NCBI GenBank assembly: GCA_026984795.1
Contig: JALSRK010000076.1
Coordinates: forward strand, 186,001 to 250,000
Length of the DNA: 64,000 nt
From: Solibacteraceae bacterium
GTDB taxonomy: Bacteria > Acidobacteriota > Terriglobia > Bryobacterales > Bryobacteraceae
Reading direction: 5' to 3'
The translations under genes were made by a program, and so were the position numbers. Below the pieces are notes generated by a model, which was given only the letters and a program-made list of their open reading frames with translations, was not told where the DNA came from and did no database searches. Shown piece after piece: positions 1-64,000 of this stretch (positions are counted from its first letter, which is position 1; every line of letters starts with the position of its first letter).

Positions 1-2052
1 GCCGCCGCGGCGCTCACGCTCGCTTTCCTTGCCCAGCTCCCCGGCCACGCTGACGAGGGACTCTGGCTCTTCAACGACTTCCCGGTCGAGAAGGTGGCGA
101 AGAAATACGGTTTCCGCGTCACCCAGGAGTTCCTCGACCACGTCCGCCTCTCCTCCACGCGGTTGTTTCCTTACGGCTCCGGATCGTTCATCTCCCCGAA
201 AGGTCTCGTCTTCACGAACCACCACGTCGCCTCCGACTGCATCCAGAAACTCACCACCGCCGAGCACAACTACCTCCGGGACGGCTTCCACGCCCGCTCT
301 TTCGAAGAGGAGAAGGCCTGCCCGGATCTCGAGATCAACGTCCTCATTCGCATCGAAGATGTCACCAGGCGGGTCAAGGGTGTGGTGAAGCCGGGCATGA
401 ATCCCGCCGAAGCCAACCGGGCGCGAAAAGCGGAAATGTCGCGGATCGAAAACGAGTGCCGCCAAGCTGGCGGCGACCGCTGCGACGTCGTGACGCTGTT
501 CTCCGGCGGCCAGTACCACCTCTACGAATACAAGAAGTACACCGATGTCCGGCTGGTCTTCGCCCCCGAGGAAGCGATCGCCGCCTTCGGCGGGGATCCG
601 GACAACTTCAACTACCCGCGCTATTGCCTGGACTTCGCCCTGCTCAGAGTCTACGAGAACGGCAGGCCCGCCCATACGCCCGAGTACCTGAAGTGGTCCC
701 GCGAGGGCGTCAAGGACGGTGAGCTTACCTTCGTCTCCGGTCACCCCGGCACCACTGGGCGCATGCTCACCTACGCCGCCCTCGAGTTCTACCGCGACGT
801 CTCTTACCCGCTGGTGCTCGGCTGGATCGAGCACCTGGAACGCGCCCTGCTCGATTTCAGCCGCACGAGCGAGGACAACCAGCGGATCGCCCGGGACAAC
901 CTGCTTATGGCTCAGAATAGCCGCAAGGCCTATCGGGGGTTCTTGCGCGGTCTTCGAGACCCGAAGCTCATGTCCCGCAAGCGCGCCGAGGAGGACAAGT
1001 TGCGGGCCGCAGTCAACGCCGATCCCAAGTTGAAGAAGAAGTACAGCGGCATTTGGGGCGAGGTGGCGGCCGCGTACAGGAGGTACGCCGAATTCTACCG
1101 ACGGTATTACTTGCTCGAACGGGCTCCCACGCGCGGCTCGGACCTGTTCCGCATCGCCCGCCACGTGGTGCGCCTGCCGGTCGAGCGCGCCAAGCCGAAC
1201 GAGAAGCGGCTGCGGGAATACACCGACGCCGCCCTGCCCACGCTCGAGCAGTTCCTCTACAGCCCGGCCCCGATCCACCCCTCGATGGAGAAGGTGGTCG
1301 TCGCCGCCTACCTGGAATTCTTGAAGCAGGAGCTCGGCGCTTCGGACCCGGTGGTCCAGGCGGCGCTGGGCGGCAAGTCCCCGGCCGAGGCGGCGGCCGA
1401 ATACGTGGACTCTTCCCGCCTGGCCGACGTCGAGCTGCGCCAGCGCCTGGCTTCGGACGCGAAGGCGGTGGCAGCTTCCAAGGATGGCATGGTGCGCCTG
1501 GCGCGGCTTCTCGATCCGGCGGCCCGCAAGCTCCGGCGGCGCTATGAGGACGAGGTGGAGGCGGTGATCACCTCCGCGGCCTCGAGCATCGCCCAGGTCC
1601 GCTATGCGGTCTTCGGCGCCGACGAGTACCCGGACGCCACGTTCACCCTCCGGCTCTCTTACGGCCCAGTGAAGGGCTACAACGACGAGCACGGCCGGCC
1701 AGTGCCGTCCATGACGCGCATCCGCGGCCTCTACGAGCGCGCCACCGGCAAGGAACCCTACAAGCTGCCGCCGAGCTGGATCGAAGCCAAGGACCGTCTG
1801 GACATGGACACGCCGTTCAACTTCGTCACCACCAACGATACTCACGGCGGCAACTCCGGCAGCCCGACGATCAACACCAAAGGCGAGGTTGTCGGCATCC
1901 TCTTCGACGGCAACATCGAAAGTCTGCCGAACCGGTTCGTCTACACCGAAGAGCGCGCCCGGAGCGTCCACGTGGCCTCGCAAGCGATCATCGAGGCGCT
2001 GCGCAAAGTCTACCGGGCCGAGCGGATCCTGAAAGAGATCGGAATGGACTGA
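1..2052 (+). CDS. S46 family dipeptidyl-peptidase (5' end outside window)
   Basis: The reading frame is open from base 1, so the start codon lies upstream; 683 residues are visible. The first residues are a hydrophobic Ala/Leu stretch like the end of a signal peptide, followed by DEGLWLFNDFP, the usual mature N-terminus of S46 peptidases. The chymotrypsin-like parts are visible: TNHHVASDC with the histidine (visible residues 74-75), a GGDPDNFNYPR segment near 197-207, and GGNSGSP with the catalytic serine at about 619. The middle is the helical domain typical of DPP7/DPP11-type enzymes. Known members are periplasmic or surface enzymes that release dipeptides from N-termini, so a role in peptide nutrition is likely. 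DPP7 or DPP11 specificity cannot be told from what I see. Confidence 0.93.
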   Translation, partial: AAAALTLAFLAQLPGHADEGLWLFNDFPVEKVAKKYGFRVTQEFLDHVRLSSTRLFPYGSGSFISPKGLVFTNHHVASDCIQKLTTAEHNYLRDGFHARSFEEEKACPDLEINVLIRIEDVTRRVKGVVKPGMNPAEANRARKAEMSRIENECRQAGGDRCDVVTLFSGGQYHLYEYKKYTDVRLVFAPEEAIAAFGGDPDNFNYPRYCLDFALLRVYENGRPAHTPEYLKWSREGVKDGELTFVSGHPGTTGRMLTYAALEFYRDVSYPLVLGWIEHLERALLDFSRTSEDNQRIARDNLLMAQNSRKAYRGFLRGLRDPKLMSRKRAEEDKLRAAVNADPKLKKKYSGIWGEVAAAYRRYAEFYRRYYLLERAPTRGSDLFRIARHVVRLPVERAKPNEKRLREYTDAALPTLEQFLYSPAPIHPSMEKVVVAAYLEFLKQELGASDPVVQAALGGKSPAEAAAEYVDSSRLADVELRQRLASDAKAVAASKDGMVRLARLLDPAARKLRRRYEDEVEAVITSAASSIAQVRYAVFGADEYPDATFTLRLSYGPVKGYNDEHGRPVPSMTRIRGLYERATGKEPYKLPPSWIEAKDRLDMDTPFNFVTTNDTHGGNSGSPTINTKGEVVGILFDGNIESLPNRFVYTEERARSVHVASQAIIEALRKVYRAERILKEIGMD

Positions 2053-2099
2053 CGGTCCCCGCGTCGTTCCGGCTGAGTTGAGCAGGGAACTTCTCCGTC

Positions 2100-2128
2100 T
2101 TGACAATAGTCGTTTAAACAAGTATTAT
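2100..2128 (+). promoter_or_regulatory. Near-consensus sigma-70 promoter
   Basis: TTGACA (2100-2105), a 17-base spacer and TATTAT (2123-2128). It lies about 80 bases before the start of the NTF2-like gene, with nothing else between. It is the closest match to a housekeeping promoter seen in the window. Confidence 0.8.
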
Positions 2129-2208
2129 GCGGGCGTAGGCACTGGCCGACAACACTCCAGCCGGCCGGACCGAGGGGCTGGCTCTGGAGGAGAAGAAAGG
2201 AGATGCCA

Positions 2209-2568
2209 ATGAATGACGTAGCTGCACTGGATCGCCGGCTCAACGAGATGATCCTCGCCGGCAAGATCTTGGATGCTTTCGAGGAGTTCTACGCCGACGA
2301 CGTGGTGATGCAGGAGAACAATGATCCGCCCCGCGTGGGCAAGGATGCCAACCGGGAGTTCGAGAAGCAGTTCCTGGCCAATGTGGAGCAGTTCCACGGG
2401 GCGAAGCTGGGCGCGACGGCCGCGGCCGGTGATGTGTCGTTCTCCGAGTGGGAGTTCGACATCACCTTCAAAGGCGGCGCGAGGAAGAAGAACGCTCAGG
2501 TGGCGGTGCGCCGGTGGCGGGACGGCAAGGTCGTTCACGAGCGTTTCTATTACCACCCCGGCGAGTGA
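2209..2568 (+). CDS. SnoaL/NTF2-like small protein
   Basis: A protein of 119 residues with the order expected of a one-domain SnoaL/NTF2-like alpha+beta cone: N-terminal helices with a FEEFYADDVVMQENN segment, then three or four strands ending in VHERFYYHPGE. Family members are either small isomerase/hydrolase-like enzymes or ligand-binding proteins; no catalytic residue set can be assigned here. Two in-frame ATGs exist. The one at 2203 abuts the AAAGGAG at 2196-2202, whereas 2209 has a six-base spacing, so I choose 2209. It is a single gene with a strong promoter and no partner on its strand before yceD, so high expression is inferred. Confidence 0.8.
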   Translation: MNDVAALDRRLNEMILAGKILDAFEEFYADDVVMQENNDPPRVGKDANREFEKQFLANVEQFHGAKLGATAAAGDVSFSEWEFDITFKGGARKKNAQVAVRRWRDGKVVHERFYYHPGE

Positions 2569-2705
2569 CGGGGCCCTGGCTTGCGGCGGGCTCGAGCCGA
2601 AGCCGCCGGGCCGCCGCGGACGGCGGGGCGGGGAGCGGCGGACTTACCGCGAGTCCGCCCCGTCCCGGACCTGCCGCTTCTGTGCCGAACGGCGCCTCCG
2701 AAAGC

Positions 2706-2711
2706 TATAAT
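2706..2711 (+). promoter_or_regulatory. -10 element of the yceD-rpmF-plsX cluster
   Basis: A perfect TATAAT 39 bases before the yceD start. I see no convincing -35 hexamer at 16-18 bases upstream, so only the -10 is claimed. Confidence 0.5.
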
Positions 2712-2750
2712 AGTAAGGATCGCTGAGGACTCCCACCGCCAGAGGTGCGT

Positions 2751-3278
2751 ATGTTGTTGACCGTGCGGGAGCTGGAGCTACGGGAGATCCGTTTCGACAG
2801 GGTCTATCCGGGCGAGGCCGTGGATCTTGGCGGCACCAGTTTCCGGTCCAAACAGGATCTTCGCATCACCGGCGTGGCGCGCTTGCTGCCCGGGACGGAC
2901 GAGATCACTGTGCGCGGCCGCATCACCGGCCGGCTGGAAGGGGAGTGTGACCGCTGCCTGGAAACCTCGCCGTATGCGATCGACCAGGAGTTCGAATTGA
3001 GCTACCGGCCGGCTCCGCTGGGCCCGGCGGAGGGGGAGATCGAACTGACCGACGAAGATACCGACGTCGGTTTCTACGAGGGCGAGGGGTTAGAATTGCT
3101 GACGGTGCTTCGTGAGCAGATCCTGCTTTGGCTGCCCATGCACTGGGTCTGCTGTGAAGAGTGCCGGGGCATCTGTCCGGTGTGCGGGGCCAACCGGAAC
3201 CGCGGCGAATGCTGTTGCCGGCCGGCCGCGGTGGATGACCGGTGGGCGGCGTTGCGCGACTTCCGGCCGTCCCGGTAA
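2751..3278 (+). CDS. yceD: YceD / DUF177 family protein
   Basis: 175 residues, with the C-terminal cysteine signature of the family (CEECRGICPVCG) and a CDRCLE motif in the middle (about residues 65-70). DUF177 proteins nearly always sit directly before rpmF, as here, and are linked to 23S rRNA/large-subunit metabolism in plants and bacteria. The GTG at 2745 lies inside the AGAGG that serves as ribosome-binding site, so the ATG at 2751 (five-base spacing) is the better start. rpmF and plsX follow on the same strand, the classic yceD-rpmF-plsX order. Confidence 0.9.
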   Translation: MLLTVRELELREIRFDRVYPGEAVDLGGTSFRSKQDLRITGVARLLPGTDEITVRGRITGRLEGECDRCLETSPYAIDQEFELSYRPAPLGPAEGEIELTDEDTDVGFYEGEGLELLTVLREQILLWLPMHWVCCEECRGICPVCGANRNRGECCCRPAAVDDRWAALRDFRPSR

Positions 3279-3369
3279 CGGGGCGGGGGCGGGGTAGCGG
3301 CTGCGGGGCGTTTGCGGTCCTGGCAGCACCCAAGAAAGACCGAACCAGAGGAGACACAGGAGAGACAGA

Positions 3370-3552
3370 ATGGCGAATCCGAAACGCAGGCATTCCAAGA
3401 GGAGAACGGGCAACCGCCGGGCGCACGACGCGTTGAAGAAGCCGGGACTGGCCACCTGTCCGGACACCGGACTCCCGAAGCTGCCCCACCGCGTCTCGCC
3501 CCATACCGGAAAGTACAAGGGCCGCGAGATCATCGAAGTTCCCGAGACGTGA
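3370..3552 (+). CDS. rpmF: Large-subunit ribosomal protein L32, zinc-ligand-poor form
   Basis: 60 residues starting MANPKRRHSKRRTGNRRAHD, the characteristic L32 N-terminus, and ending with the KYKGREII motif. In the zinc-binding form four cysteines occur as CPxC...CPxC; here only the first remains (C30 in ATCPDTG), and the second pair reads SPHTG. The protein is thus the so-called C-minus type that folds without zinc. A GGAGA-type ribosome-binding site precedes the ATG. It lies between yceD and plsX, its standard place. Confidence 0.95.
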   Translation: MANPKRRHSKRRTGNRRAHDALKKPGLATCPDTGLPKLPHRVSPHTGKYKGREIIEVPET

Positions 3553-3584
3553 TCTGCTGCTGCACCGGAGGGCTTCGCTGAACC

Positions 3585-4613
3585 ATGGTCACGGTGGCAG
3601 TGGACGCGATGGGCGGCGATCACGCGCCCCACACGGAAGTGGCCGGCGCCGTCGATGCCGTCAGATCCTACGACGTCAAGGTCATCCTCGTTGGGCGTGA
3701 AGACGTTCTGCGCCGGGAGCTGGCCCGGCACGGCGACGTCTCCAGCCTGCCCATCGAGATCGTCCACGCCAGCGAGCGAATCACCATGGAGGACTCAGCC
3801 GCCAAGGCGCTGCGGAACAAGAAGGACAGTTCCGTCCGGGTCGCCTCGCGGCTGGTGGCCGAAGGCCGCGCCCAGGGCCTCGTGTCGGCCGGCAACACCG
3901 GCGCCGCCATGGCTACGGCGAAGATCGTCCAGGGAATGGTGCCCGGCGTGATCCGTCCGGCGCTGGCCTCGGCCATGCCCACCATGAGCGGCCGCTACAC
4001 GGTGCTCATGGACGTCGGGGCCAACGTGGACTGCACGCCCAAGATGCTCGTGCAGTTCGCCATCATGGGTGAGGTCTACTCGCGGATCATCCTGAAGACG
4101 GAGAGTCCGCGGGTGGGCTTGCTCTCCATCGGCGAGGAGGAACACAAGGGTAACGAGCTGACCCGGGCGGTGACGCCGCTGCTCAAGGGGCTGCCGCTGA
4201 ACTTCGTCGGCAACGTCGAGGGCCGCGACCTATACAGCGGCGCCGTCGACGTGATCATTTGCGACGGCTTCGTGGGTAACGTCGTCCTGAAAACGAGCGA
4301 AGGATTGGCTGACGCCATGCGCCAGATGCTCACCGAGGCGCTCAGCGCCACGCCGGCCCGCAAGCTCGGCTACTTGCTGGCCCGGCCCGCTTTCGCCGAG
4401 TTCAAGCGCCGGGTCGATTACTACGAACCCGGAGGGGCCCCGTTGCTGGGGGTGAGAGGGGTCTGCATCATCTGCCACGGCTCGTCGCCGCCCAGGGCGC
4501 TGAAGAACGCCATCCGGGTCGCCGCCGAATACGCCGCCGGAGGCGTCAACCGGCAGATCGAGGAAGAGTTGAGCCGCTGGAATGCCTTGCAACTCGCTGC
4601 GAAGGTGGATTGA
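3585..4613 (+). CDS. plsX: Phosphate acyltransferase PlsX
   Basis: 342 residues, the normal length. It begins with [12 protein letters not shown], the family signature, and contains SAGNTGA and [11 protein letters not shown] motifs. PlsX makes acyl-phosphate from acyl-ACP for phosphatidic-acid synthesis at the inner face of the membrane. It follows rpmF by 32 bases. Its last 32 bases overlap the start of the DsbD-type gene, which suggests translational coupling of the two. No fabH or fabD follows, unlike the common plsX-fab order. Confidence 0.96.
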
Positions 4614-6546
4614 CGGCGCCGCCGCCGTCGCCTGCCTACTGACCGTCCTCGCCCTGCCGCTGGCAGCGCAGCGCCTGGACCCCGCCAAGTGGAGTCTTGC
4701 CCTCGAGCCGGACGCCGCCGCGCCCGGCTCAGTGGTTCTCGGACGGCTTCACGTCGCGCTGGAAGGGGCGTGGCACCTCTATTCGCCGACGACGCCGCCG
4801 GGTGGCCCAATCCCGACGACCATCGAGCTGGTTCCGAACGGCGCCGTCGAGCGCTGGGAGATCTACCAGGAGCCGCCGGTCACCAAGTACGACCCCAACT
4901 TCCAGATCGACACCGAGACTTACAACCGTGAGGCGACCTTCGTCTTCCGTATCTACCTGGCTCCGAACGCCCCCGCCGGCGAGACGGAGATCACGGCCAA
5001 GGTCCGCTACCAGCTCTGCACCGAGGCCCAGTGCCTGCCGCCGAAGCGTAAGACGGCTTCAGCCCGGCTGCGCATCGACCCTGGGGCCGGAGCCGTCCAA
5101 GCGGCTCTGCCGTCCGGTCTGGTTCCCGCCGTACGAGGTGAATCCGGAGCGGCCGGCTCCGCTCCGGCAGCGGCTTCTCCTCGGCCCGCCGCGCCCGGTT
5201 CCCCCGCTCCGGCGCACTCCCCGGACGAAGAGGGGCTCATCCGGTTTCTCCTCATCGCCTTCGGCTTCGGCCTGGCGGCCATCTTCACGCCGTGCGTCTT
5301 CCCCATGATTCCGATCACCGTTTCTTTCTTTCTGAACCAGGAGACGGGCTCGCGGCGCGGCAGCCTGATCCAGGCGCTGATCTTCTGCGGGGGGATCATC
5401 GTACTGTTCACCTCCCTCGGGCTGGTCACGACGGCGCTGCTGGGCCCCTTCGGGGTGGTCCAGTTAGGCTCCAATCCCTGGGTGAACGGCTTCATTGCCT
5501 CGGTGTTCCTGGTCTTCGGCCTCAGCTTGCTGGGAGCGTTCGAGATCCGGTTGCCTTCGGGGCTGCTGACGCGGCTGAACGCGGCTTCCGAACGCGGGGG
5601 CATCGCCGGAACCTTGCTGATGGGCCTGACGTTTTCCCTCACCGCGTTCGCTTGTGTGGGTCCGTTCGTCGGCACGCTGTTGGCGGCTTCGATCACCAGC
5701 GGCGGGCTGCGGCCGCTGGCCGGGATGCTCGCTTTCGCCGTCGGACTGGCGCTGCCGTTCTTCTTCCTGGCCCTGTTCCCTTCCTACCTGCAGCGGCTCC
5801 CCAAGGCCGGCGGCTGGATGTCGCGGATCAAGGTGGTGCTCGGCTTCATCATTCTGGCGGCGATGCTCAAATACCTGAGCAACGTGGATCAGGTGCTGCA
5901 GTGGGGCCTGATCACGCGCGAGCGCTTCCTGGCCGTCTGGATCGTGCTGTTCGCCCTGGCCGGCCTCTACCTGCTCGGGCTGGTCCGGCTGGAGGGCGCC
6001 GGGGAGTCCGAGACCCTGGGCGTCGCCCGGCTGCTCATCGCCGCCGCCTTCCTGGTCTTCGCCGTGAACCTGATCCCGGGCATGTTCGGCGCCCGCCTGG
6101 GCGAGCTGGACGCCTACGTGCCCCCGCCGTCAGAAGGCTTCGCCATGGGGGCGATGGCCGGCGGCTCCCAGCCCGAACTGGCCTGGATGAAGAACGACTA
6201 CGAGGGGGCGCTCGAGCGCGCCCGGGCCGAGGACAAGTTGGTCTTCATCAGCTTTACCGGCTACGCTTGCACGAATTGCCACTGGATGAAGGCCAACATG
6301 TTCACCCGGCCGGAGATTGCCGCCGCGCTCGGCAAGTACGTTCTCGTCGAGTTGTACACCGACGGAACCGACGACGCCTCCGAGCGGAACCAGCGCCTGC
6401 AGGAGGAGCGATTCCGGACGATCGCCATCCCTTACTACGCAATCATGAAGCCCGACGGCTCCGTCGTCGCCACCTTCCCCGGCCTCACCCGGGACGCCCA
6501 GGAGTTTCTGGCATTCCTCACCGCACCGCTGGCGAACATTTCCTGA
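4582..6546 (+). CDS. dsbD: DsbD-type thiol:disulfide interchange protein
   Basis: 654 residues with all three DsbD parts. A signal peptide (1-29) leads into an N-terminal periplasmic domain with a YQLCTEAQC cysteine pair near 140-147. A membrane core (about 215-500) carries [10 protein letters not shown] (C238) and FACVGPF (C358), matching the two redox cysteines of the DsbD transmembrane domain. The C-terminal thioredoxin-like domain has [10 protein letters not shown] (C563, C566). It should carry electrons from cytosolic thioredoxin to periplasmic thiols, for disulfide isomerisation or cytochrome maturation. The start overlaps plsX by 32 bases; the signal peptide directly after the ATG at 4582 supports that start. 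An Ala/Pro-rich linker (about 170-210) joins the first two domains. Confidence 0.93.
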
Positions 6547-6552
6547 CCGCTG

Positions 6553-7581
6553 TCACCCGGCGTGCTCCCGCGTGAAGGCGGCGAGCTGCTCCGCCTTCTC
6601 GCGCGCCGCCCCGGAATCGATCGCCTCGGCGGCCGCGGCCACGCCTTCGCGCAGATCCCGGGCCCGGCCCGCCGCCACGAGCGCGGCGCCCGTGTTCGCC
6701 AGGACGATGTTCCGCCGCGGACCCGTTTCACCGGCCAGCACCGCCCGGACGATCGCCGCGTTCTCGGACGCGTCCCCGCCGCGGAACTCCTCGAGCCGCG
6801 CCGTAGGCAGTCCGAAGTCCGCCGGACTCAGGTCCCGCCGCGTCACCGAGCCCTCGCGCACCTCGAAAGCGTAGGTCTCGCCCGTCAGGGTGATCTCGTC
6901 CAGCCCGTCGGAGCCGTGGACGACGAAGGCCCGCCGGACGCCCAGCTCGGCCAGCGCCCGAGCCATCAGTTCGGCGGCCGCCAGCGACGGCGCGCCGGTG
7001 AGCTGGCAATCGGCCCCCGCCGGGTTGGTCAGCGGACCAAGGATGTTGAACACTGTCCGGATCTTCAGCTCCCGCCGGACCGGCTGGGCATGCTTCATCG
7101 CCGGATGCAGCGCCGGGGCGAACAGGAACCCGATCCCCACTTCCCGGATGGCCCGGCCCATCAGCTCCGGATCCGCCAGCAGGCCGATGCCCAGGCCCTC
7201 GAGTACGTCGGCCGCCCCACACCGGCTCGAGATCGAGCGGTTGCCGTGCTTGGCCACCCGCACGCCGGCTCCCGCGGCCACGAAGGCCGCCGTGGTGGAG
7301 ATGTTGAAGGTCGAGTGGCCGTCGCCCCCGGTGCCGACGATGTCCAGCAGCGGTCCGGCCCCGCTCCCGGCGTCCACCCGGGTCGCCTTGGCCCGCATCG
7401 CCCGGGCGAAACCGAGCACCTCCCCGGCCGTCTCGCCTTTCATCCGCAGCGCCACCAGGAAGGCGCCGATCTGGACCGGGCCGGCGGCGCCCTCGAGAAT
7501 GACGTTCATCGCCTCCTCGGCCTGGGCGGGAGAGAGGTTGTCGCCGGCGAGGACCCGATTCAGGAACGGGGAAAGATCCAT
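6553..7581 (-). CDS. trpD: Anthranilate phosphoribosyltransferase
   Basis: 342 residues, full length. The GTGGDGHSTFNIST phosphate loop, KHGNRSISS and the helical N-terminal domain are all present. It transfers phosphoribose from PRPP to anthranilate in tryptophan synthesis. It is a lone trp gene here: it converges on the DsbD gene (6 bases apart) and diverges from sucC. There is no Shine-Dalgarno sequence; the 58-base gap holds a promoter-like signal that would start transcription at or very near the ATG. Confidence 0.96.
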   Translation of the reverse strand: MDLSPFLNRVLAGDNLSPAQAEEAMNVILEGAAGPVQIGAFLVALRMKGETAGEVLGFARAMRAKATRVDAGSGAGPLLDIVGTGGDGHSTFNISTTAAFVAAGAGVRVAKHGNRSISSRCGAADVLEGLGIGLLADPELMGRAIREVGIGFLFAPALHPAMKHAQPVRRELKIRTVFNILGPLTNPAGADCQLTGAPSLAAAELMARALAELGVRRAFVVHGSDGLDEITLTGETYAFEVREGSVTRRDLSPADFGLPTARLEEFRGGDASENAAIVRAVLAGETGPRRNIVLANTGAALVAAGRARDLREGVAAAAEAIDSGAAREKAEQLAAFTREHAG

Positions 7582-7587
7582 GGTGCT

Positions 7588-7615
7588 ATAGTGGTGAGTT
7601 TGAGTTACTTAGCAA
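7588..7615 (-). promoter_or_regulatory. Probable trpD promoter giving a leaderless mRNA
   Basis: Read on the minus strand: TTGCTA (7615-7610), 16 bases, CACTAT (7593-7588), then six bases to the trpD ATG. The distance places the transcript start at the start codon, in line with the missing ribosome-binding site. Confidence 0.4.
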
Positions 7616-7639
7616 TCGTAGCATAGGGACGAAAACCCC

Positions 7640-8797
7640 ATGAAAATCCACGAATACCAGGCCAAACAGATCCTCGCCTCCTACGGCGTGCCGGTCCCCC
7701 GGGGCGAGGTGGCCTTCAGTCCCGAAGAGGCCAAGGCGGCGGCCGAGAAGATCGGCGGCAGCGTGGTGGTGAAGGCCCAGATCCACGCCGGCGGCCGCGG
7801 CAAGGGCGGCGGCGTCAAAGTGGCCAAGGACGCCCGCGAGGCCCGCGAGATCGCCGACAAGATGCTCGGCATGAGGCTGGTGACCCATCAGACCGGCCCC
7901 GAGGGCAAGATCGTCCGCCGCCTGCTGATCGAGGAGACCCTGCCTATCGACAAGGAGCTCTATCTGGGCATCGTGCTGGACCGAGCCATCGGCAAGAACG
8001 TCTTCATGGCTTCGCCGGCCGGCGGCGTGGAGATCGAAGAGGTGGCCCGGAAGACGCCCGAACTCCTTTTCAAGGAGATCATCGAGCCGGGCATGGGGCT
8101 GCAGGGCTTCCAGGCTCGGAAACTGGCGTTCCGCATGGGGTTGCCGGCGCCGGCCGTCCGCGGAGCCGCCCAGGCCATGACGGCGCTGGCCAAGGCCTAC
8201 GAGGCGATCGACGCCTCGCTCGCCGAGATCAACCCCTTCGTGCTCACCACCGACGGCAAGGTCTACGCCCTGGACGCCAAGATCAACCTCGACGACAACG
8301 CCCTGTGGCGCCACAAAGATCTGATGGAGCTGCGCGACCTCAACGAGGAGGATCCCCTCGAAGTCGAGGCTTCGAAGTACAACCTGAACTACATCAAGCT
8401 CGACGGCAACGTCGGCTGCATGGTGAACGGCGCCGGCCTGGCCATGGCCACCATGGACATCATCAAGTACGCCGGCGGCAACCCCGCCAACTTCCTCGAC
8501 GTCGGCGGCGGCGCGAGCGCGGAGCAGATAGAAAACGCGTTTCGCATCCTGACCTCTGACAAGAACGTCAAGGCGGTCTTGATCAACATCTTCGGCGGCA
8601 TCCTTCGCTGCGACGTACTGGCCACGGGCGTGGTCGCGGCGGCGGAAAGCCTGAAGCTGGAGATCCCCGTGGTCATCCGGATGGAGGGCACGAACGTCGA
8701 ACGCGGCCGGCAGATCCTTCAGGAGTCCGGCCTGAACTTCACCGTCGCTTACGGGATGAAGGATGCGGCCGAGAAAGTGGTGAAGCTGGCGCAATAG
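7640..8797 (+). CDS. sucC: Succinyl-CoA synthetase (ADP/GDP-forming), beta subunit
   Basis: 385 residues, normal length. An N-terminal ATP-grasp domain ([12 protein letters not shown] start, [16 protein letters not shown]) is followed by the CoA-ligase domain with [10 protein letters not shown]. With SucD it interconverts succinyl-CoA and succinate with substrate-level phosphorylation in the TCA cycle. A weak AGGGA precedes the ATG. sucD and ndk follow on the same strand, a sensible set because Ndk equilibrates the nucleoside triphosphates made here. Confidence 0.97.
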
Positions 8798-8829
8798 CCG
8801 GTACCCGCGCCGCAAGCGGCGCGGGCCGG
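8798..8829 (+). promoter_or_regulatory. Intercistronic hairpin between sucC and sucD
   Basis: Ten-base perfect arms CCCGCGCCGC (8804-8813) and GCGGCGCGGG (8816-8825), extended by CCGG on both sides (8798-8801 and 8826-8829). No T-run follows and sucD starts 20 bases later with its own AGGAAGG, so an mRNA-stabilising or processing hairpin is likelier than a terminator. Confidence 0.55.
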
Positions 8830-8849
8830 TCCTGAGCAGGAAGGCAACC

Positions 8850-9716
8850 ATGAGCATACTCATCGACGAGAACACGCGCGTGATCGTGCAGGGATTCACC
8901 GGCAGGGAAGCCACGTTCCACTCCGAGCAGATGATCGCCTACGGCACCCAGGTGGTGGGCGGCGTGGTGCCCGGCAAGGGCGGCCAGACGCACCTGGAGC
9001 GGCCGGTCTTCAACACGGTCTCCGAAGCGGTGGAGGCCACCGGCGCCAACGCCAGTGTCATCTTCGTGCCCCCGGCCTTCGCCGCCGATGCCATTATGGA
9101 GGCCGCCGACGCCGAGGTGCCGCTGGTGGTTTGTATCACCGAAGGGATCCCGACCGCCGACATGGTGAAGGCCTGGCAGTTCCTGCAGGGGCGCCGGACG
9201 CGCCTGATCGGGCCGAATTGCCCGGGCGTCATCTCGCCCGGCAAATCGAAGATCGGCATCATGCCCGGCCCCATTCACAAGCCGGGCCACGTTGGCGTCG
9301 TCTCGCGTTCGGGCACCTTGACTTACGAGGCCGTCGATCAGCTCTCGCGCCTCGGCATCGGCCAGTCCACCTGCATCGGCATCGGCGGCGACCCGATCAT
9401 CGGCACCACCTTCCTCGACGCCATCCGGATGTTCCACGACGATCCCGGCACCCACGCCATCGTCATGATCGGCGAGATCGGCGGCAACGCCGAGGAGACG
9501 GCCGCCGCCTGGGTGAAGGAGAACGTCAAGAAGCCGGTGATCGGCTTCGTCGCCGGGCAGACCGCGCCTCCGGGGCGCCGCATGGGCCACGCCGGGGCCA
9601 TCATCTCCGGCGGCTCCGGCAGGGCCGCCGACAAGATGGCCGCCATGCGCGAGGCCGGCATCACTGTTTGCGAGACGCCCGCCGAGATCGGCGAGAAGGT
9701 CAAGTCGCGGCTCTAA
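8850..9716 (+). CDS. sucD: Succinyl-CoA synthetase, alpha subunit
   Basis: 288 residues. The Rossmann CoA-binding part starts [28 protein letters not shown] and the phosphohistidine loop GHAGAI with H247 are present. It forms the alpha2beta2 or alpha-beta enzyme with SucC. AGGAAGG lies just before the ATG. It is separated from sucC by a strong hairpin and followed after 63 bases by ndk. Confidence 0.97.
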
Positions 9717-9779
9717 GGCCGCCTGGCGCGGGACGGACGAACAGCACCTGCTTCGGGAGACCTATCGGAAGAGATGAGC

Positions 9780-10193
9780 ATGGAAAGAACGTTCGCCATC
9801 ATCAAGCCGGACGCCGTGGCGGCCGGCAACACGGGAAGGATCATCGCCATGATCGAGGAGAACGGCTTCAAGATCCTGGCGATGCGCAAGATCGAGATGA
9901 CGCGCAAGCAGGCCGAAGGCTTCTACGCCGTGCACCGCGAGCGGCCCTTCTTCGCCAGCCTGGTGAAGTTCATGACCGAAGGTCCCTGTGTGGTCATGGC
10001 GCTGGAGCGCGAGGACGCCATCGCCGCCTGGCGCGAGCTGATGGGCCCTACCGATCCGGCCAAGGCCCCGGAGGGCACCATCCGCAAGCTTTACGGCACG
10101 AACATCGAGCGCAACGCCGTCCACGGCTCCGACGCCCCGGAGACGGCGGCCACCGAGCTGGCTTTCTTCTTCAGCACGGCGGATCTGTTATAG
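9780..10193 (+). CDS. ndk: Nucleoside diphosphate kinase
   Basis: 137 residues from the ATG at 9780. The MERTFAIIKPDAV start and the NAVHGSDA active site with phosphorylated H115 are diagnostic. An alternative ATG at 9774 directly abuts GGAAGAG (9767-9773); the one at 9780 has a six-base spacing and matches the usual N-terminus, so I use it. Ndk balances nucleoside triphosphate pools and can use ATP or GTP formed by SucCD upstream. A rho-independent terminator closes the sucCD-ndk unit. Confidence 0.97.
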   Translation: MERTFAIIKPDAVAAGNTGRIIAMIEENGFKILAMRKIEMTRKQAEGFYAVHRERPFFASLVKFMTEGPCVVMALEREDAIAAWRELMGPTDPAKAPEGTIRKLYGTNIERNAVHGSDAPETAATELAFFFSTADLL

Positions 10194-10218
10194 GGCGGTT
10201 GCCGCCACGGGACGTACG

Positions 10219-10264
10219 CCCCGCCGGTCTGAGCGCCCGCCGCCGCCGGCGGGGTCGTTTTCTT
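10219..10264 (+). terminator. Rho-independent terminator after ndk
   Basis: Perfect nine-base arms CCCCGCCGG (10219-10227) and CCGGCGGGG (10246-10254), followed by TCGTTTTCTT. It starts 26 bases after the ndk stop codon. Confidence 0.8.
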
Positions 10265-10291
10265 GCCCGCCCGATTCACCGGTACGCTCTG

Positions 10292-10491
10292 TCAGGCGGT
10301 CTTCGTATCGTCACGGACGCCCAGTTTCTTGAGCAGCGTCATCATCGGGCACCAGTTGGTGAACGCGCTCTGGAACAGGTTCAGTCCGACGAAGGCGGCG
10401 AACAGGAACCATCCGGGATGCACGTAGTAACCCAGAGCGACGCTCGCCGTGACCAGTGCGCCCGCGATCAGGCGCAGCCAGCGGTTCACAG

Positions 10492-10495
<4 letters not shown>
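10292..10495 (-). CDS. DUF2892 (YgaP-like) small membrane protein
   Basis: 67 residues with two hydrophobic helices (about 8-25 and 28-46) and the family pattern NRWLRLIAG...[18 protein letters not shown]2892 proteins are small inner-membrane proteins, also found as the membrane anchor of the rhodanese YgaP; their own function is not settled. The ATG overlaps the stop codon of the RND pump gene by four bases, so it is the last gene of the efflux operon and probably a pump accessory. Confidence 0.85.
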
Positions 10496-13664
<3,169 letters not shown>

Positions 13665-13668
<4 letters not shown>

Positions 13669-14813
13669 GGCCGGACCTCCACCGGGGAACCATCCACCAG
13701 CCGGGCCGGTACGGGTGCGACGACCTGCTCGGCCGGTTCGAGTCCCGACAGGACTTCCACCATTCCGTCACGCCCAGCGCCTAAAGTCACCAGCCGGGCC
13801 CGCGCGCGGCCTTCTTCGACGACGAAGACCGTGCGCAACTGGCCGCGCCTTACGATCGCCTCCGTAGGCACCGCAAGCACGGGCCTGCCGCCCAGTTCGA
13901 AGCGGGCCCGACCGAAAAGGCCGGACTTCAGTCCGGACGCCGGAGGCAGGTCGATACGTACCAGGAACGCCCGTGAGGCGGCGTCTACCGAGGGAACGAT
14001 CTCGCTCACCCGGGCCGGCAGTCTCCTGCCGAGCGCGTCGAACTCCACGGTGACCTTGTCGCCGGTGCGGATCTGCGGCAGCAGGGACTCTTCCAGGCGC
14101 GCCTCGAACCGGTAGTTGCCCGCGCGCTCCAGCTTCAACAGCGGCACGCCGGGCGCCGCCAGGCTGCCGGGATCCGCCAGCCGCTCGGTGACCAGACCGT
14201 CGAACGGCGCCTTGATCTCGGCGTAGCTGCGCATCACCCCCGCCGATTCCACCGCCTTCTCGGCCTGGCGGATCTTCTCGGCGAGCTGCCGTTTCTTCGA
14301 CAGCGCCATCTCATGGTTCGCCCGCGCCGTCCGCAGCCGGGCCGAAGCTTCGTCGTACTCCTGCTGAGTAACGGAGTTCTTCTCGTAAAGGTCCTTCATG
14401 CGCTTGAAAGTGACCTCGGCCAGTTGGAGCTGCGCTTGCGCCGCCGCGATGGCGTTCTCTACCTCGCTCATCGCCGTGCGAGCTTCCGCCAGCGCGGCCT
14501 GGGCCCGTTCGTAGCCGGCGTTCAGATCCCGGGAATCCAACCGGACCAGCAGTTGCCCGGCCTTCACCCGATCGCCGGCATCCACGGTGATTTCCCTGAT
14601 ATAACCCATCACCTTGGCCGATAGCGCCGCTGTCACGCGGGCCCGCACCGTCCCCGGCGCCTCATGCACCCGCGGCCACTCGGTTTGCCCGGTGGTGATC
14701 GTCTGGACGGTGATCCGCGGGAGTTCGGAGCCTTCCCTTGCCGGATGCTCCCCGCCGCAGCCGGCGAGCCAACCGGCGTAAGTCAACGACAGTAGAATTG
14801 CTGCTCGTTTCAT
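13665..14813 (-). CDS. RND efflux periplasmic adaptor (membrane-fusion protein), lipoprotein
   Basis: 382 residues. A lipobox ends in LAGC with C19, so a lipid-anchored periplasmic protein is expected. The biotinyl-lipoyl-like part ([25 protein letters not shown]), a long alpha-helical hairpin of Ala/Glu/Arg-rich heptads (about 90-160), the second lipoyl half ([20 protein letters not shown]) and a beta-barrel domain follow in order. It bridges pump and outer-membrane channel. The gap to the upstream outer-membrane-factor gene is 13 bases. Confidence 0.93.
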
Positions 14814-14826
14814 GGGATTGCCGTGC

Positions 14827-16167
14827 CTATTTGAGAACTTCCGAATCGATCGTCAGTGCGCCGGTGGCCAGCTCCAACATCGCCGCGGCCACCCGCTGAT
14901 CGTAGAGCGCTGCCAGACGCCGGGTCCGCGCCTGGAGCAGCGCCGTTTCGTTCCGCAACAGATCGGTCACGGTGGCCAGGCCCGCTTCGTAACGGTTCTT
15001 GATGATGCGGAGGGACTCCTCGGCCTCGGCGACCGCGGCCGACGCTACTTCCACCCGCTCCTGCGCCGCCATCAGGTCGGCGTAGGCCTGCCGCACTTGC
15101 AAGCGAATGCCGGCCTCGGCTTCCCGTTTCTTCGCCTGGGCCGCCCGAAGCCGGTGGGACGCTTCCCGGACCATCTCCCGGGTCTGGTTGCCGTTGAACA
15201 GGTTCCAGCGCATGGTGGCGCCGAAAAACCAGTTGGCGCCGCCCTTGTTGACGAACTCCTGCCGGTCGGCTTCGAATGCCGCCCGGAAGAAGACCTGGGG
15301 CCAGTAACCGGAGCGGGCTGCGTTTGCCTGATGTTCAGCCATCCGGGCGGCAAAAGTGGCCTGATGGAGCTCGGGACGCGCCGCGGCGGCCTTTTCTTCA
15401 TACTTGCCCAGGTCGCCTTCCACCCGCGGCAGCGCCGTAAGGGGCGTCACCAGATCGTGCTGGGTATCGAGAGGCAGGCCGAGCGCTTCGTTGAGAGCCG
15501 CCTGGGCCACCTTCACCTGGTAGCGCCGCTGGATCTGCTGCTCCCGCATGGCCGCCAGGTGGACCCGCACCGAAAGCACGTCGGCGTCGGTCGCCATGCC
15601 CGCCGCGCGCAGAGCCTCGGCCCGTTTCAGATCGGCTTCCGCGCTCTTGACAGCCTCCTCGGCCACCTTCAACGTCTCGCCCGCCACCACTGCGCCGTGG
15701 TAGGCCCTGACGACATTGGCGATCACCCGCATTTCGGTTGCCCGGGCCTGCTCGGCGGCGATCTTGCGTCCGAGCTTCGCCGAGCGCTTCTCATTCTTGG
15801 TCCGGCCCGAATCCCAGACCATCTGCTCCAGCGATACGACCGACTGGAAGTTGTTCAAGAAATCGGGCCGGTTCAGCTTGTCAATGGCGAAGTTCTGCTC
15901 GGTGAACTGCCGCTGCGTGAGCAGGCTGCTGAACACGAACACCGGATTGTTGCTCCGCGCCCAGGACTCTTGCCACGTCACCTTGGGCAAGTAGTGGGAC
16001 TGAGCTTGCTTCACCTTGGTGGCGGCGGCATCCACTTCGGCGGCACTGGCTTCCATGGCCGGGTGCTTCTCGATCGCCAGCCTCGCCGCCTCTTGCAGAG
16101 TCAGAGGCTGCTGGGCGGCCAGCGGCATCGCGAACAGAATCAGCACTCCCGTCTTCAGGCGTCTCAT
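14827..16167 (-). CDS. TolC-family outer-membrane efflux protein
   Basis: 446 residues from the ATG at 16167, which is preceded by GTGGAG at a good distance and followed at once by a signal peptide (MRRLKTGVLILFAMPLAAQQ). A longer frame to 16218 exists but would put 17 residues before the signal peptide. Two internally related halves of long helices and a VxQAYADLMAAQERV-type repeat are typical of TolC/OprM proteins. It is the first gene of the four-gene efflux operon. Confidence 0.93.
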   Translation of the reverse strand: MRRLKTGVLILFAMPLAAQQPLTLQEAARLAIEKHPAMEASAAEVDAAATKVKQAQSHYLPKVTWQESWARSNNPVFVFSSLLTQRQFTEQNFAIDKLNRPDFLNNFQSVVSLEQMVWDSGRTKNEKRSAKLGRKIAAEQARATEMRVIANVVRAYHGAVVAGETLKVAEEAVKSAEADLKRAEALRAAGMATDADVLSVRVHLAAMREQQIQRRYQVKVAQAALNEALGLPLDTQHDLVTPLTALPRVEGDLGKYEEKAAAARPELHQATFAARMAEHQANAARSGYWPQVFFRAAFEADRQEFVNKGGANWFFGATMRWNLFNGNQTREMVREASHRLRAAQAKKREAEAGIRLQVRQAYADLMAAQERVEVASAAVAEAEESLRIIKNRYEAGLATVTDLLRNETALLQARTRRLAALYDQRVAAAMLELATGALTIDSEVLK

Positions 16168-16200
16168 GGGATCTCCACGTGCGTTGTCATTCGTTGACGA

Positions 16201-16213
16201 TGCAATTATTGCA
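16201..16213. promoter_or_regulatory. Operator-like palindrome before the efflux operon
   Basis: TGCAATTATTGCA is a perfect inverted repeat (six-base arms around one T), in an AT-rich spot 34 bases before the outer-membrane-factor start and 140 bases before the divergent sigma gene. Its place and symmetry fit a repressor site of the efflux operon; the regulator is not encoded next to it. Confidence 0.4.
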
Positions 16214-16338
16214 GGCACGTGACAGCGCCAGGGAGGTCACCTTTCCCGCCGCACTGCATCTTCCTGAATGCGTCTGCCGGCATGCGGCGCGCCCGGGTCT
16301 CGGACCAGTAGATCCGGAATACGATCCTGGCCCCGAGT

Positions 16339-16347
16339 TGCTACCAT
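16339..16347 (+). promoter_or_regulatory. Extended -10 promoter of the sigma-factor gene, leaderless type
   Basis: TGC-TACCAT (16339-16347), six bases before the GTG start at 16354. There is no Shine-Dalgarno sequence and no clear -35. The spacing predicts transcription starting at the GTG. Confidence 0.4.
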
Positions 16348-16353
16348 CGTAAA

Positions 16354-16971
16354 GTGGCAAGCGGGGCTGAATCGGATGTGGCGCTCGCCCGCTCGCTCTT
16401 GGCGGGCGAGCCCGGAGCCTTCGACCGGTTCGTGGAAACCTACCGGCCGAAGATCTTTCAGTACACGTACTTGATGTGTGGTCATCGCGAGGACGCCGAG
16501 GAGGTCGCTCAGGAGACCTTGCTCCGCGTCTTCGAGAAGCTCGACCAGTTGCGCGAGCCGGAGCGGATGAAGGCCTGGGTATTCCGGATCGCCCGAAACG
16601 CCTGCTTCATGAAGCGGCGCAAGAGCACCTTCGCTCCCACCCACGAACTCTCCCTCGACGAGCTGATGCCGACCTTCCGGGGCGACGGCGAGGAGCGCAA
16701 ACTCGAGATCGCCGACTGGTCCTCTCTGCCCGACGACCAGGCGATCCGGTCCCAGCTCCAGCGGCTGCTGCGAAAGACGATCCAGGAACTGCCCGACATC
16801 TACCGGGCCGTAATCCTGCTGCGTGACATGGAAGAACTTTCCACCCAGGAGACGGCGGAGGTGCTCGATATCACCGAGGACACCGTCAAGACCCGCCTCC
16901 ACCGGGCGCGCCTGGCCGTGCGCAAGAAACTCGACCACTATCTGCGTGGCGGAAATGGAGAACCCCAATGA
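16354..16971 (+). CDS. ECF-type sigma-70 family RNA polymerase sigma factor
   Basis: 205 residues with the two regions of group-4 sigma factors only. Region 2 (about 20-90) has CGHREDAEEVAQETLLRVF and WVFRIARNACFMKRR; region 4 (about 130-195) has DIYRAVILLRDMEELST and a helix-turn-helix with TVKTRLHRAR. The GTG start follows an extended -10 by six bases. The next gene, which overlaps by four bases, encodes a small zinc-finger anti-sigma-like protein, so the pair is a self-contained regulatory unit. Targets are not visible here; the membrane ferredoxin gene downstream may belong to the same transcript. Confidence 0.92.
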   Translation: MASGAESDVALARSLLAGEPGAFDRFVETYRPKIFQYTYLMCGHREDAEEVAQETLLRVFEKLDQLREPERMKAWVFRIARNACFMKRRKSTFAPTHELSLDELMPTFRGDGEERKLEIADWSSLPDDQAIRSQLQRLLRKTIQELPDIYRAVILLRDMEELSTQETAEVLDITEDTVKTRLHRARLAVRKKLDHYLRGGNGEPQ

Positions 16972-17237
16972 AAGCCTCCGACTGCAAAGAGGTCTTCGCG
17001 TTGCTCTCCCAGTACCTCGACCGGGAACTGCCCGACGACATCTGCCAGGAGATCGATTCTCATATCGCCGACTGCCCCCCGTGCATCCAGTTCGTCGAGA
17101 GTTTGAAGAAGAGCATCGAACTCTGCCGAGAGTGCGCCCCGGCGGAGGAGCCCAGCCCGCTGCCGGAGCCCGCCCGGGCCCGTTTGCAAGCTGCCTACGA
17201 GAAAGCCCTCGCCGAGCGCCGCAAAGCCGAGGGCTGA
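16968..17237 (+). CDS. zf-HC2-type anti-sigma factor
   Basis: 89 residues. The HX3CX2C zinc motif of the ZAS anti-sigma domain is present (H32, C36, C39), with further cysteines at 6, 26, 53 and 56. There is no membrane segment, so this is a soluble anti-sigma factor, as in redox-sensing RsrA-like proteins; thiol sensing is inference. It overlaps the sigma gene by ATGA, which fixes the start. Confidence 0.88.
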   Translation: MKASDCKEVFALLSQYLDRELPDDICQEIDSHIADCPPCIQFVESLKKSIELCRECAPAEEPSPLPEPARARLQAAYEKALAERRKAEG

Positions 17238-17322
17238 TTCCGGCGCACTCTTGGCCGGAGTCTACGGCGCGTGACCGCCGTCACTGACTGGGGCGCGGCG
17301 GCCCGCTTAGCCTGGAATCAGG

Positions 17323-18408
17323 ATGGGCTGCCCGGTCCAGACATCCCCGCCGGAGACGCCCGGCAGCGCCGGCGCACCGGCCCCACGGCGCAAGGGCAAG
17401 AAGTTCCGCCCGCGCACCACGCCGGACCGTTCTCAGCGCCTCCGCAAATGGGCCCAGTGGGCCTTCCTCGCCCTGAATGTCTGGATCGGCGTCGAGTTCT
17501 ATCTCTGGGTGCGCTATTTCGAGACCGGCGGCCGGGGGACGGCCGTTCAGCGGCCTCCCGGAGTAGAGGGCTGGCTGCCCATCGCCTCGCTGATGAACCT
17601 GAAAGCCTGGCTGCTCACCGGCGAGATCCCCGCAGTTCACCCGGCCGGGATGTTCCTGCTCGCCGCCTTCCTGCTGATGTCTCTCTTGCTGCGCAAGGCC
17701 TTTTGTTCCTGGCTTTGTCCGGTGGGAACCATTTCCGAATCGCTGTGGAAGCTGGGCCGCTCGACGTTCCGCAGGAACCGGCGCCTGCCCCGCTGGGCGG
17801 ACATCCCGCTGCGCGGTCTCAAGTACGTCTTGCTCGGGTTCTTCCTGTGGGCGGTGGCCTCCATGTCGCCGGCGGCCATCCGGGCTTTCCTCGACGGCCC
17901 CTACGGCATCATCGCCGACGTCAAGATGCTGAACTTCTTCCGCTACCTGAGCGTCGTCTCGGCGGTCACGATCGGCGCGCTGGTGCTGCTATCGCTCTTC
18001 GTTCAGAATTTCTGGTGCCGCTACCTGTGCCCCTACGGCGCCCTGCTCGGCTTGCTGGCCCGGCTGAGCCCGGTCAAGATCCGCCGCCGGGTGGACGCCT
18101 GCATCGACTGCGGCAAGTGCGCCGCCGCCTGCCCGTCGTGGATCCCCGTGGACCGCCTCGCCTCGGTCCGCACGCCCGAGTGCACCGGCTGCTACGAATG
18201 CGTCGCCGTCTGCCCGGCCGAGGGCGCCCTGGAGATGTCGGCCGCCGGGCGCCGCCGGTTGCCTGCCTGGGGTTTCGCCGCTGGCGTCGGTGTGATTTTC
18301 TTCGGCTTTGTCCTGTATGCCCAGTTGACGGGCCACTGGCATACGAACCTGCCCGGCGAGGTCTATTCCCGCCTCGTTCCCCGGGCTGGTGAGTTCTCCC
18401 ACCCCTGA
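17323..18408 (+). CDS. Membrane 4Fe-4S ferredoxin-type protein (NapH/CcoG-like)
   Basis: 361 residues. A basic N-terminus is followed by about five membrane helices with two family motifs, FCSWLCPVGTISE and FWCRYLCPYGALLGLL, then a ferredoxin domain with two clusters (CIDCGKCAAACP at about 260, CTGCYECVAVCP at about 290), then a last helix. This is the order of NapH/NosR-C/CcoG-like membrane electron carriers. It probably passes electrons between the quinone pool and a periplasmic or copper/iron-sulfur maturation partner, but the partner is not in this window. It starts 85 bases after the anti-sigma gene on the same strand. Confidence 0.85.
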   Translation: MGCPVQTSPPETPGSAGAPAPRRKGKKFRPRTTPDRSQRLRKWAQWAFLALNVWIGVEFYLWVRYFETGGRGTAVQRPPGVEGWLPIASLMNLKAWLLTGEIPAVHPAGMFLLAAFLLMSLLLRKAFCSWLCPVGTISESLWKLGRSTFRRNRRLPRWADIPLRGLKYVLLGFFLWAVASMSPAAIRAFLDGPYGIIADVKMLNFFRYLSVVSAVTIGALVLLSLFVQNFWCRYLCPYGALLGLLARLSPVKIRRRVDACIDCGKCAAACPSWIPVDRLASVRTPECTGCYECVAVCPAEGALEMSAAGRRRLPAWGFAAGVGVIFFGFVLYAQLTGHWHTNLPGEVYSRLVPRAGEFSHP

Positions 18409-18725
18409 GCCGGAAAACGCGGATCAGGTCCCTGGACCACCCTGAATATCAATGGGTTAAGAGAGCGCGCGGCTGTGGTTTCGAAAGGCGCGGCCCACAG
18501 TTGCCGACCCTGGATTCGTCGGGTATGTTGGATAAGACGGCTGTCGGAGCCGTTCTCTGTCCCGGGGCCGAAGGCGGTTGCTCCGCTGCTCGTCCTGAGC
18601 GTCCGGGCCGGCCCTGGGGATCCCAAGGTAACCATAGTCGGAGTTCGCGGGAACGATTTTGTTGCAATCCTCCGGTGAGGATTGTGCGTCGAATGGATCA
18701 GAAGAAGTGAAAGGAGGGCACGGCT
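18409..18725. other. Intergenic region with small inverted repeats
   Basis: No gene seen in these 317 bases. They hold GGTCC-CT-GGACC (18427-18438), ACGGCT-N5-AGCCGT (18537-18553) and a hairpin just before the next gene (listed separately). Confidence 0.5.
18665..18718 (+). promoter_or_regulatory. Possible translational switch in the 5' leader of the small zinc-ribbon gene
   Basis: CAATCCTC (18665-18672) and GAGGATTG (18677-18684) form a perfect eight-base hairpin with a CGGT loop. The CCTCC at 18669-18673 is also complementary to the GGAGG (18713-18717) of the downstream ribosome-binding site. The two pairings exclude each other, the layout of an anti-Shine-Dalgarno switch. This is seen in sequence only; no ligand or temperature effect is known. 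Confidence 0.35.
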
Positions 18726-18923
18726 ATGACGTTGCTCAAGGAGACGGAAGCGATTGCCACTGTGACGTTCGGCCAGGTCTACTGCCCCATTTGCACCCAC
18801 ACGGTCGAGGCGCAGATCGTGACCACGCGCAAGAAGCAGTTCGTCAAACCGGGACAGCGGTGCCCCCGGTGCGGCTCCCTTCTGGATGCCGCCCACGTGC
18901 TGGGCCACGACCGGGCGGCCTGA
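18726..18923 (+). CDS. Small zinc-ribbon protein, unknown function
   Basis: 65 residues with a CX2C pair at 20-23 and a second at 46-49 (CPRCG), the spacing of a zinc ribbon. It has no membrane segment. The ribosome-binding site AAGGAGGG seven bases before the ATG is one of the strongest in the window, so the gene is very likely real and well translated. I do not recognise the family; nucleic-acid or protein binding is only a guess. A second, unrelated small zinc-ribbon gene follows 60 bases later. Confidence 0.75.
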   Translation: MTLLKETEAIATVTFGQVYCPICTHTVEAQIVTTRKKQFVKPGQRCPRCGSLLDAAHVLGHDRAA

Positions 18924-18983
18924 AGGGGTAAAGTTCAGCCCGCCTGCTTCCGAATTGTTTTATATTTGAAGTAGGAAGCACCC

Positions 18984-19211
18984 ATGGGACGGAAAAAGCA
19001 GGAGCCGGATTCGGTGGTGCCGCCGGATATCATGGACGGCGCCCGCCGCTCCGTAACTCCGGACCGCGCGCGGCCCGCCCGGCGGGGCAAGTGTAAAGTC
19101 TGCGGCGACGAGGTAGCGCCCAACTCCACCGAAGACCTGTGCTGGGTGTGCCGCCGCCTGAAGATCTCCGCCTGGCGGGACGCCGACCATCAGATGCCCG
19201 CCATCGACTGA
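18984..19211 (+). CDS. Small basic protein with C-terminal zinc ribbon
   Basis: 75 residues. The first half is polar and Arg/Lys-rich without predicted fold; the second half has CX2C (C37, C40) and CX2C (C53, C56). A TATATT (18961-18966) and an AGGA precede the ATG at 18984. The last 22 bases overlap, convergently, the end of the cyclodeaminase-family gene. Function unknown; DNA- or RNA-binding is possible from the charge. Confidence 0.65.
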   Translation: MGRKKQEPDSVVPPDIMDGARRSVTPDRARPARRGKCKVCGDEVAPNSTEDLCWVCRRLKISAWRDADHQMPAID

Positions 19212-20155
19212 AACCAGCCTACGCGCATTCCTCCGCCCGTCTGTTTCACCCGCTCGTAGACCAGTGCAGCAACCGCTACGTCCTGGACGCCGAGCCCGTG
19301 CGACTCGAAGATCCGGATGCCCGGGGGAGGGCAGAACTCCTCGCACCTGGCGATCTCGCCCAGCTCGATGAGCGGCAGCTCCTTCCATCGCTCCTCCGGC
19401 AGCGCCAGCAGCAGGTCGCCGGATTCGATCCGCGCCTGCTCGAGCGAGTCCACGGCGATCACCGCCGCCCGCTTCACCAGCTCCGCCGGCAGCTCCCGCC
19501 GCTTCGCCTGATTCGAGCCGATGGCGGCGACGAAGGCGTTCTCCTTCACCCACCCGGCCTCGAGCACCGGCTCCCGGGCGGTGGTGGCGGTGACGACGAT
19601 GCCGGCGCCATTCACCGCTTCCCGCGCCGATGCGGCCGCCGACGCCTCCACCTCCAGGCGCTCCCGGCACCACGCGGCGAACTGTTCCCTACGCTCCGCG
19701 CTCCGGCTCCAGACCCTGACTTGCCGGATGGGGCGAACTGCGAGCACCGCCTCCACCTGAGTCCGGGCCTGGAAGCCCGAGCCGATGATGCCCAGTACAG
19801 ATGCATCGGGCTCGGCCAGCAGATCCGCCGCCACGCCCGTGGCCGCCCCGGTCCGGATCTGCCCCAGGGCGTCGGCTTCGAACAGCGCTACCGGGCGCGC
19901 CGTTTCCGCCTCGTAGAGCGCCACCAGGAAATGGGCCCCGTGCTCGGGGTGGGTGCTGTAGATCTTCGTGCCGAACCAGCCGCCGTGCGAGCCGGCCATC
20001 GAGTGCAGCACGGCCTTCGTCGGCAGGATCAGCCTTCGGCGGGGCTGGTTTTGCGAGGCGCCCGAGGCCAGCCCGGCGAAGGCCTCGCGCACCGCCTCGA
20101 CCGCATCCCGAATCGGCAGGTGCCGGCGAACCTCTTCCTCGGAAATCAGCAGCAT
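19190..20155 (-). CDS. Ornithine cyclodeaminase / mu-crystallin family protein
   Basis: 321 residues. The NAD-binding loop GIIGSGFQARTQ and the N-terminal dimer domain with LPTKAVLHSMAG are typical. Members include ornithine cyclodeaminase, archaeal-type alanine dehydrogenase and pyrroline-2-carboxylate reductase; sequence reading does not separate these. The start at 20155 is fixed by AAGGAGG five bases upstream, although the frame is open further. It lies 40 bases after aceE on the same strand, so it is probably co-transcribed. That pairing would suit an enzyme linking alanine or another amino acid to pyruvate. Confidence 0.85.
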   Translation of the reverse strand: MLLISEEEVRRHLPIRDAVEAVREAFAGLASGASQNQPRRRLILPTKAVLHSMAGSHGGWFGTKIYSTHPEHGAHFLVALYEAETARPVALFEADALGQIRTGAATGVAADLLAEPDASVLGIIGSGFQARTQVEAVLAVRPIRQVRVWSRSAERREQFAAWCRERLEVEASAAASAREAVNGAGIVVTATTAREPVLEAGWVKENAFVAAIGSNQAKRRELPAELVKRAAVIAVDSLEQARIESGDLLLALPEERWKELPLIELGEIARCEEFCPPPGIRIFESHGLGVQDVAVAALVYERVKQTGGGMRVGWFQSMAGI

Positions 20156-20195
20156 CAGGACCTCCTTTTCCCCGCGACCGCCCCCGGGCTCGAAC

Positions 20196-22880
20196 TCAGG
20201 CCCGCACCGGATCGGCCTTCTCCGGATCCACCCCCAGGTCACGGAACGCCTGTTCCACCCTGCCGGCCGGGAACTTGCCCTCCCGGGCCAGCCGCGACAG
20301 CGCCGCCGCGGCGATCGATTCGGCGTCCACCTCGAAGTGCCGCCGCAGGTGCAGCCGGTTGTCCGACCGTCCAAACCCATCCGTCCCCAGCGACGTCAGC
20401 CGTCCCTCCAGCCAGGGTGCGATCTGGTCGGGGACGATCTTCATAAAGTCGGTCGCCGCGACGATCGGCCCTGGGGCATCTTCGAGCGCCCGGACGACAT
20501 ACGGCTTGCGGGGCTTCGCAGCGGGATGAAGGCGGTTCCACCGGTCCACTTCGAGAGCCTCACGCCGCAGCTCGTTGTAGCTGGTAACGCTCCAGACGTC
20601 GGCGGCGATCCCATAGCGCTCGGCCAGGATCGTCTGCGCCCGCAGCGCCTCGTTCAGGATCGGCCCGCTGCCGAACAACTGAACGGCGGCTTTGCCTTCC
20701 GAGGCCCGCCGATACCGGTAGATGCCACGGATGATCCCGTCGATGATCTCCTCGCGCCGGTCTTCCGGCAGCGGCGGCTGCACGTAGAACTCGTTGTAGT
20801 GGGTGATGTAGTAGAAGCAGTCCTCCATGCGCTCGTACATCCGCCGGATGCCGTCGTGGATGATCACCGCCATCTCGTAGGCGTAGGCTGGATCGTAGGT
20901 CTTGCAGGTCGGCACCGTGCTGGCCAGCACGTGGCTGTGGCCGTCCTGGTGCTGGAGGCCCTCGCCGGCCAGCGTCGTCCGGCCCGCCGTGCCGCCCATC
21001 AGGAAACCCTTGCCCCGGGAGTCGCCGAAGGCCCAGATCAGGTCGCCCACCCGCTGGAAGCCGAACATCGAGTAGTAGATGAAGAACGGGATCATCGGTA
21101 CCCCGTAGTTGGCATAGGCCGTGCCGGCGGCGGTGAAGGAGGCCAGCGAGCCCGCCTCGGTGATGCCCTCTTCGAGGATCTGCCCGTCCTTGGCCTCGCG
21201 GTAGTAGAGGAACAGGTCGCTGTCCACGGGCTTGTAGAGCTGCCCCTGGCTGGCGTAGATGCCCACCTGGCGGAACAGCGCCTCCATGCCGAAGGTGCGA
21301 GCCTCGTCGGGAATGATCGGCACGATGTACTTGCCCAACTCCTTGTGCCGCAGCAGCGACCGCAGGATGCTCACCAGCCCGGAGGTAGTCATCGCTTCGC
21401 GCCCGCGTGAGCCGTTCAGCGCATCGGCGAACAGATCCAGCTCCGGCGCCCGGAACTCGATCTTCTTCACTTCGCGCCGCGGCAGGTAGCCGCCCAGCGC
21501 CTTGCGCCGTTCGTGCAGGTACTTCATCTCCGGACTGTCGTCCGGCGGCCGGTAGAAGGAGACCGTGTGCACCGCCTCTTCCGGAATCGGAATGTCGAAG
21601 CGTTCCCGGAAGTATTCGAGCTCCTGCTCGTTCAGCTTCTTCTGCTGGTGCGTCGGGTTGCGGCCCTCGCCCGCCTCGCCCAGGCCGTAGCCCTTGATCG
21701 TCTTGGCCAGGATCACCGTCGGCTGGCCCTGGTGCTCGACGGCGCGCTTGTAGGCGTTGTAGACCTTCTGCGGATCGTGCCCGCCGCGGCGCAGCTTGGC
21801 GAGCTGCTCGTCGCTCATGTCGGCGACCAGCTCGAGCAGCTCCGGATACTTACCGAAAAACTCCCGCCGGATGTAGGCCCCGCCCCGCACCTGGAAGTTC
21901 TGGTACTCGCCGTCGACGCACTCCGACATCCGCTGGATCAACAGGCCGGTCTTGTCTTTGGCCAGCAGGCGGTCCCAGTCGTCGCCCCAGATCACCTTGA
22001 TCACGTTCCAGCCCGCTCCGCGGAAGGCCGCCTCCAGCTCCTGGATGATATGGCCGTTGCCGCGCACCGGCCCGTCGAGCCGCTGCAGGTTGCAGTTGAC
22101 CACCCAGATCAGGTTGTCCAGCTTCTCCCGCGCCGCCAGCGTCAGCGCCCCCAGGGTCTCCGGCTCGTCGGTCTCGCCGTCGCCGACGAAGGCCCAGATC
22201 TTGCGCGGCGTCACCGGGATAACGCCGCGGTTCTCCATGTAGCGCATGAACCGGGCGTGGTAGATCGAGTTGATCGGACCGATGCCCATCGAGACCGTCG
22301 GGAACTGCCAGAACTCCGGCATCAGCCACGGGTGCGGATACGAGGAAAGACCCGGATGGTCGCGCAGCTCGTGGCGGAAGTTCTCCAGATGCTTCTCGGT
22401 CAGCCGGCCCTCGAGATACGCCCGGGCGTACATGCCCGGGGCCGCGTGGCCCTGGAAGTAGACGAAGTCGCCGGGCTGGTCCCCGTAGCTCGCCCGGATG
22501 AAGTGGTTCTGCGCCACCTCCACCAGCGTCGCCAGCGAGGCGAAGGTCGAGATATGCCCGCCGATGCCGTCGTCGTACTTGTTCTGCCGGACCACCATGG
22601 CCATGGCGTTCCACCGGACCAGACTCTTGATCCGGCGCTCGATCTCCCGGTCGCCGGGGTAGGGCTCTTCGTCCTCGGCGGGAATCGTGTTCACGTAGGG
22701 CGTGTTCAGCCCCAACGCCGGGGCGGCGCCGGCCACAGCGGCCCGGTCGATGAGGCGTTCCAACAGGTACGCCGCCCGATCCGGCCCTTCCTGGTCCAGG
22801 ACCTCGTCGAGGGCCTCCAGCCATTCGGCCGTCTCTTGCGGATTCGGATCCGGAGACTTCTCCACTTTCTTCTGCAGCAT
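20196..22880 (-). CDS. aceE: Pyruvate dehydrogenase E1 component, homodimeric type
   Basis: 894 residues, close to the length of AceE. The thiamine-diphosphate motif is present (GDGETDEPE ... WVVNCNLQ), as are the N-terminal GGHISTFAS and the C-terminal transketolase-like domain. It decarboxylates pyruvate and acetylates the lipoyl domain of E2. The ATG at 22880 gives a normal N-terminus; upstream codons in the same frame are not conserved-looking. The E2 (aceF) and E3 (lpd) genes are not beside it. The following gene is the ornithine-cyclodeaminase-family gene. Confidence 0.96.
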   Translation of the reverse strand: MLQKKVEKSPDPNPQETAEWLEALDEVLDQEGPDRAAYLLERLIDRAAVAGAAPALGLNTPYVNTIPAEDEEPYPGDREIERRIKSLVRWNAMAMVVRQNKYDDGIGGHISTFASLATLVEVAQNHFIRASYGDQPGDFVYFQGHAAPGMYARAYLEGRLTEKHLENFRHELRDHPGLSSYPHPWLMPEFWQFPTVSMGIGPINSIYHARFMRYMENRGVIPVTPRKIWAFVGDGETDEPETLGALTLAAREKLDNLIWVVNCNLQRLDGPVRGNGHIIQELEAAFRGAGWNVIKVIWGDDWDRLLAKDKTGLLIQRMSECVDGEYQNFQVRGGAYIRREFFGKYPELLELVADMSDEQLAKLRRGGHDPQKVYNAYKRAVEHQGQPTVILAKTIKGYGLGEAGEGRNPTHQQKKLNEQELEYFRERFDIPIPEEAVHTVSFYRPPDDSPEMKYLHERRKALGGYLPRREVKKIEFRAPELDLFADALNGSRGREAMTTSGLVSILRSLLRHKELGKYIVPIIPDEARTFGMEALFRQVGIYASQGQLYKPVDSDLFLYYREAKDGQILEEGITEAGSLASFTAAGTAYANYGVPMIPFFIYYSMFGFQRVGDLIWAFGDSRGKGFLMGGTAGRTTLAGEGLQHQDGHSHVLASTVPTCKTYDPAYAYEMAVIIHDGIRRMYERMEDCFYYITHYNEFYVQPPLPEDRREEIIDGIIRGIYRYRRASEGKAAVQLFGSGPILNEALRAQTILAERYGIAADVWSVTSYNELRREALEVDRWNRLHPAAKPRKPYVVRALEDAPGPIVAATDFMKIVPDQIAPWLEGRLTSLGTDGFGRSDNRLHLRRHFEVDAESIAAAALSRLAREGKFPAGRVEQAFRDLGVDPEKADPVRA

Positions 22881-22990
22881 CTCTGTGTGAATTCTCCAAT
22901 GACAGCGTCTGAAGCTGCTGGGCGGCAGCCACGGACGTCTATTCCCCCCGCGGGTGGAGTCCTCGGCTCGCGGCGGGACCGGCCCGCACC

Positions 22991-23006
22991 GTATCCCTTT
23001 GGATAC
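22991..23006. promoter_or_regulatory. Inverted repeat in the aceE upstream region
   Basis: GTATCC-CTTT-GGATAC, perfect six-base arms, 111 bases before the aceE start. The ten bases GGATACACTC (23001-23010) recur at 23751-23760 next to the DinB gene start. A regulator-binding site is possible; chance is not excluded. Confidence 0.3.
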
Positions 23007-23113
23007 ACTCAGCGTACCGTTTCCGCCGCGCCGGACGCAAACGACCACGGAGTCTCGAGGGCGCAACGGCCGTCTCCCAAGATCGCAGGGACGGCCGCCG
23101 CACGCCTCTCTTC

Positions 23114-23719
23114 TCAAGCCGCCGCCCCGGCCGACTGGATCTGCCGCAGCGTCTCACGGGCCTGCCAGACGTGGCGGCGCTCATGCGCCAGCAGAAGCCA
23201 GAAGCCCATCCCCAGGCTGTAGCGGATCCAGCGGCTGAAAGCCGATTCCACCTTCACTCGCGCCAGGTCCAGCCCGCTGGCCGCCTTCAGCAGCTCCCGG
23301 AGCCGGCCGTGCAGGTCAGCGAAGTCGGCCGCGACCTGAGCGGCATCCAGTTCCCCGGCGGGCTGCATCATCTGGGGGGCCTTCAGGCGGAACCCCCGCA
23401 CCGGAGGCTCGAGCTTCTTCAGGAACCAGCGCTCGAGCACCCCGTAAGTGTACGGACCCGGGTGAAAGCGCTCGTTCGCTCGAGCCTTCTGGATCGCTGC
23501 TTCGAACTTCGGCAGCGCCAGCCGGGCCGTCAGGTTCAGGTGCTCGATGGCCTCGGCCGGCGACCAGCGGCCGGGCGCCGGCCGGCGCGTGAAGTCCCCG
23601 CCGCCGCACTCGGTCAGCCCGTGGACATCCGAAACCAATACGTCGAGCTGATACAGGAGTCGCTCGATCTCGGGATTCAGCGTGCGGTCATATGGACGTT
23701 CGGGCAAAGGACCCAACAT
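23114..23719 (-). CDS. DinB-like family protein
   Basis: 201 residues from the ATG at 23719; a GTG at 23758 would add 13. It looks like a four-helix DinB/YfiT-type protein with the metal histidines AIEHLNLT and AHERRHVWQ, the latter near the C-terminus. Members bind a divalent metal; some are thiol-dependent transferases or hydrolases, most are uncharacterised. It follows the Smr gene by a few bases to a few tens of bases on the same strand, so co-transcription is likely. Confidence 0.8.
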   Translation of the reverse strand: MLGPLPERPYDRTLNPEIERLLYQLDVLVSDVHGLTECGGGDFTRRPAPGRWSPAEAIEHLNLTARLALPKFEAAIQKARANERFHPGPYTYGVLERWFLKKLEPPVRGFRLKAPQMMQPAGELDAAQVAADFADLHGRLRELLKAASGLDLARVKVESAFSRWIRYSLGMGFWLLLAHERRHVWQARETLRQIQSAGAAA

Positions 23720-23767
23720 CTTCGTCTCAGCCCCACTCCTGAACAAGACTGGATACACTCTTAAGGA

Positions 23768-24097
23768 TTACCGTAGTGTTACAATGGTTGCGCCCCAGCC
23801 GCCGGCCTCCGGCGGCGCGTCGCGGAAATCGGCCACGAAGTCCGTCCGGGCCAGCACCGAACGGACGATCTCCCGCTGCACGCCGATCCCCCGCCCGTGG
23901 ATGATCCGCAGGAACTTGAGTCCCCGCGAGTGCGCTTCCTCGAGGTAGGCTTCGACCACCGCCTTGACGTCCCGTGGCGGCACACTGTGCAGGTCAAAGA
24001 CGTCGGTGATCGGGATGCGGACGGGTTCCTCCCAGGAATTCTCTTCGCCATCGCCGTGAGCGGCGCCCTCCGGCCCTTCGGTTTCGCCTCCGTTCAT
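23768..24097 (-). CDS. Smr-domain protein
   Basis: 109 residues. After an acidic 25-residue leader comes a complete small MutS-related domain with the two motifs FDLHSV and IIHGRGIG. Stand-alone Smr proteins are nucleases acting on nucleic acids, for example mRNA on collided ribosomes (SmrB in E. coli). No MutS2 part is present. The ATG has no Shine-Dalgarno sequence but a TAGGAT seven bases upstream. Confidence 0.9.
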   Translation of the reverse strand: MNGGETEGPEGAAHGDGEENSWEEPVRIPITDVFDLHSVPPRDVKAVVEAYLEEAHSRGLKFLRIIHGRGIGVQREIVRSVLARTDFVADFRDAPPEAGGWGATIVTLR

Positions 24098-24104
24098 CGT
24101 TTCT

Positions 24105-24110
24105 ATCCTA
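24105..24110 (-). promoter_or_regulatory. -10 hexamer close to the Smr start codon
   Basis: TAGGAT on the minus strand, seven bases before the ATG at 24097, with no ribosome-binding site between. One of several such arrangements in the window. Confidence 0.35.
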
Positions 24111-24284
24111 ACCGGCGCCGGGCGACGGTTTTCCAGGGTCGGATTTTCGGCAGCTTGGGCGCCGCTCTTCCTAGTGGGAACCCCCGAATTCCCTGTCTGT
24201 TCTCACCTAATCGGTGGGAATGCCGCCGGCCAGGCCCTACAATGAATAGTGGCAGGGACGAGTTGAAGATCGAGAGCGTCCGAG

Positions 24285-25250
24285 ATGCGGTGTCTGGTCT
24301 GCGGCAAAGAGATCGGCCTGTTCCGCCGCCTTTGGGACCGCAAGTACTGTAGCGACCGCCATCGCAGGACCGCCCGCCGCCTGTCGGCGCGGGCTCTGCG
24401 TGAGCTGCAGGACTTCGATGATCTCGAGGAGCCCTGGCTCATCACGCCCGGGCTCAAGGACGAGCGGAAGAAGGCTGTGGGGTCGGGTGTCAGCCCGGCC
24501 ACCGGGATCCTTCTGCTCGTTCTCATCATCTTCGGCGTCCTGATCATTCCCCCCGAGCGCGGCTCCGCACCGCTCGCCCCGCCCAAGCGCTCGCGGACGT
24601 TCAGCATTCCCCCGCAGATCCGGCAGTGGATTCCGGGCGCGCCCACCGTCGATTACATCGACGACTTCCGCACCGGATTGGGGGACTGGGTGGCCGCCGC
24701 CGGATCTAGGGCCCGCGGTTGGTCGCGCGAGGCCGGTAAGGTACGGCTGGGCGGCCTGCGGCTCTGGAAACCGACGCTGTCGATGTCGGACTACCAGCTC
24801 GTCTTCCAGGCCGAGATTGAATCCAAGGCTATGGGCTGGGCCTTCCGGGCGACGGATGCCCGGCACTACTACGCCACCAAGCTCGCCGTCCCCGGCCCCG
24901 GCGGCCCGCCCCGGCCGGAGATCGTCCGGTATGTCATGGTGGGGGGCAGGAAGAAGGACCTCGTACAGCTACCCCTGCCGCTCCATATCAAGGCCAATAC
25001 GCCATACAAAGTTCGCGTCCTGGTGAAGAACGACCGCTTCACGACGGCGATCAACGGCCAGATCGTCGATACCTGGCGCGACACCCGGTACCCTCAGGGC
25101 GGCGTCGGCTTCTTCGCCGAGCCCGGCGAGCGGGCGCTGATCAGCTGGGTCCGGGTCAACGACGCCGAGGGGCTGCTGGGAAAGCTGTTCTCGTTCTCGT
25201 TGCTCATCGGACCCTCAGAACTCCTGGCGGGACCGCCGGGAGGATATTGA
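24285..25250 (+). CDS. Zinc-finger membrane protein with LamG-like C-terminal domain
   Basis: 321 residues. Residues 3-26 form a CX2CX15CX3H finger (C3, C6, C22, H26) with RRL in the middle, identical in spacing to the N-terminus of the protein encoded at 55907-56695. A membrane helix follows at about 72-87. The rest (about 125-300) looks like a beta-sandwich of the LamG/DUF1080 kind (YIDDFRTGLGDW, YATKLAVPGPGG, TAINGQIVDTWRD) and would lie outside the cytoplasm. This suggests a single-pass protein that links an inner finger to an outer sugar- or ligand-binding domain. I know no named function. Confidence 0.75.
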   Translation: MRCLVCGKEIGLFRRLWDRKYCSDRHRRTARRLSARALRELQDFDDLEEPWLITPGLKDERKKAVGSGVSPATGILLLVLIIFGVLIIPPERGSAPLAPPKRSRTFSIPPQIRQWIPGAPTVDYIDDFRTGLGDWVAAAGSRARGWSREAGKVRLGGLRLWKPTLSMSDYQLVFQAEIESKAMGWAFRATDARHYYATKLAVPGPGGPPRPEIVRYVMVGGRKKDLVQLPLPLHIKANTPYKVRVLVKNDRFTTAINGQIVDTWRDTRYPQGGVGFFAEPGERALISWVRVNDAEGLLGKLFSFSLLIGPSELLAGPPGGY

Positions 25251-25314
25251 TTCCCGGCTGAGCGGCCCGGTTTGCGGTTCCCCGGCTTACCGTAGCGGTG
25301 ATTCCCCTCTCCCC

Positions 25315-25339
25315 CCGCCGGCAGGTCGTCAGCCGGCGG
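25315..25339. terminator. Hairpin between convergent genes, possible terminator
   Basis: CCGCCGGC (25315-25322) and GCCGGCGG (25332-25339), perfect arms around a nine-base loop, between the ends of the zinc-finger membrane protein gene and the BY-kinase gene. T-runs are weak on both sides. Confidence 0.4.
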
Positions 25340-25341
25340 TC

Positions 25342-26232
25342 TTACTTGCCGGCGGCTTCGTCTTCCTCTTCGCCATCTTCGGCGTCTTCGTCCTCGGACT
25401 TGTAATAGTACGAGTGGTAGTAGGTGTACTTGCTGTAAAGCTCTCCCCGCCGGGCGCCGTTGGCCACGATCCCGAGAACATTGTTCTCGCACAGCGACTG
25501 CATCGCCCGGGTGACCGAATCAATCGTTGTCGAGCCGATACGCACGACCAGCAGCGTGCCGTGGCACAGGGTGGCGAGCAGGTTCGCGTCGGCCGCGAAC
25601 AGCAGGGGCGGCGTGTCCAGAATCACCCAGTTGAACAGCCGGGGAAGCTGCTCGATCAGCCGCCGGGCTTCCGCCAGGTTCAGCAGTTCGAGCGGGTTCA
25701 TCACCGGCTCCCCGGCCGGGACGACCCACAGCTCCATGCCGGCGATCTTCTTAATGATCTGGTGCAGCTCGGCTTTGCCTTGCAGGAAGTCCGTGAGGCC
25801 GGGGGCCCGCTCGATGTTGAAGTACGTGTGCAGGACCGGCCGCCGGAAGTCGAAATCGGCCAGCAGCGTCGGGTTGCCCACCAGTTGGGCTTCGGCCAGC
25901 GCAAAATTCGCTGCCGTGAAGGACTTGCCCTCGGCCGGCGAGGGCGAAGTGACCACTACGGAATGGATGGGCTGCAGCGTCTGTAAGTGGTTGATGCGCG
26001 TCCGGAGCGTCCGGAACTCCTCTGCCGGCCCATCGGAACGGTGTTGGCCCGCGACATTCAGTAGGTGCATGTCCGGCGGCGGCGCGTAAGGGATCTCTTC
26101 GATCTTCTCGAGCAGCCCATCCAAGGCTAGAGGAGCCAACCCCCGCGGCGCCGGTGCGTCCGGGGCCGCCGGTGTCGCCGGCGGAAGCTCGGCTCCTTGA
26201 ATCTTCTGCAGTGCGTCGTGAACTCGGCTCAT
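25342..26232 (-). CDS. BY-kinase-like tyrosine kinase (CpsD/CapB type)
   Basis: 296 residues. It has a P-loop (SPSPAEGKSFTAANFA), the second Walker A' motif (LLADFDFRRP) and Walker B (WVILDTPPLLF), then a C-terminal tyrosine cluster with seven tyrosines within 13 residues (about 265-278). An unusually acidic tail of about 18 residues follows the cluster. BY-kinases phosphorylate their own tail and control polymer length and export. Here the kinase is separate from the Wzz-like membrane protein encoded just upstream, as in Firmicutes, while many Gram-negatives have them fused. AGGAGGAG precedes the ATG. Confidence 0.9.
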   Translation of the reverse strand: MSRVHDALQKIQGAELPPATPAAPDAPAPRGLAPLALDGLLEKIEEIPYAPPPDMHLLNVAGQHRSDGPAEEFRTLRTRINHLQTLQPIHSVVVTSPSPAEGKSFTAANFALAEAQLVGNPTLLADFDFRRPVLHTYFNIERAPGLTDFLQGKAELHQIIKKIAGMELWVVPAGEPVMNPLELLNLAEARRLIEQLPRLFNWVILDTPPLLFAADANLLATLCHGTLLVVRIGSTTIDSVTRAMQSLCENNVLGIVANGARRGELYSKYTYYHSYYYKSEDEDAEDGEEEDEAAGK

Positions 26233-26270
26233 TTCTCCTCCTGCTTACGAGGACGCCGGACCCCGTTCCT

Positions 26271-27953
26271 TCATACCTTCGTCGCGTAGTAATAATAGAT
26301 CGAGCCGCCCATTACCGCGGCGGCGAACAGACACGCGGCCACCCACGCGAGCCACGCCATACGCCGCCGCCGCATCACGACGACATCGTTCTCCAGCAGC
26401 GGAATCGAACCCAGCACCGGCAACTGCGTATAAGCGCGGACGTCCTTGAGCGTCTTCAGCGACGTGTCCCGGATCTCGCGCAGGAACACCAGCACCCCTC
26501 CAGCGCCGAATCCCGCAAATATCCCCATCAGGATGATCACCGAGCGCACCGGTTGGGCGGGCCGTTCCGGCAGCGACGCCGGGTCCAACAATTCAAGCCC
26601 CTCGCCCTGGTTCCGGCTCTCCAGGTTCGTCGCGAGTTCCGATTGCTTCACCTTCAGGCTCAACTCGTCGTAACGCTTCTGCTTCAGTTGCAGATCCCGC
26701 ATCAGCGACGCGTACTCCTGCTGGCCCACCGGGGCCTGCTGCAGGCGGGACTGTATCTCCTGGATGCGCGCGTTCACCTGTTCCAGTTCCCGCTGGGTAT
26801 TCCGGATCTCCAGATCTTTGGCCCGCGCCTCGATGAGCTTGCGCTGGAGCTCGTCGTTCAGCCGGCGGATCTCGGCTGCCTGCTGGGGGGTGAGCACAGG
26901 CTGAGTCTGCTTCTTCGCCGAACCGGCTCCCTCGTTCAGATACTTGGCGCGCCGTTTCCGCAACAGTTCAATTTGCGCCTCGACCCGCTTGACGTCTGGA
27001 TGGTTCTCCGTGTAAGTCTGCAGCATCGCCGCCAGATTCTTCTCCGCCGCCCGGATCTGCTCGTTCAGCGCCCTCACCCGGGGATCGACGTAAGTGCCCC
27101 CGCCCTTGGAGCCCGGCACCCGCGCGATCGAGTTGATCCGGTCGCGCAGGACTCGGATCTCGGACTCGGTCACCAGCTTTTCCTGCTGGAGCCGGCCGAG
27201 GGCGCCGTTCAGCGTCCCGGCGCGCGTTTCCAGGGCCGTGGCCCGCTGCATGCTGGCCGCCCACTGGTCCGGTAACTGGCCGGCGTGCCGCATCCGGAAC
27301 TCAGTGATCTTCCTCTCGACTTCTTCCAGCTCGTTCTTGGCCGCTTGCCACTGATCCCTCAGGAACTGGGTCGTCAGCGCCGACTGGCTCGAACGCTCGC
27401 GGATGTTCTCGGTGATGAACCGGTTCGCCAGGTCGGCGGTTACTTTCTGCGCCAGGTATCGGTTCTCGTAGGCGAACGAGATCTGGAACGCCGTGAGGTT
27501 GGCTCCCCCGCGGGTCGGCCGGATCGTTCTGACGTCGCCGATGTCGATCGCTTTCCGCATCTTTTCGATGACGTCCTCGAGCGGCAGCCGCTGGCGTTCG
27601 CGCGGATACAGGTTGTAGGTCTCGATGATGCTGGTCAGCGCCGCGCGGCTCAGGATCTCCTGCGCCATCGAGTTGATCCGCTGCGACATCCGCATGGTGA
27701 CGTTGGGGGGGACGAAGCTCGCCGGAACCTGAGGCGGAACCACACGAATGACGGCGGTGGAGATGTATGTGTCCGGCCAGAGAAAAGCCGTTACGACAGC
27801 CAGCACCAGCCCGGCCAGCGCGGGCCCGGCGATCCAGGACTTGTTACGGCGAATGATGTCGAGAATGTCTTCCGGATCCAGTTGCCGCCGGGGGACCCGC
27901 AACGGATCCTGCAACTGCTGCTGCGGCTGCTGCGGATATGGATTCAATTGCAT
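26271..27953 (-). CDS. Polysaccharide chain-length determinant (Wzz/GumC-like)
   Basis: 560 residues. Glutamine/proline-rich cytosolic N-terminus, first membrane helix at about 40-60, a large periplasmic region rich in coiled coil (about 170-440), and a second helix close to the C-terminus (about 530-555). The layout is that of GumC/Wzc-type co-polymerases without the kinase domain. It should set chain length and connect the kinase to the Wza-like exporter encoded upstream. AGGAGGAGAGGG precedes the ATG; 38 bases separate it from the kinase gene. Confidence 0.9.
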   Translation of the reverse strand: MQLNPYPQQPQQQLQDPLRVPRRQLDPEDILDIIRRNKSWIAGPALAGLVLAVVTAFLWPDTYISTAVIRVVPPQVPASFVPPNVTMRMSQRINSMAQEILSRAALTSIIETYNLYPRERQRLPLEDVIEKMRKAIDIGDVRTIRPTRGGANLTAFQISFAYENRYLAQKVTADLANRFITENIRERSSQSALTTQFLRDQWQAAKNELEEVERKITEFRMRHAGQLPDQWAASMQRATALETRAGTLNGALGRLQQEKLVTESEIRVLRDRINSIARVPGSKGGGTYVDPRVRALNEQIRAAEKNLAAMLQTYTENHPDVKRVEAQIELLRKRRAKYLNEGAGSAKKQTQPVLTPQQAAEIRRLNDELQRKLIEARAKDLEIRNTQRELEQVNARIQEIQSRLQQAPVGQQEYASLMRDLQLKQKRYDELSLKVKQSELATNLESRNQGEGLELLDPASLPERPAQPVRSVIILMGIFAGFGAGGVLVFLREIRDTSLKTLKDVRAYTQLPVLGSIPLLENDVVVMRRRRMAWLAWVAACLFAAAVMGGSIYYYYATKV

Positions 27954-28017
27954 CTTCCGGTCCCTCTCCTCCTATCGGCCGGACGCCGGGCTTTGCTTCG
28001 CTCCCGGCCCCCACCGC

Positions 28018-28680
28018 TCAGGGAACGATGATGTGATCCCCGTCCTGGAGATAGACGTTCTGCTCCAGGTTCTTGCCCTTGATCACCTCGTTGTAGTTGA
28101 ACTTGAGCCTCTTGCGCCCGCGCAAGATGATGATCTTCTTCTTTTGCGCCCAGTCCCGGAACCCTCCGGCCATGCTCAGCGCCTCCAGTACGGTGGTGGG
28201 AACCACCAGAGGGAAGGCCCCCGTCCGCATCACCTGGCCGGTGATGTAATACTTCTTGCTCCGCACCGCCGTCACTTGCACGAGCACTTCCGGGCGGGTG
28301 AGGTAGTTCGACAGCTTTTCGGTGATCACCCGGCGGAGTTCCTCCGGCGTCTTGCCGCCGGCCTGCACTTCGCCGATCAGCGGCAGGCTGATCTTGCCGT
28401 CCGGCCGCACAATCACGGCCCCCGAAACCTCCGGCTCGCGCCACACCCGGATCGCGAGCTGGTCCTCGGGCCCGATCTTGTAGGAATGCGGATCCACCGG
28501 GGCCGCGGGAGCGTTCGGGTCCAGAGGCTTCAGCTCGGAGCCGGGCTCCAGCGGTTCCCCCTGCGCCTGGCCGCCTTCTTTCTGCTCTTCTTGCTGAGCT
28601 TGCTGAGCCGTCGCCGGGCTGAGGATGGCCGCGAACCAGACCGCAAGCAGTACCAGGAGTGAAACTTCCCGTGCCTTCAT
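28018..28680 (-). CDS. Polysaccharide export protein (Wza-like, SLBB domain)
   Basis: 220 residues from the ATG at 28680, which is followed by a signal peptide (MKAREVSLLVLLAVWFAAIL). A Gln/Glu-rich linker leads into the polysaccharide-export domain with SYKIGPEDQLAIRVWREPE and a C-terminal SLBB-like part with GAFPLVVPTTVLEALSMAGG. It is shorter than E. coli Wza and lacks the lipobox cysteine and the C-terminal amphipathic helix, so it may be a periplasmic or short outer-membrane channel. It opens the wza-wzz-kinase cluster; glycosyltransferases are not in the window. Confidence 0.88.
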   Translation of the reverse strand: MKAREVSLLVLLAVWFAAILSPATAQQAQQEEQKEGGQAQGEPLEPGSELKPLDPNAPAAPVDPHSYKIGPEDQLAIRVWREPEVSGAVIVRPDGKISLPLIGEVQAGGKTPEELRRVITEKLSNYLTRPEVLVQVTAVRSKKYYITGQVMRTGAFPLVVPTTVLEALSMAGGFRDWAQKKKIIILRGRKRLKFNYNEVIKGKNLEQNVYLQDGDHIIVP

Positions 28681-28753
28681 CGTTCCCTGCCGGTTGGCTT
28701 TGCCAAGCATCGATCCTCGTGAGATCTGACTCGCCGCACAGTCCAACCCGTTC

Positions 28754-28814
28754 TGGTTAATATTCTTACACAGCCTCTCCGCTATCCGAATACGCCCCGC
28801 CACACCGGCGGGGC
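28754..28814. promoter_or_regulatory. AT-rich spot and hairpin upstream of the polysaccharide-export genes
   Basis: An AT-rich stretch (28754-28771) about 75-90 bases before the wza-like start could hold its promoter. Next to it GCCCCGCC (28794-28801) and GGCGGGGC (28807-28814) form a perfect eight-base hairpin. No T-run follows, so a terminator for the upstream Maf gene is not shown. Confidence 0.3.
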
Positions 28815-28963
28815 CTACAGCGCCGCAAGGCAGACGCGCAACTTGTTGCAAACGCTGCCGGGGGCTCCCCCCTGTCCGGCAGTTGCGTAGACCAACCGTA
28901 CTAGAACCAAGCAGCAGCCCCGTACCGCGGGCGACCAATCTACTCCGGGGCCGGCCGCTCCTT

Positions 28964-29575
28964 CTATGGTACGCCGGGCTCCGCTCGTGGGCTGCCGAGC
29001 GACCGCAGGTGGCGGTACACCAGCGCCACCGGCAGCCCGACTACGTTGAAATAGCAGCCCTCGATCCGGCGCACGAACTTCGACGCCAGTCCCTGGATGC
29101 CGTAAGCGCCGGCCTTGTCCATCGGCTCGCCGGAGGCGATGTAGTCATCGATCTCTTGGGCGGCAAGCGGCAGGAAGAGGACCCGCGTCCGCTCCGCATC
29201 GACGATCCGGCCGCCGGGATGGCGCAGACAGACGCCCGTGAGTACTTCGTGCCACCGCCCCGACAGTTTCTCGAGCATCTTCCGCGCCTCGGTCGTCCCG
29301 GAAGGTTTGCCCAGGATCTCGCCCTCGACCGCCACGATCGTGTCGGCGGCGAGCACCACTTCTCCGGCGCCGAGGGCCACTGCCTCGGCCTTTTCGATCG
29401 CCAGCCGTTTGACGTGCTCCAAGGGGTCCTCGACTCCCCGGGGCGCTTCATCCACCTCGGCCGGCCGGACGACGAACCGGAATCCCGCATTGGCCAGGAT
29501 TTCACGGCGCCTGGGCGAGGCCGAGGCCAGCACGAGTTTCCAGGCGGCGGCTGCGGCAGGGTCACTGCTCGTCAT
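28964..29575 (-). CDS. maf: Maf-family nucleotide pyrophosphatase
   Basis: 203 residues. The LASASPRRREIL start and the LAADTIVAVEGEILGKP motif are family signatures. Members hydrolyse non-canonical or modified nucleoside triphosphates (dTTP/UTP, m7GTP and others) and influence septum formation when overproduced; which subgroup cannot be told with certainty. Its start overlaps the end of the TerB-like gene by 14 bases, so the two are co-transcribed. Confidence 0.92.
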   Translation of the reverse strand: MTSSDPAAAAAWKLVLASASPRRREILANAGFRFVVRPAEVDEAPRGVEDPLEHVKRLAIEKAEAVALGAGEVVLAADTIVAVEGEILGKPSGTTEARKMLEKLSGRWHEVLTGVCLRHPGGRIVDAERTRVLFLPLAAQEIDDYIASGEPMDKAGAYGIQGLASKFVRRIEGCYFNVVGLPVALVYRHLRSLGSPRAEPGVP

Positions 29576-30122
29576 CGCTCACCGTATCGGCCCCCGGCAG
29601 ATCCTTCAACACCGCCAACTGGTCCCGGTAGCGAAGCCGGATGGCGATGTAGTCACGGTGTTCGAGCTGCAGCTCCCGGGAGATCTGGCGGATCTCGTTG
29701 TCTTCGACGCTGCTGATGCCTCCCTCCGCTGCGGAGACCGCGAAGAGGCAGTCCAATAGCCGCAGCTTTTGCTCCCGGGTGGCGACGTTGTTGAATTCCC
29801 GGGTCACCAGGAAGTTGTCGGTGCCCCCGAAGACCAGATTCCGCGTTTTGGCGGCATGGACCACTACCACGGCCTGTTCTTCGGAAAGCCCGCCCACCTG
29901 CTGGACGATGCGCTCCATCTCCCGCGTTTCCGCCCGGCTGACGTTCATGTCCGCATTGGCGACCCGGGCCAGGATGTAAGCGAACTTGGCGACATAACGC
30001 GCCTTGTCCGGAGGCAGGTTCTCCAGTTGCCGGGTGATTTCGCGGACGGCCTCCGTCCTCGCCGCCTGTACGGCCTTCTCGGAAGCCTTGCCCTCCAAAC
30101 CGAGAAACTTCAGAATGGACAT
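29562..30122 (-). CDS. TerB-like (tellurite-resistance/DjlA family) protein
   Basis: 186 residues from the ATG at 30122. All helical, with the TerB pattern: FAYILARVANADMNVSRAETREMERIV followed by a second acidic helix pair (LLDCLFAVSAAEGGISSVEDNEIRQIS). TerB domains bind calcium through acidic residues and occur in stress and membrane-linked complexes; no other ter gene is nearby. A longer reading to 30161 adds a non-conserved leader. It overlaps the maf start by 14 bases. Confidence 0.8.
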   Translation of the reverse strand: MSILKFLGLEGKASEKAVQAARTEAVREITRQLENLPPDKARYVAKFAYILARVANADMNVSRAETREMERIVQQVGGLSEEQAVVVVHAAKTRNLVFGGTDNFLVTREFNNVATREQKLRLLDCLFAVSAAEGGISSVEDNEIRQISRELQLEHRDYIAIRLRYRDQLAVLKDLPGADTVSDDEQ

Positions 30123-30254
30123 CCTGACAGTAGTGTCGTACGCCGACCGCCAGGGGCACAACCAACCGGCGTGACTCCTCCGCCGGGACGCCTCTTCCCT
30201 GGATTACAATTGACGGCGGCCCAAGATACTTCTCCTCGGGAAGGAAAGCGCGCA

Positions 30255-30656
30255 ATGGATGCTCACGTGCGAATCCTCGCGATCTTACATATCGCCCTCG
30301 GCGTTTTCGGCCTGTTGATGGGAGCCGCCGTACTGGTGATTTTCGGCGGACTCGCCGGGTGGATCGGCCTCAAGGGAGCCCACTTGTCACCGAACACTCT
30401 CGTCGCCGTGCCCATCCTGAGCCTCGTTGGGGGGGCCATTTGCCTGCTTCTCGTGGTCCTGAGCCTGCCGGGCCTGATCGCCGGCTTCGGTCTGCTGAGG
30501 TTCCGGCCCTGGGCGCGGGTGCTGACTATCGTGTTGTCGGCGATCGAATTGTTGAACGTGCCGCTCGGAACGGCCCTCGGCGTCTACGGACTTTGGGTGT
30601 TGCTCTCACCCGCGGCCGAGCCACTGTTTCAGCCGCACCCCGCCGCCCGCGGCTGA
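30255..30656 (+). CDS. Small four-helix membrane protein, unknown function
   Basis: 133 residues with about four hydrophobic helices (residues 5-30, 45-75, 80-100, 105-120) and short polar ends. The start at 30255 has GGGAAGGAAA some ten bases upstream; a TACAAT at 30205-30210 may be its -10. Its neighbour downstream is another small membrane protein with a zinc ribbon. I do not recognise a function. Confidence 0.7.
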   Translation: MDAHVRILAILHIALGVFGLLMGAAVLVIFGGLAGWIGLKGAHLSPNTLVAVPILSLVGGAICLLLVVLSLPGLIAGFGLLRFRPWARVLTIVLSAIELLNVPLGTALGVYGLWVLLSPAAEPLFQPHPAARG

Positions 30657-30746
30657 GAACGCGCGCGACAGGCGGCGATCCGCTGCGGCGACCGCCGCGG
30701 CCCGCTGCCACTTGCCGACGCCGTGCCGCTGAGGGAAACTGAACGT

Positions 30747-31403
30747 GTGCCGGAGTTCTGCACCTGTGGAGCACGGTTGCCGCCCGACGCCCGTTTTTGT
30801 CACAAGTGCGGCAAGCCGCAGTTCGAAGAGCCCAAGATCGAAGAAGAGAGCGCTGAGCATGACAGCGCCGCAGTGCCGCCGGCGGCTTTGCCGGTGGCGG
30901 CGCTCCAGGCGCCGGCAGGCATCAACTTCCGGAACCATACGGCCGTCCGGGTAGGACTCCTGAGCGCTGTCTTGGCTTCCCTGCTCACTTCGGTGCCCAT
31001 GCCCATGTTCATCAACGTGCTGTGGCTTACCGTCTGTCTGGTTGGGGCGGGCTTCTTCGCCGTCTATCTTTACCGCCGCCGCACCGGCCAGGATCTGTCG
31101 GCCCGCATGGGCGCGCGGATGGGCTGGATCACGGGCATTTTCTGTTTCCTGATCGCCACGGTCTTTTTCACGATCACCGTCATCATCATCTCGACGCACG
31201 GCGGGCTTGCCGCCTACTACCGGGAACAGTTGGCCGGGCAGGCGGCCACGGGCATCGACGTGGAGGAACTTGTCTCAGTGCTCGAAACCCCGGCTGGAAT
31301 GGCATCGGTTCTCTTCTTTACCCTGGCGGTCCTGTTCATCCTGTTCACCCTGTTGCCGACGTTGGGCGGGATGATGGGGGCGAAGGTCCTCGAGAAGGAG
31401 TAA
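30747..31403 (+). CDS. Zinc-ribbon membrane protein, unknown function
   Basis: 218 residues from the GTG at 30747, chosen because GAGGGA lies ten bases upstream; a GTG at 30723 would add eight residues but has no ribosome-binding site. The N-terminus is a zinc ribbon (CTCG ... CHKCGKP), then an acidic/Ala-rich linker, then four membrane helices. A cytosolic zinc ribbon fused to a membrane part is common in uncharacterised bacterial proteins. The last 59 bases overlap the end of the EamA gene on the other strand. Confidence 0.7.
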   Translation: MPEFCTCGARLPPDARFCHKCGKPQFEEPKIEEESAEHDSAAVPPAALPVAALQAPAGINFRNHTAVRVGLLSAVLASLLTSVPMPMFINVLWLTVCLVGAGFFAVYLYRRRTGQDLSARMGARMGWITGIFCFLIATVFFTITVIIISTHGGLAAYYREQLAGQAATGIDVEELVSVLETPAGMASVLFFTLAVLFILFTLLPTLGGMMGAKVLEKE

Positions 31404-32319
31404 CTCTCTCGTTGAGCTGCGCGCCGGCGCGGTCCCCGGCCGACTGCTTTACCAGGGCGACGCCGGCGAAGATCACCAGCATCGCCGCCGTCTCTCTCCA
31501 GCCGAAAGGCTCCCGGTAGACCAGCCATCCCAGCACGGCCGCCACCACCGGGTTGATGTAGGTGTGCAATGTCACCACGGCAATGCTGAGCTTCTTCAGC
31601 GCGTAGACATACGAGGTGTAACCGACGACGGAGCCGAAGGCCACCAGATAGAGCACGGCTCCGGCGCCGCGGAGGTCCCAATTGTACGGCCGGCTCCCGG
31701 AAGCCAGAGCCGGCAGGAGAAACGCCAGGCCGGCGGCAAGCTGTTGCAAGCCCCCGCTGAGTATCGGGTGAAGGTGCGGAATCCGCCGGCGCTGCGCCAC
31801 CGAGGCGAAGCCCCACGCCAGGCAGCCGACCTGTAGTACGAGGAAACCCTTCACAACGTCGCCCGAAAACCCCGCCCGCCAGGCATCCGGCCCCACCAGC
31901 AGAGCCGTTCCAGCCAGGCCGATCAGCATCCCGGTCGCGGTCGGCGCCCGCAACGGCTCGCCGCCGGGGCTCAACGCCTCCATCAGCGCCATCCAGAACG
32001 GCGAGGTCGTCACCAGGAGAGCAGCCAGGCTGCTGGGGATCCACAGCTCCGCGTAGGTCAGGCAGCCGTTGCCCAGCCCCAGCGCCAGGAATCCATACAG
32101 AGCCGAGTAGAGAACATCACGCCGGCTCGGGCCGGGCAGCCCGGCCGCCCACGCTGCTAGCAGCAGCAGGAGCCCCGACACGGTGAACCGGGTCCCCACG
32201 AGCAACCACGGGGGGAAGCTTTCGAGCGCCATCCGGATGGCCAGGTAGGTCGTGCCCCAGAAAAAACAAACCGACAGCAGGGCGGCGTAGGGAAGCAGCA
32301 GCGGGTGGCGGAACAACAC
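31345..32319 (-). CDS. EamA/DMT-family transporter
   Basis: 324 residues with ten membrane helices in two EamA halves; the first has SVCFFWGTTYLAIRMALESFPP, the second GSVVGYTSYVYALKKL. The drug/metabolite transporter superfamily exports amino acids, nucleosides or other metabolites; substrate unknown. The start is GTG at 32319 without a ribosome-binding site but with TAGTAT exactly six bases upstream. It converges, with overlap, on the zinc-ribbon membrane protein gene. Confidence 0.88.
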   Translation of the reverse strand: MLFRHPLLLPYAALLSVCFFWGTTYLAIRMALESFPPWLLVGTRFTVSGLLLLLAAWAAGLPGPSRRDVLYSALYGFLALGLGNGCLTYAELWIPSSLAALLVTTSPFWMALMEALSPGGEPLRAPTATGMLIGLAGTALLVGPDAWRAGFSGDVVKGFLVLQVGCLAWGFASVAQRRRIPHLHPILSGGLQQLAAGLAFLLPALASGSRPYNWDLRGAGAVLYLVAFGSVVGYTSYVYALKKLSIAVVTLHTYINPVVAAVLGWLVYREPFGWRETAAMLVIFAGVALVKQSAGDRAGAQLNERVTPSRGPSPPSSRPTSATG

Positions 32320-32734
32320 CCCAGAATACTACCCCCGGCGCCCGCCGGAGAATCCGCCGGGCAGACAGGACACCGGCCGCGTCACCGGCGGCGGAAGGGA
32401 GGGGGCGGAGGCGTTCTTAGGGAACTTCGGCCGGCCGTCCAGCCCTGACCGGCTCGAAGGTTACCCTCGGAGGGTACTTGCCAGTAGCACGGAGGAGGAA
32501 TGCCCTGGCCAACGCCTCCGCCTGTCGGAGTCCGGACCGGAACCGATTACCGCTCCGGCCCGGTCTGACTACGCATTCTCGAGTGTGACTGCTGATATTA
32601 GAGCAAATCCGTCGCCACCATGCAACTTGGCCGAAACGGTGCAGTTCCTGAACACGCGGTGAGCCTCGGCGGTGGACTTCCCCCAACCTGGGGCATTCCA
32701 CCGGCGGTATTTCGCCCAGCGCACGCTCCATCCC
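32320..32734. other. Intergenic region, no convincing gene
   Basis: 415 bases between the EamA start and the end of the SDR gene. A frame of about 100 codons on the minus strand has no ribosome-binding site and no recognisable composition. TACCCTC-G-GAGGGTA (32462-32476) is a perfect 15-base dyad. Confidence 0.5.
32326..32331 (-). promoter_or_regulatory. -10 hexamer of the EamA gene, leaderless type
   Basis: TAGTAT on the minus strand, six bases before the GTG start. No Shine-Dalgarno sequence between and no clear -35. Confidence 0.4.
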
Positions 32735-33508
32735 TCAGATGGTCATGGCCATGAAGCCGCCGTCCACCCGGACGATCGCTCCGGTGACGAAAGAGGCAGC
32801 TTTGTCGGACGCCAGGAAGATCGTGACGCCGACGAGCTCCGACGGTTCGCCGAAACGGTTCATCGGCGTGTGCTTCATGATCTGTTCCACCCGCTCCGGC
32901 GTCAGCACCTTGCGGTTCTGCTCGGCGGGGAAGAAGCCCGGCAGGATCGCGTTTACCCGCACCTTGTAAGGCGCGAACTCCCGGGCCAGGAACATCGTAA
33001 TCTGGTTCACCCCTCCCTTGGCTACGCTGTAGGTGAACACCTTCGATAGCGGCGGGCCCGAAGAGGCCGAGGAGATGTTGATGATCGACCCGCCCCGGCC
33101 GGCTTCCACCATTTGCTTCCCGAACACTTGGCACGCCAGGAAGACGCTTTTGAGATCCACGTCCAGGATCTTGTGCCACTCCTCTTCCGTGATCTCGAAA
33201 AACGGCGTCGCCGAGTTGATGCCCGCGGCGTTGATCAGGATATCCACGTGGCCGAATTCTTTCAGGATCGCCTCCAGCGCACTCTCCAGCTCATCCCGGC
33301 GCGTGGCGTCCACTTTCAGGGCCTGGGCGCGCCGGCCCAGAGACCGCACCGCCTCGGCCTTTTTTTCCGCGTTTTCCAGATTGAAATCGAGAACGCTCAC
33401 GTCCGCGCCCGCCGAGGCCAACCCCAGGGCCATCTCGCCGGCCAGGACGCCTCCGCCCCCGATCACGGCGGCGACTTTGTCGTTTAACGAAAACAGATCT
33501 TCATACAT
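32735..33508 (-). CDS. Short-chain dehydrogenase/reductase
   Basis: 257 residues, classical SDR. It has the nucleotide loop GGGGVLAGEMALGL, NAAG, the catalytic serine in NISSASSG and YSVAK (Tyr/Lys), ending with the usual VDGGFMAMTI. The cofactor loop is GGGG...AGE rather than the textbook TGxxxGIG. Acidic Asp in VLDFN after the second strand favours NAD over NADP. It resembles D-mannonate oxidoreductase-like and gluconate dehydrogenase-like SDRs, but I would not name the substrate. It is monocistronic. Confidence 0.9.
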   Translation of the reverse strand: MYEDLFSLNDKVAAVIGGGGVLAGEMALGLASAGADVSVLDFNLENAEKKAEAVRSLGRRAQALKVDATRRDELESALEAILKEFGHVDILINAAGINSATPFFEITEEEWHKILDVDLKSVFLACQVFGKQMVEAGRGGSIINISSASSGPPLSKVFTYSVAKGGVNQITMFLAREFAPYKVRVNAILPGFFPAEQNRKVLTPERVEQIMKHTPMNRFGEPSELVGVTIFLASDKAASFVTGAIVRVDGGFMAMTI

Positions 33509-33617
33509 GAACTTCTTGCCACTCCTCGTGTCTGTTGTATCACGACCAGGGGGCCCGCTTTGCGGGTCGGTTCTGCTTCCCCGGGACGCCCCGGCGGTAC
33601 TAGAGCACGGTGGCTCG

Positions 33618-33645
33618 TTGGTACCGCAACTGGTTCAGGGATAGT
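33618..33645 (+). promoter_or_regulatory. Candidate promoter of the hybrid kinase-like gene
   Basis: TTGGTA (33618-33623), 16 bases, GATAGT (33640-33645); 51 bases before the ATG. Each hexamer matches the consensus at four positions. Confidence 0.35.
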
Positions 33646-33696
33646 ACTCTTGCCGCTTCCAGGTAGAGGTCTGACACTGGTAGATAGCACGAGGCC

Positions 33697-35637
33697 ATGA
33701 AGCGGACCGACCTCGAGTTCTGGCGCGCGCGGGAAGTGGCGCGCCTGCTCGCGCTGGTGGAGGGCGAGCGGCGCTACTATCAGGAAATCCTTGCCGCTCT
33801 TCCGGTTGGCGTCGCCGTCCTCGACGCCCGCCTCGGCTTCCTCATGGCCAACCGCTCTTTCCGCGCCATCTTCGGTCTCGCCGGCGAAGGGCTGGCGCGG
33901 GCGCGGCTGGAAGACTTCTTCCCCGCCGGCGAGGTTCCGGCTTGGGCCCGGCAGGTGCTCGAGAGTGGATCGCCGAGAGTGAATGTTCGCATCGACTACC
34001 CGGTCGAGGAACGGACCAGGCCTTTGCTCGTTTCTTTGCTGCCGTTCCGGAGCTGGGACGAGGACGCCGCCCCCGAACTTCTGCTGGTGGTCTTCGACGC
34101 CGAAACCGGGAGCGGGGCGGCCGCCGCCTGCGCTGCGGTCCATCCTCTGCTTCGCTCGGTGGACGCGGTCATCTGGGAGAAGGATCCCGACACGCTGGGA
34201 TTCACCCATCTGAGCGGGCCGGCCGAGGCGGTGCTCGGTTATCCGGCGGAGGCGTGGCTGGCCTCGCCCGCGTTCTTCACCGAACGGATTCATCCCGAGG
34301 ACCGCGATTGGGTTGCAGCGTTCTATCGCGCCTCGCTTGCGAGCCGGGACCGGCGCAGTTGCGAGTACCGTTTGCAGGCCGCCGCCGGGCGCACCATCTG
34401 GGTGTGCGATGTCTTCCGCGCCCTTGGCGGCGAATCCGGAAAGCCTCTGAAACTCGCCGGCGTCACTACCGAGATCACCCAGCGGAAGCTGCTCGAGGAG
34501 CAACTCATCCGGAGCGAACGGCTGGCGGCTCTGAACCGGATGGCGGGCCGGGTGACGCACGAGTGCAACAATCTGCTGATGATTGCCGGCGGCTACAGCG
34601 AGGACCTGCTTGCCAACCTGCCCCCGGAGAGCCCGCTCCGGGAGAACGTCGAGCAGATCGTCGGGGCGACCGACAGACTCTCCCGCTTCACGGGCGAGCT
34701 CTTACGGTTCGTCCGCCGGCCGGAACTCGCGCCGGAACCCATTGAAGTCAATGCCTTCCTCGGCAAACTCGAGAACGCGGTCCGCCGGCGGCTCGGCGAG
34801 CGCATCGGCCTCGAACTGCGTCTGGCGCCCGAGGCCGGGAAGGTCAGCGCCGATCCGCAAGCGCTCGGCGACGTGATTCTGACTTTCGCCGCCCGGGCGC
34901 GAGAGGCGATGCCCGGGGGCGGACGGTGGGTGGTGGAGACCCTCCAGGCTGAAGTCGCCCACGCGGCGCCGCCCGGAGCCGGGATGCTGAAACCCGGCGT
35001 GTACATCGGCATCGCGCTGACCGATACGGGAGCTCCTCCTGGGGACGAGCCCCGCCGCAGCCTGTTCGATCCGGCTGTCGGCGAAGAGCGGCCAGGTCCC
35101 GACTTGGCCGCCGCCTACCGGGTGGTGAAACAGCTCGGCGGCGAAATCGAGGTGGAGGCTTCCGTGGAAGGCGGAACCCGGTTCACCATCCTGCTGCCGG
35201 CTGTCGAACCGGCCCCTGCCGCCGGGGCGGTAGCCGCAGAGCCCTCCGAGGCGCCGCAAGCTCCTCCTCCCAGGACCGTGCTCTTGGCCGAAGACGAAGA
35301 GGGGATCCGGAAACTGGTCGCCCGGTTCCTGCGCAAGCAGGGATTCGAGGTCCTCGAGGCGCCCAGCGGCGAGGAGGCCCTTCGGCTGGCCGAATCCCGC
35401 GAAACCCCGATCGACCTGCTTGTCGCCGATATCCAGCTCGGCGGCCTCCGGGGCGATGAACTGGCCCGTCGGCTCCAGGTCCGCCGGCCCGAGACTAAGG
35501 TGTTGCTCGTCTCCGGCTATACGGGCGACGAGCTGGACCGCAGCTTCGCCTTGCCGGAAGGGGCGGAGTTCCTCGAGAAGCCGTTCTCGCTCACCAAACT
35601 GCTCGAGAAGGTCCGGTCTCTTCTCGCGCCCCGTTGA
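33697..35637 (+). CDS. PAS-PAS hybrid histidine-kinase-like protein with receiver domain, degenerate ATP site
   Basis: 646 residues. A first PAS (about 25-140) and a PAS_3-like second one (about 155-265) lead into a phosphoacceptor helix (VTHECNN, H288), an ATPase-like domain (about 390-510) and a C-terminal receiver (528-646) with acid pocket E532-D533 and phospho-acceptor D578. The ATPase domain keeps its outline but not its key residues: the N-box asparagine before AREAM is R400, the G1 box reads DTGAPPG (D443, then Pro for the second Gly), and the GLGL loop is replaced by PGPDLAA. It may not bind ATP and could act as a phosphatase, scaffold or receiver. No membrane helix. GAGG precedes the ATG. 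Confidence 0.85.
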   Translation: MKRTDLEFWRAREVARLLALVEGERRYYQEILAALPVGVAVLDARLGFLMANRSFRAIFGLAGEGLARARLEDFFPAGEVPAWARQVLESGSPRVNVRIDYPVEERTRPLLVSLLPFRSWDEDAAPELLLVVFDAETGSGAAAACAAVHPLLRSVDAVIWEKDPDTLGFTHLSGPAEAVLGYPAEAWLASPAFFTERIHPEDRDWVAAFYRASLASRDRRSCEYRLQAAAGRTIWVCDVFRALGGESGKPLKLAGVTTEITQRKLLEEQLIRSERLAALNRMAGRVTHECNNLLMIAGGYSEDLLANLPPESPLRENVEQIVGATDRLSRFTGELLRFVRRPELAPEPIEVNAFLGKLENAVRRRLGERIGLELRLAPEAGKVSADPQALGDVILTFAARAREAMPGGGRWVVETLQAEVAHAAPPGAGMLKPGVYIGIALTDTGAPPGDEPRRSLFDPAVGEERPGPDLAAAYRVVKQLGGEIEVEASVEGGTRFTILLPAVEPAPAAGAVAAEPSEAPQAPPPRTVLLAEDEEGIRKLVARFLRKQGFEVLEAPSGEEALRLAESRETPIDLLVADIQLGGLRGDELARRLQVRRPETKVLLVSGYTGDELDRSFALPEGAEFLEKPFSLTKLLEKVRSLLAPR

Positions 35638-35895
35638 GAGCGGCGCGGCTGCGGCAGAAAGCCCGGTCCAGCGTCGATTCGGTGCGCTAACCGTTGGCGC
35701 TGTAATCAGTTAACCAGCTCGAGAGGCCGCCTGGCCCGGACTGTGCCTTAGAACTGTGGTAGGGGCGGGCGGCGCCTTCACCGGTTGCTGTCCGAATGTT
35801 GGCTGGTGGACCCGGGAACTCGGGAAGCGCCCGGCCATCACAGTGAGCGGCAGACGGAACATGGCGGAATCGGCGTACTGCGCCCGGCGCCCGGG

Positions 35896-36807
35896 TTACG
35901 ACACGACGCCGGCGACTTCGAGCAAGCTGGCAGGCGGCAGCAGCACGCCTAGCAAAAGTTTCAGGAACACCAGCAGGATCAGCGTGGCGAGCAACGCCAT
36001 CAATTTCTGGCCGCTCACCAGCCGGCTTAGGCGGGCGCCGAGTTGCGCGCCGACCGTCGAACCGACGGCCAACAGCAGCACCAGTACGATGTCCACCGTG
36101 TGGTTTTCCTGCGCTTGTAACATGGCCACGCCTGAGCAGGTGACCAGGATCTGGAACAGATCCGTCCCCACCGCGACGTGAACCGGCATGCCCAGCAGGT
36201 AGACCATCATCGGCACCATCATGAAACCGCCGCCCACACCCATGATGGCCGTCAAAGTTCCCACCGCCATGCCCATCAAAAAGGGGATATATACCGGCTG
36301 GCGGATCCCGGAACGGGAGAAGGTGGCCTGTAGAGGCAACCGGGCGAACAAACGCCCGTGCACCCGGCCGGCGCTCTCTTGCAAAGACTTTCGGCGGTGG
36401 GAAAGCACTGAGCGGACGAAGATCATCGTCCCAACAGTGCCCAGCAGCACGAGGTAGGCAAGGATGATGAGCAGATCCGCATTTCCGAGCAGCCGCAGAA
36501 CGTGGATCAGATGGACGCCCACCGCGGCTCCGAGCAGACCTCCGGGCACGACCAGTGCGCCGAGCTTCGCATCGACGTGGCCGAGGCGAAAATGGGCGGC
36601 GGCCCCCGACGAGGAAGTGGCGATGATGGCCGTGGCTCCGGAGGCGGTGGCCACGGTCGGAGGGATGCCGAGCATGATGAGGGTGGGGGATTGCAAGAAC
36701 CCGCCGCCGACGCCGAGCAATCCGGAAAGCGTCCCCACCAACAGCCCGAGTCCGATGAGGACAGGCAGGCTGAAGCTCAGGCCCGCCACTGGGAGCAACA
36801 CTGACAT
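35896..36807 (-). CDS. Sulfite exporter TauE/SafE family protein, copy 1
   Basis: 303 residues from the ATG at 36807, the same length as the neighbouring copy. Eight or so membrane helices, with the family repeat LSGLLGVGGGF and MGVGGGFMMVPMM at the start of each half. The family moves sulfite, sulfonates, sulfoacetate or other organosulfur anions across the inner membrane. It is most of a tandem duplication with 37127-38038. Its leader has TATAAT and a perfect hairpin. Confidence 0.92.
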   Translation of the reverse strand: MSVLLPVAGLSFSLPVLIGLGLLVGTLSGLLGVGGGFLQSPTLIMLGIPPTVATASGATAIIATSSSGAAAHFRLGHVDAKLGALVVPGGLLGAAVGVHLIHVLRLLGNADLLIILAYLVLLGTVGTMIFVRSVLSHRRKSLQESAGRVHGRLFARLPLQATFSRSGIRQPVYIPFLMGMAVGTLTAIMGVGGGFMMVPMMVYLLGMPVHVAVGTDLFQILVTCSGVAMLQAQENHTVDIVLVLLLAVGSTVGAQLGARLSRLVSGQKLMALLATLILLVFLKLLLGVLLPPASLLEVAGVVS

Positions 36808-37126
36808 CGTCCCACCACTGCTCGCGCCGTTCCGGCGCGAATCTGACATCAATTATACGTTTCCGCCGCCGAGAGTTACAACGCGGCCGGAATCCGTATC
36901 TCGCGGCAAGGGTGGGCCCGGTCGGTGGACACGGTGCAAACAGCGGCTTCTGCGCGGAAGGGCGTCGGGACGGCCGCGCCACGTCGCGCAGCGCCTCCCG
37001 ATGGGGTTCTCCGGACGTTTCTTCGAAAAGCAGCCCCCCGGGGCAGTCCCTGTGACGTCGGGTGATCATCCGCGTGGTTCCCCGGGCTGCTCCGCGCCGC
37101 CGGGATCTCCCGCCGCGATGTCGCGA
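36808..37126. other. Region between the two TauE copies
   Basis: 319 bases with the leader and promoter of copy 1. A perfect hairpin TCGCGCCG-TTC-CGGCGCGA (36822-36840) lies in the leader. Nothing else convincing; no insertion-sequence end is seen. Confidence 0.5.
36852..36881 (-). promoter_or_regulatory. Promoter of TauE/SafE copy 1
   Basis: On the minus strand TTGTAA (36881-36876), 18 bases, TATAAT (36857-36852), 44 bases before the start codon. The predicted leader contains the hairpin at 36822-36840. Confidence 0.55.
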
Positions 37127-38038
37127 TCACGAGACGACACCGGCGACTTCAAGCAGACTGGCGGGCGGCAGCAGAACGCCCAGCAACAACTTCAGGAAGA
37201 CCAGCAGCATCAGCGTGGCGAGCAGCATCATCAACTTCTGTCCGCTGGCGAGCCGGCTCAGCCGGGCGCCAAGCTGGGCGCCGCCCGTCGAGCCCAGCGC
37301 CAGCAGCAGCACCAACACAATGTCGACGGTGTGGTTTTCTTGAGCCTGCAGCATCGCTACGCCCGAACAGGTGACCAGGATCTGGAACAAGCTCGTCCCC
37401 ACGGCGACGTGGACGGGCATACCCAGCAGGTAGACCATCATCGGCACCATCACGAAGCCGCCGCCGACCCCCATGGTGGCCGTCAGGGTACCGACGGCCG
37501 CGCCCATCAAGAACGGTATGTATACCGGCTGGCGGATCCCGGAATGGGGGAACGTCATTTGCAGCGGCAACCGGTCGAAGAGATGGCCGTGCGGCTGACC
37601 GGCACCGGCTTCTGCGGGCTGCCGGCCGTGAGAGAAGACTGACCGGACGAATACCATGATTCCCACCGTGCCCAGGAGCACGAGATAGGCGAGAATGATG
37701 AGCAAGTTTGCATCTCCGAGCAGCCGTAGCACGTGGATCAGGTGGACGCCCGCCGCGGCTCCTAGCAAACCCCCGGGCACAAGCAATGCGCCCAGCTTGG
37801 CATCGACGTGGCCGAGGCGGAAGTGGGCGGCAGTCCCCGATGAGGAGGTGGCGATCATCGCCGTGGCTCCGGAAGCGGTGGCCACCGTCGGCGGGATGCC
37901 GAGCATGATCAGCGCCGGTGACTGCAAGAATCCGCCACCCACCCCCAGCAGTCCGGACAGCGTCCCTACCAGCAGCCCGAGTCCAACGAGGACCGGCAGA
38001 CTGATGCTCAAGCCCGCCACTGGGAGTAAGACCGCCAT
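37127..38038 (-). CDS. Sulfite exporter TauE/SafE family protein, copy 2
   Basis: 303 residues, alignable without gaps over nearly all of copy 1. It has the same LSGLLGVGGGF and MGVGGGFVMVPMM motifs. The main difference is the central loop after the fourth helix, where copy 1 has HRRKSLQESAGRVHG and copy 2 HGRQPAEAGAGQPHG. Both copies appear intact, so substrate or expression divergence may keep both. TATAAT lies 42 bases upstream, with a small hairpin in the leader, as in copy 1. Confidence 0.92.
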   Translation of the reverse strand: MAVLLPVAGLSISLPVLVGLGLLVGTLSGLLGVGGGFLQSPALIMLGIPPTVATASGATAMIATSSSGTAAHFRLGHVDAKLGALLVPGGLLGAAAGVHLIHVLRLLGDANLLIILAYLVLLGTVGIMVFVRSVFSHGRQPAEAGAGQPHGHLFDRLPLQMTFPHSGIRQPVYIPFLMGAAVGTLTATMGVGGGFVMVPMMVYLLGMPVHVAVGTSLFQILVTCSGVAMLQAQENHTVDIVLVLLLALGSTGGAQLGARLSRLASGQKLMMLLATLMLLVFLKLLLGVLLPPASLLEVAGVVS

Positions 38039-38057
38039 GGTCCCCTCCGCTTCGCAC

Positions 38058-38085
38058 GGCGCTGTGGCGCCCCACGTCGATTATA
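38058..38085 (-). promoter_or_regulatory. -10 element and leader hairpin of TauE/SafE copy 2
   Basis: TATAAT (38085-38080, minus strand) followed in the leader by GGCGC-TGTG-GCGCC (38058-38071). The arrangement parallels copy 1. I see no good -35. Confidence 0.45.
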
Positions 38086-38292
38086 CGCCTCGGTGGCCCT
38101 CGTGGACCCTTTGTTGTGCCCCTTCGGCCGCTTGCGCCGACGGCGGTCCGTCGGGGCTTTCTTTCTTTGCCGCTCCGAAGCTGTTTGCTGGCCGTGGTTT
38201 CGCCAGCAGTTCGCAGGAGCGTAGTACGGGCCGCCGGTGACGGCTGGCGGGCAGCAGGCGTCACGCATCTCTCCATCGTACAGAAAACAAAC

Positions 38293-38304
38293 AACTTATA
38301 AGTT
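38293..38304. promoter_or_regulatory. 12-base palindrome AACTTATAAGTT
   Basis: Perfect palindrome in the AT-rich part of the divergent region, 160 bases before the sigma gene. It contains TTATAA, which could serve as part of a -10 in either direction. A regulator site or promoter core is possible. Confidence 0.35.
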
Positions 38305-38463
38305 TCACCGCTTGCTTGCTCTCAACTGCCACAGCCGTCACGCGGCGCTCGCTGGCCCTGGTGGCGTGGTGGCCGTCGGCTGCCGGGAACCCGGGGCGTG
38401 GAAAGATAATGAGTCAATGGCTCGGCGGAATCCGTATACCAGAATGAGGGAACCAAGGACGGG

Positions 38464-39045
38464 ATGGGCGGCGTGACGCTGACACAGCTTCCGGCAGCGG
38501 CGCTGGGCTCGCACGAGGAGACCGGCTTCGCCGATCTCGTGCGCCGGCACCAGGCAATGGTCTACTCGATCGCCTACCATTTCCTGGGCGACCCGGCCCT
38601 GGCTGAAGAGCTGGCCCAGGACGTCTTCCTGCAGCTCTTCCACCACCTGCCGCGGCTCGAGTCGCCGCGGCACGCGGCGAACTGGTTGCGCCGCGTCGCC
38701 TGCCACCGGGCCATTGACTTCGCCCGCAAGCGTTCGCTGGTCCGCGAAGTGGATCTGGGGTCAGTTCCGGAACCGTCGATTGCGGCCGCTGAACCCGATC
38801 CACTGCTCAACGAGAAGCTGCGGCGGCTGGTGGCCTCGCTCCCGGAGAAACAACGGCTCCTGGTGATCCTCCGCTATCAGGAGGAGATGGAACCGCGGGA
38901 GATCGCCGAGGTCTTGAAAATGAGGCTGCCGACGGTCCGAACGCAGTTGTCCCGTGCGTTGGCGCTGCTTCGGAAAAAGGCCGGCGAGCTGTTCGGCGCC
39001 GGTGGATTTCGAGAGCCGGCGCGGCAGGGCAGGGAGGTGGATTGA
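38464..39045 (+). CDS. ECF-type sigma factor heading the caspase cluster
   Basis: 193 residues with regions 2 and 4 of group-4 sigma factors. Region 2 (about 20-85) has FADLVRRHQAMVYSIAYHFLGDPALAEELAQDVFLQLF and WLRRVACHRAIDFARKR; region 4 (about 115-170) has LPEKQRLLVILRYQEEMEPREIAEVLKM and a helix-turn-helix with TVRTQLSRALALLRKK. It overlaps the next gene by one base. It heads a row of six co-directional genes ending with a secreted caspase-like protein, so it is likely to control that row and perhaps other envelope genes. Confidence 0.92.
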   Translation: MGGVTLTQLPAAALGSHEETGFADLVRRHQAMVYSIAYHFLGDPALAEELAQDVFLQLFHHLPRLESPRHAANWLRRVACHRAIDFARKRSLVREVDLGSVPEPSIAAAEPDPLLNEKLRRLVASLPEKQRLLVILRYQEEMEPREIAEVLKMRLPTVRTQLSRALALLRKKAGELFGAGGFREPARQGREVD

Positions 39046-39401
39046 TGGATCGCTTCGAGAGACAGCTCCATCAGGCGCTGCGGCGGGTCGATCCGCCGCC
39101 CGGATTCGCCGAGGCGGTGATCGGACGGGCTGCCGCGGAGCCCAAACCAGGCCGTTGGCGGGGTCTCGCCGGGATCTTTCAGATGCCCGCGCGGCGATGG
39201 GCCGTCGCTACGGTCGCCGGCCTGGTGCTGTTGGCCGGCATCGGCTACGAGCGGGAAATGCGCCGGCGCCAGGGCGAGTTGGCCAGCCGCCAGGTGATCG
39301 AGGCGCTCGAGATAACCGCCGAACAGTTCCAGATCGCGCGGCGGCACGTCCAGCGGCTCAGTGCGGTCTGGGAAACTGCCGGAGAAGGGAGTCAGCAATG
39401 A
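39045..39401 (+). CDS. Small membrane protein in the anti-sigma position
   Basis: 118 residues from the ATG at 39045, with AGGGAGG seven bases upstream; it shares one base with the sigma stop codon. A cytosolic N-terminus (about 50 residues, FERQLHQALRRVDPPPGFAEAV), one membrane helix (about 52-68, WAVATVAGLVLLAGIGY) and a periplasmic helical tail. No zinc motif. The FxxxLxxALxxVxPPxGF pattern is common at the N-terminus of membrane proteins encoded after ECF sigma genes in Acidobacteria-like genomes, so an anti-sigma role is inferred from position and topology. It overlaps the DUF4252 gene by ATGA. Confidence 0.7.
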   Translation: MDRFERQLHQALRRVDPPPGFAEAVIGRAAAEPKPGRWRGLAGIFQMPARRWAVATVAGLVLLAGIGYEREMRRRQGELASRQVIEALEITAEQFQIARRHVQRLSAVWETAGEGSQQ

Positions 39402-39943
39402 AACAATCCATCCTGTTTCTGGCGTTGGCCGGGGCCGTCTGGGCCGCGCCGCAGGACATCCGCTTCCCCGCCAGCTTCGAGAAGCTGGCCGAGAAGGCGG
39501 AAGAAGCGGTGAATATCAACCTCGACGCCGACATGCTCGGTCTGGCGGCGAACTTCCTCTCCGACGGCAAGGCCGACCAGAAGCAAGTCAAGGAGATCGT
39601 CAAGGGCCTGAAGGGGATTTACATCCGGAGCTTCGAGTTTGCCCGGGCGGGCCAATACTCTATGGACGTCGTCGAAGAGATCGAAGAACAGCTGAAGCCG
39701 CCCGAGTGGGTCCCGGTGATCAGCGTCCAGAGCAAAAAGAGGGGCGGCGACAACGCCCGCATCTACTTCCGCCGGGAGAACGGCAAGATCTCCGGCATCA
39801 CCATCGTCTCGGCGGAGCCCAAACAGCTCACGGTGGTGCACATTATCGGGCTGCTCGAGCCGGGCGACCTGGCGAAGCTCGGGGGCAACTTCGGCATTCC
39901 CGACATGAGTTGGGGACCCGCCGTGAAGGGCGATGAGAAGTGA
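39398..39943 (+). CDS. DUF4252-like secreted protein
   Basis: 181 residues with a signal peptide (1-16, ending VWAAPQ). The mature part has the DUF4252 outline: an acidic helical first half (AEKAEEAVNINLDADML, IVKGLKGIYIRSFEFA) and a beta-rich second half (ARIYFRRENGKISGITIVSAEPKQLTVV cut in parts). Function unknown; such proteins are often encoded next to ECF sigma/anti-sigma pairs. It overlaps the membrane protein gene by four bases, which ties it to the sigma unit. Confidence 0.75.
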   Translation: MKQSILFLALAGAVWAAPQDIRFPASFEKLAEKAEEAVNINLDADMLGLAANFLSDGKADQKQVKEIVKGLKGIYIRSFEFARAGQYSMDVVEEIEEQLKPPEWVPVISVQSKKRGGDNARIYFRRENGKISGITIVSAEPKQLTVVHIIGLLEPGDLAKLGGNFGIPDMSWGPAVKGDEK

Positions 39944-40076
39944 GAAAGAGGAGGAGACAGGAGCCGGGGAACGGGTGGGGCGGCGTCCGGCCGCAACCGG
40001 CTTTTCCCTGTTACAACTTCCTGGTATTGTGAAACTAGCGGGCGGCCCGTGGGGCGCGCCTGCGAGGAGGGTGCGC

Positions 40077-41066
40077 ATGAAAGCGCGGAGTATTCCACTG
40101 TCGTGTCTTGGTGTGTTTCTGGTCTCCGGCGCCTTCCTGTTGCCGTCGCTGGCCCAGCAGGCAGGCGAGCAAACGGCTCGGAAACTGAGTGCCCGGGAGA
40201 TCTTCTATTCGGCTCCGAAGCTGGCGAAGAAAAAGCCGGCGCGGAAGCCTGCGCCGCCCGTAAAACCACCGGTGGCGAAACCCGAGCCCAAGCCGGCGGA
40301 TACCGGCGTGGACATTGCCGTAACCGCCCCGCCGAAGGTCCAGCCGCCAACGGCGCCTCCGGAGCCCGAGCCGGAACCCGCGACGCCCGCGGCCCCGCCT
40401 CCGGCTGCCGCGCCGGGCGGAGCGCAGTTCGTGCCCGCGTCGTTGAAGGAACCGGCGCCGATCGGGGTCCGCTGCAGCGTGCTGCGTCGCGTCGGGCCGT
40501 CGGAGCTGATCGAGGTCGATCCCGACCAGGTCTTCCGCGCCGGCGACCGCATCAAACTGCGCGTCGAGGCCAACGAAGACGGGTATCTCTACATCGTGAC
40601 GCGCGGCTCCAGCGGCGTCTGGAAGCCATTGTTCCCGTCGCCGCAGATTGCCGGCGGCAACAACTATGTCGAGGCCGGCCGGACTTATGACATCCCGCCG
40701 GGCCATGTCTTCACCTTCGACGAGCAGCCCGGCGAGGAAAAGATCTTCGTCGTCTTCTCGCGGACGCCGGTGACGGACCTCGAGGCGCTCATCTACGACC
40801 TGGGCAAGGGAGGCGGCACGCCGTCGAATGCGCCGAAGCCGGCCAAGCCCGCCGGCGGGGGCAAGATCCTGCTCGCCCAGAACATGGTCCACATCGAGGA
40901 TGATCTGGTCAGCCGGCTGCGGAACGCCTACGCCCGCGATCTGATCATCGAGAAGGTCAGCGAGGCCGAGCCCGGGCCGGAGAAGGAAGCGGCGATCTAC
41001 GCCGTCTCGACGGCGAGCTCTACCGATTCCCGCGTGGTTCTCGACCTGACCCTGCTGCACCGGTGA
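40077..41066 (+). CDS. DUF4384 secreted protein with Pro/Lys-rich linker
   Basis: 329 residues from the ATG at 40077, with GAGGAGG six bases upstream and a signal peptide (about 1-25). A Lys/Pro/Ala-rich linker (about 45-125) precedes a DUF4384 domain (about 135-245) with FRAGDRIKLRVEANEDGYLYIV, and a C-terminal region with a Gly/Lys/Pro-rich break. DUF4384 domains are often found with caspase-like peptidases or kinases; the molecular role is unknown. A 133-base gap separates it from the DUF4252 gene; the next DUF4384 gene begins two bases after its stop. Confidence 0.85.
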   Translation: MKARSIPLSCLGVFLVSGAFLLPSLAQQAGEQTARKLSAREIFYSAPKLAKKKPARKPAPPVKPPVAKPEPKPADTGVDIAVTAPPKVQPPTAPPEPEPEPATPAAPPPAAAPGGAQFVPASLKEPAPIGVRCSVLRRVGPSELIEVDPDQVFRAGDRIKLRVEANEDGYLYIVTRGSSGVWKPLFPSPQIAGGNNYVEAGRTYDIPPGHVFTFDEQPGEEKIFVVFSRTPVTDLEALIYDLGKGGGTPSNAPKPAKPAGGGKILLAQNMVHIEDDLVSRLRNAYARDLIIEKVSEAEPGPEKEAAIYAVSTASSTDSRVVLDLTLLHR

Positions 41067-41067
41067 C

Positions 41068-41751
41068 ATGCGAGTTCGAACGATTCTCTGCTGCCTGTGG
41101 GGCGCGGCTGTCTTTTACGCTCAGCAGCCCGCGCCCGATACCCACCGGATGCAGATCACCTTGGAGCGGCAAACCGAAAACGGCGCCTGGGAGGTGATCG
41201 ATCCCGGCCTGGTGCTCCAGAAGGGTGACAAAGTGCGCTTCCGCTTCCAGGCCAATTTCGACGGCTACCTCTACGTGATGAACCAGGGCACCAGCGGCCG
41301 GTACGAGCTACTGTTCCCCCGCGAGGAGACCGGTGAGGACAACCGCATTGAGGCCGGCGTCGAGTACCGGATCCCGGCGACGCAGGCCTGGTTCCGCATC
41401 GACGGGCCGCCGGGCCACGACATCGTCTATTGGATGGTGACGCCGCTCAAACTGGGCGGCGCGCCGAAATACCGCCCGCTGCCGCCTCCGCCGAAGCCGC
41501 TGCCCCCGCCGGCGAACCTGCTGCCGCGTTGCGACGATTCGATCTTTCGGGCCCGCGGCGTCTGCATAGACTCTTCGGCCGGGCCACGCCAGGTAGGCAA
41601 GGAAGAAGATTTGCCGCCGAATCTGGCCCGCGTGCCGGAGCTTCGCAGCCGGGAACTGGTGATCATGCGGAAGGGCGAGGAAGCGGTGATCTCATCGCCG
41701 GCCGTCGCCCAGGCACCGGTGCTGTACGAGTTCCGCATCGCGCACAAATAA
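41068..41751 (+). CDS. Second DUF4384 secreted protein
   Basis: 227 residues with a signal peptide (about 1-18, ILCCLWGAAVFYAQQ). The DUF4384 domain (about 25-125) has LQKGDKVRFRFQANFDGYLYVMNQGTSG cut as in the neighbour, and EAGVEYRIP. It is a divergent paralogue of the previous protein: the gene order, domain core and spacing match, but it lacks the long Pro/Lys-rich linker; a short Pro-rich stretch follows the domain instead. Translation is probably coupled to the previous gene. Thirteen bases separate it from the caspase gene. Confidence 0.85.
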   Translation: MRVRTILCCLWGAAVFYAQQPAPDTHRMQITLERQTENGAWEVIDPGLVLQKGDKVRFRFQANFDGYLYVMNQGTSGRYELLFPREETGEDNRIEAGVEYRIPATQAWFRIDGPPGHDIVYWMVTPLKLGGAPKYRPLPPPPKPLPPPANLLPRCDDSIFRARGVCIDSSAGPRQVGKEEDLPPNLARVPELRSRELVIMRKGEEAVISSPAVAQAPVLYEFRIAHK

Positions 41752-41764
41752 GGGGGGAGAGGCC

Positions 41765-43852
41765 ATGTGGAAACCGCTGATCGCTTGGAACCTGATCCTG
41801 GCCGCCACAGCCGCGGCAGGTCTCGGACAGCAAAAGCCCGCCACCCAAGAGCGCGATCTGCGCGTCGAGGCCGACACCACCGAGACCCGGCCCTTGATCC
41901 CTGAGCCGGGCAAGGTGGTGATCCCCCGCAGCTACGCCGTGGTGATCGGAATTTCGAAGTACCAGAACCTCTCCGCTGAACAGCAGCTCCATTTCGCCGA
42001 GCGGGACGCCCAGGCGATGTATTCGATCCTGATCAGCCCCGAGGGCGGCAACTTCCGCGCCGAGAACGTCCACCGGCTCATCGGGCCGGATGCCACACTA
42101 GCGAACCTGAAGCGCGAGCTCGAAGAATGGCTGCCTTCGGTAGCCAAGCCTGAGGACCGCGTGCTCGTCTACTTCGCCGGGCACGGCTTCGTCGTAAACG
42201 GCACGCCATACCTGGCGCCGTACGACTTCAAGGTTGACGACGTCGCCGCCACGGCTTACCCGATGGAGCGGCTGGGCAAGGTCTTCGGCTCCAAGATCCA
42301 GGCCAAGTGGAAAGTGCTGATCACCGACTCCTGCCACAGCGGCGCTATCACGCCCGAAGCGGCGGCCCGGACAATCAACCGTTCCCTGCTCGATCTCAGC
42401 ACCTCGATCTTTTCGCTCACCGCCAGCCGCGACCGCGAGCGCTCCTTCGAGAGCGAGGATTGGGGAGGCGGCCACGGGATCTTCACTTACTACGTGGTCC
42501 GCGGTCTGGAAGGCGCTGCTGACGACAACGGCGACGGCATCGTGACGGCGGATGAGTTGGCCGAGTACGTCCACCGCAACGTGCGCGAGGCTACCGGCGG
42601 CCGCCAGAACCCGACCTCTGAGCGGGGCAGCTTCGATCCCAACATGCTGCTGGCTTACGTGCCGAGCCGCATCCGGGCCCCCGAGCCTGCCGCGCCGAAG
42701 TTCGGCGCCCTCATCTTCGAGACCAACATGGACGGCGTCGAGGTCTTCGTGGACGGCAAGAGCGTCGGCGTGGTGAACCGCGACAAGCCCCTGCGGCTGC
42801 CCGGCCTGACCCCCGGCGCCCACACGATCAAAGCCGTCAAACAGGGTTATGAGCCGGACGGTCCGCGCGAGGAGATGGTCTATCCGGGGCAGGAGAAGAC
42901 CGTCAGCATCAAGATTCTGATCCTCAGGCGCCGCAACCGCGCGGCGGTGGAAGCCTTCGACAAAGGTCTCGAGTACTACCAGCGGGGTTTCGCCAATAAC
43001 TATCGCAAGGCGGTCCGCCACTTCCTCCGGGCGCTGGAGATCGACCCGAAGTATAGTCAGGCGGCCCTCTATCTCGGCCGCACCTACAATGCCCTTTACG
43101 AAGAGCAGAAGGCCCAGGAGTATTTCCGGAAAGCCATCGAAATCGATCCGGACTATATGGAGGCCCGGGCCAGCTACGCCGGCATGCTGCTCGACATCGG
43201 CGACGTCGATGAGGCGATTCGACAACTCAACGTCGTCGTCCAGCGCCGCCCCGACGATGAAGTGGCGCTCTATCTGCAGGCCCAGGCCTTCCGGATGAAG
43301 GGGATGTATGAAGAATCGATCAAGGCGGCCCGGCGCTCGATCCGGCTGGCGCCGAACAACCCCGAGGCCCATTTCTGGTTGGCCGAGAGCCTTCGCTTGA
43401 GCGGGCAGTACGGCGAGTCGATCCCCGAGTACGAGGAGTACCTGCGCTTGAGCGACTTCAACAGCAAACTCGCCGGGAAGCTGAACTATTACGTGCTCGG
43501 CTTCCTGATTGGCCACGGCAAGAAGAAGCGCGCCGCGCAGCAGGACATCTGGCGCGACCTGCGCAGCCTGGCCTACTTCGGCATCTGCGACGCCAACCGC
43601 AAACTGAAGAAATACGAAGAAGCGATCCGCTATTGCCGCAAATCGCTCTCCTACGATCCGCAGGATCCTTACGTCCACTACGCCCTGGGGCTGGCTTACG
43701 CCCGCGAGGCTCAGAATGAGGGCAGCGTTGAACTGCTTGCCGCCGCGTGCAAGCACTTCCGCGCCATGCTCGACATCAACCCTTATATGGCGGAAGCCGA
43801 CTACGCCCGCAAGAACATCGCCAGCATCCAGGGCTACCTGCCCTGCCAGTGA
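41765..43852 (+). CDS. Secreted caspase-like peptidase (C14) with PEGA and TPR repeats
   Basis: 695 residues with a signal peptide (about 1-22). The caspase-fold domain (about 55-300) starts SYAVVIGISKYQNL and has the catalytic dyad H140 (YFAGHGF) and C190 (DSCHSGAI). A PEGA-like domain (about 315-390, VEVFVDGKSVGVVN) and at least six TPR units (about 400-690, for example ALEIDPKYSQAALYLGRTYN) follow. Bacterial C14 proteases of this type cleave after basic residues and act in stress or developmental programmes; substrates are mostly unknown. Here the enzyme is exported, so it should act in the periplasm or envelope, with TPRs as docking surface. Last gene of the sigma-DUF4384 cluster. Confidence 0.92.
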   Translation: MWKPLIAWNLILAATAAAGLGQQKPATQERDLRVEADTTETRPLIPEPGKVVIPRSYAVVIGISKYQNLSAEQQLHFAERDAQAMYSILISPEGGNFRAENVHRLIGPDATLANLKRELEEWLPSVAKPEDRVLVYFAGHGFVVNGTPYLAPYDFKVDDVAATAYPMERLGKVFGSKIQAKWKVLITDSCHSGAITPEAAARTINRSLLDLSTSIFSLTASRDRERSFESEDWGGGHGIFTYYVVRGLEGAADDNGDGIVTADELAEYVHRNVREATGGRQNPTSERGSFDPNMLLAYVPSRIRAPEPAAPKFGALIFETNMDGVEVFVDGKSVGVVNRDKPLRLPGLTPGAHTIKAVKQGYEPDGPREEMVYPGQEKTVSIKILILRRRNRAAVEAFDKGLEYYQRGFANNYRKAVRHFLRALEIDPKYSQAALYLGRTYNALYEEQKAQEYFRKAIEIDPDYMEARASYAGMLLDIGDVDEAIRQLNVVVQRRPDDEVALYLQAQAFRMKGMYEESIKAARRSIRLAPNNPEAHFWLAESLRLSGQYGESIPEYEEYLRLSDFNSKLAGKLNYYVLGFLIGHGKKKRAAQQDIWRDLRSLAYFGICDANRKLKKYEEAIRYCRKSLSYDPQDPYVHYALGLAYAREAQNEGSVELLAAACKHFRAMLDINPYMAEADYARKNIASIQGYLPCQ

Positions 43853-43882
43853 GCCGGTGCTTGTCCCGGCCGACTGCGCGCC

Positions 43883-44581
43883 CTACCGGATATAAAAGAG
43901 GCTGAGCCGGGGCAATCCTTGGGATTCGAGCAGCCGGCGCTCGAGAAACTGCTTTTCGAGCATGGCCAGTTGCTCGGCCGACATCTTGCCGCGGTACGGC
44001 CGCAGGTGGCGGTCCAGTTCTTTCCGGGCCTCGAAGAGCTCTTCGTCGGACTGCGCCAGCCGGGCGATGCTGGCCATCTTCTCCTCGAGGGCGCTCAGCC
44101 GCTGCTCGAGCTCCTCGAGATTCCCGTAGTGGGTTTCCAGATCGGCGAGGATCTTCTCGAGCCCCTGGGCCACCGGCGTGTAGACGTCGCCGCGGGAGCG
44201 CAGCATCTCGAGCCCTTGCTCGAGATGCCGGCGGACCTCGTCAATGGAGAACGGCGGGGCCGCCTCGCGGGCCGGCTGGGCCGGCTCCCGGCCGGCCATC
44301 CGCTCGGCTTCTTCCATGACCGCCTGAGCGCAGTAGGCCAGCGAGTTGATCATCCGGAACCTGGCCGAACGCTTCCGGGCGCGCCATGTCTCGAAGGCGC
44401 GGTCGATGCCCCGCAGGACGGCCTCGAGCGGCACCCCGGCGTTCTTCCAGCTCTCGATCAGCGCCCAGTCGAGCGGGGAGAGCAGGAACCAGCCGGTGCC
44501 GCGGGCGCGCTGGAAGTGCTCCTCGATCTCAGTGAAATAGTTGAAGTAGTTCAGCTCCCAGCGTTCCTCTTCCGTGCTCAC
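43883..44581 (-). CDS. Conserved-looking protein of unknown function, coupled to coaX
   Basis: 232 residues, all helical. The first part (about 1-75) has ELNYFNYFTEIEEHFQRARG and FLLSPLDWALIESWKNAGVPLEAVLRGID, which recalls helical replication- or phage-type DnaD-like domains, but only loosely. The C-terminal half is coiled coil (about 140-215). No signal peptide or membrane helix. Its ATG overlaps the coaX stop by four bases, so it is translated with coaX. A role in CoA metabolism is not implied by its sequence. Confidence 0.7.
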   Translation of the reverse strand: MSTEEERWELNYFNYFTEIEEHFQRARGTGWFLLSPLDWALIESWKNAGVPLEAVLRGIDRAFETWRARKRSARFRMINSLAYCAQAVMEEAERMAGREPAQPAREAAPPFSIDEVRRHLEQGLEMLRSRGDVYTPVAQGLEKILADLETHYGNLEELEQRLSALEEKMASIARLAQSDEELFEARKELDRHLRPYRGKMSAEQLAMLEKQFLERRLLESQGLPRLSLFYIR

Positions 44582-45351
44582 TGCTTCCCCTTCAGCCGGG
44601 CCCAGATCAGCTCGAGCCCGCGCAGGGTGAGGTCCTCGTCCACGCTCTGGATCCGCCGCGATTCGGCGGCCACGAGTTTGGCCTCGCCGCCGGTGGCGAC
44701 GACCTTGGTCGCGTCTCCGAGCTCGGCAACCAGGCGGTCGAGAATCCCGTCCACCATCGAGACCATGCCGTGGTAGAGTCCCGACTGGATGCTACCCACG
44801 GTGCTGGTGCCGATCAGCTTCTCGGGACGCCTGAACTCGACCATCGGCAGGCGGGCGGTGCGGGCGAACAGGCCGGCCGTGGCGATGCCCACGCCCGGGC
44901 AGATGAGGCCGCCCAAGTAGCGGGCATCGGTCGAGATCACATCGAACGTGATGGCGGTGCCGAAGTCTACCACGACGCATGGGCCGCCGAAGCGGTGGTA
45001 GGCGGCGACGCTGTTCACCACCCGGTCGGCCCCGACTTCAGCCGGATTGTCGTAGGCGATCTCCAGGCCGGTGTCGGCCTCCGGAGTGACGAAGACCGCT
45101 TCCCGGTGAAAGTACTCCCGGGACATGGCCGCAAGTACTGGATCGAGCGGCGGCACGACGCTCGAGACGATCAGCCCGTCGATGGCCGCCAGGTCCAGGC
45201 CGGCCAGGGCGAAGAGGTTCCGCAACAGAATGCCCCACTCGTCGGCGGTCTGCTCGTGGACAGTTCGCAGCCGCCAGCGGTGTATCAGCTCCCCGTTGCG
45301 GAACACGCCGATCGTGATGTTCGTATTGCCGGCGTCGAGCGCGAGGAGCAT
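44578..45351 (-). CDS. coaX: Type III pantothenate kinase
   Basis: 257 residues. DAGNTNITIGVF at the start and the acidic DFGTAITFDVI motif are diagnostic for the ASKHA-fold CoaX family; GGLICPGVGIA is also present. It phosphorylates pantothenate in the first step of CoA synthesis. The start lacks a Shine-Dalgarno sequence; TACACT lies eight bases upstream. An esterase gene on the same strand is separated from it by a terminator. The unknown gene at 43883 follows with ATGA overlap. Confidence 0.95.
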   Translation of the reverse strand: MLLALDAGNTNITIGVFRNGELIHRWRLRTVHEQTADEWGILLRNLFALAGLDLAAIDGLIVSSVVPPLDPVLAAMSREYFHREAVFVTPEADTGLEIAYDNPAEVGADRVVNSVAAYHRFGGPCVVVDFGTAITFDVISTDARYLGGLICPGVGIATAGLFARTARLPMVEFRRPEKLIGTSTVGSIQSGLYHGMVSMVDGILDRLVAELGDATKVVATGGEAKLVAAESRRIQSVDEDLTLRGLELIWARLKGKQ

Positions 45352-45359
45352 ATGCCACT

Positions 45360-45365
45360 AGTGTA
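45360..45365 (-). promoter_or_regulatory. -10 hexamer close to the coaX start codon
   Basis: TACACT on the minus strand, eight bases before the ATG. It lies right after the terminator of the esterase gene. Confidence 0.3.
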
Positions 45366-45387
45366 AAGAACCGCCGCGGGGCGGCGG
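45365..45387 (-). terminator. Rho-independent terminator after the esterase gene
   Basis: On the minus strand CCGCCGC (45387-45381), CCC, GCGGCGG (45377-45371), then TTCTTT (45370-45365). Perfect seven-base arms, 18 bases after the stop codon. Confidence 0.65.
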
Positions 45388-45405
45388 ACGGCCCGGCACT
45401 TGCGG

Positions 45406-46350
45406 CTATTGGGGGCCTGAGGGGTTGCCGGTCGGCCGCTTCCGGCGGTGCTGGAGGAACCAGTTGTAGAGGTCCCAGCCCTCGTAGACGCGGTTCCAGA
45501 CGCTGTGGCCCTGGTCCTCGTGGACGGTGAACCGCACCTCCGGGTGGCCCGCCTCTTCGAGCTGGACGGCGGAGCGCAGGATCCACTCCGGCCGCACCAC
45601 GCGGTCCCGGCCCCCGGCGAAGATCCAGATCGGCAGCCGGGCTTCGGCGATCCGGACCACGGTCTTCGGGTTGGCCGCCCCGCAGACGGGCGCCACTGCC
45701 GCCCAACGGTAAGGGAAGGCTGCGGCGAAGTGGAACGTTCCGAACCCGCCGTAGCTCAGGCCGGTGACGTAGACGCGGTCCGGATCGGCGCGGAACTCGG
45801 CGAGCGTCCGGTCCACCATGTTCAGCACGTCCTTTTCGTAGACCCACCAGCCTTGCGGCGGACCCTCGTCGCCCCAGGGCGGCTCGACGCCGGTCGGCTC
45901 ACGGCTCATCCGGGGCGCCTTCCGCGGGCCCGGCGGCCGCTTGCTCCGGGCCTCCTGCCGCGCTCGGCGCAGCTCCGGCTCGAGCGGCGGCATCTGCGGC
46001 GAAATGATGATGAAGGGCAGGTCGCGCCCCTTCACCCAGGCCTCCTTGAGCGGGCCGTGCTTGAGCACCCGGTCCAGCTCCTTCTTGCCGTCGCCGCGCT
46101 CGCCGCCGCCGTGCAGGAACAGGATCACCGGCCAGAGTCTGCCTTTCTCGGTCTCGTAGCCCTTGGGCAGGTAGACGAAGTAGTCGCGCTCCCGGCCGGT
46201 CACCGTGCTGGTGTAGGAGCGGCGCAGCAACTGCCCCGCCGACCGGCCGTCCACCTGCGTGGCGGGCTGCGGCTGTGCCGATAGTCCGGTGGCGAGAACT
46301 CCCAGTGACAGGATCCAGCGCCCCGCGGCGCCAACGGTGCAGTTTCTCAT
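45406..46350 (-). CDS. Secreted alpha/beta-hydrolase (esterase/depolymerase-like)
   Basis: 314 residues from the ATG at 46350, which has GGAGG eight bases upstream and a signal peptide behind it (about 1-28). The alpha/beta-hydrolase core shows the oxyanion motif FLHGGGERGDG, nucleophile GLSYGGFGT, acid GGRDRVV and histidine EDQGHSVW. It is of the type annotated as polyhydroxybutyrate depolymerase/feruloyl-esterase-like or phospholipase/carboxylesterase in secreted proteins. An Arg/Pro-rich insertion (about 120-160) interrupts the core and has no clear homologue in my memory. Ends at a terminator. Confidence 0.88.
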   Translation of the reverse strand: MRNCTVGAAGRWILSLGVLATGLSAQPQPATQVDGRSAGQLLRRSYTSTVTGRERDYFVYLPKGYETEKGRLWPVILFLHGGGERGDGKKELDRVLKHGPLKEAWVKGRDLPFIIISPQMPPLEPELRRARQEARSKRPPGPRKAPRMSREPTGVEPPWGDEGPPQGWWVYEKDVLNMVDRTLAEFRADPDRVYVTGLSYGGFGTFHFAAAFPYRWAAVAPVCGAANPKTVVRIAEARLPIWIFAGGRDRVVRPEWILRSAVQLEEAGHPEVRFTVHEDQGHSVWNRVYEGWDLYNWFLQHRRKRPTGNPSGPQ

Positions 46351-46439
46351 GAGCGTTGCCTCCAAGGGCCGGCGGCGGCTTCGGTCCCGGCCGGCGGCCC
46401 ATCCGGCTATTACATCACGGCTTGCCCTTCGAGGCCGTT

Positions 46440-48146
46440 ATGAGAAAATATTCGCCCATGACTGGGACCCCTCAGCCTACGCTCGCCGACTACGAGACCC
46501 GATTCGCCGGGCGCCACCGGCTCCACGACGTCGTCGCCTACTGGGCGCGGCGCAAGCCGGACGCGCCGGCGGTGATCCACCACGACCGGGGCGTAGCCGA
46601 CACCTGGAGAGAGTTCGACGAAGCCACGGCGCGCCTCGCTGCCGCGCTTCTCGAGCTAGGCCTCGGCAAGGGTGACTTCCTGGCCACGTCGCTGCCGTTC
46701 ACCCGCGAGCACATCCTGCTGGAGTACGCCTGCTTCCGGATCGGGGCGGTGCACGTGCCGCTCGACTTGCGGCTCTCGCCGGAAGAGGTGCTGCGGAGCG
46801 TCGCTCAGGTGCGGGCCGCCGGCTACGCCTTCCTGGGCAAGACGCGGGCGGCCGACTTCCGGGAGCTGGGACGGGCGGTGAAGGCCCACTGCCCGTCGGT
46901 GCGGGTCCTGCTGCAGTTCTCGCCCGAGGAGGAGACGATCGAAGGGGCCGAGCCCTACGCCGCCGTCGCCCGCCGCATGGCCGGGGCCGGATCGGAGGCG
47001 CTGGGGGCCGTGGCCGAGGCGTCCGGGCAGGTGCGCGAGGACGACGGCGCCCAGGTGATCTTCACCACCGGCTCCACCGGGGCGCCCAAGCCGGCCCTGC
47101 TCACGCACCGCTCCATCACCGTCCAGAACATGTGCCTCGGGGCGGCCTTCTTCCGTGAAGACTGGCGCGTGCTGGTGAACCTGCCCCCGTCGCACGTGGG
47201 CGGCCAGGCCGAGCTATTGATGACGACGCTGTTTACCGGGGCCACGGCGGTGGTGCTCGAGATCTTCGATGCGGCCCGCTCGCTCGAGGCCATCCAGAAG
47301 CACAAGGTCCAACTGATCGGCCAGATCCCGGCGATGTTCCAGCTCGAATGGCGGCTGGGCAGCTACGGCTCCTACGAGCTGTCGAGTCTGGAGGCGGTGG
47401 TCTACGGCGGCCAGGCCGCGCCCCGGCCGATGCTCGAGAAGATGCGTACCATGGCCCCGGGCGTGGCCACCGGCTTGGGGCTGACCGAGGCGTCGGGCTT
47501 CTGCACCTATACGCCGGTCACCGGCGACGTCGATGAGGTAGCTCGCTCGCTGGGCTACGACATGCCGGCATACCGGATGTCGATCCGGCGGCCGATGACC
47601 GAAGACGGCAGCGCGGGCGAGGAGCTTCCCGACGGGGAGACCGGGCACGTCTGCTTCCAGGGGCCTCAGACCTTCGCCGGCTATGTCAATAATCCCGAGG
47701 CCACGAGGCGGACCCTTTCCTCCGACGGCGTCCTCTACACCGGCGACATGGGCTACCGGGACGCCGGCGGGCTTCACCTCGCCGGGCGCTCCCGCTGGGT
47801 GATGAAGCCCCGCGGCTACCAGGTCTTCCCGGGACAGGTGGAGGAGCACTTCCTGAAGCTCTCGGACCGGGTGGCCGCCTGCGGGGCGGTGGGCGTGGAG
47901 CACGGCCTGTTCACCGAGGGTATCGTGGCCTTCGTCGAGAAGAAACCGGGCGCCGAGCTGACCGTGGCCGAGCTCAAGCGCTACGCCCGCTCCCTGACCG
48001 GCTACATGCGGCCGCAGCACTACGTGGTCCTGGAGCCGGGAGCGATGCCGTTGAACCGCGTGGCCAAAACCGACTACGTCCGGCTGGCCGAGATGGCGCG
48101 GCAGGAGGTGGAGCGGCTGCGGGCGGCCGGCCAGTGGGACGGCTGA
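46440..48146 (+). CDS. AMP-binding (ANL family) ligase / acyl-CoA synthetase-like
   Basis: 568 residues. The phosphate loop FTTGSTGAPKPALLTH, the adenine loop GLTEASGF, the YTGDMGYRD motif and the C-terminal lysine region (PLNRVAKTDYVRL) are all present, so both half-reactions look possible. The protein should adenylate a carboxylic acid and pass it to CoA or a carrier. Substrate unknown. The ATG at 46440 has GAGG upstream; one at 46458 is an alternative. It is divergent from the esterase gene (89 bases) and ends 24 bases before a convergent aldo/keto reductase gene. Confidence 0.9.
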   Translation: MRKYSPMTGTPQPTLADYETRFAGRHRLHDVVAYWARRKPDAPAVIHHDRGVADTWREFDEATARLAAALLELGLGKGDFLATSLPFTREHILLEYACFRIGAVHVPLDLRLSPEEVLRSVAQVRAAGYAFLGKTRAADFRELGRAVKAHCPSVRVLLQFSPEEETIEGAEPYAAVARRMAGAGSEALGAVAEASGQVREDDGAQVIFTTGSTGAPKPALLTHRSITVQNMCLGAAFFREDWRVLVNLPPSHVGGQAELLMTTLFTGATAVVLEIFDAARSLEAIQKHKVQLIGQIPAMFQLEWRLGSYGSYELSSLEAVVYGGQAAPRPMLEKMRTMAPGVATGLGLTEASGFCTYTPVTGDVDEVARSLGYDMPAYRMSIRRPMTEDGSAGEELPDGETGHVCFQGPQTFAGYVNNPEATRRTLSSDGVLYTGDMGYRDAGGLHLAGRSRWVMKPRGYQVFPGQVEEHFLKLSDRVAACGAVGVEHGLFTEGIVAFVEKKPGAELTVAELKRYARSLTGYMRPQHYVVLEPGAMPLNRVAKTDYVRLAEMARQEVERLRAAGQWDG

Positions 48147-48170
48147 GGCCCGGCGGCCCGGCAGGGCGGA

Positions 48171-49016
48171 TCAGCCCCGGACGCTGGCGGACGGGATGCG
48201 CTTGACGATGTCGCGGAACTGCTCCTCGCTCTCGCAGCCCACCGTGAAGCAATCGACGAAGTCCTGGGCGAGCTGGAACTGGAGGAACTCGTCGATGCGG
48301 TCCGGATGCATGCCGAGGCCCAGGACCTTCATGCCGATGATGCCCTTGCCGTTGCGCTTCATCTTCTGAAGCACCGGGATCACCTGGTCCGGGCTGGCGT
48401 CCATGCGGATGCCGTCGGGGTTCAAGCGGACCAGGTCCACCTCGATCCAGGGATGCTCGGCGGCCACCTTCAGCGCCTCCAGCGAGTGGCACGAGATGCC
48501 CACCGTCTTGACGATGCCCTTCTGCTGGGCCTCGCTCAGGACCTCCATGGCGCCCTTGCGGGCCTCAGGCCAGTTCGGGCGGGTCTCGGCATGCAGCAGT
48601 ACGATGTCGAGATAATCGGTGCCGATCTCGCGCCGGAAGCGGTCCAGATCTTCTTTCATGTCCCTGGCCGAGTCCGAGATGGTCTTGGTCATGATGGCGA
48701 CCTTCTCGCGCGGCACGCGATTTAGGGCCTCTTTGAGGTGTGGATGGGAGCCGTACTGGTCGGCCGAGTCCCAGAAAGTGACGCCCTCGTCGAAGCCGGC
48801 TTCGAGCAGCTCGGCAAGCCCCCGCACCCCGAGCTTGCGGGTCTGGTTGGAACTGCCGCCCCAGCCCCGGGTCCCGGTTCCGATGGCCATGCGGCTCAGC
48901 TCGAGCTTGCGCGGCCCCAGTTGAACGCGGTCGTTGGCGTGTTTCTTGGCGCCGGCGATGGCCCCGAACGGGAAGGCCGCGGCCAGCCCGGCTTTGAGGA
49001 AGGATCGTCGTTTCAT
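48171..49016 (-). CDS. Aldo/keto reductase with twin-arginine signal
   Basis: 281 residues. It begins KRRSFLKAG, a twin-arginine motif, followed by a hydrophobic stretch ending around 22, so it is probably exported folded with cofactor. The aldo/keto reductase tetrad is visible: Asp and Tyr in WDSADQYGS, Lys in IMTKT, His in VLLHAET. Export through Tat is usual for cofactor-bearing oxidoreductases of this kind in Acidobacteria-like genomes. Substrate unknown. AGAGGGGA precedes the ATG. Confidence 0.9.
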   Translation of the reverse strand: MKRRSFLKAGLAAAFPFGAIAGAKKHANDRVQLGPRKLELSRMAIGTGTRGWGGSSNQTRKLGVRGLAELLEAGFDEGVTFWDSADQYGSHPHLKEALNRVPREKVAIMTKTISDSARDMKEDLDRFRREIGTDYLDIVLLHAETRPNWPEARKGAMEVLSEAQQKGIVKTVGISCHSLEALKVAAEHPWIEVDLVRLNPDGIRMDASPDQVIPVLQKMKRNGKGIIGMKVLGLGMHPDRIDEFLQFQLAQDFVDCFTVGCESEEQFRDIVKRIPSASVRG

Positions 49017-49326
49017 GGTCCCCTCTGTTCAGCAGTAGTTCCGATGGCGGCGGCCGGCCTGCTTCGCCGGAGCGCCTGTGGCCATCATAAACAAATCGGG
49101 GCTCCGGTGGGCGGGCGGCGCGCTTCCCGTAAAGCTCTTAGTACGAACAGCCGAAGAGTAAGGTAAGGGCAATACGTGTGCAAACCTTGTGTCCGAGGGC
49201 GGACGGCCGCGCGCCGGTTGACAACCCCGATGGGGATTACCGGTACGGGAGTACCCTCAATTGACGTAGTACTAGGCCCGGCATAGAATCATAGAATTGT
49301 CAGGGAGCAGTGGTAGGGAATCAACC
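49017..49326. other. Divergent region before the response-regulator gene
   Basis: 310 bases without a gene. Holds the response-regulator promoter (49261-49289). A TTGACA at 49218-49223 has no -10 at a proper distance. Confidence 0.5.
49261..49289 (+). promoter_or_regulatory. Promoter of the response-regulator gene
   Basis: TTGACG (49261-49266), 17 bases, TAGAAT (49284-49289); 37 bases before the ATG. Five of six matches in each hexamer. Confidence 0.7.
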
Positions 49327-50064
49327 ATGAAATCAGCCAGCACCACACCGGACGCTTCCGCCGGCCCGGCGGATCAACCCGATAAGGCAGTGAAGAAGAC
49401 GATCCGGGTGATGGTCGCGGACGATCATCCGATCGTCAGGGAAGGAATCAGGAAGCTTCTGGAACTCGAAGAGGACATCGAAGTCGTGGCCGAGGCGAGC
49501 GACGGCCGCGAAGTTCTGGAGACCGTTAAAGAAACCAACCCCGACATCGTGTTGCTGGACCTCAAGATGCCCGGCCTGGACGGGCTGAGCGTATTACAGA
49601 CCCTGCAGCACTTGAAGACCGGTTGCAAGACGATCGTACTGACCGCGTCAGAAGACAAGAACGAGTGGGTCCAGGCCATGAAACTCGGCTGTTCTGGAAT
49701 CGTGGTAAAGCAGACTCCGCCGGAACTCATCGTCAAGAGCATTCGCAAGGTACACGAAGGCGAGATCTGGCTGGATTCGCATACCACCGCCGCGGTGATG
49801 CGCCAGTTCGCCTCTCCAGACGGCGGCGGCCGCCGGCGCGGACGCGGCCGTTCCCCTCTGAGCAACCGCGAGCGCGAGATCGTCGCCCTCGTGGCGCAGG
49901 GTTATCGGAACCGGGAGATGGCCGAGAAGATGTTCATCAGCGAGCAGACCGTCAAGAACCACCTGCACAACATTTTCGACAAGCTCGGCGTCTCGGACCG
50001 CCTGGAACTCGCCCTTTACGCCATCCACAAAGGACTCCATCTGGGGCCCGACGAACAGCAGTAG
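49327..50064 (+). CDS. LuxR/NarL-type response regulator
   Basis: 245 residues from the ATG at 49327 (AGGGA upstream). A receiver domain (about 25-145) with acid pocket ADDHP and phospho-acceptor D78 (LLDLKMPGLDG) is followed by an Arg/Gly-rich linker and a LuxR helix-turn-helix (about 178-235; SNREREIVALVAQGYRNREMAEKM). There is no sensor kinase beside it, so it is an orphan here; the hybrid kinase-like protein at 33697 is not an obvious partner. It has its own promoter. Output genes cannot be seen. Confidence 0.93.
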   Translation: MKSASTTPDASAGPADQPDKAVKKTIRVMVADDHPIVREGIRKLLELEEDIEVVAEASDGREVLETVKETNPDIVLLDLKMPGLDGLSVLQTLQHLKTGCKTIVLTASEDKNEWVQAMKLGCSGIVVKQTPPELIVKSIRKVHEGEIWLDSHTTAAVMRQFASPDGGGRRRGRGRSPLSNREREIVALVAQGYRNREMAEKMFISEQTVKNHLHNIFDKLGVSDRLELALYAIHKGLHLGPDEQQ

Positions 50065-50154
50065 CCTCCGGCCTGTCCGCCGACCCTCTCCAGTCGCCGG
50101 ACCGCGGCTCCATGCGGGATATTCCTATCGCCGATTCTGAGCGGCAGCCTCCCT

Positions 50155-50190
50155 CCGCGGCCCCGCTTCATTCCGCGGCCCCGCTTCATT
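50155..50190. repeat. Two tandem copies of an 18-base unit
   Basis: CCGCGGCCCCGCTTCATT at 50155-50172 and again, identical, at 50173-50190. Only two copies; no spacer. Confidence 0.85.
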
Positions 50191-50337
50191 GCCAACCCCA
50201 TAGGCTGCGGCATGTCGCAGATCCTGTGCTAGCCATCTCCAGCGCGGGAGAAGTTCCTTCTTTGCAATAAGTTCGGCGGCCTGGCGCGACCGGTCGAGGC
50301 CGTGTGGAGCATCTTTGCGCCGAACCATTGCCAGTAC

Positions 50338-50366
50338 TTGACACTGTCACGTGTGTCCGCTATGCT
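50338..50366 (+). promoter_or_regulatory. merR-VIT promoter with dyad in the spacer
   Basis: TTGACA (50338-50343), 17 bases, TATGCT (50361-50366), 24 bases before the merR ATG. GACAC (50340-50344) and GTGTC (50353-50357) form an inverted repeat inside the promoter, a place where MerR-type regulators bind their own promoters. Confidence 0.65.
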
Positions 50367-50389
50367 GGCAGTGTGAGAGGACGGCTGCC

Positions 50390-50791
50390 ATGAGCGTCGT
50401 TCCAGCCGGACGCAGGTGGACGCTGGCGGAGCTGGCCGAAGAAAGCGGCGTGGCGCCGCGGACGATCCGGTACTACATCGCCCGCGGGCTGCTCGAAGGC
50501 CCTCTGGAGCGGGGCCGGAAGGCGGCCTACGGCGAGCGCCACCTGGAGAGGCTGCGCAAGATCCGGGAGCTGCAGGAGCAGGGGCTGCCGCTGGCGGTGA
50601 TCGCTCACGTTTTGAATGGAAAAGATGCGGCTGGCTCACTGCCTGAGCCAGTCGTCGTGGAGACTTATCAGGTGGCGCCCGACGTCACGGTGCAGGTGCG
50701 CGCCGGATGCGCCCCCTGGCGGAAGAAGCTGATCCGCGAAGCGCTGCGCGATCTGGCGCGCCGGCTCGCGCAGCAGGAAGGAGGCCAGTAA
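50390..50791 (+). CDS. MerR-family regulator
   Basis: 133 residues from the ATG at 50390 (GAGAGGA eight bases upstream). An N-terminal winged helix-turn-helix of MerR type (about 9-75; WTLAELAEESGVAPRTIRYYIARGLLEGP, YGERHLERLRKI) is followed by a short C-terminal region without the cysteine pattern of metal sensors. It reads into the VIT-vWA gene with one base between stop and start, so the two form a unit and the regulator probably controls it. The signal is unknown. Confidence 0.9.
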   Translation: MSVVPAGRRWTLAELAEESGVAPRTIRYYIARGLLEGPLERGRKAAYGERHLERLRKIRELQEQGLPLAVIAHVLNGKDAAGSLPEPVVVETYQVAPDVTVQVRAGCAPWRKKLIREALRDLARRLAQQEGGQ

Positions 50792-50792
50792 T

Positions 50793-53189
50793 TTGGGAGT
50801 TTCTTTGGACGAGATCGACACCGCGCCCCTCGGCCCAGTGGCCGCTCGGGACGGAGCGCCAGTCGAACTGGCGATGCAACAACTGTTTCTGACCGGCGAG
50901 CTGTTTGCGGCCGGGGGGCGTCTGGTGGTGCGCCACAGTTTCGTGGCTTCCGGCTCCACCCCGGTGGAGGCGGTCTACCCGTTCCAACTGCCCCGGGACG
51001 CGGCGCTGCGGAGGTTCCGCGTCGCGGGGCCGGACTTCTCGGTCCACTCCGAACTGCAACCCGCCGGAAAGGCGGCGGAAACCTACGAAAAGGGCCTGGC
51101 CGAAGGGCGGCTTGCGGCCATGGCCGGGATCTATCAGGACGGTCTGGTGAACCTGAGCGTCGGGAACCTGCGTCCCGGCGAGCCGGTGACCGTCTGGCTG
51201 GAGATCCTCTCCGGGGTCGATGTCCGCGACAACGGCTTCCGGTTCCGGTTCCCTTTTACTGTCGCGCCCTCCTACCACCCGCGGGCCAGGACGGTTTCGC
51301 CCGAGGAGGGGGTGGGGCAAATGGAGCTTCCCGAAGACGAGTTCGGCGACGCGCTGCTGCCCGAGTGGCGCACCGAGACGGCCGGGCTGCACGAGGTCGG
51401 ATTCTCGTTGGGCATCCACCTGCCCGCCCAGTCCGGCGAGGTGTCGTCGCCGTCCCATCCGGTGAGGGTGCGCTTCGACGGCGGCAAGGCGCAGGTGAGT
51501 CTGGCGGGGGCCGGCGACGTGCCGAACCGGGACCTGGTGCTCGACGCCGGCTTCGGCGGGGAGGCCGGGCTGAAGGAACCGGCCGTGTTCAGCGGCCGGG
51601 GCAAGGACGGCCGGACGCACTTCGCGATCCTGGCGCCGTCGCGGTTCTTTGGCGAACGGCCGGACGCGGAAAGGGAAGTGGTCTTCGTTCTGGACCGGTC
51701 CGGCTCGATGGCAGGGGGCCCGATCCGGCAGGCCAAGAGTGCCTTGCTGGCCTGCCTGGGGGCGCTGAAAGAAACGGACCGGTTCGGGATCGTGGCCTTC
51801 GACGACGTAGTGGAGACTTTCGAGACATGTCTGGTCCCCGCCACGCGCGGCGGGCGCGACCGGGCTGAGGAGTGGCTCGAGGGGATCTACGCGCGAGGGG
51901 GAACCGAGCTTGCCGCCGGGGTTTCGGCCGCGGCCCGACTGACGAGCGGAGAAGGCAAGGGCGAGCTGTTCCTGATCACCGACGGCCAGGTCTGGGGGAC
52001 CGACGCGATCCTGGCCGAGACCCGAGAGACCGGGGTGGCGATCCACTCCTTGGGTCTGGGTTCGGCGGCACAGGACCGTTTCCTGGCTTTGCTCGCCCGC
52101 CGCACGGGCGGCGTCTCGCGTTTCGTCTCCTTGCGCGAGCGAACGGACGCGGCGGCGCTGGAGTTGTTCGCGGCGGTCTCGGCCCCGGTGGCCGACGAGG
52201 TGCAAGTGCGTCTCGGCGGCGTGGAGAACGCAGTGATCGAACCCCCTCCAGCCAGGCGCGTCTTCGCCGGATCCCCGCTGGTGGTGTTCGGCTCCGCCAA
52301 GGGCGGCGGCGACATAGCTCTCGAAGTCCGCTTCCGCCGGGAAGGCGCCGCAGGGGAACGCCGGGCCGGGTTGCGCATCGACAGCGGCGCCGCGGACGAG
52401 ACGCTGCGGCTGCTGCGTGGCGCGCGGCTGATCACCGAGGCCGAAAGCGGATTCGGCGCCGAGGAAGGGCAGACCGAGGATCTGCTCGAAGCCCAGACGG
52501 CGCGCCGGCGGCATGAGCGGCTGACGCGGCGCCTGGAGGCGCTCGGCCGCGAGTACGGCCTGGCGAACCGGGCGATGTCGCTGGTGGCGGTGGTCGAGCG
52601 CGCCGGCGACCGGCCGGGCGAGACGCCGCGGACTCAGGTGGTTCCTGTCGGCTTGCCGGAAGGCATGCGAATGCACGGCGTCTTTGCCCGAAGGGCGGTC
52701 CCGCACCGGGCGGGGAGTGGCAGCGATCTAGCAGCCGCGTGCACGGAGCCGACGGCAGGGGCGCGCGCGCGGCCTGATCCCGAGGAGCCCCTCTACGAGC
52801 GGGCGGCGCCGAGGCATGCCCGGTTCGAAAGGCCCGGCGATTTGGAGAGGCTCGCCGCTCTGGCGGCCCGCCTGGAGCCCGACGGCGGAATGCCGGGTGA
52901 GGATGACGAAGACCGCATCGGCGCTTCCTTGTGCGCATTGCTCGCCTTCGCCGAGCGCGGCAGCGGTCCGGGGCACGGGCCCTTCCGGCCCCACGTCCGG
53001 CGGCTCATCAAATTCCTGAGGGACGCGCTTCCGGGCGGCTTGCCGGAAGAGAAGCTGGAGGCGGCCGTGCGCATCATCGAACTGGTGAAAAAAGGCTGGC
53101 CCGTTCCCCCGAGGGATTGGCTGAGACTGGCGCGTCCGTCGCGGTCCTCTCTTCGCCGCAGGTGGGACGAGCTGCTGGCTGTCTTCTAA
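50793..53189 (+). CDS. Cytosolic VIT and von Willebrand A domain protein
   Basis: 798 residues starting with TTG at 50793, nine bases after AAGGAGG (50777-50783). An N-terminal VIT domain (about 20-185) has QQLFLTGELFAAGGRLVVRHSF and ETYEKGLAEGR; the vWA domain (about 290-450) has an intact metal site (VFVLDRSGSM, then ITDGQ). The C-terminal part (about 560-798) is Arg/Ala-rich and helical with a conserved-looking LERLAALAARLEPDGGMPG segment. No signal peptide, membrane helix or sortase/PEP-CTERM tail is seen, unlike secreted inter-alpha-trypsin-inhibitor-like proteins. It is coupled to merR and converges on the PEP-CTERM gene (10 bases). Confidence 0.88.
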   Translation: MGVSLDEIDTAPLGPVAARDGAPVELAMQQLFLTGELFAAGGRLVVRHSFVASGSTPVEAVYPFQLPRDAALRRFRVAGPDFSVHSELQPAGKAAETYEKGLAEGRLAAMAGIYQDGLVNLSVGNLRPGEPVTVWLEILSGVDVRDNGFRFRFPFTVAPSYHPRARTVSPEEGVGQMELPEDEFGDALLPEWRTETAGLHEVGFSLGIHLPAQSGEVSSPSHPVRVRFDGGKAQVSLAGAGDVPNRDLVLDAGFGGEAGLKEPAVFSGRGKDGRTHFAILAPSRFFGERPDAEREVVFVLDRSGSMAGGPIRQAKSALLACLGALKETDRFGIVAFDDVVETFETCLVPATRGGRDRAEEWLEGIYARGGTELAAGVSAAARLTSGEGKGELFLITDGQVWGTDAILAETRETGVAIHSLGLGSAAQDRFLALLARRTGGVSRFVSLRERTDAAALELFAAVSAPVADEVQVRLGGVENAVIEPPPARRVFAGSPLVVFGSAKGGGDIALEVRFRREGAAGERRAGLRIDSGAADETLRLLRGARLITEAESGFGAEEGQTEDLLEAQTARRRHERLTRRLEALGREYGLANRAMSLVAVVERAGDRPGETPRTQVVPVGLPEGMRMHGVFARRAVPHRAGSGSDLAAACTEPTAGARARPDPEEPLYERAAPRHARFERPGDLERLAALAARLEPDGGMPGEDDEDRIGASLCALLAFAERGSGPGHGPFRPHVRRLIKFLRDALPGGLPEEKLEAAVRIIELVKKGWPVPPRDWLRLARPSRSSLRRRWDELLAVF

Positions 53190-53199
53190 CCCGCCCCAT

Positions 53200-54321
53200 T
53201 CATCCTCGCGGCCGCTGCCGGCTTCGGCGACGGCGCTTGCCCAGCGCCAGCAGACCGAGCCCGGCGGCGGCCATCACCCATGTGCCGGGCTCGGGATTCT
53301 CCGTCAGCGAGGGGGCGCCGGCCCCGTCGAGGGGATCCAGCAGGAAGGCCATCCGCCGCCCGTTCCAGTAGCCTGATCCGGCGATCTGCCCGCGGTTGTT
53401 GACGGCGTAGGCCTCGGTGAGCTCCCAACCGGCGCCGGTCGGGATCAAGAGGTTCAGGTCGAGCAGCGCGCCAGCCCGGTAGAGGAAGGCGCGGCGGCGG
53501 CCGGAAGCGTCCCAGGACCAGCCCACTGAGTCGCCGGCGTCGTTGATCCCGTAGGCGAAGCTCGAGCCGCCGCCGAGCGTGCCCAGGTCGATCATCATGC
53601 CGTCCTGGTAGAGGAAGGCGTGCAGCTCGCCCCCGGGGAGGCCCGCGTGGCCCACCACCGCCCCTGCGTTGTTGATGCCGAAGGCGTAGCTGGAACGCCC
53701 ACCGAAGGTTCCGAGGACGGTGATGGTTCCGCCGGGCGAGCGGACGAAGGCGCGGAAGACGCCGGGCGCGATCTCGCCGTAACCGGCGACGGCCCCGGAA
53801 TCGTTGAGGGCGTAGGCGGCGCTCCAGGGGACTTCCCATTCGGCGCCGATGTCCATCCACCCGTCCGGGCCGTAGAGGAAGGCCCGGCCCTCACCCGAGG
53901 ACGTGACGAAGTTCCCGGCCGCCTGGCCCCGCTCATTTACCGTCGTGGCATAAGAGGCGGCGCCGCAAGGACCGATGACTTCAGGGGAGCCGTTGCGCCA
54001 TAGGGTAGCCCGTGGGGCGCCGCCGACCCAGGACGTGCCGGCGGTGAGTCCCTGACTGTTGACGTCCCGGGCCACCGCCGAGGTTGCGCCGGGAGGTCCC
54101 TGCAGGCGGCTGGTGATTCCAATTTGGGAGGTGAAGGCCCACGGGGTTCCGGCGGGCAGCGCCGAAGAGCCGGCCACGAGGCCGTTCTCGCTGAGCCCGA
54201 ACCCGGCGCTCCAGGCGCCCCCGAGCGTCCCCAGGGGAATCACCGTGTAAGATGCGGCCTCGAGCAGGCCGGCCGAGAGCAGCGCCAGCCCCACCAGCGC
54301 GCGGGGGTAGTTCCAGGTCAT
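53200..54321 (-). CDS. PEP-CTERM protein with HAF repeats
   Basis: 373 residues from the ATG at 54321 (GGAGGAG four bases upstream), with a signal peptide (about 1-22). The body is a series of HAF-type repeats, each like LGTLGGxSSxAxGINxxGxVVG, at least six copies. The C-terminus is a PEP-CTERM sorting signal (PEPGTWVMAAAGLGLLALG then KRRRR). It should be processed by an exosortase and released or anchored at the surface; no exosortase gene is in this window. Repeat-rich surface proteins of this sort are often linked with extracellular polysaccharide. Confidence 0.88.
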   Translation of the reverse strand: MTWNYPRALVGLALLSAGLLEAASYTVIPLGTLGGAWSAGFGLSENGLVAGSSALPAGTPWAFTSQIGITSRLQGPPGATSAVARDVNSQGLTAGTSWVGGAPRATLWRNGSPEVIGPCGAASYATTVNERGQAAGNFVTSSGEGRAFLYGPDGWMDIGAEWEVPWSAAYALNDSGAVAGYGEIAPGVFRAFVRSPGGTITVLGTFGGRSSYAFGINNAGAVVGHAGLPGGELHAFLYQDGMMIDLGTLGGGSSFAYGINDAGDSVGWSWDASGRRRAFLYRAGALLDLNLLIPTGAGWELTEAYAVNNRGQIAGSGYWNGRRMAFLLDPLDGAGAPSLTENPEPGTWVMAAAGLGLLALGKRRRRSRQRPRG

Positions 54322-54439
54322 CGTCTCCTCCGCCGGAAGCTCCATCTTAGGGCGGCGAAAGCGGAGCGGCCATCCAACCGGAGTTCTATTCCAGCGCGAG
54401 TAGTAACGACTACCGGCGTGGTACGATTTCGCTATTCCC

Positions 54440-55852
54440 GTGCCGTTGAACCGCCGCCAGGCCCGCTCGTTCGCGCTGATGGGCGGGCTGTTCTTTGTAA
54501 TCGTCTTCGTCGCTCCGCGCCCGGAAGCGGTGAGTCCCGCAGGCTGGCGGCTGACGGGGCTGTTCCTGGCCACCATCGCCGGACTGGTGCTGCAACCGGT
54601 GCCGGTAGGGGCGCTGGTGCTGATCGCCGTGGCGCTTTCGACGCTGATCGGGGGTTTGACGATCCAGGAAGCGCTGGCCGGCTACTCGACGCCGACGGTC
54701 TGGCTGGTCTTGAACGCCTTCTTTATTTCCCGGGCGATCATCAACACCGGCCTGGCGCGGCGGATCGCGCTGCTGTTCGTGCGCCTGGTCGGGGGGACGT
54801 CGCTGGGACTGTGCTACGCGCTCTCGTTCACCGACATGGTGCTGGCCTCGGTGATTCCGTCGAATGCGGCCCGCTCGGGCGGCGTGGTGTTGCCGATCAC
54901 CCGAGCGGTGGCGGAACTCTACGACTCCCGGCCGGGTCCTACGGCGCGGCGGCTTGGCAGTTTTCTGATGGCGGGCGTTTACCAGGGGATCTGCATCACG
55001 TCGGCGATGTTCTTCACCGGCCAGGCCTCGAACCCGCTGGCGGCGGAGATCGCCGGGCAGATGGGCTACCCGATCACCTGGGCGAGTTGGGCCCTGGCCG
55101 GGATCGTGCCCGGTCTAGCGGCGTTGCTGGTGGTGCCTTGGCTCGTACAAAAGCTGGAACCGCCGCAGATCCGCCGCACGCCGGAGGCGGCCGCGTTCGC
55201 CAGGCGGGAGCTGGAAAAGATGGGCCGCTGGTCGCGTTCGGAGCAGATCGTTTGCGCGGTCTTCGTCTCAGTGTGCGGCTTGTGGGTGACGAGCAGCCTG
55301 CACGGGCTGCACATCACCACGGCGGCGCTGCTCGGCACGGGCGCGCTTCTCGTCTCCGGAGTCCTTACCTTCGAGGACATCCGCAACGAGAAAGCAGCGT
55401 GGGAGTTGTTCATCTGGTATGGGGGAATCCTGCGGCTGGGCCAGGCGTTGAACGAGGCAGGCGTGACGACCGAGTTCGCCCGGGCGGTCAGCTCCGGGTT
55501 TTCGAGCTTCGGCTGGATCAGTCTGTTCGCCACCGCCCTGCTGATCTACTTCTACGCGCACTATATGTTCGCCTCGATCACCGCCCACATCCTGGCGATG
55601 TACGCGCCGTTCGTCACAGTACTCGCGGCCGAAGGGGCCCCGTTGGGGCTGATGGCCTTTGCTTTCGCCTGCTTCGTTTGTTTCTCGGCCGGACTGACCC
55701 ACTACGGCACGACACCGGCGCCGATGTTTTTCGCGCACGGCTACGTATCGCTGCGCAAGTGGTGGAAGGTCGGCTTTGCGGCGTCGGTGGCGAACGTGGC
55801 GATCTGGGCGCTGGTGGGCTTCACCTGGTGGAAGCTGGTGGGCTTGTGGTAA
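54440..55852 (+). CDS. DASS-family anion/dicarboxylate transporter
   Basis: 470 residues, GTG start. About twelve membrane helices with the divalent-anion:sodium symporter motifs VIPSNAARSGGVVLPI and a second SNP-like region (TGQASNPLA). Close in look to the 2-oxoglutarate/malate translocator group (SodiT). It probably takes up C4/C5 dicarboxylates or a related anion. It is divergent from the PEP-CTERM gene (118 bases). The region has no strong promoter match. Confidence 0.9.
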   Translation: MPLNRRQARSFALMGGLFFVIVFVAPRPEAVSPAGWRLTGLFLATIAGLVLQPVPVGALVLIAVALSTLIGGLTIQEALAGYSTPTVWLVLNAFFISRAIINTGLARRIALLFVRLVGGTSLGLCYALSFTDMVLASVIPSNAARSGGVVLPITRAVAELYDSRPGPTARRLGSFLMAGVYQGICITSAMFFTGQASNPLAAEIAGQMGYPITWASWALAGIVPGLAALLVVPWLVQKLEPPQIRRTPEAAAFARRELEKMGRWSRSEQIVCAVFVSVCGLWVTSSLHGLHITTAALLGTGALLVSGVLTFEDIRNEKAAWELFIWYGGILRLGQALNEAGVTTEFARAVSSGFSSFGWISLFATALLIYFYAHYMFASITAHILAMYAPFVTVLAAEGAPLGLMAFAFACFVCFSAGLTHYGTTPAPMFFAHGYVSLRKWWKVGFAASVANVAIWALVGFTWWKLVGLW

Positions 55853-55906
55853 GGGGGATGGAGCGCCGATGGAAAACAGGTGGGTAGGGGGATTGCGGAG
55901 TGTAAA

Positions 55907-56695
55907 TCAGTTGGTCGCAGCGGCGGTCTCATTCGGCGACCCAGCCAGATAGACGAGCAGATGGCGGCTGCCCTCGGCATCGTGGGGCGCAATGGGGATC
56001 AAAGTGAGGTCCCACCGCCCCTGGTCGCCCACGGCGCCGTGAACGGTGACCGGCTCCTCGGTGTCCACGGCTTCCTGCACTGCGGGCAGGACATCGTTTT
56101 GAGCGAAGAGGCCGGTAAGCTTCGTTCCCTGCGCTTCGTCGGCCGAGAGGCTGACCTTCTCGCGGAAGGTCCGGTTGCTGTAGATGAGTGAGAGGCGACC
56201 GTCGAAGACGGCCACGCCGGCGGGCAACAGGTCGAGGATGTTCTGGTAATAGTGGCGCTCGGCCTCCACCATGGCGAGGAAGCGGGCGTAGTGCTCCGGG
56301 GCGTCGGAGTCGGGGGATTCCTCTTGGGACGTGGGTGACAAGCCGGGCATGGCATCCGGCGCGGGCGCCTCATGGGCGGTGCTCGAAGCTTCCGAGGCGG
56401 CGTAGATCGGCTGCGGCTGGCTTTGGGAGACGGGGACCTCCGCGGTGACCCTGCCCACCGCTTCGGCGGCTGCGGTGAGTGAGGTGGCGGCGAGTTCCGC
56501 GGCTTCCGTTTCCTTGTCGGCGGCAGCCTCGTCATCAGCCGCCGTCTGGGCCGGGTGAGTCCGCTTCAACAGCTCGCCGAAAGCGCGCTCGTGATGGTTC
56601 TTGACGTAGGCCTGGTGGTGTTCCTTCGAACAGAACCGCTGGTTCTGGAGCCGGCGAAGGATCGACAGTTGCTTGCCGCAATACAGACATCTCAT
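55907..56695 (-). CDS. Zinc-finger / PAS protein
   Basis: 262 residues. Residues 3-26 are a CX2CX15CX3H finger (C3, C6, C22, H26) with RRL in the middle, matching position by position the finger of the protein encoded at 24285. An Ala/Glu/Pro-rich linker (about 45-135) leads to a PAS domain (about 145-255) whose start (MVEAERHYYQNILDLLPAGVAVFDG) closely resembles the first PAS of the hybrid kinase-like protein at 33697. No output domain. It may be a sensor or adaptor acting through partners. GGGAGG lies ten bases before the ATG. Confidence 0.78.
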   Translation of the reverse strand: MRCLYCGKQLSILRRLQNQRFCSKEHHQAYVKNHHERAFGELLKRTHPAQTAADDEAAADKETEAAELAATSLTAAAEAVGRVTAEVPVSQSQPQPIYAASEASSTAHEAPAPDAMPGLSPTSQEESPDSDAPEHYARFLAMVEAERHYYQNILDLLPAGVAVFDGRLSLIYSNRTFREKVSLSADEAQGTKLTGLFAQNDVLPAVQEAVDTEEPVTVHGAVGDQGRWDLTLIPIAPHDAEGSRHLLVYLAGSPNETAAATN

Positions 56696-56857
56696 GGGAC
56701 GGGGCCTCCCGAGCTTGCCTCTCCCTTTTCTATCGACACGAACACGGGGAAACTACAGGTCGATCCCCTATTTCCCATGCCGGGAGGCCTTAGCCCCGGC
56801 CGGACGCGTTGCGAAAGGTCTGCCAGCGGCTTGGGGCGGGACGGGCGGGACGCGGGG

Positions 56858-57652
56858 CTAGTTTCCGTCCAGCCGGAGCAGCCAGCGGGCGGCGTTGCGG
56901 ATGAGGCGCTGCATCATGGGGTGGTTGAGGGCCTCCGCAGTGTGGCCGGGCGAAAGGTAGACGAACCGGCCCCTACCCATCTCGCGCCACCAGCCTCCGG
57001 CAGCGGCGCGGTTGTCCTGAGCAATGGTGCGCAGCAGCAGGTGTTTCCGGCCCAAGTAGTATTTGACAAGATGCTGCTCGTCGAAGATCTGGAAGTCTTC
57101 GACGCCGGCCGTGACCGGGTGCCGGTGGTTCTCGACGCGGACAGTGAAACGGTAGGGCTTGGGATGGCCGCCGTAGTTTCCGCCGAACAGCTTGTAATAA
57201 AGGCCCCCGGGCGGGTAGATCCCCTGGGCGTAGTGCAGGGCGAGAAAGCCGCCGCCGTTGTGGACGAAATCCCAGATGGCCTGCTGCTGCTCGTCGTTCA
57301 TCCAAATGACTTCCTTGCCTTTTTGATAGCCGTGGGGCCAGTTTATGCCGTCGCGGAAGATGATCAGCAACTGGTGGGTGGCGAGCGAAGCGGCGTTCAG
57401 TTCGGTCACCTCGGTGATGAAGGTGACGGGAATATTTTCGCGGACCAGGGCGCGGATCAGCCCGTCGCGCTGGTAGACCGGAGAATGGTAACGGTCGCCG
57501 ATGAGGGCCAGGGCGCGAGGGCGCGAAGCGGAACGGAAGGGCGCGTCAGTATCGCCGGAACCGGGCGCGGACGCCCCGAGGCAGAGCGGCAGAAAGGCGG
57601 CTGCAGCGAGGGCGAGAGAGGCGGAATATCGGGGTCGGACTGTGCGAAACAT
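56858..57652 (-). CDS. ThuA-like protein, probably secreted
   Basis: 264 residues with a signal peptide (about 1-26). ThuA domain: DFVHNGGGFLALHYAQG, NYGGHPKPY and VENHRHPVTAGVEDFQIFDEQ, ending FVYLSPGHTAEAL. ThuA-like proteins have a class-I glutamine amidotransferase-like fold and occur in sugar metabolism; the catalytic Cys is usually missing, and I see none here. No ribosome-binding site; TAGAAT lies seven bases before the ATG. The start codon is only 20 bases from that of the divergent tgt gene. Confidence 0.87.
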   Translation of the reverse strand: MFRTVRPRYSASLALAAAAFLPLCLGASAPGSGDTDAPFRSASRPRALALIGDRYHSPVYQRDGLIRALVRENIPVTFITEVTELNAASLATHQLLIIFRDGINWPHGYQKGKEVIWMNDEQQQAIWDFVHNGGGFLALHYAQGIYPPGGLYYKLFGGNYGGHPKPYRFTVRVENHRHPVTAGVEDFQIFDEQHLVKYYLGRKHLLLRTIAQDNRAAAGGWWREMGRGRFVYLSPGHTAEALNHPMMQRLIRNAARWLLRLDGN

Positions 57653-57659
57653 GGCCCCG

Positions 57660-57687
57660 ATTCTACAATGAAATGGTGCCGGTCCAA
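57660..57687 (-). promoter_or_regulatory. Promoter of the ThuA-like gene, leaderless type
   Basis: On the minus strand TTGGAC (57687-57682), 16 bases, TAGAAT (57665-57660), then seven bases to the ATG. The -35 lies inside tgt. Confidence 0.5.
57664..57669 (+). promoter_or_regulatory. -10 hexamer of tgt
   Basis: TACAAT, three bases before the ATG at 57673 and six before a GTG at 57676. It overlaps the opposing -10 of the ThuA-like gene by two bases. Confidence 0.4.
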
Positions 57688-58827
57688 CCGCCTGTGCTGA
57701 GGTTCGAAATCGAGGCCGTCTGTCCGGTGACCGGGGCGCGGGCGGGAGTCCTCCACACCCCCCACGGCGCCGTGCAGACGCCCGTCTTCATGCCGGTGGG
57801 GACCCACGCCACAGTGAAGGGGCTGTGGAGCGAAGAGCTGGCCGAGGAACTGGGCGTCCATCTCTTGTTGGCGAATACCTATCACTTGTTTCTGCGGCCC
57901 GGCGCCGAGGTGATCCGCAAGCTTGGCGGGTTGCACCAGTTCATGAGCTGGCGCCGGGCGATCTTGACCGACTCGGGCGGCTTCCAGGTTTTCAGTCTCA
58001 GCGCGCTGCGGAAAGTGACTGCCCGTGGCGTGCTGTTCCGCTCGCACCTGGACGGCGACCTGCACGAGTTCACGCCGGTTTCGACTGTGGAGGCGCAGAT
58101 TGCGCTCGGCAGTGACATCATGATGACGCTGGACGAGTGTCCACCCTACCCGGTCAGCTTCGAGGCGGCGCGCGAGGCGGTGGACCGGACCCTCAGGTGG
58201 GCTCGGGAGGCATTCGAGCACTATCGGCGGCGCCGGGAGAGCGAAGAGATCCGGCAGGCGCTGTTTCCGATCGTTCAAGGTTCTACCTACCCGGAGCTGC
58301 GACGGCGGTGTGCCGAGGAGTTGGTAGAGCTGGATGCCGAAGGCTACGCGGTGGGCGGGGTGAGCGTCGGAGAGCCGCGGGATCTGAGTCTGGACGTGAC
58401 CGAGAGGACGGTACCGCTGTTGCCCAGGGACCGTCCCCGCTACGTGATGGGCGTCGGGATGCCGGAGGAACTGCCCGTCTATGTGGCCCTCGGCGTGGAT
58501 ATGATGGACTGCGTGCTGCCCACCCGCAACGCGCGCAACGGTTATCTGTTCACTTCGCAGGGCAAGCTGGTGATCAAGCAGGCGCGCTACCGGGACGACC
58601 CGCGGCCGGTGGACGAGAACTGCGGCTGCCGCACCTGCCGGTCCTATTCCCGCGCCTACTTGCGCCATCTGTACCAGGCCGGGGAGATGTTGTACTCCAG
58701 CCTCGCCACCCACCATAATGTCTACAGGTACCTTGACATCATGCGCCGGATCAGGCAGGCTATACTGCTAGGGAAGTTCCCAGAGTACCTGAACGCAGTA
58801 CAATCCCTGTCGGCGGAAGAACCATAA
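57673..58827 (+). CDS. tgt: tRNA-guanine (queuine) transglycosylase
   Basis: 384 residues. LTDSGGFQVFSLS with the catalytic Asp, PIVQGS, GGVSVGE and the zinc site (CGCRTCRSYSR ... HLYQAGEMLYSSLATHHN cut in parts) are all present. It exchanges guanine-34 for preQ1 in GUN-anticodon tRNAs. Start codon choice is open: ATG at 57673 or, if the mRNA is leaderless, GTG at 57676. The order tgt-yajC-secD-secF is the common bacterial arrangement. Confidence 0.97.
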   Translation: MVPVQPPVLRFEIEAVCPVTGARAGVLHTPHGAVQTPVFMPVGTHATVKGLWSEELAEELGVHLLLANTYHLFLRPGAEVIRKLGGLHQFMSWRRAILTDSGGFQVFSLSALRKVTARGVLFRSHLDGDLHEFTPVSTVEAQIALGSDIMMTLDECPPYPVSFEAAREAVDRTLRWAREAFEHYRRRRESEEIRQALFPIVQGSTYPELRRRCAEELVELDAEGYAVGGVSVGEPRDLSLDVTERTVPLLPRDRPRYVMGVGMPEELPVYVALGVDMMDCVLPTRNARNGYLFTSQGKLVIKQARYRDDPRPVDENCGCRTCRSYSRAYLRHLYQAGEMLYSSLATHHNVYRYLDIMRRIRQAILLGKFPEYLNAVQSLSAEEP

Positions 58828-58942
58828 GCTCCCAGGCCCTCTTCCGGTACCCAAAGGTGAGCGGAGCGTGCGGCGCTGAGCGGGCGGCGCGAGTGCGGCC
58901 GCATCCGAGGAACGAACAAGCTCCGGCCCGGCGGGGAATCGC

Positions 58943-59275
58943 GTGGGTGAGATCGTGACACTGAGTTTAATTCTGCTTCTTCAGCAAACGCCCGGATCCT
59001 CGAACCCGATTCTGGGTTTCCTGCCGATCATCCTGATCTTCGCCATTTTTTACTTCTTGCTGTTCTTGCCGATGCAGCGCCAGAAGAAGCAGCAACAAAA
59101 GATGTTACGGGAGTTGCAGAACGGCGATCAGGTGCTGACCAACGGTGGCGTGATCGGCACGATCGTCAAGCTGGCGGACGACAAGGTCGTCATCCGGGTG
59201 AAGCCAGACAACGTGAAGCTGGAAGTGGCCCGCAGCTCGGTGGCCAGCAAGCTGGGCGGGGAGACAGGTAAATAG
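58943..59275 (+). CDS. yajC: Sec translocon accessory protein YajC
   Basis: 110 residues, GTG start. One N-terminal membrane helix (about 22-42, IILIFAIFYFLLFLPMQRQ) followed by a small cytosolic domain with LQNGDQVLTNGGVIGTIV. It forms a complex with SecD and SecF, encoded next. Confidence 0.95.
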   Translation: MGEIVTLSLILLLQQTPGSSNPILGFLPIILIFAIFYFLLFLPMQRQKKQQQKMLRELQNGDQVLTNGGVIGTIVKLADDKVVIRVKPDNVKLEVARSSVASKLGGETGK

Positions 59276-59297
59276 GCGAGAGGAGGCGAGAACGGAG

Positions 59298-60917
59298 ATG
59301 ACCCGGAACCTCAAGTACAAAGGGCTGGCGATTCTGGCGGTGACGGTGGCCTGTCTGTACGCCCTTTTCGGGCTGCCGACGTCTCTAGCCGAGCTGAAGC
59401 AGAACTTCCGCCAGAGTGTGAAGCTGGGGCTCGATCTGCGGGGCGGCAGCCATCTCGTGCTTCAGGTGCAGCTCCAGGACGCCTTCAAGGCGGAAGCGGA
59501 TCTCATCATCGACCGCCTGAAGGAAGAGATGGCTAAACGAGGCATTCCCTATGACTCGATCGACCGAAACGATCCGCAGACGCTGGAGGAGGCGGACAAG
59601 ATCCAGATCAACATTCGGGGCGTGCCTCTGGACTCGACGGCGGCGTTCCGGAATCTGGTGGCCGAGGCGGTGCCGAACTGGGTGCTGACGCCGGTGAGTT
59701 CCACCGACTACAAGCTGACCATCCGTCCCACCGAGGCGCTGGCGCTCAAGCGCGACACGATGGAGCGGGCGATTCAGACGATCCAGAACCGCATCAACGG
59801 CCTCGGGTTGACCGAGGCGACGGTGCAGCAGCGCGGCCGGGCCGATGCAGAGGCGGAGATCCTGGTACAGATGCCGGGGGTGGACGATCCGGCGCGGGTG
59901 AAGGCGATCCTGCAGACGGCGGCGATGCTGGAGCTCGTGGAGGTCCGCGACGGGCCGTTCCAGAGCCGGCAGCAGGCGCTGGCGAAGTACGGGGGCGTAC
60001 TGCCGCTGAACACGCGGCTGGTTCGAGAGTCACGCCGGTCCGGAGAACAGGGAGAGACCTGGTGGCTGCTGAACCGCAGCGCCGTGGTCACCGGGCGTGA
60101 CGTCCGCAACGCGCGCCCCGGGCGGGATGAGTTCGGCAAGTGGGAAACCGACTTCACGCTGTCGCAGGAGGCGGCGCGGCGGTTCGGGCGATTTACGGAA
60201 AGCAACATCGGCAACCGCCTGGCGATCGTGCTGGACGGGCAGGTTCGGAGCGCGCCGGTGATCCAGGGGCGGATCGACGACCGCGGCCGGATCACCGGAG
60301 CGGCCAACGAGCAGGAAGCATCGGATCTGGCCATCGTGTTGAAGGCCGGCTCGCTGCCGGCGGGCATCGTTTACCTGGAGGAACGGACGGTGGGGCCTTC
60401 TCTGGGGGCGGATTCGATCCGGCAAGGCTTTTTGGCCGGCATCGCGGGGTTGATCGCCGTGGTGGCGCTGATGCTGTTCTATTATCGGATGGCGGGCATC
60501 AACGCCACGCTGGCGCTGATCCTGAACGCACTGATCCTGCTGGCGGTATTGAGCTATTTCGATGCCGTGCTGACGCTGCCGGGCATCGCCGGGATCATCC
60601 TGACGATCGGCATGGCAGTGGACTCCAACGTATTGATTTTTGAGAGGATAAAGGAAGAACTGGCGGCCGGCAAAGCGATTCCGGCGGCGATCGACACCGG
60701 CTTCGGCAAGGCGTTCCTCACCATTCTGGACACCAACATCACGACAATGGTGGCCTGCGCCTTCTTGTTCATTTTCGGCACTGGACCGGTGAAGGGGTTT
60801 GCCATCACCCTGACGATCGGTTTGACGGCGAACCTGTTCACGGCGGTCTTTGTTTCCAAGAGCATCTTCGAGTTCCAGGTGGCGCGGAACCCGAGGATGG
60901 CGAGTTTGAGCATCTAG
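59298..60917 (+). CDS. secD: Protein translocase subunit SecD
   Basis: 539 residues. KLGLDLRGGSHLVLQV after the first helix, a large P1 periplasmic domain, and five C-terminal helices with SLGADSIRQG, IAGIILTIGMAVDSNVLIFERI and TNITTM. It uses the proton gradient to complete SecYEG-driven export. GGAGGCGAGAACGGAG precedes the ATG; 22 bases follow yajC. Confidence 0.97.
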   Translation: MTRNLKYKGLAILAVTVACLYALFGLPTSLAELKQNFRQSVKLGLDLRGGSHLVLQVQLQDAFKAEADLIIDRLKEEMAKRGIPYDSIDRNDPQTLEEADKIQINIRGVPLDSTAAFRNLVAEAVPNWVLTPVSSTDYKLTIRPTEALALKRDTMERAIQTIQNRINGLGLTEATVQQRGRADAEAEILVQMPGVDDPARVKAILQTAAMLELVEVRDGPFQSRQQALAKYGGVLPLNTRLVRESRRSGEQGETWWLLNRSAVVTGRDVRNARPGRDEFGKWETDFTLSQEAARRFGRFTESNIGNRLAIVLDGQVRSAPVIQGRIDDRGRITGAANEQEASDLAIVLKAGSLPAGIVYLEERTVGPSLGADSIRQGFLAGIAGLIAVVALMLFYYRMAGINATLALILNALILLAVLSYFDAVLTLPGIAGIILTIGMAVDSNVLIFERIKEELAAGKAIPAAIDTGFGKAFLTILDTNITTMVACAFLFIFGTGPVKGFAITLTIGLTANLFTAVFVSKSIFEFQVARNPRMASLSI

Positions 60918-61009
60918 ATGCCGTTGTGATAGGTTCAATGGGACAGAGTCGGGAACAATTGGGGAAACGCCGGTGTCTGATCTAAACGGGCGCCGGCACA
61001 GGGCGTTTC

Positions 61010-62215
61010 ATGCAGATTTTCAAAGATCCTAAGTTCGACTTTCTCGGCAAGAAATGGGCCTTCATCATCGGCTCGCTCGTGTTGATCGCCGCCAGCATCG
61101 TGAGTCTGGTGGCCAAGGGCGGGCCCCGCTACGGCATCGACTTCAAGGGCGGGGTGGTGATCACCGTGAAGTTCGCTCAGATGCCGCGCCTCGACGAGAT
61201 CCGGTCAGCCCTCTCGAAGAAGATCCAGGGCGAGATCATGGTGCAGGAGTTCGTCGGCTCGAACGAGGTAATGGTCTCCACCGAGATGCGGAGCGAGGAA
61301 GAGTTGGCCGCGGCCCGGGAAGTCATCATCGAGACGCTGGAGGCCAGATTCGGCGGAGCCGAGGCGGGGAAGGTGGACCTGAACAACGCCGGCGCCGACG
61401 TGATCGCCAAGACGTTGCGGGCCAAGAACGTGCCGCTGGACGATGCGACGCTGCGAGGTCTGGCCGAGAGAATCCGGGAGTTTCGGGATTCTCCGCCCCA
61501 TTCGGGATTGTTGACGAGCTTCGACGAGCTTTCGCAGGTCGAAGGAGTGACGCCGGAGATCCTGAAGGCCATCCGGGAGAGCTTCTACCTGGCCCCGTTC
61601 ACGGTGCGGAGCGTAGAGATCGTGGGGCCGAAGATCGGCCAGGAATTGCGGCAGCAGGCGGTAATGGCGACGCTTCTGGCTCTCGGCGGCATGCTGGTAT
61701 ACATAGCGTTCCGGTTCGAGTGGACTTACGGGGTGGCGGCGGTGATCGCCGTCTTCCACGACGTGTTCATCACGGTCGGGCTGTTCTCGATCACCGACCG
61801 GGAGATTTCGCTGACCGTTGTAGCGGCCTTGCTGACCCTCGTCGGTTACTCGATGAACGACACGATCGTGGTGTTCGACCGGGTGCGGGAGAACCTGAAA
61901 CTGGTGCGCCGGGGCTCATTCTCGGACCTGGTGAACCTGAGCGTCAACCAGACGTTGAACCGCACGGTGCTGACCTCGGGCCTGACGTTTCTGACAGTGA
62001 TGGCGCTGTTCCTGTTCGGCGGGCAGGTGCTGAACAACTTCGCGTTCGCTCTGGTAGTCGGGATTCTGGTGGGCACGTACTCGTCGATTTTCATCGCCAG
62101 TCCGATTTTGATATCCTTGCAAGGCGTGCTGGAGCGCCGGAAGCGGGCGCGGTTGGCGGCGGCCGCTCCGGCGGGGAAGCCGGCGAGGAAGAGTTCAGCC
62201 AAGGTGGTCCGCTGA
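61010..62215 (+). CDS. secF: Protein translocase subunit SecF with periplasmic insertion
   Basis: 401 residues, longer than the usual 300-320. First helix, YGIDFKGGVVITVKF, then an insertion at about 121-195 before the normal VRSVEIVGPKIGQEL motif, then five helices with SMNDTIVVFDRVREN. The insertion includes LTSFDELSQVEGVTPEILKAI, which resembles a helix-hairpin-helix or type-II-secretion K-like segment. It lies in the first periplasmic domain. SecF works with SecD; a short basic tail ends the protein. Ninety-two bases separate it from secD. Confidence 0.95.
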   Translation: MQIFKDPKFDFLGKKWAFIIGSLVLIAASIVSLVAKGGPRYGIDFKGGVVITVKFAQMPRLDEIRSALSKKIQGEIMVQEFVGSNEVMVSTEMRSEEELAAAREVIIETLEARFGGAEAGKVDLNNAGADVIAKTLRAKNVPLDDATLRGLAERIREFRDSPPHSGLLTSFDELSQVEGVTPEILKAIRESFYLAPFTVRSVEIVGPKIGQELRQQAVMATLLALGGMLVYIAFRFEWTYGVAAVIAVFHDVFITVGLFSITDREISLTVVAALLTLVGYSMNDTIVVFDRVRENLKLVRRGSFSDLVNLSVNQTLNRTVLTSGLTFLTVMALFLFGGQVLNNFAFALVVGILVGTYSSIFIASPILISLQGVLERRKRARLAAAAPAGKPARKSSAKVVR

Positions 62216-62343
62216 GGCTGTTTCGGGGTATATGGATTTGTAGCATCAGGAGACCGGAGGCGGGAGCCGAAGGCCCGGCCGGGGAGCTGGGCTCGGGGGC
62301 GGTCCCGCGGTCCGGCGGTAAGGATTGGAAAGGGTAAACGATT

Positions 62344-63105
62344 ATGTTCGAACAGAGCCTGGTGGAACAGGGCAAGACCAACAAGACCTGGACCGTGTTG
62401 TTGTCCTTCGCCCTCCAGATCTTGATGATCGTCGTGATGATCATTCTTCCGATGATCTACTTCGAGACCTTGCCGACGACACAGTTAACGAGTTTTCTGG
62501 TGGCCCCTCCACCACCCCCGCCCCCTCCACCGCCGCCGGCTGCGCAACCGGTGAAGGTGGTGAAGGTGATTCCGCGGCAGTTTGACGCCGGCAAGCTGCT
62601 GGCCCCGAAGGAGATTCCGAAGGAGATCGCCGTTATCAAAGAGGATGAGCTGCCGCCTCCGATGTCCGGGGCGGTCGGCGTCGTGGGTGGCGTACCCGGC
62701 GGGGTTCCCGGGGGGACTCCGGGAGGCGTGATCGGCGGGATCATCGGGTCGGTGCCGACGGCGGCGCCGCCGCCTCCTCCGCCGAAGGTAAAGCCGAAGC
62801 CGAAGCCGAAGCCGAAGCGGATCCGGGTGGGGGGCAACGTCCAGGCGGCGCGACTGATCAAGCAGGTAAAGCCGATCTATCCGCCGCTGGCGCGCCAGGC
62901 TCGAATTCAAGGGACGGTTCGCTTCAATGCGATCATCGGCAAGGACGGCCACATCCAGAACTTGACCTTGGTCAGCGGCCATCCGCTGCTCGTGCCGGCA
63001 GCGACAGCGGCCGTGAAGCAGTGGGTATACAAGCCGACCTTGCTGAACGGCGAGCCGGTGGAAGTAGTCACGATCATCGACGTGAACTTCACGTTGAGCG
63101 GCTGA
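62344..63105 (+). CDS. TonB-like energy transducer
   Basis: 253 residues. One membrane helix (about 20-42), a linker with a run of fourteen prolines, a Gly/Val/Pro-rich repeat (VPGG type, about 115-135) and Lys/Pro pairs, then a C-terminal TonB domain (about 165-253; VKPIYPPLARQARIQGTVRF, YKPTLLNGEPVEV). It spans the periplasm and drives TonB-dependent receptors, powered by the ExbB/ExbD-type channel; an ExbB/TolQ-like gene follows. Confidence 0.92.
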   Translation: MFEQSLVEQGKTNKTWTVLLSFALQILMIVVMIILPMIYFETLPTTQLTSFLVAPPPPPPPPPPPAAQPVKVVKVIPRQFDAGKLLAPKEIPKEIAVIKEDELPPPMSGAVGVVGGVPGGVPGGTPGGVIGGIIGSVPTAAPPPPPPKVKPKPKPKPKRIRVGGNVQAARLIKQVKPIYPPLARQARIQGTVRFNAIIGKDGHIQNLTLVSGHPLLVPAATAAVKQWVYKPTLLNGEPVEVVTIIDVNFTLSG

Positions 63106-63191
63106 GGCGAAGGCGGCCGCGCGATGGGGTGCGATGAACAAGGGTTCTTGAAAATCTGAAAGATTCAATTCAACTCGCAGGAGAAAGACAG

Positions 63192-63923
63192 ATGCTTCTA
63201 CAACTGAATGCTTGGGCCTTCATGCTGGCAACGGGTACCGTCGGTTTCGACGTCCGTTCGATGTGGGCTCAGATGGGTGTTCCAGCCAAGATCGTGGTGA
63301 TCTTGCTGTTTCTGATGTCGGCGTACTCGATCGGCATTATGATCGACCGGGCGTTGGCCTACTCGGCGGCCCGAAAGCAGTCGCGGCAATTCGCCCCGGC
63401 GGTGGCTGGTGCGCTGCGCGAGGGCAAGCTGGACGAAGCGATCAAGATCGCGGATCGTTACAAGAAGAGCCATCTCGCGAAGGTCGTAGTGGCCGGGCTG
63501 CAGGAGTTCAAAGCTCACGAGTCAGGGGCCGAGATTCCCGGTGAAGAGATTGAGGCCTCCCGCCGGGCCTTGGAGCGTGCGGAAGCCATTACGCACGCCG
63601 AACTGAAGCGGGGCGTCACGGCGCTGGCGACGATCGCCGCCTCGGCGCCGTTCGTCGGCCTGTTCGGCACGGTGGTCGGCATCATCAACGCGTTCAAGGG
63701 CATTTCGACCGAGAAATCGACCGGCCTGGGCGCCGTTGCCGGCGGCATTTCCGAGGCCCTGGTGGCGACCGCCATCGGCCTGTTCGTCGCCGTGCCGGCC
63801 GTGTGGGCGTACAACTACTTCACGACGAAGCTGGAAGGCTTCGACGTGGAGATGGGCAACTCGAGCTCCGAGCTGATCGATTACTTCTTGAAGCGATCCC
63901 AGCGGGCCGCCGCGGCGAAGTAA
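63192..63923 (+). CDS. ExbB/TolQ/MotA-family proton channel
   Basis: 243 residues. Three membrane helices; ATIAASAPFVGLFGTVVGIINAF and ISEALVATAIGLFVAVPAVWAYN (cut in parts) are the family signature. AGGAG precedes the ATG. Following a TonB-like gene, it should be the ExbB of that system; an ExbD-like gene is expected just past the window end. Confidence 0.93.
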   Translation: MLLQLNAWAFMLATGTVGFDVRSMWAQMGVPAKIVVILLFLMSAYSIGIMIDRALAYSAARKQSRQFAPAVAGALREGKLDEAIKIADRYKKSHLAKVVVAGLQEFKAHESGAEIPGEEIEASRRALERAEAITHAELKRGVTALATIAASAPFVGLFGTVVGIINAFKGISTEKSTGLGAVAGGISEALVATAIGLFVAVPAVWAYNYFTTKLEGFDVEMGNSSSELIDYFLKRSQRAAAAK

Positions 63924-63972
63924 GCCCGGGGCGAGGGAGACCGCTTTGACGAGATCCGCGAGTTGAGCCGGG

Positions 63973-63996
63973 GGGCGGGGGCCTCCGTCCCCGCCC
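63973..63996 (+). terminator. Strong hairpin at the window end
   Basis: GGGCGGGG (63973-63980) and CCCCGCCC (63989-63996), perfect arms with an eight-base loop, 49 bases after the ExbB-like stop. Whether a T-run follows lies outside the window. Confidence 0.35.
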
Positions 63997-64000
63997 GGAA

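Follow-up and report, generated by a model that had tools for sequence, protein, structure and literature searches.

The six genes at positions 38464-43852 of the window (the whole stretch of 64,000 nucleotides that was analysed), all in one direction on the forward strand, are not one conserved system, as judged from the gene neighbourhoods of related genomes. They consist of a module A, with an ECF sigma factor, a short anti-sigma protein and a DUF4252 protein, and a module B, with two DUF4384 proteins (DUF4384a and DUF4384b) and an exported caspase-PEGA-TPR protein. These are probably two independent modules lying side by side, the first a self-driving sigma unit and the second an exported caspase that would work in complex with its DUF4384 partners and may dock on DUF4384b. 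The features of the region are listed below; proteins are called exported on signal peptides seen by eye.

38408-38438, forward strand: candidate sigma-type promoter of module A (TGAGTC, 17 bases, CGTATA), placed and spaced as in the motif of relatives
38464-39045, forward strand: ECF sigma factor, module A (Pfam Sigma70_r2 E 1.7e-16, r4_2 E 4.1e-13)
39045-39401, forward strand: single-pass membrane protein in the anti-sigma position, module A
39398-39943, forward strand: exported DUF4252 protein, module A (Pfam PF14060, E 1.1e-16)
39944-40076, forward strand: 133-base seam between the modules
40077-41066, forward strand: exported DUF4384a with a proline-rich linker, module B (Pfam PF14326, E 1.5e-17, 63.9 against 27 bits)
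41068-41751, forward strand: exported DUF4384b, module B (Pfam PF14326, E 3.3e-16, 59.6 against 27 bits)
41765-43852, forward strand: exported caspase (C14)-PEGA-TPR protein, module B (Pfam Peptidase_C14 E 6.5e-17, TPRs)

The sigma and anti-sigma genes overlap by 1 base and the anti-sigma and DUF4252 genes by 4 bases; 133 bases separate DUF4252 from DUF4384a, 1 base DUF4384a from DUF4384b and 13 bases DUF4384b from the caspase gene. The gene count, overlaps and domains given by the initial annotation agreed with the ORF coordinates and Pfam, and its intact H140/C190 dyad with the aligned relatives.

The separation of the two modules was evident in related genomes. Among 237 family genomes, DUF4252 and DUF4384a were both present in 75 further genomes, in 72 of which both places were readable, and in none of these 72 did they lie within 10 kb of each other. 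No adjacency of A and B was found at 78 A loci or at 58 B loci, some genomes recurring between the two sets, and within stretches of up to 12.5 kb none of 40 B loci had a DUF4252 ORF and none of 20 A loci a DUF4384 ORF. The phylum sample of 247 genomes agreed, with A-B proximity in 0 of the 10 genomes containing both. The assemblies compared are fragmented, and the genus of the window is represented by one genome only. The initial annotation had regarded the six genes as one sigma-led envelope system and had stated that this would be refuted if relatives did not keep the gene order; in the neighbourhoods read, module A and the caspase trio were each conserved, but apart. Two parts of its model are supported: an ECF/anti-sigma/DUF4252 unit, which in relatives is preceded by a sigma-type promoter, and the association of the exported caspase with two exported DUF4384 proteins. 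The unity of the six genes is not, and the six genes as one conserved operon were rejected on this neighbourhood evidence. Two labels were also discarded: a 437-aa frame beside module A in locus L164, tried as a caspase, is a TPR protein without caspase domain, and a sigma label in L138 belongs to a 73-residue region 4 piece on the opposite strand.

At 193 aa the module A sigma factor is short and contains sigma regions 2 and 4, as expected for an ECF sigma factor, and the DUF4252 protein lies well above the PF14060 cut-off (61.6 against 23.9 bits). The protein between them gave no Pfam match above cut-off and a sub-cut-off match to NCBIfam 'antisigma' (E 0.006, 16.6 against 100 bits required), so that neither collection recognised an anti-sigma domain in it; the anti-sigma role is proposed from where its gene lies and from a single hydrophobic segment noted by eye. 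A sigma homologue lies upstream of DUF4252 in 29 of the 29 order loci read, and in 25 of the 29 both sigma and a homologue of the anti-sigma-position protein accompany DUF4252. Before the sigma gene of relatives, a conserved motif, TTTGC[AG]TC-N13/14-TTCGTATT, was retrieved with a score of 480.7 compared to 289-305 in 8 shuffles, and it reached at least 10 bits in 19 of 20 held-out loci versus 6.6% of the null. The copy in the window is weak, with a score of 6.3 bits that is no better than 67% of the null and with a recognisable -10 element. Module A very probably drives its own promoter, which for the window genome is inferred from conservation of the motif in relatives. In such a unit the ECF sigma would be held by the short membrane anti-sigma protein, together with the exported DUF4252 protein.

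At the seam, no good match to the sigma-type promoter was found in the gap before DUF4384a (best score 6.0). Upstream of DUF4384a in relatives the sigma motif occurred at background, with 6 of 36 at 10 bits or more versus 12% of the null, and a motif search there gave a score of 443.8, exceeding each of 10 shuffles (384-424), with no recognisable consensus. The model of the initial annotation, one stress operon in which sigma, once freed by an envelope signal, would increase expression of the caspase, both DUF4384 proteins and DUF4252, draws on junctions that are tight save one, on the gap without terminator-like site and on the -10 element before sigma. It is nevertheless unlikely, given this background-level motif and an order that recurs in no other genome with readable places in either sample; moreover, caspase genomes of the family are not enriched in DUF4252 (35 of 56 versus 35 of 64 without caspase, p 0.46). 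The 133-base gap showed no terminator-like site, so that read-through from A to B is possible, though unsupported, in the window genome, where it may additionally bring module B under sigma.

Within module B, both DUF4384 proteins exceed the PF14326 cut-off, and DUF4384b follows DUF4384a in all 29 family loci and in 24 of the 29 order loci read. The caspase protein has the His-Cys dyad of orthocaspases in its C14 domain, and its PEGA domain falls marginally below the cut-off (20.6 versus 20.8 bits, Pfam). All 56 caspase genomes of the family contain DUF4384, compared to 16 of 64 genomes without caspase; in two genomes of group g36 the caspase has been relocated away with both parts retained. 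We infer that the caspase is a predicted Arg/Lys-type orthocaspase working as a complex with the two exported DUF4384 proteins. The residues concerned in this module are the following.

40194-40211, forward strand: DUF4384a residues 40-45, mature N-tail motif [AP]-R-[EDQK]-[LIAVM]-F-[YF], R40 and F43 in 37/37 covering rows
40935-40958, forward strand: DUF4384a residues 287-294, C-terminal strand R-D-L-[VI]-[FIV]-[ET]-K-V, R and D in 37/37 counted rows, position 291 covarying
41215-41217, forward strand: DUF4384b residue 50, candidate docking contact
41530-41565, forward strand: DUF4384b C155-C166, likely disulfide, both Cys in 34/34 rows
41852-41875, forward strand: caspase residues 30-37, mature N-tail peptide R-D-L-R-V-E-A-D, R30 and D31 in 37/37 rows and L32 in 36
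42182-42184, 42326-42328 and 42332-42334, forward strand: caspase H140, D188 and C190, all in 37/37 covering rows (window and 36 relatives)

The acidic D188 near the catalytic Cys is the one specificity sign seen for Arg/Lys cleavage. PDB sequence searches gave no match for the caspase domain or for DUF4384b (three-row profile), and with the whole caspase protein only the TPR part was matched, among the 60 of 71 matches listed. An anti-phage defence reading was rejected on the PADLOC results: the five non-caspase proteins of the cluster match no defence model, and the caspase-TPR protein matches generic caspase, PrimPol and TPR models and one candidate model.

The most frequent neighbour of module B is a Ser/Thr kinase, found in 14 of 40 B loci and 12 of 22 genera compared to 1 of 20 A loci, an enrichment that is modest at the ORF level (p 0.014); all four kinase members tested combine Pkinase and FGE-sulfatase. 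F1, a family of exported proteins, comes close to it in frequency beside module B (12 of 40 loci), and no kinase was seen in the genes directly flanking the window copy. In many relatives the input of module B would more likely be such a kinase, often with an FGE-type domain, than sigma.

The mature N-tail of the caspase bears a near-invariant R-D-L-x-[FYV]-E peptide similar to the C-terminal strand of DUF4384a, with a profile match of 10.4 bits compared to -8.6 (sd 0.7) for shuffled tails. Among 406 variable DUF4384 columns, the best covarying partner of caspase residue 34 is DUF4384a residue 291; DUF4384b residue 50 is the top column of 1003 with DUF4384a 291 and the second of 1008 with caspase 34. 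The three residues change jointly on three or four tree branches, with exceptions in L156 (DUF4384b) and in L144, L150 and L159 (caspase), on a base of 35 related rows, 4-5 parsimony changes and a tree with several weakly supported nodes. The alignment-based E/non-E table gave p 1e-6; the regex-based table (p 0.01) was set aside, DUF4384b having been mistaken for DUF4384a in some rows. The +5 position also tracks clade-wide patterns, and several unrelated columns score equally high. This joint switching suggests that the protease docks on its DUF4384 partners: the caspase tail peptide and the DUF4384a strand may both bind one DUF4384b surface around residue 50, which would tether or gate the protease while the TPR array would bind a client. 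The AlphaFold models are of low confidence (mean 44 and 53), with no docking visible. The R-D-[LI] peptide is kept in 7 of 7 caspase paralogues read, including 4 of 4 (about 40% identity, L242-L245) with no DUF4384 match in the surrounding 7.5-8 kb, and may for this reason bind something other than DUF4384.

Plant metacaspases cut after Arg or Lys, and at least one prefers an acidic P1'. The R-[DE]-L motifs could accordingly be caspase cleavage sites, cut after Arg in its own tail and in the DUF4384 partners, with covariation reflecting shared specificity; consistent with this, the caspase tail and the end of DUF4384a share an invariant Arg-Asp, 34 of 37 DUF4384a N-tails have Glu or Asp after the Arg, and D188 stands beside the catalytic Cys. 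We hold it improbable, however, as the covarying residues lie 4-5 positions past the Arg, DUF4384b residue 50 is outside any such motif and the C-terminal copy in DUF4384a is predicted, with low confidence, as a strand. That the R-D-L tail instead sorts or anchors the caspase by way of a third receptor in the envelope, of which the DUF4384a copies would be further ligands, agrees with a peptide directly following the signal peptide and with its retention in the seven paralogues, four of them lacking a nearby DUF4384 match, but is likewise improbable, the best covarying columns falling inside the trio (the only columns compared) and no such receptor being known. Docking on DUF4384b remains the preferred reading. 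A more specific form of it, which we regard as doubtful, has the caspase and DUF4384a competing through their R-D-L-x-aromatic/aliphatic-E strands for one DUF4384b groove; by this competition the protease would be held or released through strand exchange, a cut by the caspase at the invariant Arg-Asp within the strand making the switch irreversible, and it would, if true, constitute an envelope switch that works by strand exchange under the control of a protease.

Caspase relatives of bacteria have mostly been described as lone proteins whose partners are unclear. In the present case, DUF4384 partner proteins accompany an exported caspase throughout one bacterial family. As the sequences name residues of possible contact, a few purified proteins and point changes would allow tests of which partners an envelope caspase chooses and how it is controlled. 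No description of the caspase-DUF4384 trio or of the shared peptide was found among the open-access papers searched; what appears to be new is the caspase N-tail peptide resembling the DUF4384a C-terminal strand. The region also illustrates that what looks like a tight operon may be two modules that have come together at one locus.

Module A resembles ECF sigma/membrane anti-sigma pairs in its 1-base overlap with a single-pass protein and in the sigma-type motif before sigma in relatives, and differs from them in the motif itself and in its exported DUF4252 partner. The kinases flanking module B in many relatives are like Hanks-type kinases with an FGE-sulfatase domain, although they are encoded by separate genes, and none was seen next to the window copy. 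EACC1-associated caspases (NF047832) are the top NCBIfam match of the window caspase (E 4.9e-29), which at 101.3 bits versus a cut-off of 140 stays outside that family and, unlike its members, is exported. The DUF4384-caspase association that the initial annotation mentioned for other bacteria is found in passages of two papers: orthocaspase C14 and DUF4384 share one chain in 23 cyanobacterial proteins (Table 1 of PMC8283722), and DUF4384 is C-terminal in a QC-dyad orthocaspase clade (PMC6426788). As in these orthocaspases of cyanobacteria and alphaproteobacteria, a C14 caspase is tied to DUF4384 in the window; unlike in them, DUF4384 is split over two separate exported proteins and the caspase bears PEGA and TPR.

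The initial annotation read six co-directional genes of the window as one sigma-controlled envelope stress system. The first three form module A and the last three module B, or the trio:

38464-39045 (+), ECF sigma factor
39045-39401 (+), short membrane protein in the anti-sigma position
39398-39943 (+), exported DUF4252 protein
40077-41066 (+), DUF4384a
41068-41751 (+), DUF4384b
41765-43852 (+), exported caspase-PEGA-TPR protein

The layout was as claimed: the first two junctions overlap by 1 and 4 bases, 133 bases separate DUF4252 from DUF4384a, and the last two gaps measure 1 and 13 bases. Pfam recovered the claimed domains (ECF sigma regions 2 and 4, DUF4252, two DUF4384, C14 caspase with TPRs), PEGA lying 0.2 bits under its cut-off in the caspase protein, and the catalytic dyad (H140/C190) is intact. 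For the second protein, only its place in the cluster points to an anti-sigma factor; a recognised domain was not found (no Pfam match over the cut-off; NCBIfam E 0.006, far below the cut-off). Signal peptides of the window proteins were judged by eye, and an oxidising compartment would agree with the two cysteines of DUF4384b, present in 34/34 rows of its alignment. Elsewhere in the window, two adjoining TauE/SafE-type exporter genes, 35896-36852 (-) and 37127-38038 (-), look nearly identical by eye, as after tandem duplication; the latter, the only one of the pair scanned, matches Pfam TauE with E 3.1e-44.

In the six-gene order two modules have met locally, and as one conserved system it is absent from the other genomes of the order, family and phylum samples whose gene places could be read. 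In the order sample of 120 genomes, 70 carry DUF4252 and 72 carry DUF4384, and 48, the genome of the window among them, carry both; this genome aside, no pair lay within 10 kb among the matches listed, places being compared by eye. The family sample of 237 genomes gave DUF4252 in 146 and DUF4384a in 124, and 75 genomes besides the window's carry both. Both places were readable in 72 of these, three of them via the order-sample search (G392, G394 and G450 were left out); none had the two genes within 10 kb among the matches listed, and in four a single contig carried both, separated by about 0.5 to 2 Mb. Ten other genomes of the phylum sample (247 genomes) carry both DUF4252 and DUF4384, together in none among the matches listed. 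Reading of the DNA revealed zero adjacency of the modules at 78 DUF4252 loci (29 order, 20 phylum and 29 family, some genomes occurring repeatedly; 76 show at least 600 bases behind DUF4252) and at 58 DUF4384a loci (29 + 29; 41 show at least 600 bases in front of DUF4384a). Longer stretches held a DUF4252 ORF in 0/40 module B loci and a DUF4384 ORF in 0/20 module A loci. The window's genus is represented by one genome in this comparison. The nearest caspase (76% identity) belongs to genome G118, whose contig stops inside DUF4384a and in which the order and family searches gave no DUF4252 match.

Module A itself recurs: a sigma homologue lies upstream of DUF4252 in 29/29 order and 26/29 family loci, and in the phylum sample 29/29 loci have one somewhere in the stretch. 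Some sigma modules (L026, L031, L032) have a second DUF4252 gene in tandem behind the first. Upstream of sigma, a bipartite motif, approximately TTTGC[AG]TC, 13-14 bases and TTCGTATT, was learned from 27 sequences with the window held out, and scored 480.7 compared with 288.8-305.4 in eight shuffles. Among held-out loci, from genomes outside the training set, many sharing a genus with trained ones, 19/20 scored at least 10 compared with 6.6% of the null (23 loci entered, three without a sigma match). An element occupies this position in the window as well; its -10 is good but its -35 poor, and its 6.3 bits would not stand out alone. Upstream of DUF4384a the motif was at background (6/36 loci at 10 or more, against 12% of the null; window 6.0). 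Therefore, the DNA supports self-regulation of module A in relatives, and the direct control of the protease and DUF4384 genes by sigma that had been proposed receives no support. As no terminator-like site was found in the 133-base gap, read-through from module A into module B could still occur. This conserved sigma-type promoter, seen across the family (L183-L211, L005-L034), is usable for finding the regulon of the sigma-DUF4252 module.

The caspase-PEGA-TPR protein was found in 56/120 order genomes (E 1e-60). DUF4384 accompanies it in 56/56, against 16/64 of the others (Fisher p 6e-20, genomes treated as independent of kinship), while DUF4252 is not enriched in the order sample (35/56 vs 35/64, p 0.46). 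With contig or stretch ends scored as misses, DUF4384b follows DUF4384a in 29/29 family and 24/29 order loci, and the caspase in 27/29 and 25/29, respectively. In two genomes of genus g36 the DUF4384 pair is kept and the caspase lies away from it, on another contig (G103) or about 7 kb off on the other strand (G108); a kinase gene stands in front of the pair in both (identified by Pfam in G103, and as a look-alike frame in G108). Across 40 module B loci, read over as much as 12.5 kb, the commonest neighbour is a kinase family (14 loci, 12/22 genera, 12/75 immediate flanks), compared with 1/20 loci beside module A (ORF level p 0.014), and 4/4 members tested carry Pkinase and FGE-sulfatase. It is not the sole recurrent neighbour, since the exported-looking families F1 and F2 occur at 12 and 10 loci. 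Ser/Thr kinases adjoin the trio in L132, L137, L144, L148, L150-L153, L155 and L156, co-directional upstream in six loci. One genome that lacks the main caspase has DUF4384-like frames at L255 (1777-6399), and these precede another caspase-like protein, of 502 residues and devoid of the R-D-L tail; on these weak matches, it may be a second type of DUF4384-caspase cluster.

The mature tails of the trio proteins are poorly conserved outside short motifs. Residues 30-37 of the caspase N-tail resemble residues 287-294 of the DUF4384a C-terminal strand: the tail carries R30-D31-L32 (R and D in 37/37 rows, L in 36), and DUF4384a has R287-D288-L289-[VI]-[FIV]-E at its end. Near its mature start DUF4384a also has [AP]-R40-[ED]-[LI]-F, with R and F in 37/37 covering rows and E or D in 34, Q in 2 and K in 1. 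The DUF4384a-end profile scored 10.4 on caspase tails vs -8.6 (sd 0.7) on shuffled tails; on the N-tails of DUF4384a and DUF4384b it gave -7.8 and -6.5, their own shuffles being slightly lower (-10.5 and -8.5). R-D-[LI] is kept in 7/7 caspase paralogues of 36-41% identity, four of them without a DUF4384 match within the stretch read; this suggests that the role of the tail is broader or more ancient. Loci L242-L245 encode second caspase-TPR proteins, about 40% identical, with the R-D-L tail and no DUF4384 match in the stretch read.

The fourth residue after the Arg switches jointly between aromatic and aliphatic in caspase and DUF4384a. Aromatic caspases go with an aromatic DUF4384a in 20/20 cases and other caspases with a non-aromatic one in 12/15 (p 5e-7; counting each genus once, 9, 0, 2 and 10, p 2e-4). 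Among 406 variable columns of both DUF4384 proteins, caspase residue 34 is best matched by DUF4384a 291 (0.50, next 0.37, the runner-up being DUF4384b 50), and among 1003 columns, caspase included, DUF4384a 291 is best matched by DUF4384b 50 (0.69). When mapped onto a midpoint-rooted caspase tree that leaves out the tail and has several weakly supported nodes, caspase 34, DUF4384a 291 and DUF4384b 50 need 5, 4 and 4 changes, mostly on the same branches; the exceptions are L156 (DUF4384b) and L144, L150 and L159 (caspase). The fifth residue covaries too, and is given no weight because its clade pattern is shared by many columns.

The analysis shows an intact dyad, a conserved trio and a shared peptide with linked changes. 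In the mechanism proposed, the tail of the caspase and the strand of DUF4384a would dock on DUF4384b, the protease would be held or gated there, and the TPRs would bind clients. Kinases may feed the system in some relatives.

Searches of an open-access library found no paper describing either the shared peptide or a split, exported DUF4384-caspase trio. Published metacaspases include some with likely signal peptides and some encoded in operons (PMC3501461), and DUF4384-caspase fusions have been published for cyanobacteria and alphaproteobacteria (PMC6426788, PMC8283722). In the caspases that these last papers describe DUF4384 is fused, whereas in the trio the domains are separate exported proteins.
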